Shown here piece after piece: positions 1-42,678 of a stretch of DNA of 42,678 bases. Numbering within the stretch: the first letter of the stretch is position 1; every line of letters starts with the position of its first letter. The position numbers and the translations under genes were made by a program. A model generated the notes under the pieces. The model was not told the DNA's origin and searched no databases. It was given only the letters and a program-made list of their open reading frames with translations. The stretch comes from a virus, in IMG/VR virus record IMGVR_UViG_3300042478_000794, positions 1 to 42,678 of that record; one strand, given 5' to 3'.

Positions 1-279
1 CATTGATACGTCTTGAGAGAGCGTCTCAGGGTTGAACTGGAACCACATCCGCTTGTTGAACACTGGGCTGTTTGCTTGCGTCTCGTCAATCCCCAGGTTC
101 TGGAAGATCGCAGAGTTGCCACCCATCAGCGACTTGATGAACCCACGTTGAACCTTCTTAGTGCCCGACTTTGTGAATGTCTGAGCAGTCCCACCTGGAT
201 AGGCGAAGGGAGGGTTGTCCGTGGCGCTGTTTCGCTCCCCTACAGGGAACTTGTAGAACTGGCTGTCACGGTACGACAT
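1..279 (-). CDS. Baseplate/tail protein, N-terminal part (cut by window edge)
   Basis: The open frame starts with ATG at 279 and runs off the left edge, so 93 codons are visible. The start overlaps the tape-measure stop by one base (TAATG), so the two are probably translationally coupled. The visible protein begins MSYRDSQFYKFPVGE and contains RMWFQFNPETLSQDVSM near its visible end. The F-x-FNPE-x-L pattern is common at the N-terminus of LysM-type or CIS-tube-type baseplate proteins encoded just after the tape measure in contractile-tail phages. That family assignment comes from memory of the motif plus position. The C-terminal domain that would settle it lies outside the window. Confidence 0.6.
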   Translation of the reverse strand, partial: MSYRDSQFYKFPVGERNSATDNPPFAYPGGTAQTFTKSGTKKVQRGFIKSLMGGNSAIFQNLGIDETQANSPVFNKRMWFQFNPETLSQDVSM

Positions 280-3008
280 TAACTACCCCTTACTGAGGCC
301 AATAGGTCACTGTCTTTGAGTAGACGAGTCAACTCGTCAGCGATTGCCTCTGCGTCACCTCGTGCGGACGAACCGCCAATAAGGTTGATTGTTGGGGCGA
401 TGTTGATGGTACTACCTCCTTGAATAGACGTGTACGACCCACCTCTGCCGGAACGTCCACTCATCTCAACAGGGTCACCAGAGTTACGACGCTTGTAACT
501 CTCCACAGTGGCAGCAGCAGCACCCATGTCTACGTTGAACGTCTCTGGCTTGCCCTTATACGGCCCCCAGTCGTACCAGCCATTTCCGTTGGTCTTTGCC
601 CTAGAGTCGAACATCTTGCGAGCAGCGCTAACGTTTACTGACGGGTCGTATAGCGATTCGTCATTAGGGATTCCGAACCACTTACGACGAGATGGCCCAA
701 GACTGCCAAGCATGTTGATCTGGAACAGCCCGTACGACGTGTCCCCTGTGCCCTTGTTAGGATTAAGTACTTTAGGGTTCCAGCGGCTTTCACGGTGCGA
801 AATACCAACTGCTTTGACGAGGTCTTGGCCAGACCATCCGCCCTTAGTCATCATGAGACGAACGATGTCGTCACCAGACATCGATCCAGATGAGGGAACG
901 ATGGGGACGCTGTTTGCTGAGGCGACCGAACCACCTGAGCGGATCTCCCTGGCCTGTCCAGACTTAGTCATGAAACTAACGAAAGAGTCAGCCTGGAATT
1001 GGGCGATCTTCTGGTCGATTGAAACGCCGTCGTACGTACGGAGAGAGACGCCACCGATGGACGTGTCGCCAACCCCGTGCTCACTAGACTTGTGCGTAGT
1101 GCCACCGACAGGTTCGCTGGAGAACGATGCGTCCTCGTTGTACTTTCCGTCAGACCCCCACGCTGCCCCCATTTGCTCGTATTCACGACGTGAGTTTGGA
1201 AGTTCCGATGGCTGAACGTGCCACGGCTCGTTGTTAACATCACCGAACGTCTTCAGCCCGAAGCGAGAGGCGTTCTGCTCCAACCAACCCATGTCGCCAA
1301 CTAGGTCAGCAGCAAGACCGACTTCGTGCATCGACCTACCAGGAGGTGCAGCGGGTGCAACCCCTGGATTCTTCTTCCAGTTCTTCCCCTCAAAGACAAT
1401 GCCCGTGTCTTCGCTGGTCGGGGTGTAGCGGGACAGGAACAGAGCACGCTGATCAGAGGAGGCGCGCTTGCCCTGCCCGAACCCAACACGTCCACCTGAT
1501 GCCTGGATGAGGGAGAGCAGGCGGTTCTTGAACGTCGGGTGGAGGCTCTTGAACGATGACATGCTGGCAAGGCCAGAGATAGTCGTGGGCTTACCGTATG
1601 TAGGAACAGAGATGTTTGGTGTGGCATTTGCAGCAGCGTTGCTGGGCTTCTCTTCTGGGTCACCAGCCAGGAACGAGAGAATCCCGCCGCCGATCATCAT
1701 AGGGATACCAGCAATAGCGCCAGCCCCACCTGTACCGAAGGTGAGGGCAGCACCGGCAGCCAGTAGTCCAGTACCAGCAGCCCCCATAGCAGGCTTAGCC
1801 ATGTCCATGTACGGCTTGTTGCTGATCTGCTCACCAAGAAGACCGCTGAGCCTCTCTTCAAGCGCTCCAAACATACGAGTCAGTGACTGAGTCTTCTTCT
1901 CCAGATCAGCGAAGTTGTCTGCCTGACGGCGGTAGAAGTTTTCCTCGCGCTCAGCCTGTGTTCGCTGTGTTTCTTCTTGCTGAAGTGCGAAGTTCTCACT
2001 GATGCCCATCAACTTCTGCTGTGATCGGTCACCGGGGTTGTACATCCCCGTGCCGCCCTTCTCCTTGTACGCAAGGTTGGCTTCTGCGTACTGGATCACC
2101 ACGTCCTGCATGTCTTCAGGGAGACCTGAGAACGCCAGCCGTTGACGGGTAACAGAGCCTTGCTGCTTTGCGCCCTTCAGTACCGTCTCGTTGGTCATGC
2201 CAGTTGCCTGCACGAGGTTCTGAATTACCGACATCATGTCGTTCTCTTTGCCACCGATGCCGTACATCGACATGCCAGTGGTGAAGAACATGCGGTTCAC
2301 GGCAGTGGGAGATGCCATTGCCTTAGCCATTGCAGCGGTGTCGGCAGTGGAGTACCCGAACCCAGACATGGTTCGTAGGGCGTCAAATGACGATGCCTGC
2401 TGCGATAATCCAGTACTTGCCTGGAGAGCAAGCACCTCGTTGATTCCGCCCACACCAAGGCGGTAGTCGGTCAGTGGCTGACGGTACGTCGACTGAACGT
2501 CCAACTGACTCATACCAGTCGTCTGCTGGTAGAGCATGTTCATCTTGTCGGCAGACAGTGAGTACTGATACCCAGACTGGATACGACTATCCACGGCCTT
2601 GCCGATGGCCGACGCTAGGCTTCCAATGATGTTCGCAGCGACGGCTGCTCCACCACCACCGCCTCCACCACCGGCAGCGGAAATCGCTGAGGCGATTCCT
2701 CCACCAGCACCGCCACCTACTGCTGGAGTAGGAGCACCCTGACCAGCCGCCTTAGCCGCCATAGCGGCCATCTTGGAGTGTGGGTTGCTTGAGTCTTGCG
2801 CTCCTTGTCCTTGAATAGCGCCTTTGGCACTAACGGACAACTTGGAGATAGTTTCAAGTTCCTTACGTACACCAACAAGCGTCTCGTGCAGAGTCTTGAA
2901 GTCTTTGTTCAGAGACGTTACGGCAGACGAATCGACCTTAAATGCTGCCTTGAGGGACTTAAAGTGCATCCCGAGGGCATTAGACGATGATTGGTCTTCG
3001 TTTTCCAC
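279..3008 (-). CDS. Tape measure protein with M15-type peptidase and lysozyme/SLT-like domains
   Basis: A 909-aa protein starting at GTG 3008, with GGAGG seven bases upstream. It would set tail length and travel down the tube to the host wall. The N-terminus is charged and helical, followed by a Gly/Ala-rich stretch (about 96-120). A helical middle carries a Q/E-rich coiled coil (340-390), and a hydrophobic Ala/Gly segment follows (405-450). Residues 485-600 look like a VanY/M15 D-Ala-D-Ala peptidase, with HEVGLAADLVGD (H561, D568) and EPWH (H597). Residues 710-830 look like a lysozyme/transglycosylase domain, with SHRES (E740) and DTSYGLFQIN. Position after tube, sheath and chaperone supports the tape-measure role. 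Two wall-hydrolase domains in one tape measure is notable. The remote possibility is a separate tail-tip lysin. Confidence 0.85.
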   Translation of the reverse strand: MENEDQSSSNALGMHFKSLKAAFKVDSSAVTSLNKDFKTLHETLVGVRKELETISKLSVSAKGAIQGQGAQDSSNPHSKMAAMAAKAAGQGAPTPAVGGGAGGGIASAISAAGGGGGGGGAAVAANIIGSLASAIGKAVDSRIQSGYQYSLSADKMNMLYQQTTGMSQLDVQSTYRQPLTDYRLGVGGINEVLALQASTGLSQQASSFDALRTMSGFGYSTADTAAMAKAMASPTAVNRMFFTTGMSMYGIGGKENDMMSVIQNLVQATGMTNETVLKGAKQQGSVTRQRLAFSGLPEDMQDVVIQYAEANLAYKEKGGTGMYNPGDRSQQKLMGISENFALQQEETQRTQAEREENFYRRQADNFADLEKKTQSLTRMFGALEERLSGLLGEQISNKPYMDMAKPAMGAAGTGLLAAGAALTFGTGGAGAIAGIPMMIGGGILSFLAGDPEEKPSNAAANATPNISVPTYGKPTTISGLASMSSFKSLHPTFKNRLLSLIQASGGRVGFGQGKRASSDQRALFLSRYTPTSEDTGIVFEGKNWKKNPGVAPAAPPGRSMHEVGLAADLVGDMGWLEQNASRFGLKTFGDVNNEPWHVQPSELPNSRREYEQMGAAWGSDGKYNEDASFSSEPVGGTTHKSSEHGVGDTSIGGVSLRTYDGVSIDQKIAQFQADSFVSFMTKSGQAREIRSGGSVASANSVPIVPSSGSMSGDDIVRLMMTKGGWSGQDLVKAVGISHRESRWNPKVLNPNKGTGDTSYGLFQINMLGSLGPSRRKWFGIPNDESLYDPSVNVSAARKMFDSRAKTNGNGWYDWGPYKGKPETFNVDMGAAAATVESYKRRNSGDPVEMSGRSGRGGSYTSIQGGSTINIAPTINLIGGSSARGDAEAIADELTRLLKDSDLLASVRGS

Positions 3009-3011
3009 GTA

Positions 3012-3149
3012 CTAGCCTCCGACGTTACTGCGCCATTTCGCCATTTCATACCAGTAGCGACGCTGGCGCACGGTCATGCCTTGAAGTTCTTTGAAGTTGA
3101 AACCGTTGTATACGGAGGCGATCAGTTCGTATTCCCAGTAGTTAGACAC
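3012..3149 (-). CDS. Small second tail assembly chaperone-like ORF
   Basis: A 45-aa frame beginning GTG at 3149, four bases after the TGA of the 264-aa gene. It ends at a TAG that lies inside the spacer before the tape-measure start. The peptide (VSNYWEYELIASVYNG..., then FKELQGMTVRQRRYWYEMAKWR) is rich in Trp and Tyr. It has the compact helical look of the second small protein often found between tube and tape measure. There is no clear Shine-Dalgarno site before the GTG, so translation probably depends on termination-reinitiation. The frame is also open upstream into the end of the 264-aa gene (+1 relative), so a frameshift fusion is possible. No classical slippery heptamer is visible. Confidence 0.6.
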   Translation of the reverse strand: MSNYWEYELIASVYNGFNFKELQGMTVRQRRYWYEMAKWRSNVGG

Positions 3150-3153
3150 AGGA

Positions 3154-3948
3154 TCAGCCAAATAGAAGGGACACCCAGTCGACAGTGAACGAAATGTTTT
3201 CGTCGCAATGTCCGCACGGGGCGTTCACCTCCTCAATCTGAGGACCGAACTTGTCACCAAAGAGAACCTTGATGATGGCGTTACGGTCTGCGATGCCAAG
3301 TTTCTTGGCCCACTCCACCTTGTTTGGTACTTGTGTACTCACATCGCAGCAGCGTGCGATGAGCGTCGTGTTCTGCTCGGCAGTCGTCTTGGCGTGCTTA
3401 GCGACGTAACGGCTGTCTGCTCCTGTCGGGTGTGACACCGTCACAGTTGCGCCTGACCGAAGGGTTACTTCCCGCTTTGAGCGGATTTGCTCGGTAGTGC
3501 CGAGGACCGGGAACCCATCAACCAGATCGACATTTACGTCGTTACTTCCTCCACACTGGGAGCACTTCAGTCGAAACTCCCGCTGATCTCCGTACGTGGC
3601 ACGAATAGTGGCGATGAAGAGGATGTCGCGATCAGCGGTAACAAGTGAGTCGATCAGTGTTGGTGACCAACTCTCTGCTGGGCCAATTGACACAACTGTC
3701 CTAGAGAGGAGTTCAGTCATGTAGTCGGCGTACGACAGGTTGTCTCGTGTCTCAAGATGAGACAGGTGCTCTTCGTCTTCACCTGTCATCTCTCTGACTA
3801 CAGCGTTGACGTGCCAGTCCCCGTTCTTGTCCTGTAGCCCCATCAGCAACGTAGCGTCGCAGTTTGGACTACCTGAAATACGGGGAACTGGCTCTTTCGA
3901 CGCCTCGTCAATGACTTTGTTTACCGCATCAAGATCAGATGGGTTCAT
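3154..3948 (-). CDS. Tail assembly chaperone / T4-baseplate-like protein with zinc ribbon
   Basis: A 264-aa protein; the start ATG at 3948 follows AGGAGC. It lies between the tail tube and the tape measure, where contractile and siphovirus phages encode their tape-measure chaperones. Two paired-cysteine motifs, CSQC (129-132) and CGHC (245-248), probably bind one zinc. The arrangement recalls the T4_baseplate family (gp26-like), whose members often carry CxxC pairs; that assignment is from memory. The N-terminus is acidic, and the middle carries DREFRLKC-type strands. Its 3' end overlaps the reading frame of the small ORF that follows. The job as chaperone is inferred from position rather than from a catalytic motif. 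Confidence 0.6.
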   Translation of the reverse strand: MNPSDLDAVNKVIDEASKEPVPRISGSPNCDATLLMGLQDKNGDWHVNAVVREMTGEDEEHLSHLETRDNLSYADYMTELLSRTVVSIGPAESWSPTLIDSLVTADRDILFIATIRATYGDQREFRLKCSQCGGSNDVNVDLVDGFPVLGTTEQIRSKREVTLRSGATVTVSHPTGADSRYVAKHAKTTAEQNTTLIARCCDVSTQVPNKVEWAKKLGIADRNAIIKVLFGDKFGPQIEEVNAPCGHCDENISFTVDWVSLLFG

Positions 3949-3974
3949 CTTATTCTGCTCCTATTAGTTGTTGA

Positions 3975-4616
3975 TTACGCGTTCAGTACGGTAGCGAGGG
4001 CGTTGATCTCGCTTGTTTCCCATGCAAGGGTGTAACCCTCGTGGTGAACAGTGAGTTGCTGTACGAGGATGCTGCTTTCTCCAGCCCCGAGGTCGCCAAG
4101 GGCGTAGCCACCAGGCCAGCAGTTGTACAGACGGTACGCCAACTTCTTTGCGCCAGGGAACACACCTGATGAGTAAGGCATCGAAGCGTCGTTGTTGTAC
4201 GTAGCAGCGTTAGTGGTGACAGGGTGATCGTGCACGTACACAAGGATGTCGCACCGATAGTCGGTGTCAGACCCCACTGAACCAATGTCAGGGTTGCCCT
4301 GGTTCCACTGGTGCATGAACTGCTGCCAACGCCACAGTTGTCCCTGACCAGCGAACACACCACGACTGAAGGTGACAGGAGCGAAGTCGCTCATGCCAAC
4401 CATCTTGTGCGTGTGCGTGTTCATGCCACCCTCGCGGTACGGGATGACTTGGTTGGTCACGCTGACCCCAGACACCGCTGCAAAGCCGATTGTGAGTGCA
4501 CTGGAGTTGCCAAGACCGAACAGATCATCGTCGGTGTTGCCCCCAGCCTTGGGAATGATCTCCACGGTGAACTTAAAGTTCCGAAGAGGGTCAGTGCGTG
4601 TAACAGTTACAGCCAT
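3975..4616 (-). CDS. Tail tube protein (T4 gp19-like)
   Basis: A 213-aa protein with AGGAG eight bases before its ATG. It starts MAVTVTRTDPLRNFKFTVEI, then shows IGFAAVSGVSV, a YREGG turn, a DFAPVTFSRGV strand and an LWRWQQF segment. It ends with LYNCWPGGY and a C-terminal QQLTVHHEGYTLAW strand. This order of elements is the signature of the T4_gp19 tail-tube family, whose hexameric rings stack into the inner tube. Its neighbours are the sheath upstream and the tape-measure chaperone downstream, as expected for a contractile tail. Confidence 0.93.
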   Translation of the reverse strand: MAVTVTRTDPLRNFKFTVEIIPKAGGNTDDDLFGLGNSSALTIGFAAVSGVSVTNQVIPYREGGMNTHTHKMVGMSDFAPVTFSRGVFAGQGQLWRWQQFMHQWNQGNPDIGSVGSDTDYRCDILVYVHDHPVTTNAATYNNDASMPYSSGVFPGAKKLAYRLYNCWPGGYALGDLGAGESSILVQQLTVHHEGYTLAWETSEINALATVLNA

Positions 4617-4627
4617 GATGGGTACTC

Positions 4628-6202
4628 CTATTCGCTAATTCCGCCAGCCAACTGGCTGATTGTGATGACTACGAACTCGCCTGGATACTGGAGCGCAACA
4701 CCGACCTGTACGCGCACCTCACCAGAGTCGATTACTGCCGGGGTGTTGACGGTCTCGTCGCACACCACGAAGAACGCCTCGCCAGGGCTACGGCCCTTGA
4801 GACCGCCTGCACCCCAGAAATCGGTGAGCATCGAACCAAGGCGCACGTTGATGGCGTTCCACAGGCGCTGATCGTTTGGCTCAAACACAGCGAAGCGAGT
4901 AACTTCAATCGACCGCTGCTTCACGTAGTTGAGTGAGCGACGGATGCTGATGTACTTGTCTGGCTTGCTGGTTTCCAGCGTGCGTGCACCAAGAACGACA
5001 ACGCCAGCACCTGGGATCGCCTTGAAGGCGTTAACGCCAGAGTTGTACAGGGTACCGATGTCGTTCTCGGTGAGATTCAGCACGGTACCAAGAGCGTTAC
5101 GGATGTCTGCGTTGTAGCCAGCCGGTGGCTTAGCCACAGTGCGTTCGATCTCGGTACGGACGTACAGACCAGCAACAGCACCACCAGGATATGTGTTTCG
5201 GACAGCGCCGATACCTGACTTTGATGGGTCTACCATCGTGAGCATGCCGTAGTACGGAGCGCCCCAGCCTTTGGGGCTGTATGAAGCCACAGCGTTGCTG
5301 ATGGCAACAGTTGTCGTGGAGGCTGGGTTTGGATCGATGATCACAAATGAGGTGCCACGAGTCTGGGCCTTAGTAAGCGCCAAGTTGACTGTAGTCGTAT
5401 CCGACTTACCAACCACGTTGATGAGCAGTGAGTCATTGATCGTGTCCAGCAGGTCAAGTGCACGACCGTAGGCTGCTGCGTCAGCGTCGGCATCTTGAAT
5501 ACTGCCGCCAGTGAAGAGGCCAGTGCTTGAGAACGTCAGAGCGCCAGTAGTAGCACCCACGAACGGAGCGATGTCGACCTGGCCAGAACGAACACGGACG
5601 TAGTTTGAGTACGTGTTCAGAATCGTAGGCGCATAGCGACTGGAGTTAGGATCTGGGCTGAGATCTGGCCAGAACTCCACCTCAGTACCTGTTGCCGTGT
5701 TGCCGCCTACGAGGATGCGCAGGTTGAACGTAGCGACAGTAGTCGCTGGGCTAGAGGTGGGCGTAAGGGTGCTACCAGCGGTCACCTGGCAGATAAGACC
5801 GCCACCGACTGCCGTGTTAGCAGTGTTGCCCCAGTCGCCGGGGTTACGGGCATCCAGCGTCATCAGAACGCCGGTAGCGGATGCACCTGTAGCAGGGACA
5901 CGGCTGTACGTGATGGTTGCTGATGCTGCGGTTGAGTTGCTGCCGTAGGCACGTACTACGTAGGCGTCACGACCGCCGTTAGCGAAGTACTGATACAGAG
6001 CGAACCCGAGATCGTACGAGTTGTCTAGATCACCGTACTGTGCCCGGTACTCGGGCCATGAACGGACTAGAACTGGTTCGGTTACCGTACCACGAAGACT
6101 CTTACCAATGAAGGCAGCAGCAGTTGCGCCAGAGGCGCGAGTAGTTGCACGTGCCTTGAAAGGCGCTTCTGATACGTATACGCCTGGAACTGAGAAGGGC
6201 AT
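4628..6202 (-). CDS. Contractile tail sheath protein
   Basis: A 524-aa protein starting MPFSVPGVYVSEAP. It continues with AAFIGKSLRGTVTEPVLVRSWPEYRAQYG, the classic N-terminus of phage tail sheath proteins. The C-terminal region (VLGARTLE..., SIRRSLNYVKQRSIEVTRFAVFEPND) matches the conserved sheath C-terminal domain. The start codon overlaps the preceding stop (TAATG), with GGAGG seven bases upstream inside the previous gene. The TAG stop lies within the AGGAG ribosome site of the tube gene, so sheath and tube are likely co-translated. This gene defines the phage as a myovirus. Confidence 0.95.
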   Translation of the reverse strand: MPFSVPGVYVSEAPFKARATTRASGATAAAFIGKSLRGTVTEPVLVRSWPEYRAQYGDLDNSYDLGFALYQYFANGGRDAYVVRAYGSNSTAASATITYSRVPATGASATGVLMTLDARNPGDWGNTANTAVGGGLICQVTAGSTLTPTSSPATTVATFNLRILVGGNTATGTEVEFWPDLSPDPNSSRYAPTILNTYSNYVRVRSGQVDIAPFVGATTGALTFSSTGLFTGGSIQDADADAAAYGRALDLLDTINDSLLINVVGKSDTTTVNLALTKAQTRGTSFVIIDPNPASTTTVAISNAVASYSPKGWGAPYYGMLTMVDPSKSGIGAVRNTYPGGAVAGLYVRTEIERTVAKPPAGYNADIRNALGTVLNLTENDIGTLYNSGVNAFKAIPGAGVVVLGARTLETSKPDKYISIRRSLNYVKQRSIEVTRFAVFEPNDQRLWNAINVRLGSMLTDFWGAGGLKGRSPGEAFFVVCDETVNTPAVIDSGEVRVQVGVALQYPGEFVVITISQLAGGISE

Positions 6203-6915
6203 TAGAATTCCTCCGTAATTGTGTAAGGAGAGCGGCTGATAGAACCTGTTTGTGGTACGGAAGAAGTCAACGAACCCGCGACTTGGTCTACTCGTTTTAC
6301 TTGATAGAACTGCGAGTAAGGCAGTTCTGCTGATACTTGGATAGTATACACCTTTCGGAATATACGTTTCCTATACCCCGCCTCTGGATCTAGAAGATCG
6401 GCAGTAACCCAATCTAGGAGATCGAAGCGACGAATCGTGTCATCCGTTTCTACGTGTAGGTACCCGTAACGGAATGGCGTAATAGATCCTAACATTTGAG
6501 AAGTCAGTTGTCGATCATGCAGAGCAGTTCTTGCAAAAGTCGACACCTGATACAGAAGATCGACTGGAACGAAGTCCCACCCAGAGTAAGCGACAAGACC
6601 AGCACCAGCGCTTGCTCCAAGGTCAGCAGACGTACTCGGCCAATATGTCAGCGCATCAGGTGCCGTGGCTGATGACGCTGAGTAGGGGTTAGGTGTGTAG
6701 ACCCTCGCCTCAGAGTGCTGACGCTGACGAGCATGAGAAATGTCGATGTTCTCAATGGTGATGAACGGGTAGTTGCGTTCAGTCTCGTTGTCTGGATAGC
6801 GGTAGAACACCTGCACAGGGCGTTGAGCATTGCGGTCATCAGTGACCTTGATGTTGGAGAATCGCAACTTAACAGCAGCGTCTTCTGCAAGAAGGAATCC
6901 GACAGGTGCTGTCAT
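6202..6915 (-). CDS. Probable tail terminator/completion protein
   Basis: A 237-aa protein between the gp10-like neck protein and the sheath, the usual place of a tail terminator. The sequence shows RPVQVFYRYPDNETERNYPFITIENIDI early on. Later come FRYGYLHVETDDTIRRFDLLDW and ELPYSQFYQVKRV, consistent with an alpha/beta fold that caps the tube. No enzymatic motif is seen. The start overlaps the previous stop (TGATG), and GGAG lies 11 bases upstream. The call rests on gene order and length. A structural match to lambda gpU or T4 gp15 would confirm it. Confidence 0.55.
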   Translation of the reverse strand: MTAPVGFLLAEDAAVKLRFSNIKVTDDRNAQRPVQVFYRYPDNETERNYPFITIENIDISHARQRQHSEARVYTPNPYSASSATAPDALTYWPSTSADLGASAGAGLVAYSGWDFVPVDLLYQVSTFARTALHDRQLTSQMLGSITPFRYGYLHVETDDTIRRFDLLDWVTADLLDPEAGYRKRIFRKVYTIQVSAELPYSQFYQVKRVDQVAGSLTSSVPQTGSISRSPYTITEEF

Positions 6916-7292
6916 CAGTACATCTTCTCCAGATGCTCACTGACACGAGCAGAGAAGCGATTACCGTCTAGCGCACTCTTGCGGAGCAGTGGGGTAGGTG
7001 GCTCACCTGGCACACCGTACTCCATGTCCTTGATCCGCTTCGCAGCATCCTCTGACTCTGACGAGCCATAAACGATCTTGTTCTTCTTGATACGGATGTC
7101 AAGAGAAGGAGATAGATCGGAAAATCTAGAGGACTGCATTCGCTCCTTGATGGCGTCCTCTTCCTCACGCACTGTCTTTTCAAGAGCAGCACGCATGAAG
7201 GTTGGGCCTTCTTGCGCCAGGAGATCAAAGTACTCAATAACTGAAGGAACACCAGAGATGATAGGGTTGTTAGCCATGCCAGAGACAGACAT
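6915..7292 (-). CDS. Neck protein, HK97 gp10-like
   Basis: A 125-aa protein. I prefer ATG at 7292, because GGAAGG lies five bases before it. An in-frame GTG at 7298 overlaps that site and is less likely. The protein has an amphipathic N-terminal helix (EYFDLLAQEGPTFMRAALEKTVREEEDAIKERM). It ends with a region (GVPGEPPTPLLRKSALDGN) that resembles the PGxPPxxxTGxLRxS stretch of HK97 gp10-type tail-completion proteins. It sits between the head-closure candidate and the tail-terminator candidate, in the canonical order. Its stop overlaps the next start. Confidence 0.6.
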   Translation of the reverse strand: MSVSGMANNPIISGVPSVIEYFDLLAQEGPTFMRAALEKTVREEEDAIKERMQSSRFSDLSPSLDIRIKKNKIVYGSSESEDAAKRIKDMEYGVPGEPPTPLLRKSALDGNRFSARVSEHLEKMY

Positions 7293-7321
7293 GAACACCT
7301 TCCGGTTCCTGAGCAGTTGAG

Positions 7322-7345
7322 AACGATGAACGCTTGTTCATCGTT
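7322..7345 (-). other. Intercistronic stem-loop
   Basis: A perfect 10-bp inverted repeat with a 4-nt loop (AACGATGAAC / GTTCATCGTT, loop AAGC on the minus strand). It lies between the head-closure gene stop and the ATG at 7292. No T-run follows it, so it is more likely a processing, stability or translation-control hairpin than an intrinsic terminator. Confidence 0.6.
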
Positions 7346-7354
7346 ATTCATATG

Positions 7355-7897
7355 CTATCCGATAGTTGGAAGTTGTGCAGGCCACGGGTGGTTATTTGTC
7401 AAAAAACCTGCCGGTGCAGCCTCGTCGTTCACCATTTCTTGGCCGACGTACACCTCAAACCCTTCGACTACCAACATGACATCATCTTTGGCACGCCCAC
7501 GTACACGGTAGGAAGCCACAGAGAAGTAACGACTGTCGTAGAGGAACATGTCGTTGAGATGCATCTGATACTCCCAAGGAGATGATACACCTGCGTCAGC
7601 AACATCAGATACTGATGCGACGAAGTTGACCAACTGAATTGGCTGACGGCCTTCTGGGATGGCGCGCTTCAAGTCTTCAGACTCAGTAATCATCAGTACT
7701 GGGACGACAGTGCCACTTGTATACCTACGCCCACCTACACCGGCTGGCGCTTCGTCATACACGTCGTTGTACACACTTTCAGTTAGCGGATCGTCGCCAA
7801 ACGGAAGTGCCTCAAACCACACGATGTGTTCGCCAGATTCCCGGTGATATCGACGGTAGTGCTTCCTGATCTGAGTCAGTTCTCTACGAACGTCCAT
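7355..7897 (-). CDS. Probable head-closure (stopper) protein
   Basis: A 180-aa protein whose ATG overlaps the upstream stop (TAATG). It begins MDVRRELTQIRKHYRRYHRE. It continues as a mainly beta protein with TVVPVLMITESEDLKRAIPEG and an LNDMFLYDSRYFSVASYRVRGR segment typical of small barrel connectors. It lies second after the connector candidate and before the gp10-like protein, where stopper proteins (SPP1 gp16-like) normally sit. No catalytic motif is visible. Role from gene order. Confidence 0.5.
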   Translation of the reverse strand: MDVRRELTQIRKHYRRYHRESGEHIVWFEALPFGDDPLTESVYNDVYDEAPAGVGGRRYTSGTVVPVLMITESEDLKRAIPEGRQPIQLVNFVASVSDVADAGVSSPWEYQMHLNDMFLYDSRYFSVASYRVRGRAKDDVMLVVEGFEVYVGQEMVNDEAAPAGFLTNNHPWPAQLPTIG

Positions 7898-8706
7898 TAG
7901 TAGAGATACCCATCCATAGGAGTTACGCTCCCAGTACTTGGGTAACTATCAACGTACACATCATAGCGATTATCGTCTGGGGGCGTTTCTACGTCAATCT
8001 TGCCACTGTCGATGTTCGGCCAGACACGCTCAATCGGATCAAAGTCGCCAACCTCACGGTCCTTGAATACCGGAACAAGACGATTTGTTGTACGTGAAAC
8101 CCTACGAAGGTTGAACACTTCGATGCGCTCCAGGCCAATATTGAGTGCCTTGGCCTTCTTCTCGTACTCGCCCATCCAGAACTGGAGCATGCTCTGCACC
8201 ATTCTGAATCGCTGCGAGGCAGGAATGTGGATCGACTCGGAAGTCATCACATCGATGTCTCTGCTGAACTCAGTCGTCAGTGCCCAAAGCGCTTCGACGA
8301 GCGCAGAGATTCCAATTACATCGATCACTGCTGTAGACATGGACGAGGGCGGAGTGTCCAGATTGTGCGTGTGCATGTTCAGCGCAATCTGCGCGTAGAA
8401 GTCCAGGTCTGATGGAAGAATCCAGTCGTAGTAGTAGCCCTCTACAAGCAAGGTACTCCCCTGTGGTGGGGGAGAACTAATGCGTAGGAGACCGTTCCGC
8501 TCGTCAAGTGAGTAAGCAGATGTGCTCATAGAGCAGGCACCAGTACCACCTGACGGTACATACGCAATCCACATAGATGGTGCATCAATGTTGGGATGGC
8601 CAAGTTCAAACGTCCTACCTCCCACGGTAAACGATGTTTGAAAGAACTTGGGGAAGTCACGCAAGTAGTTGCGTGCAATGGATGCAATTTCTTCAAGAGC
8701 AGACAT
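7897..8706 (-). CDS. Probable head-tail adaptor/connector protein
   Basis: A 269-aa protein starting MSALEEIASIARNYLRDFPKFFQ, with an N-terminal helix followed by a beta-rich part. A second helical block (FYAQIALNMHTHNLDTPP, then MVQSMLQFWMGEYEKKAKALNIG) is consistent with an adaptor bound under the portal. It comes after the collar-domain fibre and before the stopper candidate. Its start overlaps the fibre stop (TGATG), so fibre and connector are translationally linked. The C-terminus is rich in Asp, Pro and Tyr. Call from position; moderately sure. Confidence 0.5.
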   Translation of the reverse strand: MSALEEIASIARNYLRDFPKFFQTSFTVGGRTFELGHPNIDAPSMWIAYVPSGGTGACSMSTSAYSLDERNGLLRISSPPPQGSTLLVEGYYYDWILPSDLDFYAQIALNMHTHNLDTPPSSMSTAVIDVIGISALVEALWALTTEFSRDIDVMTSESIHIPASQRFRMVQSMLQFWMGEYEKKAKALNIGLERIEVFNLRRVSRTTNRLVPVFKDREVGDFDPIERVWPNIDSGKIDVETPPDDNRYDVYVDSYPSTGSVTPMDGYLY

Positions 8707-10208
8707 CAGTACGCCCTTACGAAGTACCTAATAGTCTTGAACGCAGGACGGTTATCAATCGTCGGAGAGACAGACCCGGTAGACGACGTGCTGTTGGTGC
8801 TAGGGGCATTTGTTGTCAACGATGCGTTATTGACAGTGACTGTGTGGGTGTGATCACCGACAGCGTTCACAGTAACTGCACCATTAGTCACTGATCCGGT
8901 GTGAGAGTGGTTATCGTTTAGGGCAACTAAACTATCTTGCTCTGCGTAGTCAAGCGGAGACCCACCTCCTCCCAACTGCATTAGTTGCAGTGCATAGTCA
9001 CTGGGAACTGTAGTGGACGTGAAGGGGAACGTACCAGTTACCTGCCACGTCAATCCTCCAGGTTGTGGGTACTGGGGAGTCGGCCTTCTAACGGACACAA
9101 ACCCATAAGAGTTATACTCAAAAGTGTTAAACCCAACGGGATGGACAGCGTGACCATGCCCATAGATATTAGTAGTGATTGCTGTACTGTTCAGAGCACC
9201 ACTATGGCCGTGCCCACCGCCTGCACCTGTCGACACCGTCCCATGACCGTGGGCTGGCAGGGTATGCACGTGGTTGCTCAGGTCATGAACGTGCGCTAGC
9301 AGCGGAATGGTGACACTGTCAGCACCACCAGACGCAGTAACGAGTCCACTTCCTCCTGTTGCAGCACCGCCACGAAGGAATTGGTTTGAGTAGTCTGGTA
9401 GCGTGATGGGCTGTGACACACCCCAGGCAGTAGCAAGACCATCGTACAGTGGGTCATTTGGTAGCGCAGTGCCATTGCACTCTTTGAACCTGGCTGGTGG
9501 CGTAGTGTTTGCTGGCCACGTAACAACCATGCCCACCGGAACAATGTCGTCAACTACAGACTGACTGGCTACCTGCAACCAGTTACCCGCTGCCCTAACG
9601 TACACAGCGTTAGTGGTAGAGGTAGGAGATGCTAGGACTACAACGTCGCCGTTAATCCCTTGTCCTGCTGATGGTACAGCAGCCTGAGTCCAGGTGATGT
9701 TGCCCGTGTACATGGTGCGCTTGTCAATCAAGTGCCCGTCAACGGTAGAACCTGCGGCGGCACGGAAGATCGCACAGATAAGAGCGTCTGTGTCAGGGTT
9801 GTAGTAGTTGTTCTTCTGGGCAGTCGTGTCCGATGAAAGAGCAGTACTCGTACTCTTAGGGAACACCGGATTAGTGGAGGACGACACACCGTCTAGTTTG
9901 ACGATGGACACGGTAGAACCGCTAAGTCTTGCTACCAGCAGGGAGAACTGTACGTTTGAAGGAACGGTGTCTGGAGCAGCGTTAACAACGCTGTACGTAC
10001 TGAAGGAGTACGGTACACCAGCGATAACGGCTACGCCCCCCGTTACGTTGATGGTTCCGCCTGACTGCGTGGTAACACCACCCGAACGGATGAAGTTCGA
10101 CCGATTGCCGAGCGCTTCAATGTCTAGAGCATCAGGCTCTGCCTGGTTGATGTTGGCAAAGCGAAGAGCAGACCCCGTGTCGGTTGCGTTCGGGATGATG
10201 TGTGCCAC
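8706..10208 (-). CDS. Fibre with tail-collar domain and seven HxH metal-site motifs
   Basis: A 500-aa protein starting at GTG 10208, with AAGGA five bases upstream. Residues 223-280 form a phage tail-collar domain (PVGMVVTWPANTTPP, then CNGTAL and LPDYSNQFLRG). After it come HVH (306), HVH (313), HGH (320), HGH (333), HGH (351), HSH (434) and HTH (453). Such histidine pairs bind metal along the axis of trimeric fibres such as T4 gp12. The C-terminus (DNRPAFKTIRYFVRAY) is also fibre-like. The gene is in the head/connector block near the spike-base gene, so it may be a head fibre rather than a tail fibre. Confidence 0.8.
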   Translation of the reverse strand: MAHIIPNATDTGSALRFANINQAEPDALDIEALGNRSNFIRSGGVTTQSGGTINVTGGVAVIAGVPYSFSTYSVVNAAPDTVPSNVQFSLLVARLSGSTVSIVKLDGVSSSTNPVFPKSTSTALSSDTTAQKNNYYNPDTDALICAIFRAAAGSTVDGHLIDKRTMYTGNITWTQAAVPSAGQGINGDVVVLASPTSTTNAVYVRAAGNWLQVASQSVVDDIVPVGMVVTWPANTTPPARFKECNGTALPNDPLYDGLATAWGVSQPITLPDYSNQFLRGGAATGGSGLVTASGGADSVTIPLLAHVHDLSNHVHTLPAHGHGTVSTGAGGGHGHSGALNSTAITTNIYGHGHAVHPVGFNTFEYNSYGFVSVRRPTPQYPQPGGLTWQVTGTFPFTSTTVPSDYALQLMQLGGGGSPLDYAEQDSLVALNDNHSHTGSVTNGAVTVNAVGDHTHTVTVNNASLTTNAPSTNSTSSTGSVSPTIDNRPAFKTIRYFVRAY

Positions 10209-10216
10209 GGTGTTCC

Positions 10217-10450
10217 TTACAGAGTGTCGTAGATGTTTCCTGCTGCTCGTAGGTACTCATAGAGTTCCACGGGCAACTGGTAACGCTTGCCGTCCTCAAA
10301 GTCGTATGACTCAAGACCCCAGTACATCGTCCACGTACCCTTTACGCGACCAGACTTGGTCGGGGTACCGACTACAACTGCTGACTCCACCTGGACTGCT
10401 TCGTCCTGATCGTCGAACTCGTCAGCAACGGGGATGTTGTTACGTGCCAT
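10217..10450 (-). CDS. Small hypothetical protein in head block
   Basis: A 77-aa protein, preceded by AGGAG eight bases before its ATG. It is acidic at the N-terminus (DEFDDQDEAVQVES). A predicted beta core follows (GRVKGTWTMYWGLESYDFEDGKRY), then a helix (LPVELYEYLRAAGNIYDTL). I do not recognise a family. It sits between the spike-base gene and the fibre. It follows a candidate promoter and a small leader hairpin, so it may be the first gene of the connector/tail transcript. It could be a small decoration or spike-adaptor protein, but nothing in the sequence proves that. Confidence 0.6.
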   Translation of the reverse strand: MARNNIPVADEFDDQDEAVQVESAVVVGTPTKSGRVKGTWTMYWGLESYDFEDGKRYQLPVELYEYLRAAGNIYDTL

Positions 10451-10478
10451 TTTATGTCTCCTGTTTAATTGGCCCTGT

Positions 10479-10496
10479 GACTACTACAAGGTAGTC
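10479..10496 (-). other. Leader hairpin
   Basis: A 6-bp stem (GACTAC / GTAGTC) with a 6-nt loop in the 126-bp gap before the 77-aa gene. It lies just downstream of the candidate promoter and could shape the 5' leader. The stem is short, so its significance is uncertain. Confidence 0.3.
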
Positions 10497-10510
10497 CACT
10501 TGTGAGATGG

Positions 10511-10538
10511 ATAGTAGTTGTGAATCGACCACGGTCAA
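10511..10538 (-). promoter_or_regulatory. Candidate sigma70-type promoter
   Basis: On the minus strand TTGACC and TACTAT are separated by 16 bp. They match the -35 and -10 consensus at 5/6 and 4/6 positions. The site lies in a gene-free gap (10451-10576), after the spike-base gene and before the 77-aa gene. It would start a transcript for fibre, connectors and tail. There is no experimental support. Confidence 0.45.
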
Positions 10539-10576
10539 CTCATGGCTGATGATCTAGACGCTTTGGCCTAGAAGCA

Positions 10577-10861
10577 CTAGAACAACGCAACGATGTTAGA
10601 TGCGCTGGTACCAGTTGCAAATACCCTCTCAGCATGGATCGGGAGGATAGCCCCAGCGGGTACTGCTGTGAAGGTTACCGACGCCCCCGCTGCATCGTCT
10701 CGCAATCTAACCCTAACGGTACCAGTACTCCCGACGTACAGGGCATTTGCGGTGAATGCAAGATCAGTTGAGTCCGATGGGGTAACGGCAAGGGCTGCAC
10801 CGGCTGGCTGGTTGGCGTCTGGACCTAATTGACCAGCAAAACGAGGGTGTTGTGAGGCCAC
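10577..10861 (-). CDS. Head spike base protein, RcGTA Rcc01079-like
   Basis: A 94-aa protein starting at GTG 10861 with AAGGAG upstream. It shows AVTPSDSTDL, ALYVGSTGTVRVRL, VTFTAVPAGAILPIHAERVFATGT and a terminal IVALF. This string of motifs is what I remember of the spike-base family named after RCAP_rcc01079. In the Rhodobacter gene transfer agent that protein anchors fibres to the capsid. It follows the major capsid gene, and a fibre gene lies two genes downstream, which fits a capsid spike. The family recognition is strong; the spike role in this phage is inferred. Confidence 0.75.
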   Translation of the reverse strand: MASQHPRFAGQLGPDANQPAGAALAVTPSDSTDLAFTANALYVGSTGTVRVRLRDDAAGASVTFTAVPAGAILPIHAERVFATGTSASNIVALF

Positions 10862-10915
10862 GGAATCTCCTTATCGGCTTTTATCGCATCGTAGCACAAT
10901 ATGTGCTGACATTGA

Positions 10916-10948
10916 GAAGGGGCGTGGGCGAAATACCCACGCCCCTTC
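10916..10948 (-). terminator. Hairpin after major capsid gene
   Basis: A perfect 13-bp GC-rich stem with a 7-nt loop (GAAGGGGCGTGGG / CCCACGCCCCTTC). It lies 22 bases past the capsid stop. No T-tract follows, so it may terminate partially or act as an mRNA stabiliser that raises capsid output. A smaller hairpin (AGCACA / TGTGCT) follows at 10893-10907. Confidence 0.75.
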
Positions 10949-10970
10949 AATAGGCACTGACGCTGTGCTA

Positions 10971-12047
10971 TCAGCCGCCGTAGATCGAACCGCCGAGCGT
11001 GTTGATGAGAACACGGCTCTCGTGGGTGATCATACCGAAGCCCCAGATGGCGTACCAGGCGAGGCCGTGCTCACGACCGAAGTCGATGACACCGCCGTCA
11101 CGCAGTTCCACTGGGAGGGCAATAGCGTGACCGAAGGTGTTGTCACCGATCATCACAGCGTTGTAGGTGTTGGCGTTGGTCAGCGTCGTCAGGCTGTTGT
11201 TGATGCCTGACGATGCGAGAGCACCCTGGAGAACCTGGGTGGTCTCAATGAACACCACGTCGTACAGGCGACCGATCTCACCGAGCATGAAGTTGCCGGG
11301 AGCGGCGTACTTCGTGACTTCGATGAACTCGGGCCAGTCACGGAGGGCACGTGCCTGCTTGGGGTGAACGAAGCAGACGTAGGTGTCGCCCAGACGGGGG
11401 ATGTTCTGGCTGGCCAGTACGTCGACAGCGTCCTTGACAGTTGCTGGCGAGAAGTAGCCAGCGGCTGATGCTGCCGTAGGAGCAGTGGTGTAGTCGTAGG
11501 GGCTGAGAGCACCACGGCTAGCAGGGGCGTTACGGCCGAACACGATGTTCGGGGGAACGGCTGAGCCGCCACCGAAGGGAACAGCGTTCTGGTACAGGGT
11601 GTTACGAGCCTGGATGTCCATGCTCTGAGCCATGTGGCGACCGAGCAGACGGCTGCTTGATGCCATCACGTCATCGAACGATGCGTTGAGCAGCAGTTCG
11701 GTAACGGCGACGGCCTGACCCTGTTCCTTGACGGTGATCTGGATCTGGCTAGCGGACAGAGCCACTGGCTCCATACGAACGCCTTCGTTCAGGGTTGCAC
11801 CTGCCGAAGCGTTGGTAGCAAGGTTGTTGTAGCGCATGAAGTTGATCGTGAGACCGGGCATGACACCCAGTTCAGTCTTCTTCACTGCGAACTGCTCAAA
11901 GCGCAGAACGGGCATGGCCTGGAAAAGGATTTCCTTTGACCAGATCGTCTGAATAGCAGGAGTCAGTGCGCTACTTGAGTTGTAGCCAGTGGCTGAAATG
12001 CTAGCGGTGCTAGTAAGAGCACCACCGGAAGGGGCTGGAAGGGCCAT
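10971..12047 (-). CDS. Major capsid protein, N4-gp56 family
   Basis: A 358-aa protein with GGAGG upstream of its ATG. Key segments are IQTIWSKEILFQAMPVLRFEQFAV, GLTINFMRYNNLATNASAGATLNEGV and ITVKEQGQAVAVTELLLNASFDD. Further along are LLGRHMAQSMDIQARN and FVHPKQARALRDWPEFIEV. This pattern is typical of the N4-gp56 family of HK97-fold capsid proteins. It follows the scaffold gene and ends before a very stable hairpin, consistent with heavy expression. N4-gp56 capsids occur in podoviruses, siphoviruses and myoviruses, so the family does not fix morphology; the sheath does. Confidence 0.9.
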   Translation of the reverse strand: MALPAPSGGALTSTASISATGYNSSSALTPAIQTIWSKEILFQAMPVLRFEQFAVKKTELGVMPGLTINFMRYNNLATNASAGATLNEGVRMEPVALSASQIQITVKEQGQAVAVTELLLNASFDDVMASSSRLLGRHMAQSMDIQARNTLYQNAVPFGGGSAVPPNIVFGRNAPASRGALSPYDYTTAPTAASAAGYFSPATVKDAVDVLASQNIPRLGDTYVCFVHPKQARALRDWPEFIEVTKYAAPGNFMLGEIGRLYDVVFIETTQVLQGALASSGINNSLTTLTNANTYNAVMIGDNTFGHAIALPVELRDGGVIDFGREHGLAWYAIWGFGMITHESRVLINTLGGSIYGG

Positions 12048-12082
12048 TTGTGTTTATCCTCCGAGGGACTTGTGTGGAATTG

Positions 12083-12907
12083 TTAGAAGCCACGCCGTTG
12101 TGGACGTGCTGCGCTCAAGAGCCGATCCCTCATTTCTGCATACTTATTCATCGGCATGTTCTGGATGTCATCCAGAGTGTACGTTTGCTGCTCCATTTGG
12201 TTATCCATTGGCCCAATCGGAGGAGCAGTTACCTGCGCCCCCCGCGGACGACCAGCCTGTGACTGGGTCGCCTGCTGAATTGATGCAACGATAGCATTAC
12301 TCCGTTCGCGAAGAATGTCAATACTCGCTTCGACTTCTTCTACAGAATTTCCTGTAACTAGATCACGGAGTTCTGGGATAATTGCGTCCGCTTCTTCTGC
12401 AAGACGACGTTGCATGTATGTGTTGAGTGCCTGGAACTCACGCTCTTTCTCAAGAAGAGCGGCCTGTGCTTCACGCTCTTGCTCAATCTGTGAGAGTCGC
12501 CCACGCCACTCGTCTTCTACCTGCGAGATGCGGCTGTTGAACTCTTGTTCCTTCATCAGGATGAGTTCCTTGGCGGAAAGTTCCGCTTCCTCACGTTCCT
12601 TCTGGAGTTGGCGTTCCTTCACGGACAACTCCTCAGCCTGCTTGCGGGCCTCTTCGCGCTCCTTTTCAAGAGTGCTCACTTGGTCTGCAAGTGCCTTGAG
12701 GCGTGATTCGCTGTCTTCCATCTTCTTGTACAACTTGTCCTTTTCCTGCTTACGGACGCGCTCAACGTCCTCAGTAGTGAACATAGTTGGAGTGGTAGCG
12801 GTTTGAGTGGTCGCTGGCGTGTATACGCTAACGCTCGTACCATCTGGGTTAAGAGCGGCCATGCTTTCGCTGATGAACTGCTCTACTGCGGGGTTGTCTG
12901 TAGTCAC
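12083..12907 (-). CDS. Capsid scaffolding protein
   Basis: A 274-aa protein starting at GTG 12907 with GAGGT six bases upstream. Residues about 45-170 are almost all Glu, Lys, Arg, Gln and Ala with heptad-like spacing, so they should form a long coiled coil. The C-terminal part is Pro/Gln-rich and then basic (MRDRLLSAARPQRRGF), a usual capsid-binding tail for scaffolds. Location between portal and major capsid protein supports the call. No protease is fused to it, and none was recognised nearby. Confidence 0.85.
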   Translation of the reverse strand: MTTDNPAVEQFISESMAALNPDGTSVSVYTPATTQTATTPTMFTTEDVERVRKQEKDKLYKKMEDSESRLKALADQVSTLEKEREEARKQAEELSVKERQLQKEREEAELSAKELILMKEQEFNSRISQVEDEWRGRLSQIEQEREAQAALLEKEREFQALNTYMQRRLAEEADAIIPELRDLVTGNSVEEVEASIDILRERSNAIVASIQQATQSQAGRPRGAQVTAPPIGPMDNQMEQQTYTLDDIQNMPMNKYAEMRDRLLSAARPQRRGF

Positions 12908-12956
12908 GGTTGTACCTCAGTGTTGGTTTGTCTGATAATGACAGGAATGGGGAGAC

Positions 12957-14642
12957 TTATTCTTCGTCTGGAACGCGCCGTTGTGCAAACCTTGCACCGT
13001 ACGCCCTCTGCACAAGTTTGTTAATCATTTGGCCCTCTGCGTCCCCAACTTGGGTGCCAGGAAGTGGGCTACCTCCCTGACCAGCGGCGGTGACATCGGG
13101 GCCACCTGCTGATGCGACTTGCGCTGCGCCATCTGGCCCTGGGATCATACCCGTTACCAGCATTACAGCCTGCGATATTTGTGCCCTTAGCATATCAAGA
13201 GCACCTTGATCTAGAGCATCCTTCTGCAACTCTTCAAAGATCTCGTCCATCTTTTCATTGGGGAACTTCTCCCCCAAGATGCGAAGCGCTCCTAGTTTCG
13301 ACTCAAGACCAAGACCCATCTTGGCCTGCACCTCGTTCAACTTGATGAGCACGTCGACAGGAAGAGGCTCTGGCCAATGACAGGTAGTTCGATACGTCGT
13401 TGGGTCAGTCGGATCAAGCATGGTTGCCTGATCAGGCTCAGGCATAGAAGCCTTGCTTGGATCGTACTGAAGCAAGTCAGGGCGGAATACCGCAGCGGTA
13501 CGGATGATCAGTTCGTTTACCTTCTCTAGACCCTTTGAGAAGTTCACCTTGATCATGCTGTACCGATTCATGATCGGCTGATACTGGATCGCCAGGGCAA
13601 CACCAGATGTGTTGCTGATCGGCTGCATCTGGCCAAGAGCGGTTTCTGGTACGCCAACATGTTCGTGCATGGCACGCTTTAAGAACTGCACGTACTCTAG
13701 AGCGCCAGACATTTCACCACGGGACTCTAGGTTGAAGACGTTGGCATCTTTCGGCAGACCACCCCACACCTTCTTCGGGCCACGCTGAAGGGAGTCGCTC
13801 TTAGCGCCAGTAATGATCGTGATCGGAGCAGCGTGGTAGTTGATGATGTCCGAGATGTCAGTCATCTTCTCGTTCAACTCACGGTTCAGCGAGATGATGT
13901 CAAAGATCGCAGATGAACCCCAGGGAGACGACGAGATAGTCCCGTTGGGAATGTGCACCACAGGAATGGCACCGATGTTGTTCTCGTACTGATCAACGAG
14001 TTCGTCATTGATGTACTGCTCCACCATCTCATCAGTGATGATCTCGGTGAATGTGAATACCTGACGGGTTCCTTCTGGAGATGTGCCCCAGAATCTGTAC
14101 TTCAACTTGAAGCGAATGATGCGATCACGGTCGTGAGGGTGATACTCAGGGAAGCAAGATGATGGGTTGAGCGGAATGATCCGAATCTTCCCCTCGTGGA
14201 CAATCCCAAGGGGATCTTGCCACGGCTCCTCAAACGCCACCTTTACGAAGCAGTCACCAGTAACGACGCCTAGTTGCCCCATCTCCCAAAGGATTGAGTG
14301 CTTGTAGTTGTGCACTTCCCATACCTGCTGGAGCAGATGAGGAATGATGGCGTTGTTCTGCTCTGGGCAATGGAACTCAATCCCCTTGCCAAAGGCGAAG
14401 TTGATCACGTAGTCAGCGAGCGTGCGAACGTAGTTCAGCGTGATGTTCTGCTCGCCCATCTCACGGCGATACGACCAGTGGTGGCCTAGATACCATGCCC
14501 ACTCTGCTGCATAGCGATTAAGGCGAGGCCCGTGAACTTCAAACTCTTCGTCTGCAAGTTCAACGAGGCCGAGTGGACTGACTGATACAGCCAAGTCGGA
14601 GGAGGCAGCACGAGCAGATGGACTCCAGAAATCAATAGGCAT
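12957..14642 (-). CDS. Portal protein, SPP1 gp6-like
   Basis: A 561-aa protein. Its early region contains YAAEWAWYLGHHWSYRR and ITLNYVRTLADYVINFAFGKG. It continues with IPVVHIPNGTISSSPWGSSAIFDIISLNRELNEKMTDISDII, a typical portal wing/stem region. GVPETALGQMQPISNTSGVALAIQYQPIM corresponds to the conserved portal crown region. It sits upstream of the scaffold and downstream of the terminase, as expected. GGAGGT lies ten bases before the ATG. The last 60 residues are low-complexity Gly/Pro followed by a basic end. The dodecameric ring would be the DNA gate of the head. Confidence 0.92.
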   Translation of the reverse strand: MPIDFWSPSARAASSDLAVSVSPLGLVELADEEFEVHGPRLNRYAAEWAWYLGHHWSYRREMGEQNITLNYVRTLADYVINFAFGKGIEFHCPEQNNAIIPHLLQQVWEVHNYKHSILWEMGQLGVVTGDCFVKVAFEEPWQDPLGIVHEGKIRIIPLNPSSCFPEYHPHDRDRIIRFKLKYRFWGTSPEGTRQVFTFTEIITDEMVEQYINDELVDQYENNIGAIPVVHIPNGTISSSPWGSSAIFDIISLNRELNEKMTDISDIINYHAAPITIITGAKSDSLQRGPKKVWGGLPKDANVFNLESRGEMSGALEYVQFLKRAMHEHVGVPETALGQMQPISNTSGVALAIQYQPIMNRYSMIKVNFSKGLEKVNELIIRTAAVFRPDLLQYDPSKASMPEPDQATMLDPTDPTTYRTTCHWPEPLPVDVLIKLNEVQAKMGLGLESKLGALRILGEKFPNEKMDEIFEELQKDALDQGALDMLRAQISQAVMLVTGMIPGPDGAAQVASAGGPDVTAAGQGGSPLPGTQVGDAEGQMINKLVQRAYGARFAQRRVPDEE

Positions 14643-14663
14643 TTACCTGCTCACCTCCATTCA

Positions 14664-14927
14664 TTACTTTTTACCACGATTACGGGCACGGTTGATAGAT
14701 GGGTCTTCCTTAACAAGACCGCCTGTTTTGGTGTGAGATAGATCGTCGCCACCCTCTCCGTCCATGCCACGCTTACGGCGCTCACGTCGAAGTTCAGTGC
14801 GCTTTTCTTTCTGATCTTCCCTCTTGTTGAAGTCCTTGTTGTACTCGTCTTTCTTCTTACGAGCCTCTGGGTTGTCCCGATAGTACTTGGCTGTTTCCTT
14901 CGGATTCTTCGACTTCGGCGGTGCCAT
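14664..14927 (-). CDS. Small highly basic conserved phage protein
   Basis: An 87-aa protein with AAGGAG seven bases before ATG. It is extremely rich in Lys, Arg, Asp and Glu: KNPKETAKYYRDNPEARKKKDEY, then QKEKRTELRRERRKRG. It ends DLSHTKTGGLVKEDPSINRARNRGKK. From memory the DLSH...NRARN ending recurs in small proteins of aquatic phages. I know no proven function. It could bind nucleic acid or act as a minor head protein. It lies immediately upstream of the portal. Confidence 0.65.
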   Translation of the reverse strand: MAPPKSKNPKETAKYYRDNPEARKKKDEYNKDFNKREDQKEKRTELRRERRKRGMDGEGGDDLSHTKTGGLVKEDPSINRARNRGKK

Positions 14928-14962
14928 ATTTGTGCTCCTTTGTGTAACCGTACGCGTTAGGA

Positions 14963-14968
14963 ACTATA
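14963..14968 (-). promoter_or_regulatory. Possible -10 element
   Basis: TATAGT on the minus strand directly follows the stop of the 265-aa gene, 36 bases before the start of the 87-aa gene. No convincing -35 is present. It is the same hexamer as the leaderless candidate at 31422. Confidence 0.25.
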
Positions 14969-14973
14969 GCGTA

Positions 14974-15771
14974 TCAGCGACGAGTTTTCTTGCCCTTGGC
15001 AACGTACTCTTCAGCCGATAGGGGCTTAGTGTCGTACACGTCGGTACTGCGGAGACCCATGTTCTCCGCTGCATGAGACGCAGCGAGATCAGCGGCCTCC
15101 ATCCGTGATGGGGTGATCTCATACGTAACACCCTGTCTACCGGTTACTCCGGTGCGTGGACGGGTACGCACGTCTGGCTTCATTGGGTCTGCTTGATCGT
15201 CATTCCACGTAGGAATGCGCCTGTCCTGACGAGACGCAGGAACAGGGCGACGACGTGGCCTACCGTGTCGTGCTGCCTGGTCTTCAAGCACCCCTGGGCG
15301 CACGTCAGGCGGTACTGGAATATCCCCTCGGTATGGCTTCTTGGCCGAATACCCAAGGTGGCCAATGCTCTCCTGATTAGATAACGATCCGAGTTGCATT
15401 GCAGCCTGCATCCCCGACTTGCTCTTTGGCAAGAGCACCGAGGTATCCATGACGGTGCCGTCATTCCCCTCACTGGCTTCTGGGTCGATCCAGCCGCCGA
15501 TGCCCATCGTTGCCCCTGGCGTACGGAGGATGCCCATCTTTGCGCTAGCAAAGGCCGCAATTCGCCCAAACGCACCTGACCCTGGCTGCACCTTTACTTC
15601 CTCTGCCCGACCACCCTCTGGGGCGAATCCGACAGAGAGTTGATTACGCGCAAACTTCCCAGCCTGAGGGCCAGTGGTGCGAACAGTGAACCCCTTGTCT
15701 GCAACAGCGGCAGTGGCTTCGATTTCGTCCGGTGTGAGTACCGGGAAGTCTTTTGTAAGTTTGCGCTTCAT
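14974..15771 (-). CDS. Hypothetical protein in packaging block
   Basis: A 265-aa protein with AAGGA seven bases before its ATG. It has no membrane segment and no recognised catalytic motif. The middle is Gly/Ala-rich (SGAFGRIAAFASAKMGILRTPGATMGIGGW). A basic Pro/Arg-rich linker (RHGRPRRRPVPASRQDRR) leads to a short helical end (MEAADLAASHAAENMG). It lies between the 486-aa clamp-motif protein and the small basic gene. A role as minor virion protein is possible, but only position suggests it. Confidence 0.6.
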   Translation of the reverse strand: MKRKLTKDFPVLTPDEIEATAAVADKGFTVRTTGPQAGKFARNQLSVGFAPEGGRAEEVKVQPGSGAFGRIAAFASAKMGILRTPGATMGIGGWIDPEASEGNDGTVMDTSVLLPKSKSGMQAAMQLGSLSNQESIGHLGYSAKKPYRGDIPVPPDVRPGVLEDQAARHGRPRRRPVPASRQDRRIPTWNDDQADPMKPDVRTRPRTGVTGRQGVTYEITPSRMEAADLAASHAAENMGLRSTDVYDTKPLSAEEYVAKGKKTRR

Positions 15772-15789
15772 AGTTTAGTCCTTACGACG

Positions 15790-15809
15790 ACTATCAGAAT
15801 AGTGATAGT
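15790..15809 (-). other. Stem-loop over the stop codon of the 486-aa gene
   Basis: A 7-bp stem (ACTATCA / TGATAGT) with a 6-nt loop. Its left arm and loop encode the last codons of QLSLF, and its right arm contains the stop codon. It may influence termination or coupling to the next gene, or be coincidental. Confidence 0.4.
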
Positions 15810-17254
15810 TGTTTGGGTGAACCGCCCTTACCAGTATTAAAGTGATCGGAGCGGGACTGCTTTGCCTGCGCGTCAATCCCTGAGATGAACCCTTCGTAAG
15901 GAATATCCTTACTAGCGATTCTGCGGGACTCAGTCCAGGGAACTTCTTGAGCGAGCACCGAGGGGATGATCTCTCCCGATGTGTCAGACAACTGTGACGC
16001 TGCTCTGATGACTGCTTCATTATGGAAGGCGTGTGTGGTGGCGTTAGCCCCAATACGTGGGTCAGCGATTGCGCTGACTTTCTTCTTGTTGATGACAGCG
16101 GTCTTCTTGAGTTGGTCAGTAAACGCCTTATCAGATGCCACGAACTTAGCGGGGGACTGCTTGTGCGTACGACGCCCAACGCTCTCTAACTGTTGACCTG
16201 ATGTAACAGCGCCTTCCCACGTGTCCTCAGCAGTGGACTTGGTAGGACTAAGGATTCCTTCAGTAGAGGACTGAAGTCCGAAGAGATCTAGACGAGTCTG
16301 CCCAGGAAGTTCAAACAGCGCAGTTTGAGCACGAGACATGTACTCCATGTGCTCGTTGCTGCCTGGAATGGCCTTGCTGATGCTGTCCCGGTAACTCCAC
16401 ACCTTCGGTGCGCTGTGTGGGTTAATGGCGTCTTTGTGGTGGATGTTCCCACGAACAACATCAACAGCCTTAGCCATGTTCTCGTTAGTGCCGCCATTGG
16501 CCCACTGGGTCAGAACGTTCTTATCTACTCCACCAATGTGCTCACGCAAGGATGGACTACCGATCAACGACGCCTGCTGAGATGTCAACTCACTGAACGT
16601 GAGTGACGAGCGCTTCACACCTAGTTTCTTCTGAGCGTGAGCGCTCAATGTAAGAGTTGGGTTTGTGCTGTGCATATGCGCTAAAGCGCCAACTGCCGAC
16701 TTCTCCCTGTCAGGACTATTGGAGGGAGACATTACAGCGGAGGCAGTAACGATTGAATCTTCGTCAATACCGTGTTGACTTGCGATGTCATTCAACTGCT
16801 GCCTGTGGTCGAAGTACCAACCAACACCAGCAGCCCGTAGTGCCGATCCCCCACCAAGACCAAGACCACTTTGCTGCGAAGCCCGACGAGCAGACCCACG
16901 AATTAGTTGTACGCGTCGATTGGCAGCAGTATCTAGCGTTACGGGAACGTCCTTTAGATGTGGGCTGACCTCGCCTAAAGCAGCAAGTGACCGGTCCATA
17001 CCTTTGGCTGTTTTTTTAGCAGATTCCTGCTTCTTCTCAGGAAGTGATTCATCTGTTGATGCTGCTAATGCTGAGGCGCGACGGGAAAGCATGGTTGCTT
17101 TTGCCTTCTTGGCAGTGGTCTTTGCCTTGCCCCAGTTCGCCATGTTTGAAGAGACGACTTTTTGCCCGACTTCGTCCATGTCGGACCATTGAAGAGGACG
17201 GTCGTCAGGTGCTCTGGTAACCCGCTCAGGCGCTTGGTCGTTACGCTTTGCCAC
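15794..17254 (-). CDS. 486-aa phage protein with C-terminal QLSLF clamp motif
   Basis: Starts at GTG 17254 with GAGG six bases upstream, overlapping the previous gene by 14 bp. The N-terminal 150 residues are basic (KTTAKKAKATMLSRRASALAAS). A segment around GWYFDHRQQLNDIASQHGIDEDSIVTASAVMSPSNSP recalls, from memory, DUF7178-like phage proteins. The last five residues are QLSLF, the exact consensus of the bacterial beta-clamp-binding pentapeptide, placed at a free C-terminus after SPK. A second similar peptide, RLDLF, occurs inside. It may bind the host sliding clamp. A head-targeting signal is the main alternative. No enzyme motif was seen. Confidence 0.65.
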   Translation of the reverse strand: MAKRNDQAPERVTRAPDDRPLQWSDMDEVGQKVVSSNMANWGKAKTTAKKAKATMLSRRASALAASTDESLPEKKQESAKKTAKGMDRSLAALGEVSPHLKDVPVTLDTAANRRVQLIRGSARRASQQSGLGLGGGSALRAAGVGWYFDHRQQLNDIASQHGIDEDSIVTASAVMSPSNSPDREKSAVGALAHMHSTNPTLTLSAHAQKKLGVKRSSLTFSELTSQQASLIGSPSLREHIGGVDKNVLTQWANGGTNENMAKAVDVVRGNIHHKDAINPHSAPKVWSYRDSISKAIPGSNEHMEYMSRAQTALFELPGQTRLDLFGLQSSTEGILSPTKSTAEDTWEGAVTSGQQLESVGRRTHKQSPAKFVASDKAFTDQLKKTAVINKKKVSAIADPRIGANATTHAFHNEAVIRAASQLSDTSGEIIPSVLAQEVPWTESRRIASKDIPYEGFISGIDAQAKQSRSDHFNTGKGGSPKQLSLF

Positions 17255-17633
17255 TACGTGCCTCTTTGTTGTATACGGCTACTCCACGAGAGCGGAGACG
17301 AGATGTTGATAGGGGGTCACTGGTGACGCTAGTACTTGCAGCGTAGTCACTACGTGAACGACCCTCTAGCGGCAATCCCTCTGGAATGAGGTTCTGCATG
17401 GGATCAACTACAAACTCCCCCATGCCTTCCATTGCCTTGGGCTGAGACACCATTTCACGTGGAGTGGATACGTACGCACTGGGGACAGAGATGTCGATCA
17501 TGTCTTGACGCCCGTGACCGCTATTGAACTCATCAGTTCGCATGCGTCGAAACGACGACGCAACGTCAGCAAAGGACACCTGTGCTGTGTCCTTTGCCAT
17601 CGTTAGTACCGGTGGGGACGACGACTCATCCAC
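17241..17633 (-). CDS. Hypothetical protein
   Basis: A 130-aa frame. The GTG at 17633 gives the full length, and an in-frame ATG at 17600 gives a product starting MAKDTAQVSFADVASSF. Neither has a clear Shine-Dalgarno site. The protein is Ser- and Arg-rich with little predicted order and no recognisable domain. Its 3' end overlaps the start of the 486-aa gene by 14 bp. Tight packing with neighbours is the main evidence that it is real. Confidence 0.5.
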   Translation of the reverse strand: MDESSSPPVLTMAKDTAQVSFADVASSFRRMRTDEFNSGHGRQDMIDISVPSAYVSTPREMVSQPKAMEGMGEFVVDPMQNLIPEGLPLEGRSRSDYAASTSVTSDPLSTSRLRSRGVAVYNKEARSGKA

Positions 17634-17648
17634 GAGATGGTGTACGAA

Positions 17649-18062
17649 TCAGTCGTATACGACAGTTGGGTTGGGGCGCTTCATAATCCCACCTGAGTTG
17701 TATGAGTACTCAAAGGTAGGCATGTAGTCACCGGCCATCGACCCCTGCACGAACTCACCGAGAACCTCAGGGGCTTCAACCCAAGCAGCCGACCCAACGT
17801 GGGCACGCTCACGCATCGTCTCCTCGGCACGCTTGAAGACTGCCTCTGGGTTAGGGGTGTTCATGCGGCCCATTGCGGGGGCAGTGTCGAAGTACGCACC
17901 ACGACCGAAGTCGTTAGGAACGTCGGTGTCGGTTGCTACGCCTTCTTCAAAGCGAAGTGGGCCACGGTTACCAGGAATTGAGGGAGCAAGTGCGCGCTCA
18001 TACCGATTGGCCATGCGATCCCGCTCAGGGAACATGGGGGCTGGTGCTACGGTGGGGTTCAT
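17649..18062 (-). CDS. Hypothetical protein following terminase
   Basis: A 137-aa protein read from ATG 18062 (a GTG one codon upstream is equally possible). AAGGAG lies about 9-12 bases before these codons. The longer frame up to 18122 crosses a hairpin region and has no ribosome site. The sequence is Pro-, Arg- and Met-rich (NPTVAPAPMFPERDRMANRYERALAPSIPGN), with a helical segment (PEAVFKRAEETMRERAHVG). No family is recognised. It may be a minor head protein by position between terminase and portal. Confidence 0.55.
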   Translation of the reverse strand: MNPTVAPAPMFPERDRMANRYERALAPSIPGNRGPLRFEEGVATDTDVPNDFGRGAYFDTAPAMGRMNTPNPEAVFKRAEETMRERAHVGSAAWVEAPEVLGEFVQGSMAGDYMPTFEYSYNSGGIMKRPNPTVVYD

Positions 18063-18113
18063 CACGACGGGATTCTCCTTCGGAGAGAGATGGTGTCTTG
18101 GTATGAATAATAA

Positions 18114-18132
18114 CAGTACCAATTTGGTACTG
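18114..18132 (-). terminator. Hairpin after terminase gene
   Basis: A 7-bp stem (CAGTACC / GGTACTG) with a 5-nt loop, followed on the minus strand by TTATTATT. It lies eight bases after the terminase stop. An outer pair (GGTATG / CATACC) could extend the structure. It looks like a weak intrinsic terminator. Confidence 0.5.
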
Positions 18133-18139
18133 CCATACC

Positions 18140-19690
18140 CTATCTGTAAAAGGGTGATTCAAACACTTGAACCGTTGGCATAGTGTCGTACTGGGTCATA
18201 GAGCAGGCGATGGCAAGAGCGTCTGGGAAGTCGTCATAGGCGTTGCGCTCGTTGGGAGCAGCAGCCAGCATGTACTTTCCACGGTAGACCTTCTCTAGGT
18301 CTGACATCTGCTGGTGGAACTTCTTCCAAGCCTTGGTGCGCTTTGCCTTACTATGACCAGGAAACAGAATCTGTTCTCGCTGAATCAGTTCAGTGAGGTG
18401 CACCCATCGGTCGTTCTGTGCCTTTGAGTCAGACGAGATGGGGGTTACCTCAATGTGCGGGAGCAGTAGGGCCAATCGTTCCGCTACAGCACCGCCCACG
18501 CCCTGAGAGTCGACCCCTACCCGCAGTACGTCGTAATTGCGTAAGAAGTCAACTATCTGGAAGTACTGTTGCTCCCATTCAACGTTATTGATTTCCAACC
18601 AGTTCAGCACACGGTGCTCGTAGAACCCAAGACCATCTGGGTGGTCCCAGTCGACCCACACGGCGCAGACAACGGTTGAGTCGTTACTTCTCGCTACGTC
18701 GATGCCTGCAACGATAGGCGTCTTCCACCACTGACGAACGAACGACATCGATTCGTCGTAGAGCGAATTAAGGCGGTCTTCTGTAACGAACATGCCTTTC
18801 TCAAGAATCCACTCGTTCTTGTAGGACATGCGGAACTCATCGGAGTCCTCGCCTAGCCGCAGTTTCTCTTTCGCGATGAACTTGGCGTAGTTTGGGTTGT
18901 ACTTGCTTGCGACCTTGTAGTCGTATTCAAAGTGACTTTGACGATGCCCACGCTTACCGTTGATGTCACGCCGCTTGTTGTACTGGATCATGTTATAGAA
19001 GTAGCACTTCTCTCGCGTGGCTGTACCGGACAGCACGAGAGTTCCGTTGTTGAACGCCAACATCGGCTTGATGCTCTTAGTGATCATGGTGCTGTCTGCA
19101 CCCTGTGCTTCGTCTACTAGGGCCAGGTGGTACGTCTTCGACTCAATCTTGGCCTTTGGGTTACACGTGGTCATGCGGCAATGAGACCCGCTCTTCTTGA
19201 GCGTGATGATCTTGCCCTTACCACGGGCACCACCGGAAGCCGCCTTGTCGTCCAGTTCTGGGTCAAGCAGGAAGTCCAGTGCATGCTCGCTGGTCAACTT
19301 AGAAACAACACGACCGAAGATGGTCTCTGCTTGATCCTCTACAGGAGCAAACACGCCGACGAATAGACCTTTGGAGAACTTGGACAACCAAGTTGGATAG
19401 ATAGGTGCCAACTTAGGGAGAATGACCATCATCGCCGCAATGACGTTCGACAACACTTCCGACTTACCTGACTGACGGCAGGCGATAAGAGTGAACTCTT
19501 CACCGTCACCAATAATGAGTGACTCAATGTAGCGGTAAGCGATTGGTATCTGGTACGGAAACAGTTCTACGTCACAGAACTCCTCTGTGAATATGAGGAG
19601 GCGCTTGACCAGGGAGTCAAGGAACTCGGCAGACGTTTCGTCTAGTTCCTCGTACTGCTCGTCAGGTAACTCTGCGAGAACGTCAACCAT
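18140..19690 (-). CDS. terL: Terminase large subunit
   Basis: A 516-aa protein from ATG 19690, with GAGG nine bases upstream. A TTG start 15 bases earlier is less likely. It is the ATP-driven packaging motor with a nuclease. The ATPase part shows a Walker A variant CRQSGKS (about 71-77) and Walker B LALVDEAQG (about 189-197). SGTATREKCYFYNM corresponds to the coupling region. The RNase H-like nuclease shows GIDVARSND (D331), GVDSQGVGG (D394) and DDFPDALA (about 486-493). Gene order terminase, then portal, scaffold and capsid agrees. No small terminase was recognised. The 73-aa gene just upstream is the only adjacent candidate and shows no DNA-binding motif. Confidence 0.95.
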   Translation of the reverse strand: MVDVLAELPDEQYEELDETSAEFLDSLVKRLLIFTEEFCDVELFPYQIPIAYRYIESLIIGDGEEFTLIACRQSGKSEVLSNVIAAMMVILPKLAPIYPTWLSKFSKGLFVGVFAPVEDQAETIFGRVVSKLTSEHALDFLLDPELDDKAASGGARGKGKIITLKKSGSHCRMTTCNPKAKIESKTYHLALVDEAQGADSTMITKSIKPMLAFNNGTLVLSGTATREKCYFYNMIQYNKRRDINGKRGHRQSHFEYDYKVASKYNPNYAKFIAKEKLRLGEDSDEFRMSYKNEWILEKGMFVTEDRLNSLYDESMSFVRQWWKTPIVAGIDVARSNDSTVVCAVWVDWDHPDGLGFYEHRVLNWLEINNVEWEQQYFQIVDFLRNYDVLRVGVDSQGVGGAVAERLALLLPHIEVTPISSDSKAQNDRWVHLTELIQREQILFPGHSKAKRTKAWKKFHQQMSDLEKVYRGKYMLAAAPNERNAYDDFPDALAIACSMTQYDTMPTVQVFESPFYR

Positions 19691-19904
19691 TTGCTCGGTC
19701 CTCAATTTCCGCCAAGATATCTGTAAGTGCAGTCACGTGAGAGCGCACCTCTTCAATGTCACCCTCTTTGTACCTCCATTGATCAAATGATCTACCGAGG
19801 TGCATGATGACTACGTCAGCCCAACTGATCAGATCGGGGGTTGACATCTTTTGGATACGAGAAACTCTTACTTTCTTAGTTGGCTTCTTGCGAAAGAAGG
19901 GCAT
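19683..19904 (-). CDS. Small protein immediately upstream of terminase
   Basis: A 73-aa protein read from ATG 19904, which has GGAG six bases upstream. The ATG two codons earlier overlaps the previous stop. It starts MPFFRKKPTKKVRVSRIQKM, strongly basic. A helical acidic half follows (WADVVIMHLGRSFDQWRYKEGDIEEV, then TALTDILAEIEDRANG). It overlaps the terminase start, so translation is coupled. It could be a terminase partner or an unrelated small protein; no helix-turn-helix is evident. Confidence 0.6.
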   Translation of the reverse strand: MPFFRKKPTKKVRVSRIQKMSTPDLISWADVVIMHLGRSFDQWRYKEGDIEEVRSHVTALTDILAEIEDRANG

Positions 19905-19906
19905 GG

Positions 19907-20317
19907 TCATCTCCAGTCCCTGATTGTTGTTGCTGGATCGTCCAGCATACGTGCGTCTAGGACGGTGACAAGACCATCGATCTCGTCCAATACTGACCCA
20001 TTGTCACATACCCCTACTTGTACAACACGTCCAGGTAGACGTACCTGAATACCAGATCCTCTTCTCCAAGGATCGTCTGTTTCACGCATAGTTCCCCTAC
20101 ACACAAACGGTACTCCCCTTGTTGGAACGTCTCTGACGATCCAGTACACACTTCCCGCAACCTGCAACTTATTGAGTGTGTCTTTAAACACAAACCATGA
20201 GTATACGATCGATATAAGTAGAGGGACTAAAAACGCAGGGAATTCTAATAGTACCAATGAGCATACGGATACTAATAAACACAGTAACCATATAACCATA
20301 ATTGCTACGGACAGCAT
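19907..20317 (-). CDS. Membrane protein with two N-terminal transmembrane helices
   Basis: A 136-aa protein whose ATG at 20317 overlaps the preceding stop (TGATG). The first about 45 residues form two closely spaced hydrophobic stretches (MLSVAIMVIWLLCLLVSVCSLVLL, then FLVPLLISIVYSWFVF). The rest is a soluble beta-type domain (GSVYWIVRDVPTRGVPFVCRG, then GRVVQVGVCDNGSVLDEIDG). No known family is recognised. It lies among small genes before the terminase, away from the lysis cassette, so it is more likely a host-membrane or exclusion protein than a holin. Confidence 0.6.
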   Translation of the reverse strand: MLSVAIMVIWLLCLLVSVCSLVLLEFPAFLVPLLISIVYSWFVFKDTLNKLQVAGSVYWIVRDVPTRGVPFVCRGTMRETDDPWRRGSGIQVRLPGRVVQVGVCDNGSVLDEIDGLVTVLDARMLDDPATTIRDWR

Positions 20318-20847
20318 CAAATGCCAATATCTGATGGTAGATTTGAAGCATCTACACCAGAATGGCCAAACGCTTCCAGTGCCTGAACCGCTCTACCTTT
20401 AGAGTAACTCTCTCTAAAGGTTCTGTAATCAGATAAGGAACATGGTCCGTACTTCCAATAGCCCTGTGGAGACACGAGCGCAGTGGTGGAGGCCGGTCCT
20501 TTTACTGGGCGCTGGAACCGTACGTAGATGTACCCACGGGTAGTTTGAGCGTCTGACCCCATTGTGTCTGGGATGAACTGATGGGCGGATACGCGAGTAC
20601 TTGCCGTTGGACCCTGGTAGTACTCAGACGCCTCGGACACCTCATACGGAGCAAAGTCAGACCCAGATGCGAACAGCACATTTAGCCCAGAGGGTGACTC
20701 AAGGCGCTTGTTTCCGCTCTGGTCTACTTCTACCCGTGGGTTGGTGTACATGCTGGAGTCGCTGCGCTTGGCAACGTTCTCCGCTAAAGCCTGCTCAATC
20801 TCTCGGAATGAGCGGCCTAGCCCGCCCCTTCTACGAGGATTATCCAT
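20317..20847 (-). CDS. Hypothetical protein with possible KTSC-like C-terminus
   Basis: A 176-aa protein; ATG at 20847 has AAGGA eight bases upstream and overlaps the stop of the 45-aa gene. The N-terminus is basic (MDNPRRRGGLGRSFREIEQALAE). The C-terminal half (RGYIYVRFQRP, then YWKYGPCSLSDYRTFRESYSKGRAV) resembles KTSC domains, which have a strand, a Tyr-Tyr turn and then a helix ending in SxGR. This resemblance is weak and from memory. KTSC proteins are often linked to nucleic-acid functions, but none is shown here. Confidence 0.55.
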   Translation of the reverse strand: MDNPRRRGGLGRSFREIEQALAENVAKRSDSSMYTNPRVEVDQSGNKRLESPSGLNVLFASGSDFAPYEVSEASEYYQGPTASTRVSAHQFIPDTMGSDAQTTRGYIYVRFQRPVKGPASTTALVSPQGYWKYGPCSLSDYRTFRESYSKGRAVQALEAFGHSGVDASNLPSDIGI

Positions 20848-20977
20848 TGGATGATTCCTTAGTCGCCTGGCCACTGGCGTGCTGTGCACGCAGCAAAGCC
20901 ACCTCGTACGTAAGGTCCGCTACCTTACGCAGTAGTTCGTTGATCACTAACTGAACATCGACCTGCTCTGACTGCAT
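20840..20977 (-). CDS. Small coiled-coil protein
   Basis: A 45-aa gene found by reading the gap. AAGGAG lies six bases before ATG 20977, and the TAA stop overlaps the next ATG. The peptide MQSEQVDVQLVINELLRKVA continues as DLTYEVALLRAQHA, an amphipathic helix with leucine/valine heptads that should form a short coiled coil. The Shine-Dalgarno site and overlap make it credible. Function unknown. Confidence 0.6.
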   Translation of the reverse strand: MQSEQVDVQLVINELLRKVADLTYEVALLRAQHASGQATKESSNG

Positions 20978-20979
20978 TT

Positions 20980-21342
20980 CTACTCCTTGTTGTTTAGGTG
21001 CTGCGAGTACCTAGAGATAAGGTCATACAGTAGTTCTGGGGACGGCCCCTTCTTACTGTCTATAACCATCTTTATCTCAGTCGCTGGTACTAGGTATTCT
21101 ACATCAATAACCATTTGTTCAAGCACATGAAGATGACTGTCTTCCTGCTCATCCTCGGTCATGTTAAGGCAGATGCTGATATGACCAGGCTTAGGATCTA
21201 CGAGAAACCCCACGGAAGTGTTGACCCACGGGTCTTTGTCTCGGTTCCCTGGGAGAACCCACCCACCAGACCTATCCGAGTGGGCGTCTTTCCACCTAAC
21301 CCTAACCATTGGCCTTAGGCTACGTACTCGTTTCCTCGCCAT
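20980..21342 (-). CDS. Hypothetical phage protein
   Basis: A 120-aa protein; ATG 21342 has GGGAGGG about four bases upstream and lies inside the end of the metallophosphoesterase gene (28-bp overlap). A second ATG at 21309 has AAGG close by. Sequence features are VRVRWKDAHSDRSGGWV and a WVNTSVGFLVDPKPGHISICLNM strand pair. The WKDA...W...VGFLV pattern recurs, as I remember, in small phage proteins of unknown function. No catalytic residues are apparent. Confidence 0.6.
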   Translation of the reverse strand: MARKRVRSLRPMVRVRWKDAHSDRSGGWVLPGNRDKDPWVNTSVGFLVDPKPGHISICLNMTEDEQEDSHLHVLEQMVIDVEYLVPATEIKMVIDSKKGPSPELLYDLISRYSQHLNNKE

Positions 21343-22478
21343 ACAGCCCTCCCGTTTCGGATTTCGACAATCTCTTTAGACCACGTACCGTCAGGCATGA
21401 TGGTCACTACGCCAACGCCCTGCTGCCAGTTCTCATAGCGTCGCATAGGCAACCCTTTGCTGTTACTTGATCCCTTTACCGAAGGAACAGCGCCATCAAC
21501 ACGAGATAGGCACCCAGGGGACCAAGCGTTGACGGTGACTCGCTCGTCGTTGATCTCAAACGTTTCGTAGTGGTCTTGAATGCGGTGGATGTGCCCCTGC
21601 ACGTACGACTGGCGCTCGCCCTTAGCCACCGCAGATACTGTCAACTTCTCACCGTGGATGGCGTACAGAGGAGTCTGCTCATTGCCTCCCTGGGCGATCT
21701 TTATCCGCCCAGCCGGGTAGCCATCGTGGTATGTGACGTTGGGAGTCTCATCAATCCTCAGCAGGTGCTGAAGGGAAAGAACAGGCCAACTGTCGGGGAT
21801 ATTTGCCTGCCGAATACGAAGTGCTGACTTGGCATTCTTCGTAATGGCGTTCATCAGTCTCTTATCGTGGTTGCCCTCAATAAGTTCGATGTCACACCCT
21901 TCTGGTGCCTCTGTTGCTTGCTCAGCGACGTACAGATGTACGCGGTCCAGAGTCTTCTGGGTAGTAAATGCAAACTCAGGCGTGACGATGAACTTGTCTG
22001 ACCACTCGGGGAAATCGCAAGTATCACCAAGGTTGATGATCCTATTGGGCTTAGCATCACGGATCATCTGCAAAGACACGGCAATAGCCCGTTCGTCTTG
22101 GAACGGGTCGTACGTACCGTCTTCATACCTTCGGTACCCGATTTGCGGATCGGGAGCGATGAAGACAGTCTGTGTGCTCTTAGCCGTTTTGGGAGCAGGT
22201 CGTGGCTTGGCGATTACCGGCTTGGACTGCTGTACGACAGGCCACTCTGGGCCATCGGCCCAACTTGGAACCAGTTCAATCCCATGCAGATCAACTGTTT
22301 GCGCTTCGCCCTGATCATCTTTGAAGAAGTTCTGCCAAGCACGAATCTTTGTCACACGGGCAACATCGTCAAGGTCAATACCAGAGCGATCAAGCAACTC
22401 GGCCAACTTGCCAAGTGTGCTGCTCTTCCCTCGCTTGGTACTTGTCGACGCTTCATGCATGGCGTCGTCGAAGTTCAT
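21315..22478 (-). CDS. Calcineurin-like metallophosphoesterase
   Basis: A 387-aa protein. The two-metal phosphoesterase motifs are complete: DPQ (D110), GDTCD (151-155), GNHD (202-205), HGE (H275) and GHIH (295-298). The first about 60 residues (STLGKLAELLDRSGIDLDDVARVTKIRAWQ) look like a small helical, possibly helix-turn-helix, module. A Pro/Lys linker follows (about 85-100). The substrate cannot be read from sequence; related phage enzymes are thought to cleave phosphodiesters in nucleic acids or nucleotides. Its start overlaps the previous stop (ATGA). The position before the terminase could mean a role in DNA handling, but that is inference. Confidence 0.85.
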   Translation of the reverse strand: MNFDDAMHEASTSTKRGKSSTLGKLAELLDRSGIDLDDVARVTKIRAWQNFFKDDQGEAQTVDLHGIELVPSWADGPEWPVVQQSKPVIAKPRPAPKTAKSTQTVFIAPDPQIGYRRYEDGTYDPFQDERAIAVSLQMIRDAKPNRIINLGDTCDFPEWSDKFIVTPEFAFTTQKTLDRVHLYVAEQATEAPEGCDIELIEGNHDKRLMNAITKNAKSALRIRQANIPDSWPVLSLQHLLRIDETPNVTYHDGYPAGRIKIAQGGNEQTPLYAIHGEKLTVSAVAKGERQSYVQGHIHRIQDHYETFEINDERVTVNAWSPGCLSRVDGAVPSVKGSSNSKGLPMRRYENWQQGVGVVTIMPDGTWSKEIVEIRNGRAVWRGNEYVA

Positions 22479-22741
22479 ACGGCCTTATTCTTGGGGCAGG
22501 AACACCGACCAATGCGGTGGTTGCTGACTGCATTAGCAGCAACGGATTCATCAGACCCAATATCGCTGAGAAACACCTTTAACGCCCGAGTAATCGTAGA
22601 TGAGTGCTCATCAGACGCTAACCAGCCTTGGAGTTTCTCTAGGTTCTGCTCGTCCAGCGTTTTTTCAAGACGTGAGATCAAGCAGGAAGTTGGTTTGGAT
22701 ACCAACCCCTCAAAGTACTTGTCTAATGACGGTTGTGACAC
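22475..22741 (-). CDS. Small hypothetical protein
   Basis: An 88-aa protein starting at GTG 22741, with GGGAGG six bases upstream. It is predicted to be mostly helical (SLDKYFEGLVS, LISRLEKTLDEQNLEKLQGWLASDE, STITRALKVFLSDIG). It ends GRCSCPKNKAV, where a CxC pair could bind metal. It is coupled to the metallophosphoesterase by ATGA, suggesting a shared function. A small partner or regulator is possible; no family is recognised. Confidence 0.6.
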   Translation of the reverse strand: MSQPSLDKYFEGLVSKPTSCLISRLEKTLDEQNLEKLQGWLASDEHSSTITRALKVFLSDIGSDESVAANAVSNHRIGRCSCPKNKAV

Positions 22742-22782
22742 AAGGTACCTCCCGTAGCACGCAAGGCACAGGATAGCACATG

Positions 22783-22947
22783 TTATACGTTGCCGGAACC
22801 ATTATCGGGGTTACCTGCTTGACGTGGCTGGTTTATCGCTGGCTGAGAATCGCGCATACGGTGAACAGTCTGGCCCAGCACAGGGGTTACATGCTCTTCA
22901 GTAGCACCTGTACTCGGCACGCTGATCATGTCTACTGATCTAGTCAT
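22783..22947 (-). CDS. Small hypothetical protein (54 aa)
   Basis: Found by reading the gap. AGAGGT lies five bases before ATG 22947 and overlaps the stop codon of the repeat-protein gene. The product begins MTRSVDMISVPSTGATEEHV and is polar and probably disordered, ending in QAGNPDNGSGNV. It has no domain. The ribosome site and placement in the reading direction support it. Confidence 0.5.
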   Translation of the reverse strand: MTRSVDMISVPSTGATEEHVTPVLGQTVHRMRDSQPAINQPRQAGNPDNGSGNV

Positions 22948-22956
22948 AATGAACCT

Positions 22957-24087
22957 CTATCGTGATACTTTAACACGCTTGGAGCCGTCCTGAGTAACGA
23001 CGTAGTTAGTAGACGGGTCAGACGCCGGTACCGTAGTAGTTTGATTTTCGCCAGTCACCACAACTGTTGTGTCCCTAGACGTTACCACGGTGGTCTTCTT
23101 CTGAATACCTAGCACAACTACGTTGTTAGCGTTGTCTTGCTTAACAACGTTAACTCCACCAGCCCATACCGAGGGTCTGCCTACCGCTCCGACTGCAAAT
23201 ACTACCGCTAAACCGCTTGCTGGTACTATCTTCGACCCAAACTCACTAACACCAGATACAACTGCGGTACCTGCTGCTGGGATAAGGGGTACCTGAACAA
23301 TGGCAGTTATTTGCCTTGATACAGTGGCCGACCCGGTTGCTGCAATAGCAGAACTAGCGAACCTAGACGCACCAATAGCGCTGGCGACAGCCAAACCATT
23401 TGATGTTCCTGACGCTGCGCTTACTACGGCAAATACGCCACTTACGGTTGCAGTACCAGCGGCTGGAGTAGGGGTGGCACTGCCTAAGGTTGCCGAACTA
23501 CCGGAAACGGTTGCAGTACCAGACGCCGCTACAGGAGATGCGGCTACGACCGTCCCACCAATTGCGCCTGCCGCTGAAACGGTGGCGACACCTGCTGCTG
23601 GAGTGGTAGTAGCCGCAGCCGTAGCAGCAAAGGTAGAAGATACGGCGGCGACACCTGCTGCTGGGGTAGCAGATGTTGCTGATCGGGCAGCAGCGGTTAC
23701 TGAAACAGTCGCCGCCCCATTGGATGGACTGAGGGCCGTTGCTGAGGTGGCAGCGAACGTAGCGGTGACTGTGGCTGCACCGGCTGCTGGTATTGGGGAA
23801 GAAGACCCGGCAGTGGCTGTTGCACCGACTGCTGAAACAGTCGCGGTACCTGCTGCCGCTGTTGCTGAGGCGGCAGTCCTAGCCCCAGCCGTCGCTGAAA
23901 CGGACGCAACACCTGCTGCCGCAGTGGGAGAGGCGCTTGCGATTGAACCACCTGTTGAACCTGCCGCTGAAACGGTGGCGACACCAGCCGCTGCTACCGG
24001 GGAAGCGGCGGCAATGGTGGAGCCAGAGGTTACGGTGGGATCGGCAGACAGCCACAGAGTCGCTTCACGGAGAAGAGTAATGCTCAT
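22957..24087 (-). CDS. Alanine/threonine repeat protein, probable virion surface
   Basis: A 376-aa protein coupled by ATGA to the LamG-like gene upstream. Residues 29-300 hold about 13 imperfect repeats of roughly 20 residues built on a core like SPxAAGxATVSA. The pattern suggests a repetitive beta structure such as a fibre shaft or solenoid. The N-terminus (TLLREATLWLSADPTV) resembles an internal segment (TALLSGATFWLDAASS) of the upstream LamG-like protein. The C-terminal 65 residues are different and Thr/Val-rich (KKTTVVTSRDTTVVVTGENQTTTV), a possible attachment domain. It is probably part of an adhesion apparatus. Confidence 0.65.
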   Translation of the reverse strand: MSITLLREATLWLSADPTVTSGSTIAAASPVAAAGVATVSAAGSTGGSIASASPTAAAGVASVSATAGARTAASATAAAGTATVSAVGATATAGSSSPIPAAGAATVTATFAATSATALSPSNGAATVSVTAAARSATSATPAAGVAAVSSTFAATAAATTTPAAGVATVSAAGAIGGTVVAASPVAASGTATVSGSSATLGSATPTPAAGTATVSGVFAVVSAASGTSNGLAVASAIGASRFASSAIAATGSATVSRQITAIVQVPLIPAAGTAVVSGVSEFGSKIVPASGLAVVFAVGAVGRPSVWAGGVNVVKQDNANNVVVLGIQKKTTVVTSRDTTVVVTGENQTTTVPASDPSTNYVVTQDGSKRVKVSR

Positions 24088-26897
24088 CCGGTTACTCCGT
24101 AGTAAGAGGCGATGCTAAGCAACTCTGCATCAGAGAGACGACGCCGGAATGCAACGACGGCAAAACACTCAAAGTCATTGCCCTGACCGGCTGACTGATT
24201 GGTTCCAATACGGAACGGTGCTGAGTTTGCTAGTGATCCAGTCACCGTCGATGTGCTGCCGGTGTTCAAGTCTAATGTCCCATTCAGGATGCGTCCGACA
24301 TCTACTTGGGATGTGCTGCTCCGCCTCCTCGCAAACAACACATCCAGCACTCCCGCCCGTCGATTGTTCAACTGAAAGTAAGTAACTGACGTAGTGCCAT
24401 CGCTGAACTCCAACGCTCCGCCAAACCCAACCGGAACGCCAGCAGCACGCAACAGGTAGCCGCCAACTCCCGCTGGTCCGGTCTTGTCGATGAAGCGTTG
24501 CCCCGAATAAGGTGTAGCCCACACACGATTCACGACCAACAGCGTCCAATCGTCTGAGTTGTCGAAGTCCAGCAAGGCGTTATCAGCCACTTGCAAGAGG
24601 TCGTCGGTGCCGAACAACCAGACAGGTCTGGTGACGGCGACCGTCTTTCGGCCAGATGTAGAACGATTGATCGAAACAACAGGCTTTGGCGACGAGGCCG
24701 CATCTAGCCAGAAGGTCGCCCCACTAAGCAGAGCCGTCGATGTTGGAGTAACAGTTCCCTGGTAGTGGTCGTTGATTGTGGAGATTTCACCAGCGCTCAA
24801 GGCACGGCGGAATACAGCAACGGCGTAACACTCAAAGTCTTGCGACCCTCCACCACCGCCAGCACCGCCAACCCGCACAGGTAGAGAGTTGGCGAGCGAA
24901 CCTAGGCCGACTGTCGATTGCGTACCGGAAGAGGTGGTGCCCTTGTACACCCGAGACTGGTTGACGCCACGGTCAACTACTCCGCTCACTACAACGAACT
25001 CTCCAGCGGTGAATGCTGGAGCGCCCGCATATACCTGCGTGGTCCCGTCGCCAATGTCAAAGGCCACCTGCAACGCCGTGGCGTTGGGGACAAGGTTCCA
25101 ACCAACTTGACCAGCGCCAGAAACCTTCTTGTCGATCCATCGACCGAAGTTGGTCGGCGTTGCCCATTGACGCACCACCGCCAAGACAGTGAAAGATTGT
25201 GACGCACTGAAGTCAAGCAGATCGTTGTCAGGAACTTCCATATGGTCGTCAGTGCCGAACAGCCACACTGGACGCACCACGGCAACAGACTTGCGCCCAG
25301 AGGTGGGACGATTGATCGTGACGGTCGCAGCGTTGGAAGACGACTCAGTAAACGTCGTCTGTCCACCGCTGGTGATGCCTGTAGTGAAGTTGGCGTCGAA
25401 CGCCGTCGATCCATCCACTCTCACTTGCGAGCGGTACACCCTGCCCGACAAATTGTTGATACCAGACTGTGATCCGATAACCAAAGGTGTGACCGCGTTG
25501 AAGAGCGCCGTCGAAGGAACGCTTACCGTCGCGATCGTTGTCCCTAGTTGAGTCCAGCCTGTGTCCACCGCCAAATCGGCTGCTGCCGCACTCTCGGTCG
25601 TGGCTTTCTGGAAGAATTTGATCTCGGCAGGAGAAGATGTCCACGTAGCCCGTAACAGCGTGACTGCGCCCGCAACCATCGTGGGGGCAATGGTCGGGGA
25701 GGTTTGGATCGTAATGTTTACCCCATCGACGGACAGATACAGCGTCAGAGTGTTCGTAGTCCACATCAATAACCACGACCGGTTGTTGGCACTGACGGTG
25801 TAGTGCCCGACTAAAGCCTGTGTTCCAGAGATGCTGTCCAGCGCCACAGCAATCCGAGCGTCCAATGATGTGGAAGGTGTGTACGCAGCCAGATCGGGTG
25901 CTGTTGCGTCGTTGAAACTCAACCCCGGTAAGTACAGATAGTTCGTGCCGGTGTGTGTCAACAGTCGCGGATCGTTCGTAGTCGGCTGAGTGGGATTGCC
26001 ACCCAAAGAGGCATTCAGCACCGAGCCTCCGGTGCCGAGGTTCGACATAACCCGAACGGACTCAAGAGCAGTTGAGGCGGTTCCGGTGTACGGAACCGTT
26101 AGTGCATCACCACTGGTGATACCTGTGGTGAAGTCAACGTCGAACACGGTGGTACCGCCGACGCCGTTACGGACGATGGAGCGGTAGACCTTTCCGGCCA
26201 GCAGAGTAGCGGTGCCGTCATTGCTGCTACCAACTTGCAATGGTGCCGTGCCGTTGAACAGGGTGGTTGCTCCTACGGCTGCTGGCGTTCCTGCCGAAGT
26301 CCATGTGGTTGGCTCGTTCGGTTGGTCGGCGGCATAAAAGAATGCAGCAGTTCCGGTCGATGCCTGCCACGTGAGCCTGAACCAGTAGGCCACGCCATTG
26401 ACCAACGGCATTGTGTTGCTCTCAAAGTAGGGAAAGTTTGCCCCAGTGGTCGAATAGTAGAATCGAACATTGGCGAATGCAGACTCGTGGCGCACCATGT
26501 ACTGACGTTGGTTCGTCCCGTCGTTCCACTTGCCGACAACCGTCTGGGAAGTTCCTCCAGTCCATGCGTCGCTTGAAACTCGCCACACGATCTCCAGGTC
26601 GCCGGTCAACTTGATGGGCGCAGCGTCAGGCACTGACGCGTAGTTGCCGCTTACGCCTGGTAGGTACAGATAGTTCGTACCGGTGTGCGTCAGCAGCAGC
26701 GGATCGTTTGCGTCAACACCAATCGTTGAGCCGTATTGCCCATCAAGAGCGAACCCACCAGCACCAAGGTTCTCAGCGACATCGTTTTCTAGTCGTCGCT
26801 TGAAATCACTCTCTACAGTGCGAAGGCTCCAATCCTCCAAATTGCGTGCAAAAGGGTCTTGCGGTGTACTGCTGGAGAGCAGAAGCAGGAGGCTCAT
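24084..26897 (-). CDS. Large adhesin with four LamG/concanavalin-like domains
   Basis: A 937-aa protein with GGAG nine bases before ATG. Four beta-sandwich units are visible, in two related pairs. Units A (about 60-265) and B (about 305-515) share LLTHTGTNYLYLPG and a closing FTTGITSG. Units C (about 535-715) and D (about 740-937) share RPVWLFGTDD, a WATP turn, SLANS and a closing DFECxAVxxFRRxLS. Such LamG/concanavalin A-like folds bind sugars, so this is a likely receptor-binding or fibre protein. It begins MSLLLLLSSSTPQDP, which is hydrophobic but too short for a convincing signal peptide. It lies in a run of fibre genes. Confidence 0.75.
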   Translation of the reverse strand: MSLLLLLSSSTPQDPFARNLEDWSLRTVESDFKRRLENDVAENLGAGGFALDGQYGSTIGVDANDPLLLTHTGTNYLYLPGVSGNYASVPDAAPIKLTGDLEIVWRVSSDAWTGGTSQTVVGKWNDGTNQRQYMVRHESAFANVRFYYSTTGANFPYFESNTMPLVNGVAYWFRLTWQASTGTAAFFYAADQPNEPTTWTSAGTPAAVGATTLFNGTAPLQVGSSNDGTATLLAGKVYRSIVRNGVGGTTVFDVDFTTGITSGDALTVPYTGTASTALESVRVMSNLGTGGSVLNASLGGNPTQPTTNDPRLLTHTGTNYLYLPGLSFNDATAPDLAAYTPSTSLDARIAVALDSISGTQALVGHYTVSANNRSWLLMWTTNTLTLYLSVDGVNITIQTSPTIAPTMVAGAVTLLRATWTSSPAEIKFFQKATTESAAAADLAVDTGWTQLGTTIATVSVPSTALFNAVTPLVIGSQSGINNLSGRVYRSQVRVDGSTAFDANFTTGITSGGQTTFTESSSNAATVTINRPTSGRKSVAVVRPVWLFGTDDHMEVPDNDLLDFSASQSFTVLAVVRQWATPTNFGRWIDKKVSGAGQVGWNLVPNATALQVAFDIGDGTTQVYAGAPAFTAGEFVVVSGVVDRGVNQSRVYKGTTSSGTQSTVGLGSLANSLPVRVGGAGGGGGSQDFECYAVAVFRRALSAGEISTINDHYQGTVTPTSTALLSGATFWLDAASSPKPVVSINRSTSGRKTVAVTRPVWLFGTDDLLQVADNALLDFDNSDDWTLLVVNRVWATPYSGQRFIDKTGPAGVGGYLLRAAGVPVGFGGALEFSDGTTSVTYFQLNNRRAGVLDVLFARRRSSTSQVDVGRILNGTLDLNTGSTSTVTGSLANSAPFRIGTNQSAGQGNDFECFAVVAFRRRLSDAELLSIASYYGVTG

Positions 26898-26900
26898 AGA

Positions 26901-27188
26901 TCACTGCTCCAGTGCGTTCTTCAACTCCGTGAGGATAGCAACGATGTTATTGACGGTTGTTGCTGAGTCGATAGCGGCCAGAGCGCTGCTGGCGGCAGCG
27001 AGTTTGTCATCGGCAGTTGGCTGAACGGCCTGTTGTGGAGCGTCGCTCAACTCAATTGGGGTGCCATCATCAAGACGGACAGTGCAGCCCTCCGGTGGCT
27101 CCCAGTCGGGTGCGTCGTCGGCGTCCCACATGACGACGTTCTGCGGCACGCCATCGGCAGCGAGGACGACCCAGCGTTGAACGGCCAT
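26901..27188 (-). CDS. Small fibre-associated protein
   Basis: A 95-aa protein; ATG 27188 overlaps the stop of the glycine-rich fibre gene (TGATG). It begins MAVQRWVVLAADGVPQNVVMWDADD, then WEPPEGCTVRL, and ends in a helix (TADDKLAAASSALAAIDS). The NVVxWD...WxPPxG pattern is common in small proteins next to phage fibres and may be a fibre accessory or assembly factor. Evidence is motif and position. Confidence 0.6.
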   Translation of the reverse strand: MAVQRWVVLAADGVPQNVVMWDADDAPDWEPPEGCTVRLDDGTPIELSDAPQQAVQPTADDKLAAASSALAAIDSATTVNNIVAILTELKNALEQ

Positions 27189-28162
27189 CAGAAACACACC
27201 ACCATGACGAAACCTCCGCCTCCTGCGCCACCTGCGCCACTGTTCGCACCGTTGGTCGATGCGCCACCCCCGCCACCGCTGGAGCCGTAGCCACCGGCAC
27301 CGCCTGCACCACCTGCGACAGTTCCGGCTGCGTTGCCCGCACCACCGCCGCCACCCGACGAGCCGCCGAAAGCGCCTGGCTGAATCGTTGAGTTCACGCC
27401 TGCACCACCAGCACCGCCATCAGCAGTACCTGCGGCTGGGTTGGCCTGAACCGTGCACGTAGAGCCGCCCAAGCCACCAGCCGATGAAACGTTCGCTGCG
27501 GTCAAACCGCCACCAGCGCCACCAGTGGATGTCGCAAACCGGTTCTGTGCAGCACCGCCAGCGCCGCCGGTTGCTGACGGCGAAACCACCCCAAGCGGGG
27601 TAAACACGTTCCCAGAGCCACCGAACCCCGTCCCGGCTGAGCCGTTGTTCAGTCCACCACCGCCACCACCGCTGATGTTTGTCGCCAAGAGTGATCCGAA
27701 CGTCGACGATCCACCATTGCCGCCATTGTTGCCGTTCGTATCGTCAGTCGTGACCGCCAACCCACCAGCACCACCAGCACCGATTGTGACCGACACCGTG
27801 CCGGGCAGGTCAGCCATGCGAAACGTCGCTACCGATACGCCGCCACTGCCGCCAGACTGGCCACCACAACGCACCGTGCCCGCTGCACCGCGACGGCCAG
27901 AACCACCACCGCCAGCGCCGCTCACCACCGTGACCTGCGCCCACCTCAACGCTGCACCGGTCGGCTTCGTCCAGGTGCCATTCGCCGTGAACGACTGAAT
28001 GTCAGGCGTCGGGTTGACGGCTACGGCCAGGTCGGCCAGTGTCGTCTGCTTGTTGGTGCCGCTGGCAGCCAGCGTCGGATCGGAGACATCAAGAACTTCG
28101 ATCTTGTCGGTCCCGGCCAGATTGGCCCCGGTGAGGGTTGTCAGATCACTGATTCTGGGCAT
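27188..28162 (-). CDS. Glycine-rich tail fibre/adhesin
   Basis: A 324-aa protein; a perfect GGAGGT lies five bases before ATG. The N-terminus (MPRISDLTTLTGANLAGTDKIEVLDVSD) is a common virion-attachment start for phage fibres. From about residue 55 a GTWTKPTGAALRWAQVTVVSGAGGGG module begins. About 220 Gly/Ser/Ala-rich residues follow, with repeated GGAGG and GGGGG blocks and spaced strands. Similar glycine-rich ends form polyglycine-II bundles in fibre adhesins. It probably makes a receptor-binding tip and is expected to be variable. Confidence 0.75.
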   Translation of the reverse strand: MPRISDLTTLTGANLAGTDKIEVLDVSDPTLAASGTNKQTTLADLAVAVNPTPDIQSFTANGTWTKPTGAALRWAQVTVVSGAGGGGSGRRGAAGTVRCGGQSGGSGGVSVATFRMADLPGTVSVTIGAGGAGGLAVTTDDTNGNNGGNGGSSTFGSLLATNISGGGGGGLNNGSAGTGFGGSGNVFTPLGVVSPSATGGAGGAAQNRFATSTGGAGGGLTAANVSSAGGLGGSTCTVQANPAAGTADGGAGGAGVNSTIQPGAFGGSSGGGGGAGNAAGTVAGGAGGAGGYGSSGGGGGASTNGANSGAGGAGGGGFVMVVCF

Positions 28163-28173
28163 GACCTACCTCC

Positions 28174-28335
28174 TCACAGGCTCTCTAGTTCGGCAATCAG
28201 TTGTTCTGTTTCTGCAATCTCGGCATCGGCACGGGAGATGGCATCAGCATCCCCAAGCCGCTCTGCTTCAGCACGAAGCATCGTCTGACGAGCGACCCAA
28301 GTGCGAGCCTGCCGAAGAATGTCGTCATGGTTCAT
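28174..28335 (-). CDS. Small coiled-coil protein
   Basis: A 53-aa gene in the gap between two fibre genes. Its ATG lies one base after the preceding stop. The peptide (MNHDDILRQARTWVARQTML, then AEAERLGDADAIS, then AEIAETEQLIAELESL) is strongly helical and acidic. It may be a hinge or chaperone for fibre assembly. The ribosome site is weak, so initiation probably depends on coupling. Confidence 0.6.
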   Translation of the reverse strand: MNHDDILRQARTWVARQTMLRAEAERLGDADAISRADAEIAETEQLIAELESL

Positions 28336-28336
28336 C

Positions 28337-29776
28337 TCAGATCACCATGCAGCGAAGCATCACTGTAGATGTGTTCAGCACCATGTAGACGTAGTCGATC
28401 TCGGTGGCACCGTCGGTGTAGTGCACATCGAACGCCGTGTCGCCGAGCACCGCAGCACCCTGGGTGTAGGTCATCGTCGTCCACCCGTTCTGCTCGCTGG
28501 TGACGAAGTTGTGCTGGAACCAGCGACCGGTGGCTTCTTTCTGAATGTAGAGAGAATCGTCCCTGTAGACGTACTTGGAGCCGGTCGTGAAGGTCTCCGT
28601 CGCCGGAGCGTACGTCAGAGCGTTGTTCCAGGTGTTCGCAGCAATGTCATAGCGGTCAACCACCGCCGAAGCGGCACCACGGAAGGAGTAGATGTACCGA
28701 CCGTTCAGGATGGCCGACTCGTTATTCCAAGCGGCGTCGGGCGCTTCCCAGACCCAGTGCCCCGACAAGCCAGCACCGGGGGCAGCGCCTCGGGCAACAC
28801 CTGGCGTGATCGTCGTCCAGGTGCCCGCCGTGATGCTGTAGCGGAACAGCGTGACAGCGTTGCTGCCCATGTAGTAGATGAAGTCATCATTGCCTTCGAT
28901 GCTGTAGACGCTCGTCGCATCTGGCGTCGTCGTCCACGTCGCCACGGTCACAGAGGTGGCGTCATTGGCCGTGATGGTGCGGATCTGACCGGCTCCAGTG
29001 CCAGACACGATGCGGATCTGGGAGTTGATCCACTGGCTGGGGGTCCACGTCTTTGCCGAGTTCACCAGCGTCGTAGCCGTGGCGCTCGTCGCCGTACCAG
29101 TAGCGAACGACTTGTAACCGGAGCCTTGCCATGACGGGGTGCAGATCAACTTGCTGTCGGTGCCGATCACTGCGGCCGGGGCGATGCCGTCCGTCGCACC
29201 GGTCTCGGCCGAGGCCCAGGTGTTGGTGGCGAAATCGTAAAACTTGAACAGGTTCGCCGTAGTGGTGCCCGACGCCGTTACGGCGTTGAGCACGTACCAG
29301 CGGGGCGTAAGCAGTCGGAACGTGGTCGACGCAGTGAACGCCGACGCCTGGGTCGGCACCGTGACGACGCCGTTCGCGCCGACTGTGTTGCTGCTGATCG
29401 CCAGTGTCGCGCCAGCGTTCGGTCCGCCAGTGATGTGGATGGAGTACCCACGCAGGTCACGTGCCAGGGTGAGGTTCGTGTTGATCGTTGAGGTTGTTCC
29501 GCCCGTGGCGGTACCGGATGGGCCAATCGCCGTAGCAGTGCCGCACGCACCAGCGCCAAACGTGCCCGCCAGCGCTCCCGAGGGAATCTGCGTCCAGCCA
29601 TCTTCAAGAGGGTTGTAGAGGTACTGCGCCGTTGCACTCGCCACATACAACTGCTGCTGTCGGTGGTGGCGAGACGACGCAATGAATGCACCCGCCGAGG
29701 TTGCGAGGGGTGCGGGCGTGCAGAACTCCCACCGCTTTAAATCGAGAATCTTGCGGTTGCCGTTGGTAGTAGGCAT
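28337..29776 (-). CDS. Kelch/beta-propeller-like virion protein
   Basis: A 479-aa protein whose ATG overlaps the preceding stop (TGATG). It contains several blade-like units: QLYVASATAQYLYNPLEDGWTQI, TANLFKFYDFATNTWASAE, NAVTLFRYSITAGTWTTI and SAVVDRYDIAANTWNNAL. The repeated Y-D-x-x-x-N-T-W pattern is the kelch signature. Between them are inserted strands (GTGAGQIRTITANDATSV) common in phage fibres. It would be a surface protein, perhaps carbohydrate-binding. Gene order within the fibre block supports a virion role. Confidence 0.7.
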   Translation of the reverse strand: MPTTNGNRKILDLKRWEFCTPAPLATSAGAFIASSRHHRQQQLYVASATAQYLYNPLEDGWTQIPSGALAGTFGAGACGTATAIGPSGTATGGTTSTINTNLTLARDLRGYSIHITGGPNAGATLAISSNTVGANGVVTVPTQASAFTASTTFRLLTPRWYVLNAVTASGTTTANLFKFYDFATNTWASAETGATDGIAPAAVIGTDSKLICTPSWQGSGYKSFATGTATSATATTLVNSAKTWTPSQWINSQIRIVSGTGAGQIRTITANDATSVTVATWTTTPDATSVYSIEGNDDFIYYMGSNAVTLFRYSITAGTWTTITPGVARGAAPGAGLSGHWVWEAPDAAWNNESAILNGRYIYSFRGAASAVVDRYDIAANTWNNALTYAPATETFTTGSKYVYRDDSLYIQKEATGRWFQHNFVTSEQNGWTTMTYTQGAAVLGDTAFDVHYTDGATEIDYVYMVLNTSTVMLRCMVI

Positions 29777-30216
29777 CAGGTCACGCTCACGTTTCTGCGG
29801 AGGGAGTCGGCACCGAGGCGCATCAGGGCGGGGATCTGCTCAAAGGCCGGGTTGCCACCGACCTGCGTCTGGTTCGTCATCGTGCTGACCGTCGTCACCG
29901 TGCCGACCGTCGTGATCGTCGCCAACGTCAGAGAGCCAGTGATGGCATCCACCACGACACGGAGACGGCCAGCCACATCAGGCATCGACTGACCAATGGA
30001 ACGGCTGAGTGACTGCACTGCCATTCGCATGGCTTCCAGCGCCTCCACGACTTCGCCCTGCGTGAGCGTGACCGGGTACGGGTTGTTGAGCGACACGTCG
30101 CCGTCGTTGACTCCATCACTGCCGTGGATCAACTTGATGCGCTGGTAATTCACGCCACCAATGTCATCGGTAGCGATCACATCACCAGTTGCCGGGAGAG
30201 TGCTGTTGTCAGACAT
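29776..30216 (-). CDS. Conserved phage structural protein
   Basis: A 146-aa protein; its ATG overlaps the previous stop. It contains TGDVIATDDIGGVNYQRIKLIHGSDGVNDGDVS, which I recognise as a recurrent N-terminal module of phage tail/fibre proteins. Later come ITTVGTVTTVSTMTNQTQVGG and a helical end. It is probably a minor virion component associated with fibres. No enzymatic residues are seen. Confidence 0.6.
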   Translation of the reverse strand: MSDNSTLPATGDVIATDDIGGVNYQRIKLIHGSDGVNDGDVSLNNPYPVTLTQGEVVEALEAMRMAVQSLSRSIGQSMPDVAGRLRVVVDAITGSLTLATITTVGTVTTVSTMTNQTQVGGNPAFEQIPALMRLGADSLRRNVSVT

Positions 30217-30653
30217 CAGTCCTCAGTAACAATCGTGCCAGAAAGGATGCGAGGGGTTACACCCGAGGTTACTGAAATGGACGGTGAGAGAGCGCCCTTG
30301 TAGAGCACCTTGCCCGTACCAGTCGAAGCAGTACCGATAGCGAAGTGGGTGATCGTGTTGGTGCCAGCGGTACAGGCACCGAAGTCCGTATTCGCAACGA
30401 GAGTGACTGCGTTTGCGGACACGGTGAACCCGCCTGTAGTGCGAGCAACGGCTACACGGGCGTACCCCGTGTACGTCGCCTCACTGGTGGTCTGATCGCC
30501 TGCTTCACCGGGGTCGGCGGTGTGCAGTGACAGAAACAAAGACCCCACTGTTGTTGACCCGCGCAGACCGGTTGCATCGCCAATGTTGGCCGCATTGGTG
30601 TTGTTGAACACTAAGAGCAGTAGGTCGTTTTCCCAGGTATTGCCTTTGGACAT
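30216..30653 (-). CDS. Conserved phage structural protein
   Basis: A 145-aa protein, AGGAG six bases before ATG. It shows SLFLSLHTADPGEAGDQTTSEATYTGYARVAVART and FAIGTASTGTGKVLYKGALSPSISV. This combination is widespread in phage tail regions as a small beta-rich protein. The function is unknown, but virion association is likely. It precedes the previous entry in the same transcript. Confidence 0.65.
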   Translation of the reverse strand: MSKGNTWENDLLLLVFNNTNAANIGDATGLRGSTTVGSLFLSLHTADPGEAGDQTTSEATYTGYARVAVARTTGGFTVSANAVTLVANTDFGACTAGTNTITHFAIGTASTGTGKVLYKGALSPSISVTSGVTPRILSGTIVTED

Positions 30654-30670
30654 TTGAGTCTCCTAACAGA

Positions 30671-31414
30671 TTAAGGGCGAACAGAAACGCTTGGGTCAAT
30701 AGTAACATAGCCACGAACGAGCCTTGTCCACTGGTTGACCGCACCTTGGACGAAAAGGTCATATTCATACGACCCTGCTGTTACTGAGTTGAGGTCGGAG
30801 ATATGAAGTTCCAAACTGTCGCCGTTGACCCAGGTGAGGTAGCCTCGTTGTGAGCCTGGTAAGGCGGCAATAGCAACCTCGTTTGGAGGCGTGGCGAACC
30901 AACGAATGTCGATAACCGTCGCCCCAGTAGCGTCCTTTGCCTGCAAATAGGCGTCGGTAACGGTAAGGGTGTCCCCATCGCCGTCTTGCCAGACAAACGA
31001 GGTGTAGTAGTCCTCACCCTTTGCAAACTTGATGGGAAGATTCATAATCGCTCCAAGTGTGGGGTCGGACACGAGGTCTAGGTCTGACACGGAAATAGTG
31101 CCAGCCACCACCGGAGTAGTAGTAGTGGCAAACCCACCGTTTGCTGCGGCGGAACGTCGGCTGATGACCGCTACCACATCAAACGCTAGATCCCCTAACG
31201 GTAACGCCGCCGTTTCCTGATCCGTGAGGTAAAGCATCAGACCGCCCTCACTGGTGATGTTCACGTTTAGAGGTACCGTCATGTTTGTACCGGTACGGAC
31301 TGCGCCCCACGCCTCAGTAGGATAGATACGGCGACGAGTAGTCCTGTCCTTAACAAGGACAAGACGCTCCCAGGAAAGCCCTCTAGTTAGTTTGTACTTA
31401 GCCTGAGAGATCAT
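30671..31414 (-). CDS. Virion structural protein, first gene of fibre operon
   Basis: A 247-aa protein. I choose ATG 31414 rather than the upstream TTG at 31441, because a -10 hexamer ends seven bases before it and there is no Shine-Dalgarno site. The protein begins MISQAKYKLTRGLSWERLVLV. It is beta-rich with GAVRTGTNMTVPLNVNI and later SYEYDLFVQGAVNQWTRLVRGYVTI, a fold common in phage baseplate/fibre proteins. It heads the fibre gene block after the lysis cassette. Confidence 0.6.
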   Translation of the reverse strand: MISQAKYKLTRGLSWERLVLVKDRTTRRRIYPTEAWGAVRTGTNMTVPLNVNITSEGGLMLYLTDQETAALPLGDLAFDVVAVISRRSAAANGGFATTTTPVVAGTISVSDLDLVSDPTLGAIMNLPIKFAKGEDYYTSFVWQDGDGDTLTVTDAYLQAKDATGATVIDIRWFATPPNEVAIAALPGSQRGYLTWVNGDSLELHISDLNSVTAGSYEYDLFVQGAVNQWTRLVRGYVTIDPSVSVRP

Positions 31415-31421
31415 TAGTCGT

Positions 31422-31427
31422 ACTATA
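31422..31427 (-). promoter_or_regulatory. Candidate leaderless promoter (-10 TATAGT)
   Basis: TATAGT (5/6 to TATAAT) ends seven bases before ATG 31414 on the minus strand, so transcription would begin at or next to the start codon. The gap has no Shine-Dalgarno site. A -35 is not obvious, as is common for actinobacterial promoters. Confidence 0.55.
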
Positions 31428-31480
31428 CCGTATGTATGCAAGGAACGACAGTGGCGTAGTGCAACAATCTGGTTTGACCC

Positions 31481-31494
31481 ACAACTGTAGTTGT
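31481..31494 (-). promoter_or_regulatory. Palindrome between holin and fibre genes
   Basis: ACAACT-GT-AGTTGT is a near-perfect 14-bp dyad in the gap after the holin gene, upstream of the leaderless promoter. It could be an operator. The outer AGGAAC / GTTCCT pair (31441-31446 and 31492-31497) could form a longer stem and serve as a terminator. Confidence 0.35.
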
Positions 31495-31516
31495 TCCTAG
31501 TACGCCCTACTTCCGA

Positions 31517-31705
31517 TCAACGGTCAGTACGAGTGGGTGTGTGTACAGACGCCAGACCAAAGCCAAACAGGGCTGCTACCTGCACGATCTTAGCCACTAC
31601 GTCACCGCTGAAGAAGCCGAAGATAGCGTTAAGACCCATTACCAGAGTCAGTGCTCGGTAGATGTACCCACGTACCTTTACTGGAATCCAGTCTTGCTCG
31701 TTCAT
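31517..31705 (-). CDS. Holin
   Basis: A 62-aa protein with AAGGA five bases before ATG 31705. The longer frame starting at 31747 lacks a ribosome site. Two hydrophobic stretches (YIYRALTLVMGLNAIFGFF and VVAKIVQVAALFGFGLASV) flank a short turn. The C-terminus is short and charged (HTPTRTDR). Size and topology fit small actinophage holins. It follows the endolysin gene and a membrane/coiled-coil gene. The exact family is not clear. Confidence 0.75.
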   Translation of the reverse strand: MNEQDWIPVKVRGYIYRALTLVMGLNAIFGFFSGDVVAKIVQVAALFGFGLASVHTPTRTDR

Positions 31706-31706
31706 G

Positions 31707-31970
31707 TCAGTCCTTTTTGTTTGTAAAGTGCCACACGATGTGGTCATGGTGTTTGTCAGCGAGTTCGCTGACGGTTGCTTCTACTTTGTCGACCTTAGTA
31801 TCGACCTTGCTAAGAGCGTTAAGCGCCTCAAGGTGCCTTCGTTCCGCTTCTTTTTGACCCTCGTTGTGCTGACGAGTATTGTCGTCGTCAAGACGCTTCA
31901 GTGCCCACATAAGAGGCCCACCAATAAGCGCTACGACAATAGGCACGAATACAAGAGACCAAGCCGACAC
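31707..31970 (-). CDS. Lysis-cassette membrane protein (spanin-like or second holin)
   Basis: An 87-aa protein starting at GTG 31970 with GAGGAG five bases upstream. One N-terminal transmembrane helix (LVFVPIVVALIGGPLMWAL) is followed by a charged helix with heptads (RQHNEGQKEAERRHLEALNALSKVDTKVDKVEATV). The topology is like an inner-membrane spanin or the DUF2746-type proteins of actinophages. No outer-membrane partner or lipobox is seen nearby, so a Gram-negative Rz/Rz1 pair is not supported. It may modulate the holin. Confidence 0.6.
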   Translation of the reverse strand: MSAWSLVFVPIVVALIGGPLMWALKRLDDDNTRQHNEGQKEAERRHLEALNALSKVDTKVDKVEATVSELADKHHDHIVWHFTNKKD

Positions 31971-31979
31971 TGGTACTCC

Positions 31980-32789
31980 TCAACTCTTACTAGCGGCAAC
32001 CGAGGCCATGTTGACAAGGAACTTACGTAGAGCGGCTGCCGTCTTGGGGCCGTAGTTGCCGTCAATGGGGACGTTCAGCGCCCGCTGCATCTGCTTAACA
32101 GCAATCTCTGAGATTGCACCGAATTCGCCATCGATCTTAAATGGCTTCTTTGCCCATGACCAGAAGACCAGGATCTGCTGCAACTTCACTACCTCTGGTC
32201 CCTTGCTGCCGATCTTCAGAGTTGGAGCAGGCACAACAACCGCTGGGACAGGAACTGGAGGAGGTGAAGTATTAGTCAACTTGTTTTCCACTGGTTCGCC
32301 GTTAGACCAGGCAGACTCGTACACCTCAATGTGTAGCCATTTAGCCCAGAGTTGCCCCATGCCAGTGGGAGAATCGGCCTGGTTAACCCAGCCCCTTACA
32401 CCATTAGTGCGGGTTGATCGCCAGAGCCGACCCGTTCCAGGCACTGCTCCGTAGTAGTCGTGAATTGCTTGAATGCCAAGTTCAAGAGAGTTGTTGATGA
32501 GGAATGGCAGAATCTGATCATCAAGAATCTTCCGTTGCTGTGCTGCCGACACTACGTCGGCATCTGCGCTACACCAGCGCCAGTCAATAGCAGAGCCAAA
32601 GGCGTGCGAAGACCACTCCTCATCTCCACGAACCTTGCGCGTTCCATACCCGCCAAGATCTACCCCGCCGTATCTCTTCAGTAGGTATTCTCGTACCGCT
32701 CGGAGAGCGGGAGAAGTGGAGCCAAACAGCGTTGAGTTGGGTTGACGACCGTCTTGCCAGTTAGTGAAGTACTGCGTGTTTACAGTCAT
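31980..32789 (-). CDS. Endolysin: M15-type peptidase plus peptidoglycan-binding domain
   Basis: A 269-aa protein with AAGG upstream. Residues about 20-160 form a zinc peptidase-like domain with SSHAFGSAIDWRW (H62, D69) and WLHIEVY (H153), the H-D-H pattern of M15/VanY-type enzymes. A Pro/Val linker (175-190) leads to a PG_binding_1 domain (about 191-258: LKIGSKGPEVVKLQQIL, then VKQMQRALNVPIDGNYGPKTAAAL). It cuts peptide bonds of the host wall during lysis. The holin genes follow directly. The tape measure carries a second M15-like domain of different sequence. Confidence 0.88.
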   Translation of the reverse strand: MTVNTQYFTNWQDGRQPNSTLFGSTSPALRAVREYLLKRYGGVDLGGYGTRKVRGDEEWSSHAFGSAIDWRWCSADADVVSAAQQRKILDDQILPFLINNSLELGIQAIHDYYGAVPGTGRLWRSTRTNGVRGWVNQADSPTGMGQLWAKWLHIEVYESAWSNGEPVENKLTNTSPPPVPVPAVVVPAPTLKIGSKGPEVVKLQQILVFWSWAKKPFKIDGEFGAISEIAVKQMQRALNVPIDGNYGPKTAAALRKFLVNMASVAASKS

Positions 32790-32837
32790 AGTGTCGCCTT
32801 GTCCGAATACCGTAGTTGTCGGAAATATTAGCAGCGA

Positions 32838-32996
32838 CTACTTACTCACCACTAGAGTCACTTCGTACGTATTTAGGTCAAGGCGCACGACATTCATCAC
32901 TGTCGCTCTTCCCCATCCTTCTGCCGTGGCACGACGCATAGCAACAGCACGAGCATCACCAATGAACTGGGTTGACACAGTGTAAGTGATGACCAT
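32838..32996 (-). CDS. Small beta-rich protein, probably leaderless
   Basis: A 52-aa protein read from ATG 32996. A GTG at 33032 is in frame but has no ribosome site. A TACAAT hexamer ends seven bases before the ATG. The product (MVITYTVSTQFIGDARAVAM, then ATAEGWGRATVMNVVRLDLNTYEVTLVVSK) looks like a compact strand-helix-strand domain. Small proteins of this kind are frequent in actinophages; function unknown. It may be the first gene of the lysis transcript. Confidence 0.6.
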   Translation of the reverse strand: MVITYTVSTQFIGDARAVAMRRATAEGWGRATVMNVVRLDLNTYEVTLVVSK

Positions 32997-33003
32997 GTCG
33001 TCA

Positions 33004-33009
33004 ATTGTA
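33004..33009 (-). promoter_or_regulatory. Candidate leaderless promoter (-10 TACAAT)
   Basis: TACAAT (5/6 to TATAAT) ends exactly seven bases before ATG 32996 on the minus strand, with no Shine-Dalgarno site. The spacing equals that of the site at 31422. It would initiate the lysis cassette. Confidence 0.5.
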
Positions 33010-33041
33010 GCGCCAACGATACAATTACGCACCTACTAGCA

Positions 33042-33662
33042 CTACACCTCTGGTGCGCCGTGGCCGATTGGTGTGTGGCTTAGATCGACTGCGAATGAAC
33101 CGGGAACGAGACGAGTAACTCGCCCAATCCACACTTCGGCATCATACCTAGTGTTCATCTCAGGCGGGCCGATCACGGAAAGACACGATGACCTTGCCCA
33201 CCAGTAGTTGCCCCCAAAGTAGGGGTCTTGCCCTGGAAGACCACTCACATAGTGTACACCTGCTGTAGAGGCTCCAGAATCCAGAACTTCAAGTGCCTTG
33301 TCAGCGTTGACTACGTTCCAGTATTCCATCTCGTTGCGCCACGTTGCCTGTAACGGGTAATCGCACCCAGCCCCTTTGGTGTGGGTGTACAACACGTACG
33401 ATTCTCGCCCTTCTCTGGCAACAGACCACTCGTACAAAGCATTGAGGGTAAGTTGCTCCCACCCCTCGTCACTGTTGGCAACGAGGTTAGCGTGAATGTC
33501 GTTATCCGCTAGACGGCGAAGAACCGGGCCAGCGTCGCCTACTACTCCTACGTACGTAGGGATTGCACCTACCGGGCTTCGTTTGAGGGCACGAATGTGA
33601 TGATCAACCACATGCTCCCACTGCCCAAGTGCGTAGACGTGGTAAAAGTGTGCCAGTTCCAT
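33042..33662 (-). CDS. Glycosyltransferase-like protein (HTKG / FGGNYWWA type)
   Basis: A 206-aa protein whose ATG at 33662 overlaps the preceding stop (TGATG), with GAGGA just upstream. Motifs are FYHVYALGQWEHVVDHHIRAL near the N-terminus, YTHTKGAG, the TWRNEMEYWNVV helix and FGGNYWWARSSCL. Together they match a family of glycosyltransferase-like proteins found in surface-glycan clusters, as I remember it. The C-terminal YDAEVWIGRV may hold the catalytic acidic residue. It acts with the next genes in a glycan cassette. Substrate unknown. Confidence 0.65.
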   Translation of the reverse strand: MELAHFYHVYALGQWEHVVDHHIRALKRSPVGAIPTYVGVVGDAGPVLRRLADNDIHANLVANSDEGWEQLTLNALYEWSVAREGRESYVLYTHTKGAGCDYPLQATWRNEMEYWNVVNADKALEVLDSGASTAGVHYVSGLPGQDPYFGGNYWWARSSCLSVIGPPEMNTRYDAEVWIGRVTRLVPGSFAVDLSHTPIGHGAPEV

Positions 33663-34330
33663 CAGTGTTCCTCGTTGTACTTCCAAGAAGCGACGTTCTT
33701 ATCGCAGTGTTGCCGGTAGTAGATCTCGTCTTCTAGAAGATTCGCTGAATCTACATACCAAGCAAGGTGCTCAGCGGTATAGGGCCAACCTAGTCGTGCT
33801 GATGGCCAGATGTCCCAACCGGCGTTTCTGTTGCGGTAGAACGCCATAGTAGTGTCAACAGCGGAGTCATGTACCTTAGTTCCGTCTTCCCACTCTTCTA
33901 GAAGACCACCTACCCAGAACTGGGTTTCATGATGGATCACGTGGTCTTTATAGAGGTAGTGGTCTGGGATGTTGTCGATCCGCAGAGAGAACCCAGTCTT
34001 GATTAGACGCTCATGTCGATGCAGCACGCCTAGCATCTTCTCAGGCCAGTCTGTGGGGCACTCATCTACTGGACATACATCTGGGTCAGTAAGCCCAAAC
34101 GGGCCGATCTCTGGGAGTAAGCCAAGAATCCACGGACTGTGATGTCCGTGGTTACTGCCCGTAAAGATCACTTGGTGCTGCGATTGGCGTAGGTACTCAA
34201 CAGTCGGCTCGTACGTAGAGTCGTTGTCTACAAGGACAAGGTCAATTCCCTGCGCCTTCTCCAGGCCAGTAATCGTTTTCTTGAGTTGTTCAAGACGATC
34301 ACGAACAATTACGAATACAGGGGTTGACAT
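33662..34330 (-). CDS. Glycosyltransferase, GT-A fold
   Basis: A 222-aa protein beginning MSTPVFVIVRDRLEQLKKTITGLEKA, followed by DLVLVDNDSTYEPTVEYL. This is the nucleotide-sugar-binding start of GT-A/GT2-type enzymes. FGLTDPDVCPVDECP carries the DxD metal site. A C-terminal region has WDIWPSARLGWPYTAEHLAWYVD. No membrane anchor is seen. Product and acceptor are not predictable; it probably adds a sugar to a host or virion glycan. Confidence 0.75.
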   Translation of the reverse strand: MSTPVFVIVRDRLEQLKKTITGLEKAQGIDLVLVDNDSTYEPTVEYLRQSQHQVIFTGSNHGHHSPWILGLLPEIGPFGLTDPDVCPVDECPTDWPEKMLGVLHRHERLIKTGFSLRIDNIPDHYLYKDHVIHHETQFWVGGLLEEWEDGTKVHDSAVDTTMAFYRNRNAGWDIWPSARLGWPYTAEHLAWYVDSANLLEDEIYYRQHCDKNVASWKYNEEH

Positions 34331-34332
34331 TT

Positions 34333-34929
34333 CTACACGTCAAGATGAGTGCTGATTGCCAGTACTACTTGAAATGGTCCGACAATGTCATGTCGAACAA
34401 CGCTAAAGCCATTGTTTACGAGCATCTCAGCGTATCCGTCTTTATCCCACGCCCACGTGTGGTACTCATAGTGGGCGTCAGCGGTCTCAAATGCAGGAGA
34501 ACTTGCTACTAGGTACTTCACCTTTGAAGACAGGTGCCGTACGTACGCGTGCGGGTCAATGAGGTGTTCAAGCATCTCAGTGGTAACGCATATGTCCCCG
34601 TATGAAATATCGTCGGTTAATACGTTTCCATACATGACGTTCTGACCGCGAGCAGCGGCAGCATCGACGTTACTTTGCTGAAGGTCGTAGCCCCAGCGTA
34701 GATGGGGTGGAACCTGAGAAGAGATCAACCATAGTAGTCCTCCGTCACCAGAACCGAGATCGACAACAATCATTCCCGGTTCGTACGCCTGAACCACGAA
34801 CTGTGCGGCTACGTCTAGCCGAGGCCGATGGGCATCCTGATCAACGTGCGGAGCGCTTTCCCTCTCTGCGTACCACGCATCTGTTGTGTATTCAGGAATC
34901 GTTCCTTCTGGAAAGAGTCTGGTCTCCAT
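34333..34929 (-). CDS. SAM-dependent methyltransferase (class I)
   Basis: A 198-aa protein whose ATG overlaps the previous stop (TGATG). Motif I is VVDLGSGDGGLL, an acidic motif follows in RWGYDLQQSNVD, and CVTTEMLEHLIDP is the motif-IV/post region. WAWDKDGYAEMLVNNGF near the end mirrors WGWDVEGMREILQSSGW in the neighbouring methyltransferase, so the two are probably old duplicates. The substrate may be a sugar or glycan, given the cassette. DNA methylation is unlikely because no DPPY-type or PCQ motif is present. Confidence 0.8.
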   Translation of the reverse strand: METRLFPEGTIPEYTTDAWYAERESAPHVDQDAHRPRLDVAAQFVVQAYEPGMIVVDLGSGDGGLLWLISSQVPPHLRWGYDLQQSNVDAAAARGQNVMYGNVLTDDISYGDICVTTEMLEHLIDPHAYVRHLSSKVKYLVASSPAFETADAHYEYHTWAWDKDGYAEMLVNNGFSVVRHDIVGPFQVVLAISTHLDV

Positions 34930-35483
34930 CACTCACACACCCATATTTGTGTCTTAATGCCGCTCATATCCATAGTAGTGACTATAAGCGGACGCCACCC
35001 CGAGGATTGAAGGATCTCTCTCATCCCCTCAACATCCCAGCCCCAGTAATGCTCATGCTTGCTGGAGTCTATCTCTCCATCAGGAGTTGACAAGATTAGT
35101 TTCTTTGACCTAGCCCTAATCTCTTCTAAAAGACGAACAGGCTCAGACACGTGCTCAATGGTCTCAGAGAGGATGAATAGATCAACTAATGGTGACCCAA
35201 CGTTCTTAATTGCGTCTTCAATCTTCCCGTGGTAGTGGTACCCATCACGGTAAGAGTAATCACCTAGTACAGGTGAATCGCTGAAAGCGTACGCAATGTC
35301 TGGTCTGGCACCTGCCGAAAGGTCAACTACCACACCCTCGTTCTTGCGGAAGAACTGAAGGCCCAAGGAAATGGTCAAATTGACTCTATGTACGTGATAG
35401 TCCCAGTTCGTGTAATCGTTGGGCCTAGCGTAGATTTCTTGGAGTTCTGACTCTGAGTAGTCGGGTCTTAGTCTGATAATCAT
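34929..35483 (-). CDS. SAM-dependent methyltransferase-like protein
   Basis: A 184-aa protein. A Rossmann start appears at VVVDLSAGARPDIAYAF, where the usual GxGxG is degenerate to SAGARPD. LFILSETIEHVSEPVRLLEEI is the motif-IV region, followed by KKLILSTPDGE and a WGWDVEGMREIL helix. The weak motif I may mean changed cofactor binding or an unusual family. It overlaps its neighbours by one base at each end, so it is part of a tightly coupled operon. Confidence 0.7.
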   Translation of the reverse strand: MIIRLRPDYSESELQEIYARPNDYTNWDYHVHRVNLTISLGLQFFRKNEGVVVDLSAGARPDIAYAFSDSPVLGDYSYRDGYHYHGKIEDAIKNVGSPLVDLFILSETIEHVSEPVRLLEEIRARSKKLILSTPDGEIDSSKHEHYWGWDVEGMREILQSSGWRPLIVTTMDMSGIKTQIWVCE

Positions 35484-36184
35484 CAGTAAGACCGTACTCT
35501 CTGCACATCATTTGAGAGTTGATACGCCACATACTCTTTGTATGTGTTTTCGTCCATAATCCAGGTATCGCTTGAGTTAACCTCATTGTACCCATGATCC
35601 CACTCCACCTTGCCAGCGGAGGGATGAACGTGTTCGATGATTACGTCGCTAAGGTACGTCAAAGTACCAAGGCCACGGCCAATGTCCATCCAGAAGTTGT
35701 CGAAGAATAGGTGTACGCCGCCTGGGAACACCATGTATCCAAGAGCCTTAATAATGGCAGAGTCCATGAACACAGCAGTCGCTAGTGCTTGTCCCTGCAA
35801 CAGGTCGTTTCCGTAAACTACTGCATTGGGAGTGTTAGCGCACGCTTTCGCTACCTCCACATCCCATCCTTCAGTACGTGGACGATGATCGTCGCCCATA
35901 AAGCCGACAATGTCGTACCTATTAGCCATCTCTGGGCCGAACTTGTTCAGCGTTCCACCAAGACGAAGGCGTTCTGTCGTAAGAAGAGCACCCACGAGTG
36001 ATCCTCTGTGAAGATCCCACTCCCAGTGGTACTGCTCATATGTGTCATCGTCGTCATCAATGATGATGAGCAGTTCAGTGCCCTCGTTTTTACGAGTATG
36101 GAAACTCTCAATCAAAGGGCCAACGTTGCCGGGACGGCCTCTTGATGGAACTAGAACTCCTAGTGTAGGAAGTGTTTGATGCAT
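35483..36184 (-). CDS. Glycosyltransferase family 2-like protein
   Basis: A 233-aa protein with GGAGGG nine bases upstream of ATG. The N-terminus LGVLVPSRGRPGNVGPLIESF and LLIIIDDDDDTYE are GT-A features. IVGFMGDDHRPRTEGWD carries a DDH metal site, and DNFWMDIGRGLGTLTYLSDVIIEHVHP resembles the acceptor region. The acidic run IDDDDDTYE is unusual but still in a plausible loop. It overlaps the end of the epimerase gene, so it is co-translated with sugar-nucleotide synthesis. Confidence 0.75.
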   Translation of the reverse strand: MHQTLPTLGVLVPSRGRPGNVGPLIESFHTRKNEGTELLIIIDDDDDTYEQYHWEWDLHRGSLVGALLTTERLRLGGTLNKFGPEMANRYDIVGFMGDDHRPRTEGWDVEVAKACANTPNAVVYGNDLLQGQALATAVFMDSAIIKALGYMVFPGGVHLFFDNFWMDIGRGLGTLTYLSDVIIEHVHPSAGKVEWDHGYNEVNSSDTWIMDENTYKEYVAYQLSNDVQRVRSY

Positions 36185-37068
36185 CGCCTAATGCCCTCCT
36201 CAAGGGTAACTCTTGGCGTATAGAAAGAGTTAAGGCGATCAGGGCACCCAACGCGGTGCATGACGCCCTTTGGTGCGTCAAGCAGATGATGAAGGGGAGC
36301 AGAGTAACCGGCCTCTTTCATCATCATACTTGCTAACTCGTTGAAGGAAGTTCCTACTCCGGTAGAGATATTGACCGCTAAGCCAGCAACATCCTGCTGG
36401 TGCATTGTCAGAACTGCATCAACGATGTCGTCAATATGCACCCAGTCACGAACCTGAGTGCCATCACCCCAGATGGCAAACGGTGACTCTTTAACTGCTG
36501 CCCGCCAGGCAAACGAAGGGAACGGGTAGCACATGTCCTGTGTTTCTCCGTATCCACTGAAAGGTCGAAGAACCAACACCTTTAGCCCAAGGTTGCTGTA
36601 CTCCCTGGCCATCATTTCACCGGTCAACTTAACCCATCCATATGTGAAGTCTGGGTTGCGCACAGCGTCTAGATCGATGTGATCCTCTCTCAGAGAGATG
36701 TTGTATTCACTTCGCTGAAAAGCAATGGGGTAGGCGGCGGATGAGGAGAAGAACACAGTGTACTTCGGCTTAGTGCGCTCGGCCCATCGCCACATCTCAG
36801 CGTCGATGCTGAGATCCTCTGCTGCTAGCAAGAACGGACTGTTCTCAATCATCGTTCTTCCGCCTACTACAGCGGCGCAGTGGATCACTAGATCAAACTG
36901 CGTGTTGTTTGCCCTAAAGTACTCACGGCAATCCTGCGTGTTCAGGAACTCCTTTAGGACTACTCCGTCTTTTACGTCTAGACACAGCAGGTCGTTTGTT
37001 CCGTCGTCTAACTTCTTACGGAAGTGACTTCCAACGAACCCACTACTTCCCGTGATCAGTACCTTCAT
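36160..37068 (-). CDS. NAD-dependent sugar epimerase/dehydratase
   Basis: A 302-aa protein read from ATG 37068 (AAGGTG five bases upstream). The longer frame to 37128 adds a Cys/Arg-rich tail without a ribosome site. Features of an extended short-chain dehydrogenase are MKVLITGSSGFVGSHF (NAD site), VFFSSSAAYP, the YGWVK catalytic Tyr-x-x-x-Lys, and GDGTQVRDWVHIDDIVDA. It should interconvert a nucleotide-linked sugar for the glycosyltransferases downstream. GDP- or dTDP-sugar is likely, but the sugar cannot be fixed. Confidence 0.88.
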   Translation of the reverse strand: MKVLITGSSGFVGSHFRKKLDDGTNDLLCLDVKDGVVLKEFLNTQDCREYFRANNTQFDLVIHCAAVVGGRTMIENSPFLLAAEDLSIDAEMWRWAERTKPKYTVFFSSSAAYPIAFQRSEYNISLREDHIDLDAVRNPDFTYGWVKLTGEMMAREYSNLGLKVLVLRPFSGYGETQDMCYPFPSFAWRAAVKESPFAIWGDGTQVRDWVHIDDIVDAVLTMHQQDVAGLAVNISTGVGTSFNELASMMMKEAGYSAPLHHLLDAPKGVMHRVGCPDRLNSFYTPRVTLEEGIRRCIKHFLH

Positions 37069-37124
37069 GTGTTCACCTTGTTCGACGGCAGAGTTGAAGC
37101 GCTTGGCTCTACACCAGCAAATTA

Positions 37125-37526
37125 TCACACGGCAAGACGGTCTGCACAGAGCGCAGGCGTTCTCTCCTTAGAGAGTCCTTCAGAGGTTGACCACACAACA
37201 GTGTGCACGCCCGTGTCAAGGATAATCTGCTGGCACTTTTGACAAGGCTTTGCCATGCCTAGATCGCCATCTCTCTTGATGCGCGCAACGTACAGAGTCG
37301 CTCCGTCTGGATCTCCTGCCCGACGAATAGCGGCCTCTTCAGCGTGATAGGAGACCCCGTCCAGTTCCACCAGAGATGGGTCATTCCTGTAGCGATTAAA
37401 CCCCGACGACAGGACGCTTCCTCCTCTGACGAGCACTGCGCCAACACGCCATTGTGCGTGTGGTGCCTGCTCAGCCTGAAGAATGGCAAGGCGAAGCCAA
37501 CGAATATCCGAACCCTTGATCTGCAT
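37125..37526 (-). CDS. Cytidine/dCMP-type deaminase
   Basis: A 133-aa protein. The zinc motif of the cytidine deaminase fold is present as HAEEAA (61-66) and PCQKC (94-98). The N-terminal helix WLRLAILQAEQAPHAQWRVGAVLV and SSGFNRYRNDPS are also typical of the family. It could supply dUMP for phage DNA synthesis or act on free cytidine or a tRNA. Lack of an allosteric zinc domain makes classical dCMP deaminase less certain. No good ribosome site is seen, and it begins eight bases after the 101-aa gene, so it is probably coupled. Confidence 0.8.
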   Translation of the reverse strand: MQIKGSDIRWLRLAILQAEQAPHAQWRVGAVLVRGGSVLSSGFNRYRNDPSLVELDGVSYHAEEAAIRRAGDPDGATLYVARIKRDGDLGMAKPCQKCQQIILDTGVHTVVWSTSEGLSKERTPALCADRLAV

Positions 37527-37534
37527 GGCAGCCG

Positions 37535-37840
37535 TCAGGGTGCAGTGGGTGAAGGAAAGCCCTGGAAATCGAACTCAATGATAGAACGTACCCGTTCTTC
37601 CGCTCGTTCTCGGGACATGAACACGCCTAGCGTGTCAATTGCTACCTCTGGTGTGGGCACCAGCGTGGTGAGTCCAAGCAGCATGAATGCTGCGGCTTCA
37701 CTGTAACTGTCGGTCTCTACAGCAATCGGCAGTTCGCCGCATGTATCACCGATGTGGAGGAGTGGTGTAACAGAGATCATCGTCTTCTCATACTCAAATG
37801 GGCTACTGGCCTTCAACGCGTAATGCACGGAGTGGAACAC
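37535..37840 (-). CDS. Hypothetical protein
   Basis: A 101-aa frame overlapping the end of the ParB-like gene by 38 bases. The first codon is GTG at 37840. A GTG four codons later and an ATG at 37780 are possible starts. The most ordered part, ISVTPLLHIGDTCGELPIAVETDSYSEAAAFMLL, begins just after that ATG, so the true protein may be 81 aa. No family is recognised. Confidence 0.45.
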   Translation of the reverse strand: MFHSVHYALKASSPFEYEKTMISVTPLLHIGDTCGELPIAVETDSYSEAAAFMLLGLTTLVPTPEVAIDTLGVFMSRERAEERVRSIIEFDFQGFPSPTAP

Positions 37841-38291
37841 CTTTCAACAGTGCAGCCGTCGCTCGGTGATGACCAGACAGAATGATGTTCTGGTTACGAG
37901 ACGGGCGGTGCAGGATCACTGGGAACCTGTTGCCAACGTTACCTTGGTCAGCAGCGGTCTGTCCCGTTAGATCGTAGTTTCGCCCCATGTAGTGCCGAAG
38001 ATGATGCTGTACCACGCTCGGCTGAGACGCTAGTAGTGGACGAGGGTCGAACTCAACCAAACTTGGCGGCTGACGGCTAAGTTCAGAGGCAATCGCATCC
38101 TTCTCGTCTGGGTGTAGTAGTCCGTACTTCTTAGACTTCCCGGCGCTCTGCCACGGAGTGGGTGCTGTAGGAGCAGGCCCAAAGATGCGATCAATCCCGG
38201 CCTCACCTGCTCCGTACAGACGAGCAGGTCTGTGGAATGGGTGAAACTGTTGACTTAGATGGGCAATGCTTTCCCAGTCGTACTCTTCCAC
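37803..38291 (-). CDS. ParB-like nuclease-fold protein
   Basis: A 162-aa protein starting at GTG 38291, with GGAAGGA six bases upstream. The C-terminal part (NRFPVILHRPSRNQNIILSGHHRATAALLKGVPLRALRV) has the ParB/sulfiredoxin-fold hallmark of a strand, then GxHR plus a helix. The N-terminal half is unique and includes HLSQQFHPFHRPARLYGAGEAG. Phage ParB-like proteins may cut DNA or use a nucleotide cofactor. A second GHHR protein is encoded at 39620-40258 in the same cassette. Confidence 0.65.
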   Translation of the reverse strand: MEEYDWESIAHLSQQFHPFHRPARLYGAGEAGIDRIFGPAPTAPTPWQSAGKSKKYGLLHPDEKDAIASELSRQPPSLVEFDPRPLLASQPSVVQHHLRHYMGRNYDLTGQTAADQGNVGNRFPVILHRPSRNQNIILSGHHRATAALLKGVPLRALRVEGQ

Positions 38292-38303
38292 AGAAGTTCC
38301 TTC

Positions 38304-38582
38304 CTACCACTTTTCTTTGTTAGCCCAGTAGGCTGCGGACATCTTGCCCTTGGCGATGTTCTTAGCGTGACGTGCCTTGAATGAGTCACGTCTGTTCTCA
38401 TCAGCCTTTGACTCGCCCTTGCGCTCTGGGGAACCAGAAACGCCCTGCTGCCCGAAGCGGATCAACTTTACTTTATCGCCTTCCTTGGCGAGTACAGCGT
38501 GCGACTTCGTTGGATGATCTGGTGTGCGCTTCGGCTTGTTGTAGCCGGAGAATGTCTCTCCAGAGCGTTCGATTGATGGCAT
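38304..38582 (-). CDS. DUF6321-like small protein
   Basis: A 92-aa protein with AAGGAG six bases before ATG. It shows SGETFSGYNKPKRTPDHPTKSHAVLAKEGDKVKLIRFGQQGV followed by SFKARHAKNIAKGKMSAAYWANKEKW. This is the pattern I associate with DUF6321 proteins of aquatic phages. It is basic and may bind nucleic acid. Function unknown; the family recognition is from memory and no partner is known. Confidence 0.75.
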   Translation of the reverse strand: MPSIERSGETFSGYNKPKRTPDHPTKSHAVLAKEGDKVKLIRFGQQGVSGSPERKGESKADENRRDSFKARHAKNIAKGKMSAAYWANKEKW

Positions 38583-38592
38583 GTTGTTCTCC

Positions 38593-39345
38593 TTAGATGT
38601 CTAACTGAAGTTGCCCAGGCAGTTCTTTTCTACGAGGCTCTTCCTGGTTGTCAGAAACGGTAACACTTTTTCTGACATCTCCAGTACCGCTCACTGGGTT
38701 GTCAGATGACGGTTCTGTGGACTGTGACCCGTAGCGCTTGTTCCAATCGGCGGTGGCACTGGTTCCTACGAATTGAATACCCAACTTGCCCATGTGTTCT
38801 TTTGGAATAACGTGGCTAATCTCTCCCGGCCCCTCCACGTTGTTTCGCATTTGAACCACTTTTTGCATCTTGTGTACTTGGCTACGCCGAAGTGGGATGC
38901 TTTCCCAGAGAGTAGGCGTGGCCCCTGATGAAAGGGTTGGCGTTCTGTAGGCGTCATCGTCAGCGTAGATTTCAGGAGAAATGGAAGACGTGGGCACTCT
39001 GTAGTGGTGTACGTAGTTCCTTCCTCCCTCGGCGTCGGTGCCCTGCTCTCCTTGTATCATAGCGCCCACTGTGTGCGGTGTTCCAGTGAAGATCGTCTTG
39101 TCAGCGAACTCTGCGCGATCAGAACCAGATGATACGTAGTCTGCTGTGGTGGATAACCCTCCACCATACATGCCACTAAAGGTGTCTTTCGACACCATTG
39201 ACTCGCCCTCAGGGAAATCTGTGTTGCGGAGAATGAACTGCTGAGTAGGCGAGTACATGCTGTCGCCACTAGGGTGCTCCGTCAGGTGCGGGGGAGTCCT
39301 TGAGCGACTGGCGTGGAACACATCGATGAACTGGCGCTTTCTCAT
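38593..39345 (-). CDS. Possible ADP-ribosyltransferase-fold protein with clamp-like C-terminus
   Basis: A 250-aa protein. It begins MRKRQFIDVFHASRSRTPPHL, then shows MYGGGLSTTADYVSSGSDRAEF, VHHYRVPTSSISPEIY and ISHVIPKEHMGKLGIQFVG. The order of an FHAS/YHG-like strand, a GLSTT element and a late glutamate region (E176/E184) recalls ART-fold proteins of phages, but the match is weak and inferred. The protein ends QLQLDI, similar to the hexapeptide form of the beta-clamp motif (QxxLxL/I). The start has no Shine-Dalgarno site but a TACTGT six bases upstream. Confidence 0.5.
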   Translation of the reverse strand: MRKRQFIDVFHASRSRTPPHLTEHPSGDSMYSPTQQFILRNTDFPEGESMVSKDTFSGMYGGGLSTTADYVSSGSDRAEFADKTIFTGTPHTVGAMIQGEQGTDAEGGRNYVHHYRVPTSSISPEIYADDDAYRTPTLSSGATPTLWESIPLRRSQVHKMQKVVQMRNNVEGPGEISHVIPKEHMGKLGIQFVGTSATADWNKRYGSQSTEPSSDNPVSGTGDVRKSVTVSDNQEEPRRKELPGQLQLDI

Positions 39346-39351
39346 AGCACT

Positions 39352-39357
39352 ACAGTA
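39352..39357 (-). promoter_or_regulatory. Weak leaderless promoter candidate (-10 TACTGT)
   Basis: TACTGT ends six bases before ATG 39345 on the minus strand, where no Shine-Dalgarno site exists. Translational coupling from the preceding stop twelve bases upstream is an equally good explanation. Confidence 0.3.
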
Positions 39358-39684
39358 TCAAGAACACCACTTGCAGTCATTGACTGGCGATGACACATTG
39401 CGCTTATCAAGTTCTTTCTTGATCTTAAGCGCCTTCATGCCAAGGTCGTACAGACCACGACGAGGCTTATCCCAAGTGTGAAGCCCTTCAGCGGTGTGGA
39501 CAGACTGATGAATGCGCATCAGCGAATCAGTCAGACGCTCGTCATCTACGTTTGGGATGCTCTTGGTCTTCACCAAACGCATCTGTGACGGATTTAGGTT
39601 GTCAGAAGCCGCCACGGAATCAGGTGTACTTGTACGGATTCTTCGGGTTTCGCTGGCCACCAAAGATACCTGGGTGACCGGCAT
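39358..39684 (-). CDS. Hypothetical protein, start uncertain
   Basis: A 108-aa frame that overlaps the 3' end of the ParB-like gene by 65 bp. No ribosome site supports ATG 39684. An in-frame GTG or ATG after the overlap (around 39620-39580) could be the true start. The conserved-looking core is DERLTDSLMRIHQSVHTAEGLHTWDKPRRGLYDLGMKALKIKKELDKR, helical and basic, ending CKWCS (a CxxC). No family is recognised. Confidence 0.45.
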   Translation of the reverse strand: MPVTQVSLVASETRRIRTSTPDSVAASDNLNPSQMRLVKTKSIPNVDDERLTDSLMRIHQSVHTAEGLHTWDKPRRGLYDLGMKALKIKKELDKRNVSSPVNDCKWCS

Positions 39685-40258
39685 CCCGAGGAACAGTACC
39701 TTCGGTGTGAAGGACTGCGATCAGACGATCTGGGTCTGCCTCTGCCAGTGCTGCAATGCGGTGGTGCCCGCCAAGGACGGTCTTGCCCTTACCTGACCCA
39801 GGTGCCTCTAGAGGGTCGTGACCAAGGTGCACAGGAGGAATGTCCCCACCAGTAGATAGGTGGTGGTACAGCGACGATTCGTATGAGTTGATGTGCTCAT
39901 CCGCTGCTGCTACACGCTCGTCTTCTTTTCGGTCTTGGTACGTGTACGTGCCTTCACCGGTTCGCCTACTCACATTGAACTGGCTGCTTGGCATTTTGCT
40001 CATCTGAGACTGGAGCACACGGTAGTACTCCCGACCGTGGTGCGTACTTTCATAGTCAGCCTTGCTCAACTGAGATTCGTCCAGTTTGCGATCCCACAAC
40101 TCGTCGTCTGTCTCTTCTCGCCAGCCGTTGTCATACTTATCGACCTTGTCGTAAGACAGTGGGGCAAATTGGGACTGGATCTCACGCGCAGACATGAACA
40201 TAGGAAGTTGTTCAGCGAACTGACCGGATGACATGTGTGATTTAGAGGTTGAACTCAT
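39620..40258 (-). CDS. ParB-like fold protein with N-terminal QLPMF peptide
   Basis: A 212-aa protein read from ATG 40258 (AAGGA six bases upstream; an adjacent ATG at 40261 is possible). The C-terminal part has PPVHLG and then KGKTVLGGHHRIAALAEADPDRLIAVLH, a ParB/Srx-like strand plus GHHR helix as in the protein at 37803. The N-terminus carries SGQFAEQLPMF, close to the beta-clamp-binding pentapeptide pattern. The middle (EETDDELWDRKLDESQLSKADY) is charged. Function unknown; possible DNA-associated effector. Confidence 0.6.
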   Translation of the reverse strand: MSSTSKSHMSSGQFAEQLPMFMSAREIQSQFAPLSYDKVDKYDNGWREETDDELWDRKLDESQLSKADYESTHHGREYYRVLQSQMSKMPSSQFNVSRRTGEGTYTYQDRKEDERVAAADEHINSYESSLYHHLSTGGDIPPVHLGHDPLEAPGSGKGKTVLGGHHRIAALAEADPDRLIAVLHTEGTVPRDAGHPGIFGGQRNPKNPYKYT

Positions 40259-40261
40259 CAT

Positions 40262-40393
40262 CTATCCTTGCTGGTCGTCTTCCCAGCGGTTGCCTGGGCT
40301 GATGCCCGACTTTAGCGCTTTCCTAGCGTAGAAGTACTGTTTACAGGCCGGATTTTTTCCCGACACCCACGTCACGTTCCCCACACGTATCAC
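40262..40393 (-). CDS. Small protein (43 aa)
   Basis: Found by reading the gap. GTG 40393 has GAGGG seven bases upstream, and the stop overlaps the start region of the ParB-like gene. The product MIRVGNVTWVSGKNPACKQY continues FYARKALKSGISPGNRWEDD and has a plausible beta-hairpin plus helix. No family is recognised. Confidence 0.5.
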   Translation of the reverse strand: MIRVGNVTWVSGKNPACKQYFYARKALKSGISPGNRWEDDQQG

Positions 40394-40425
40394 TTCACTG
40401 CCCTCACTAGCACGAGTAACACCTG

Positions 40426-41187
40426 TCAGAACAACTTTAATTGCTCAAATTGGCTGTCACCACGGTTAACTTGTGGCTTATCCCGCTGAGAAATGCCACG
40501 TGAAGCAGAAATGCGGTCACGAACCCACTGTCTGCCTTGGTTGACACGCTCTTCAGGCACTTTTTCGTCAGCCCACAGTGGTCCGGTAGTTTCTTTACGC
40601 ATTTCAGGCATGTGTTCCCGCTTAGGAGCAGCGTATTTCTGCACTTCTCCATCCTCCGAGTAGGTGTCCTGCCCTGTTTCCATGTTTCTATTGGAGAAGT
40701 TGGGCACTGCAAGCCCTCTACTTACCGCATTACGTGACAACGTAGAGGAGAAGGGGGACAGAGTTCCGCTCGCCATTGGTACGTCGTGCTGTGCGCCGAG
40801 TTCATGCATGGCAATTCCGACCATTGTTGGCATTACGTGACGTAGTTTGGGGTCAGAATAGGCAACATCGATGACTGGAGGCACGTGAGTGAACAATTCA
40901 CTGGGATGTTCATCCTCACTACCCTTCATATACCCGTAAGCGGAAGAGGTAACGAGTTCCTTCTTTGGATTGAAGTTCGGGTTCGTGATCGACTCAACAA
41001 GAGTCTCCGTAGGAGTGTGCGACGTGATCTTGTGCTCAAAGTTCGGTGACTCAAATGATGGCTCAAGCGTTACTCTTGCGTAGGGGTATCCATCCGGTTG
41101 GCGCTTGTCAGAAACTGCTTCAATAGAAGAGCCGTTAAAGAGGGAGTAACCACCGCCCTTTATGTTTCTAAAGTATCGAATAGCCAT
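40426..41187 (-). CDS. Clamp-motif paralogue B (C-terminal QLKLF)
   Basis: A 253-aa protein; ATG overlaps the GNAT stop (TAATG), with GGGA upstream. It aligns with the protein at 41660-42433 over SELFTHVPPVIDVAYSDPKLRHVMPTMVGIAMHELGA and SSTLSRNAVSRGL, and in the WADE...QWVRDRISASRG end. The last residues are FEQLKLF, a good match to the beta-clamp-binding pentapeptide. No known domain or catalytic motif is seen. Duplication with a conserved C-terminal tag suggests that the tag is functional. Confidence 0.65.
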   Translation of the reverse strand: MAIRYFRNIKGGGYSLFNGSSIEAVSDKRQPDGYPYARVTLEPSFESPNFEHKITSHTPTETLVESITNPNFNPKKELVTSSAYGYMKGSEDEHPSELFTHVPPVIDVAYSDPKLRHVMPTMVGIAMHELGAQHDVPMASGTLSPFSSTLSRNAVSRGLAVPNFSNRNMETGQDTYSEDGEVQKYAAPKREHMPEMRKETTGPLWADEKVPEERVNQGRQWVRDRISASRGISQRDKPQVNRGDSQFEQLKLF

Positions 41188-41660
41188 TAGAATCCCGTTC
41201 TCCGTGGCCCACCGAGCATTGTGGTGGCAGCATCGGCAGTCAACTTCCTTGCTTGTGCCTTCTTCGTCTTCTCTGTATCACCAGGAAGTGGGTTTGCGTG
41301 GGCAAACCGCGCCCCTTCTGCGCTCAATTGGGTACTGTGGGAAAGGCTTGGGTACTTCTCTTGCGCCATCGACAGCATGGCAGCACCAATACCCATTCCC
41401 CTAAACCCTGTGTTCACCTGAACGTGCAGTACTTCCCTACTGTCATTATCCCCCCACGTGCCAAGTATTCCAGAAACTCGTTTCACAGCCCTTCCACCAG
41501 GAAGAATGTCGTCCGGTTTCCCGATCTGACGAGAGACTACTGACCCGTATTCATGGCGGAGTTCAAAACTCCGTTTGCTTCCTTCAGGGGTGTACTTGCG
41601 GACATTTGGATCGTCGTCACGTATGTCACCAAACGGTTGAAATTGCGGTCCAAGAGTCAT
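41187..41660 (-). CDS. GNAT-type acetyltransferase
   Basis: A 157-aa protein from ATG 41660, which overlaps the previous stop; an upstream frame to 41711 is inside the preceding gene. The acetyl-CoA-binding motif A is VNTGFRGMGIGAAMLSMAQEKYP (Q/RxxGxG type), followed by HSTQLSAEGARFAHA. The C-terminal 40 residues are basic and Ala-rich. GNAT enzymes acetylate small molecules, proteins or peptides; the target is unknown. It sits between the two paralogous clamp-motif proteins, so it may act on them or on the same host target. Confidence 0.7.
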   Translation of the reverse strand: MTLGPQFQPFGDIRDDDPNVRKYTPEGSKRSFELRHEYGSVVSRQIGKPDDILPGGRAVKRVSGILGTWGDNDSREVLHVQVNTGFRGMGIGAAMLSMAQEKYPSLSHSTQLSAEGARFAHANPLPGDTEKTKKAQARKLTADAATTMLGGPRRTGF

Positions 41661-42433
41661 TAGAACAGTGACTCCTGACCTGGGCCTGGGTTGATACGTT
41701 GTGCCTGCCATTCACGCTGAGAAACCGATAGACCGTCCTCAACGTCCTTAAATTGCTCTCCTCGTTTGCCTTTCACACGGCTCTTTACCCAAGAACGAGC
41801 AGCCGACACCTCTTCTGGAGTTGCCTCTTTAGCACCGTCTACCTGGAAGGTAGGAATGCGCTCACCAGCATCGTTGGTGTGGTACATGCGCTCATGCCTT
41901 GGATACATGTCGATGCTGTTCGTAACGCTCATGTTCACGTTCTCTGGGTGGCCCTTTGTCAGTCCACGCTTAGCGGCCTTCCTAGACAAGGTACTTGACC
42001 ACTTGGATAGGTCATTTGCCGCCACAGGAGTGTCACCGCCTGCTCCCATTGCATTCATAGCCATACCGACCATCGTGGGTAGTGCATGGCGCAGCGAGGG
42101 ATCGACGAATGCCTCTTGCACCACTGGTGAGTGGTGCGTGAACAGTTCAGTTGGGTTACCCCACTCCTTCGTTGATCTGTACACGCTTTCCCGTTTGACG
42201 AGACCATTGTCTTGGTACTCAAACTCTCCCCGTGCATTAAGCACAGGACGCTGCACCGTGTTGAAGTTCGGCTCTTCCCGAGGTGAACTTACCCTCACGT
42301 TGCCAGTAGCAGCAACATCCGCTACTTCTGGTCCGTCCCACGTGTCAATCGTTTCCGTAGTGCGCTTATCGCTCAGTACGTGCACGTCAACCGAGCCGTA
42401 TGAGTTTGCAGGTCGCTGGATGTAATACCGCAT
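41660..42433 (-). CDS. Clamp-motif paralogue A (C-terminal QESLF)
   Basis: A 257-aa protein beginning MRYYIQRPANSYGSVDVHVLSDKR. Shared segments with paralogue B are TELFTHHSPVVQEAFVDPSLRHALPTMVGMAMNAMGAG, KWSSTLSRKAAKRGL and SAARSWVKSRVKGKRG. It ends PGQESLF, a weaker clamp-like pentapeptide. It is the first gene after the control region at the right end, has no Shine-Dalgarno site and has TAGACT six bases upstream, so it may be leaderless. No enzyme motif is visible. Confidence 0.65.
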   Translation of the reverse strand: MRYYIQRPANSYGSVDVHVLSDKRTTETIDTWDGPEVADVAATGNVRVSSPREEPNFNTVQRPVLNARGEFEYQDNGLVKRESVYRSTKEWGNPTELFTHHSPVVQEAFVDPSLRHALPTMVGMAMNAMGAGGDTPVAANDLSKWSSTLSRKAAKRGLTKGHPENVNMSVTNSIDMYPRHERMYHTNDAGERIPTFQVDGAKEATPEEVSAARSWVKSRVKGKRGEQFKDVEDGLSVSQREWQAQRINPGPGQESLF

Positions 42434-42439
42434 ATAGAG

Positions 42440-42445
42440 AGTCTA
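42440..42445 (-). promoter_or_regulatory. Candidate leaderless promoter (-10 TAGACT)
   Basis: TAGACT ends six bases before ATG 42433 on the minus strand; no Shine-Dalgarno site is present. The gene is the first after a 245-bp gene-free stretch, so a promoter is needed here. Confidence 0.45.
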
Positions 42446-42497
42446 TCCGTGTTGATAAGCGGTGTCGTGCGTCAGGATGGGCCTATCGGACGTGCGT

Positions 42498-42513
42498 GTG
42501 TCGAACGTCACAT
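42498..42513. repeat. Operator-like direct repeat, copy 1
   Basis: GTGTCGAACGTCACAT, identical to copy 2 located 38 bp away. Imperfect dyad TGT-N8-ACA inside. Confidence 0.6.
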
Positions 42514-42535
42514 CAAGTAGGGGGGGGGGTAGGGC

Positions 42536-42551
42536 GTGTCGAACGTCACAT
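42536..42551. repeat. Operator-like direct repeat, copy 2
   Basis: GTGTCGAACGTCACAT, identical to copy 1. The ten-G tract lies between the two copies. Confidence 0.6.
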
Positions 42552-42667
42552 TGGAATGGGCCTATTGGTGTAGGCAATGGTCGGTAGCGAGTGGCCCCTG
42601 CCACGCCTCCGCCACGGCGAGGCCGTTTAAGGGTGGGGGTGTCCCCCGAGTGGGGGAACGAGCGCAT

Positions 42668-42678
42668 GTGACGAACGT
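42668..42678. repeat. Operator-like repeat, copy 3 (truncated)
   Basis: GTGACGAACGT matches the first 11 bases of copies 1 and 2 with one change and is cut by the window end. Confidence 0.35.

Follow-up and report, generated by a model that had tools for sequence, protein, structure and literature searches.

Directly after the major capsid gene of the virus record IMGVR_UViG_3300042478_000794 lies a small gene whose product resembles the base of a gene-transfer-agent head spike, and the second gene downstream of it encodes a fibre. This raises the question of whether the locus specifies a matched head spike or brings together two proteins that are unrelated in function. The stretch analysed, referred to here as the window, is the 42.7-kb record in full (42,678 nt). 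Given that the records of several relatives reach 92-97 kb, it is probably a partial genome, less than half of the whole. The presence of genes for a tail sheath (4628..6202, minus strand; phrog_23, E 1e-43) and a tail tube (E 5e-25) identifies the virus as a myovirus. The major capsid gene (10971..12047, minus strand; phrog_1357, E 5.3e-63) has on its 3' side a G+C-rich hairpin followed by TTCT (10919..10945, minus strand), a feature of putative role recognised by reading the sequence and by comparison with relatives. Between the capsid gene and a set of connector-like genes lie, all on the minus strand, the genes for the 94-aa spike-base homologue (10577..10861, GTG start), a 77-aa protein (10217..10450) and the 500-aa fibre (8706..10208, GTG start). 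Elsewhere in the window, at 35483-37128, are genes for a glycosyltransferase-like protein (phrog_14945, E 1.7e-56) and a nucleotide-sugar epimerase (phrog_540, E 3.5e-48), the products of which may modify virion or host sugars.

The 94-aa protein is genuinely homologous to Rcc01079, the head-spike base of the gene transfer agent RcGTA. It matches phrog_12296 (E 2.8e-24), and a sequence search of the PDB returned only Rcc01079 itself (6tb9; E 1.2e-10, residues 17-89) and the Spike Base Protein of Carin1 (8cjz; E 0.0055). The AlphaFold2 model, built from a family alignment of 17 sequences (A1) with a conserved VTFTAVPAG core, has a pLDDT of 80 and adopts the small jellyroll fold of the Rcc01079 family, and the same two structures are the only PDB entries that match this fold at E<=0.001 (3.9e-6 for 6tb9 and 8.4e-5 for 8cjz). 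Given that this spike-base homologue is encoded beside the capsid gene of a myovirus, it is reasonable to predict that the protein forms the foot of a spike at the capsid vertices, a location derived from homology to two capsids of solved structure. In RcGTA the base is present as pentamers on eleven capsid vertices, with its N-terminus docked on the capsid protein, and residues 2-10 of the fibre Rcc01080 (IALGLGLGL) sit in five hydrophobic pockets of the base pentamer (PMC7296036); the spike fibre in turn binds the capsule (PMC10218006).

Comparison with other base loci indicates what a partner of such a base usually looks like. Spike bases of the gene-transfer-agent type are shown to be widespread among phages, T4-like phages included, and among IMG/VR relatives the gene that immediately follows the base frequently starts with a peptide of alternating hydrophobic and small residues, such as MQIGIGLGIPA, MTLGFGFGLPR, MALALALSLAAV or MGLALTLGLGL. 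Across 35 less redundant base loci this plug motif was found in 15 of about 30 readable next genes, as against 36 of 365 background ORFs (p about 1e-7, for a pattern chosen after inspection of the data), and in other phages roughly one base in two is followed by a gene with no clear motif. A similar start occurs in the gene after the base at two loci of Devosia genomes and in one Verrucomicrobia MAG. In T4-like phages a base gene and a fibre gene are flanked by those for the T4-type portal (phrog_213) and the head maturation protease (phrog_207), so that placement of such a pair in the head module has precedent. These T4-like pairs, in which the base is followed by a fibre starting MKIG... (L020:3491-7930, L025:448-3769, L016, L024, L028 and L030), are likely head spikes of T4-type myoviruses. 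A further spike base, between terminase and portal genes and with no adjoining fibre (L029:3960-7977), is another orphan, this time in a packaging block. In the window, the hydrophobic/glycine plug motif is absent from the N-termini of both the 77-aa and the 500-aa proteins, and a search of all 42.7 kb gave no convincing LGLGL-type motif and no suitable ORF; a partner fibre with an N-terminal (iso)leucine/glycine peptide was thus found neither in the usual next gene nor elsewhere in the window.

The 500-aa protein is a modular fibre of what is here called the IPNA family. Its N-terminal part (aa 1-215; 9564..10208, minus strand) consists of a putative docking peptide of the form IPNxxD...DQxEPDxxDF and a beta-sandwich shoulder, and is followed by a phage tail collar domain (aa 226-277; 9378..9533, minus strand) and by an HxH-rich C-terminal tip (aa 278-500; 8709..9377, minus strand). 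The match to the Collar family (PF07484) is below the Pfam cut-off of 24 at 20.1 bits (E 6.4e-4), but is firm in G001, a close relative (E 2.5e-13), and similarity to T4 gp12 extends over aa 181-290 (E 8.9e-6). Seven HxH motifs were counted in the protein (HVH twice, HGH three times, HSH and HTH). An alignment of 33 family members (A2) shows that the common part is the N-terminal region of roughly 200 aa, in which P6, N7, Q22, E24, P25, D26 and D29 are invariant. These residues fall in a segment of low confidence in the monomer model, which has a pLDDT of 77-95 for aa 31-190 and is of low confidence beyond about aa 280, as would be expected of a docking peptide. The tip, by comparison, is variable: HxH counts range from 0 to 7 among relatives, some of which consist of the N-terminal part alone (204-215 aa) while others bear different tips, with the Collar domain in 12 members and a chaperone-of-endosialidase domain in 4. 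In some viruses (L062-L137, second gene after the capsid gene) the N-terminal domain of about 200 aa stands alone, and some of these lone genes are followed by unrelated genes, which might encode the tip separately. No homologue of the fibre or of its G001 relative was found among phage records, and a profile search of the PDB with the fibre family gave no match.

The relationship between base and fibre was examined in 80 loci with a close capsid protein, of which the 72 that extend for 1.2 kb or more beyond the capsid gene were counted. A homologue of the 77-aa protein, which has a conserved RVKGTWxMxWG...YDTL part and for which no Pfam or PHROG family was found, occurs in 65 of the 72, and in 64 the capsid gene is followed by both the 77-aa gene and the N-terminal domain of the 500-aa fibre. 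The spike base is rare in this virus family: it follows the capsid gene at a single locus of the 72, that of the window's own virus, so that 63 of the 64 loci with 77-aa and fibre genes have no base there, and among 51 such records searched over their full length, several of them 92-97 kb long, the sole occurrence was in a further contig of that virus. The base reappears in a second lineage, G001, with 77% protein identity to that of the window, but there it lies about 12 kb upstream, in the fibre module, and G001 keeps genes for a 79-aa protein and a 463-aa fibre after its capsid gene. The two base genes share 82% DNA identity, which ends at the limits of the coding sequence. Given that the 77-aa and fibre genes form a core without the base, and that the G001 base lies about 12 kb away, the simplest account is that the base is a mobile accessory gene that moves alone and has entered a core block made up of the capsid, 77-aa and fibre genes. 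Hairpins resembling that at 10919..10945 are found between the capsid and 77-aa genes of relatives with no base there (the comparison covered L060, L066, L085, L092, L063 and G001), and the base gene would therefore have been inserted after the hairpin.

It could still be argued that base and fibre together make up a GTA-like head spike on the capsid vertices, the 500-aa protein having been recruited to the 94-aa one by a new contact, given that the base is firmly identified, that the two genes are adjacent in one virus lineage and that T4-like phages have a base and a fibre together in the head module. However, this is highly improbable for several reasons: first, base and fibre do not occur together as in an RcGTA-type unit, since the core of the family comprises the 77-aa and fibre genes but no base. 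Second, the docking peptide (IPNATD...NQAEPDALD) is common to base-less viruses, in which the fibre must therefore dock elsewhere. Third, the fibre has no anchor motif and its fold is closest to that of a tail fibre, the nearest solved structure being a fibre anchored to a baseplate. In summary, the elements recognised by the sequence-only reading are all present, namely a myovirus, a protein of the Rcc01079 family and, two genes downstream of it within the head/connector block, a fibre with a collar and seven HxH motifs; its proposal of a GTA-like capsid spike locus holds for the base homologue by the capsid gene and is not supported for the matched pair of spike and fibre.

The same reading had placed the fibre on the head by the position of its gene, which is weak evidence. 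In all relatives this gene is grouped with those for head and connector proteins, a position that would suit a neck or head fibre as well. In a sister group a different fibre occupies the post-capsid site, and other relatives encode homologues of it (48% identity over 469 aa, E 2e-124) within their tail-fibre module; presence at this site is therefore no proof of a head fibre. The best Foldseek match of the 500-aa protein, for a model that is of low confidence beyond about aa 280, is the long tail fibre of cyanophage A-1(L) (8kec, gp34; E 1.2e-6), followed by weaker matches to baseplate proteins of phi812, p2 and SPP1. In A-1(L), gp34 is anchored to the baseplate wedge through its shoulder (PMC10966104), and its sequence, read from the genome, has a VFRVFVKV-like end, as does the 500-aa fibre. 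Comparison of the shoulders by hhalign (fibre-family columns 34-148 with gp34 residues 52-148) gave an E value of 0.12, which is not significant, and the resemblance is therefore best regarded as one of architecture and fold rather than as proven homology of the N-terminal domains. A search for relatives of the N-terminal domain in A-1(L), in BRock and in the fibre modules of 15 relatives gave a best E value of 0.044, to the frame of the A-1(L) short tail fibre gp33. Given that both the fold and the domain order match those of the baseplate-anchored gp34, a tail location of the 500-aa fibre is more likely than a head location.

A position between the two is conceivable, in which the 500-aa protein would be a neck fibre on the connector or adaptor protein, after the model of A-1(L) gp82 or T4 fibritin, and the base would occupy the vertices independently. 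The conserved position of the gene by the connector genes suits such an arrangement, and A-1(L) provides a precedent for fibres anchored to the neck in phages of this kind (PMC10966104). However, the fold matches the tail fibre of A-1(L) and not its neck fibre, and collar, HxH and S74 tips are typical of tail receptor-binding fibres, so that this is a possibility, if a rather unlikely one. The 237-aa protein of the window did not match the A-1(L) terminator gp8.

A different partner for the base was also considered. Reading of the sequence gave one weak candidate, a 937-aa protein of the fibre module (24084..26897, minus strand) with the N-terminus MSLLLLLSSS, the leucine run of which would plug the base pentamer. 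Both base-carrying lineages have an MSLLLL fibre, of 937 aa in the window and 711 aa in G001, where the gene (starting MSLLLLF) adjoins that of the base, 65 bp upstream, and examination of the fibre regions of 14 relatives that lack a base revealed no such fibre. However, none of the 16 MSLLLLF loci obtained by a DNA pattern scan of the collection has a base in the stretch of flanking DNA examined, and those MSLLLLF genes belong to a gp80-type fibre module. Leucine-run fibres of this kind were thus rejected as general partners of the base, the link between the two is probably coincidental, and it is quite unlikely that the 937-aa protein is the true partner. Proteins with an MSLLLLF start followed by low-complexity or repeat sequence form a widespread class of the phage fibre module (L158-L173; window 24084-26897; L006:3251-5386), in which the leucine run may itself serve as a docking plug. 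The window also encodes a homologue of the podophage GP4 fibre gp80 (30216-30653; PF23140, E 3.9e-16) and, after it, a 'DDIGG' protein (29776-30216), and a pair of gp80-like and 'DDIGG'-like genes also precedes MSLLLLF genes in several other loci.

Taken together, the preferred reading, to which a probability of roughly 0.6 is given, is that of an orphan, horizontally acquired capsid-vertex spike base beside an unrelated modular fibre that is probably a tail fibre. The 94-aa gene would have been acquired horizontally and inserted between the capsid and 77-aa genes of a contractile-tailed phage. By homology, its product would form a small jellyroll, attach by its N-terminus, as pentamers, to the vertices of the capsid and present hydrophobic pockets to the N-terminal peptide of a fibre. 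That fibre may be encoded elsewhere in the genome, possibly outside the partial record, or the base may act alone; a partner could still exist, given that the window probably covers less than half of the genome. The 500-aa gene would encode the receptor-binding fibre of this phage family, a modular protein passed on by vertical inheritance, fixed to the virion by its docking peptide and beta-sandwich and equipped with an exchangeable tip, which is a collar with HxH motifs here and a chaperone-of-endosialidase domain, another tip or none in relatives. Homology, gene order, co-occurrence and the lack of an anchor motif are observed in this account, and sites on the virion, oligomeric states and binding to receptors are inferred from them. 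A more speculative and unlikely extension is that the base is a mobile vertex socket, gained as a single gene and loaded with non-cognate fibres encoded elsewhere, possibly the 937-aa protein, which would provide a contractile phage with a second, head-borne attachment device. These results correct an attractive but unsupported pairing of base and fibre and indicate that gene position alone can mislead; furthermore, the wide spread of such bases among phages, the plug that often starts the next gene and the ability of a base gene to move on its own open head-borne attachment in contractile phages to testing.

Among known systems, the 94-aa protein is closest to the RcGTA spike base Rcc01079 (GhsA, 6tb9), which it resembles in sequence, predicted fold and small size; it differs from it in context, given that the gene lies in a contractile-tailed phage, immediately behind the capsid gene, with no Rcc01080-like fibre bearing an N-terminal IALGLGLGL peptide after it. 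The Spike Base Protein of Carin1 (8cjz), a component of the mature capsid of a podovirus, has the same fold (TM 0.70-0.75) and a weak sequence match, with 30% identity in the fold alignment. For the 500-aa fibre, the short tail fibre gp12 of T4 (1pdi, 1ocy) is similar only in the collar part, aa 181-290, whereas A-1(L) gp34 (8kec) has the same order throughout, of N-terminal shoulder, collar, HxH-rich tip and final hydrophobic strand, with the difference that the gp34 gene lies among the baseplate wedge genes and that of the 500-aa fibre by the capsid gene.
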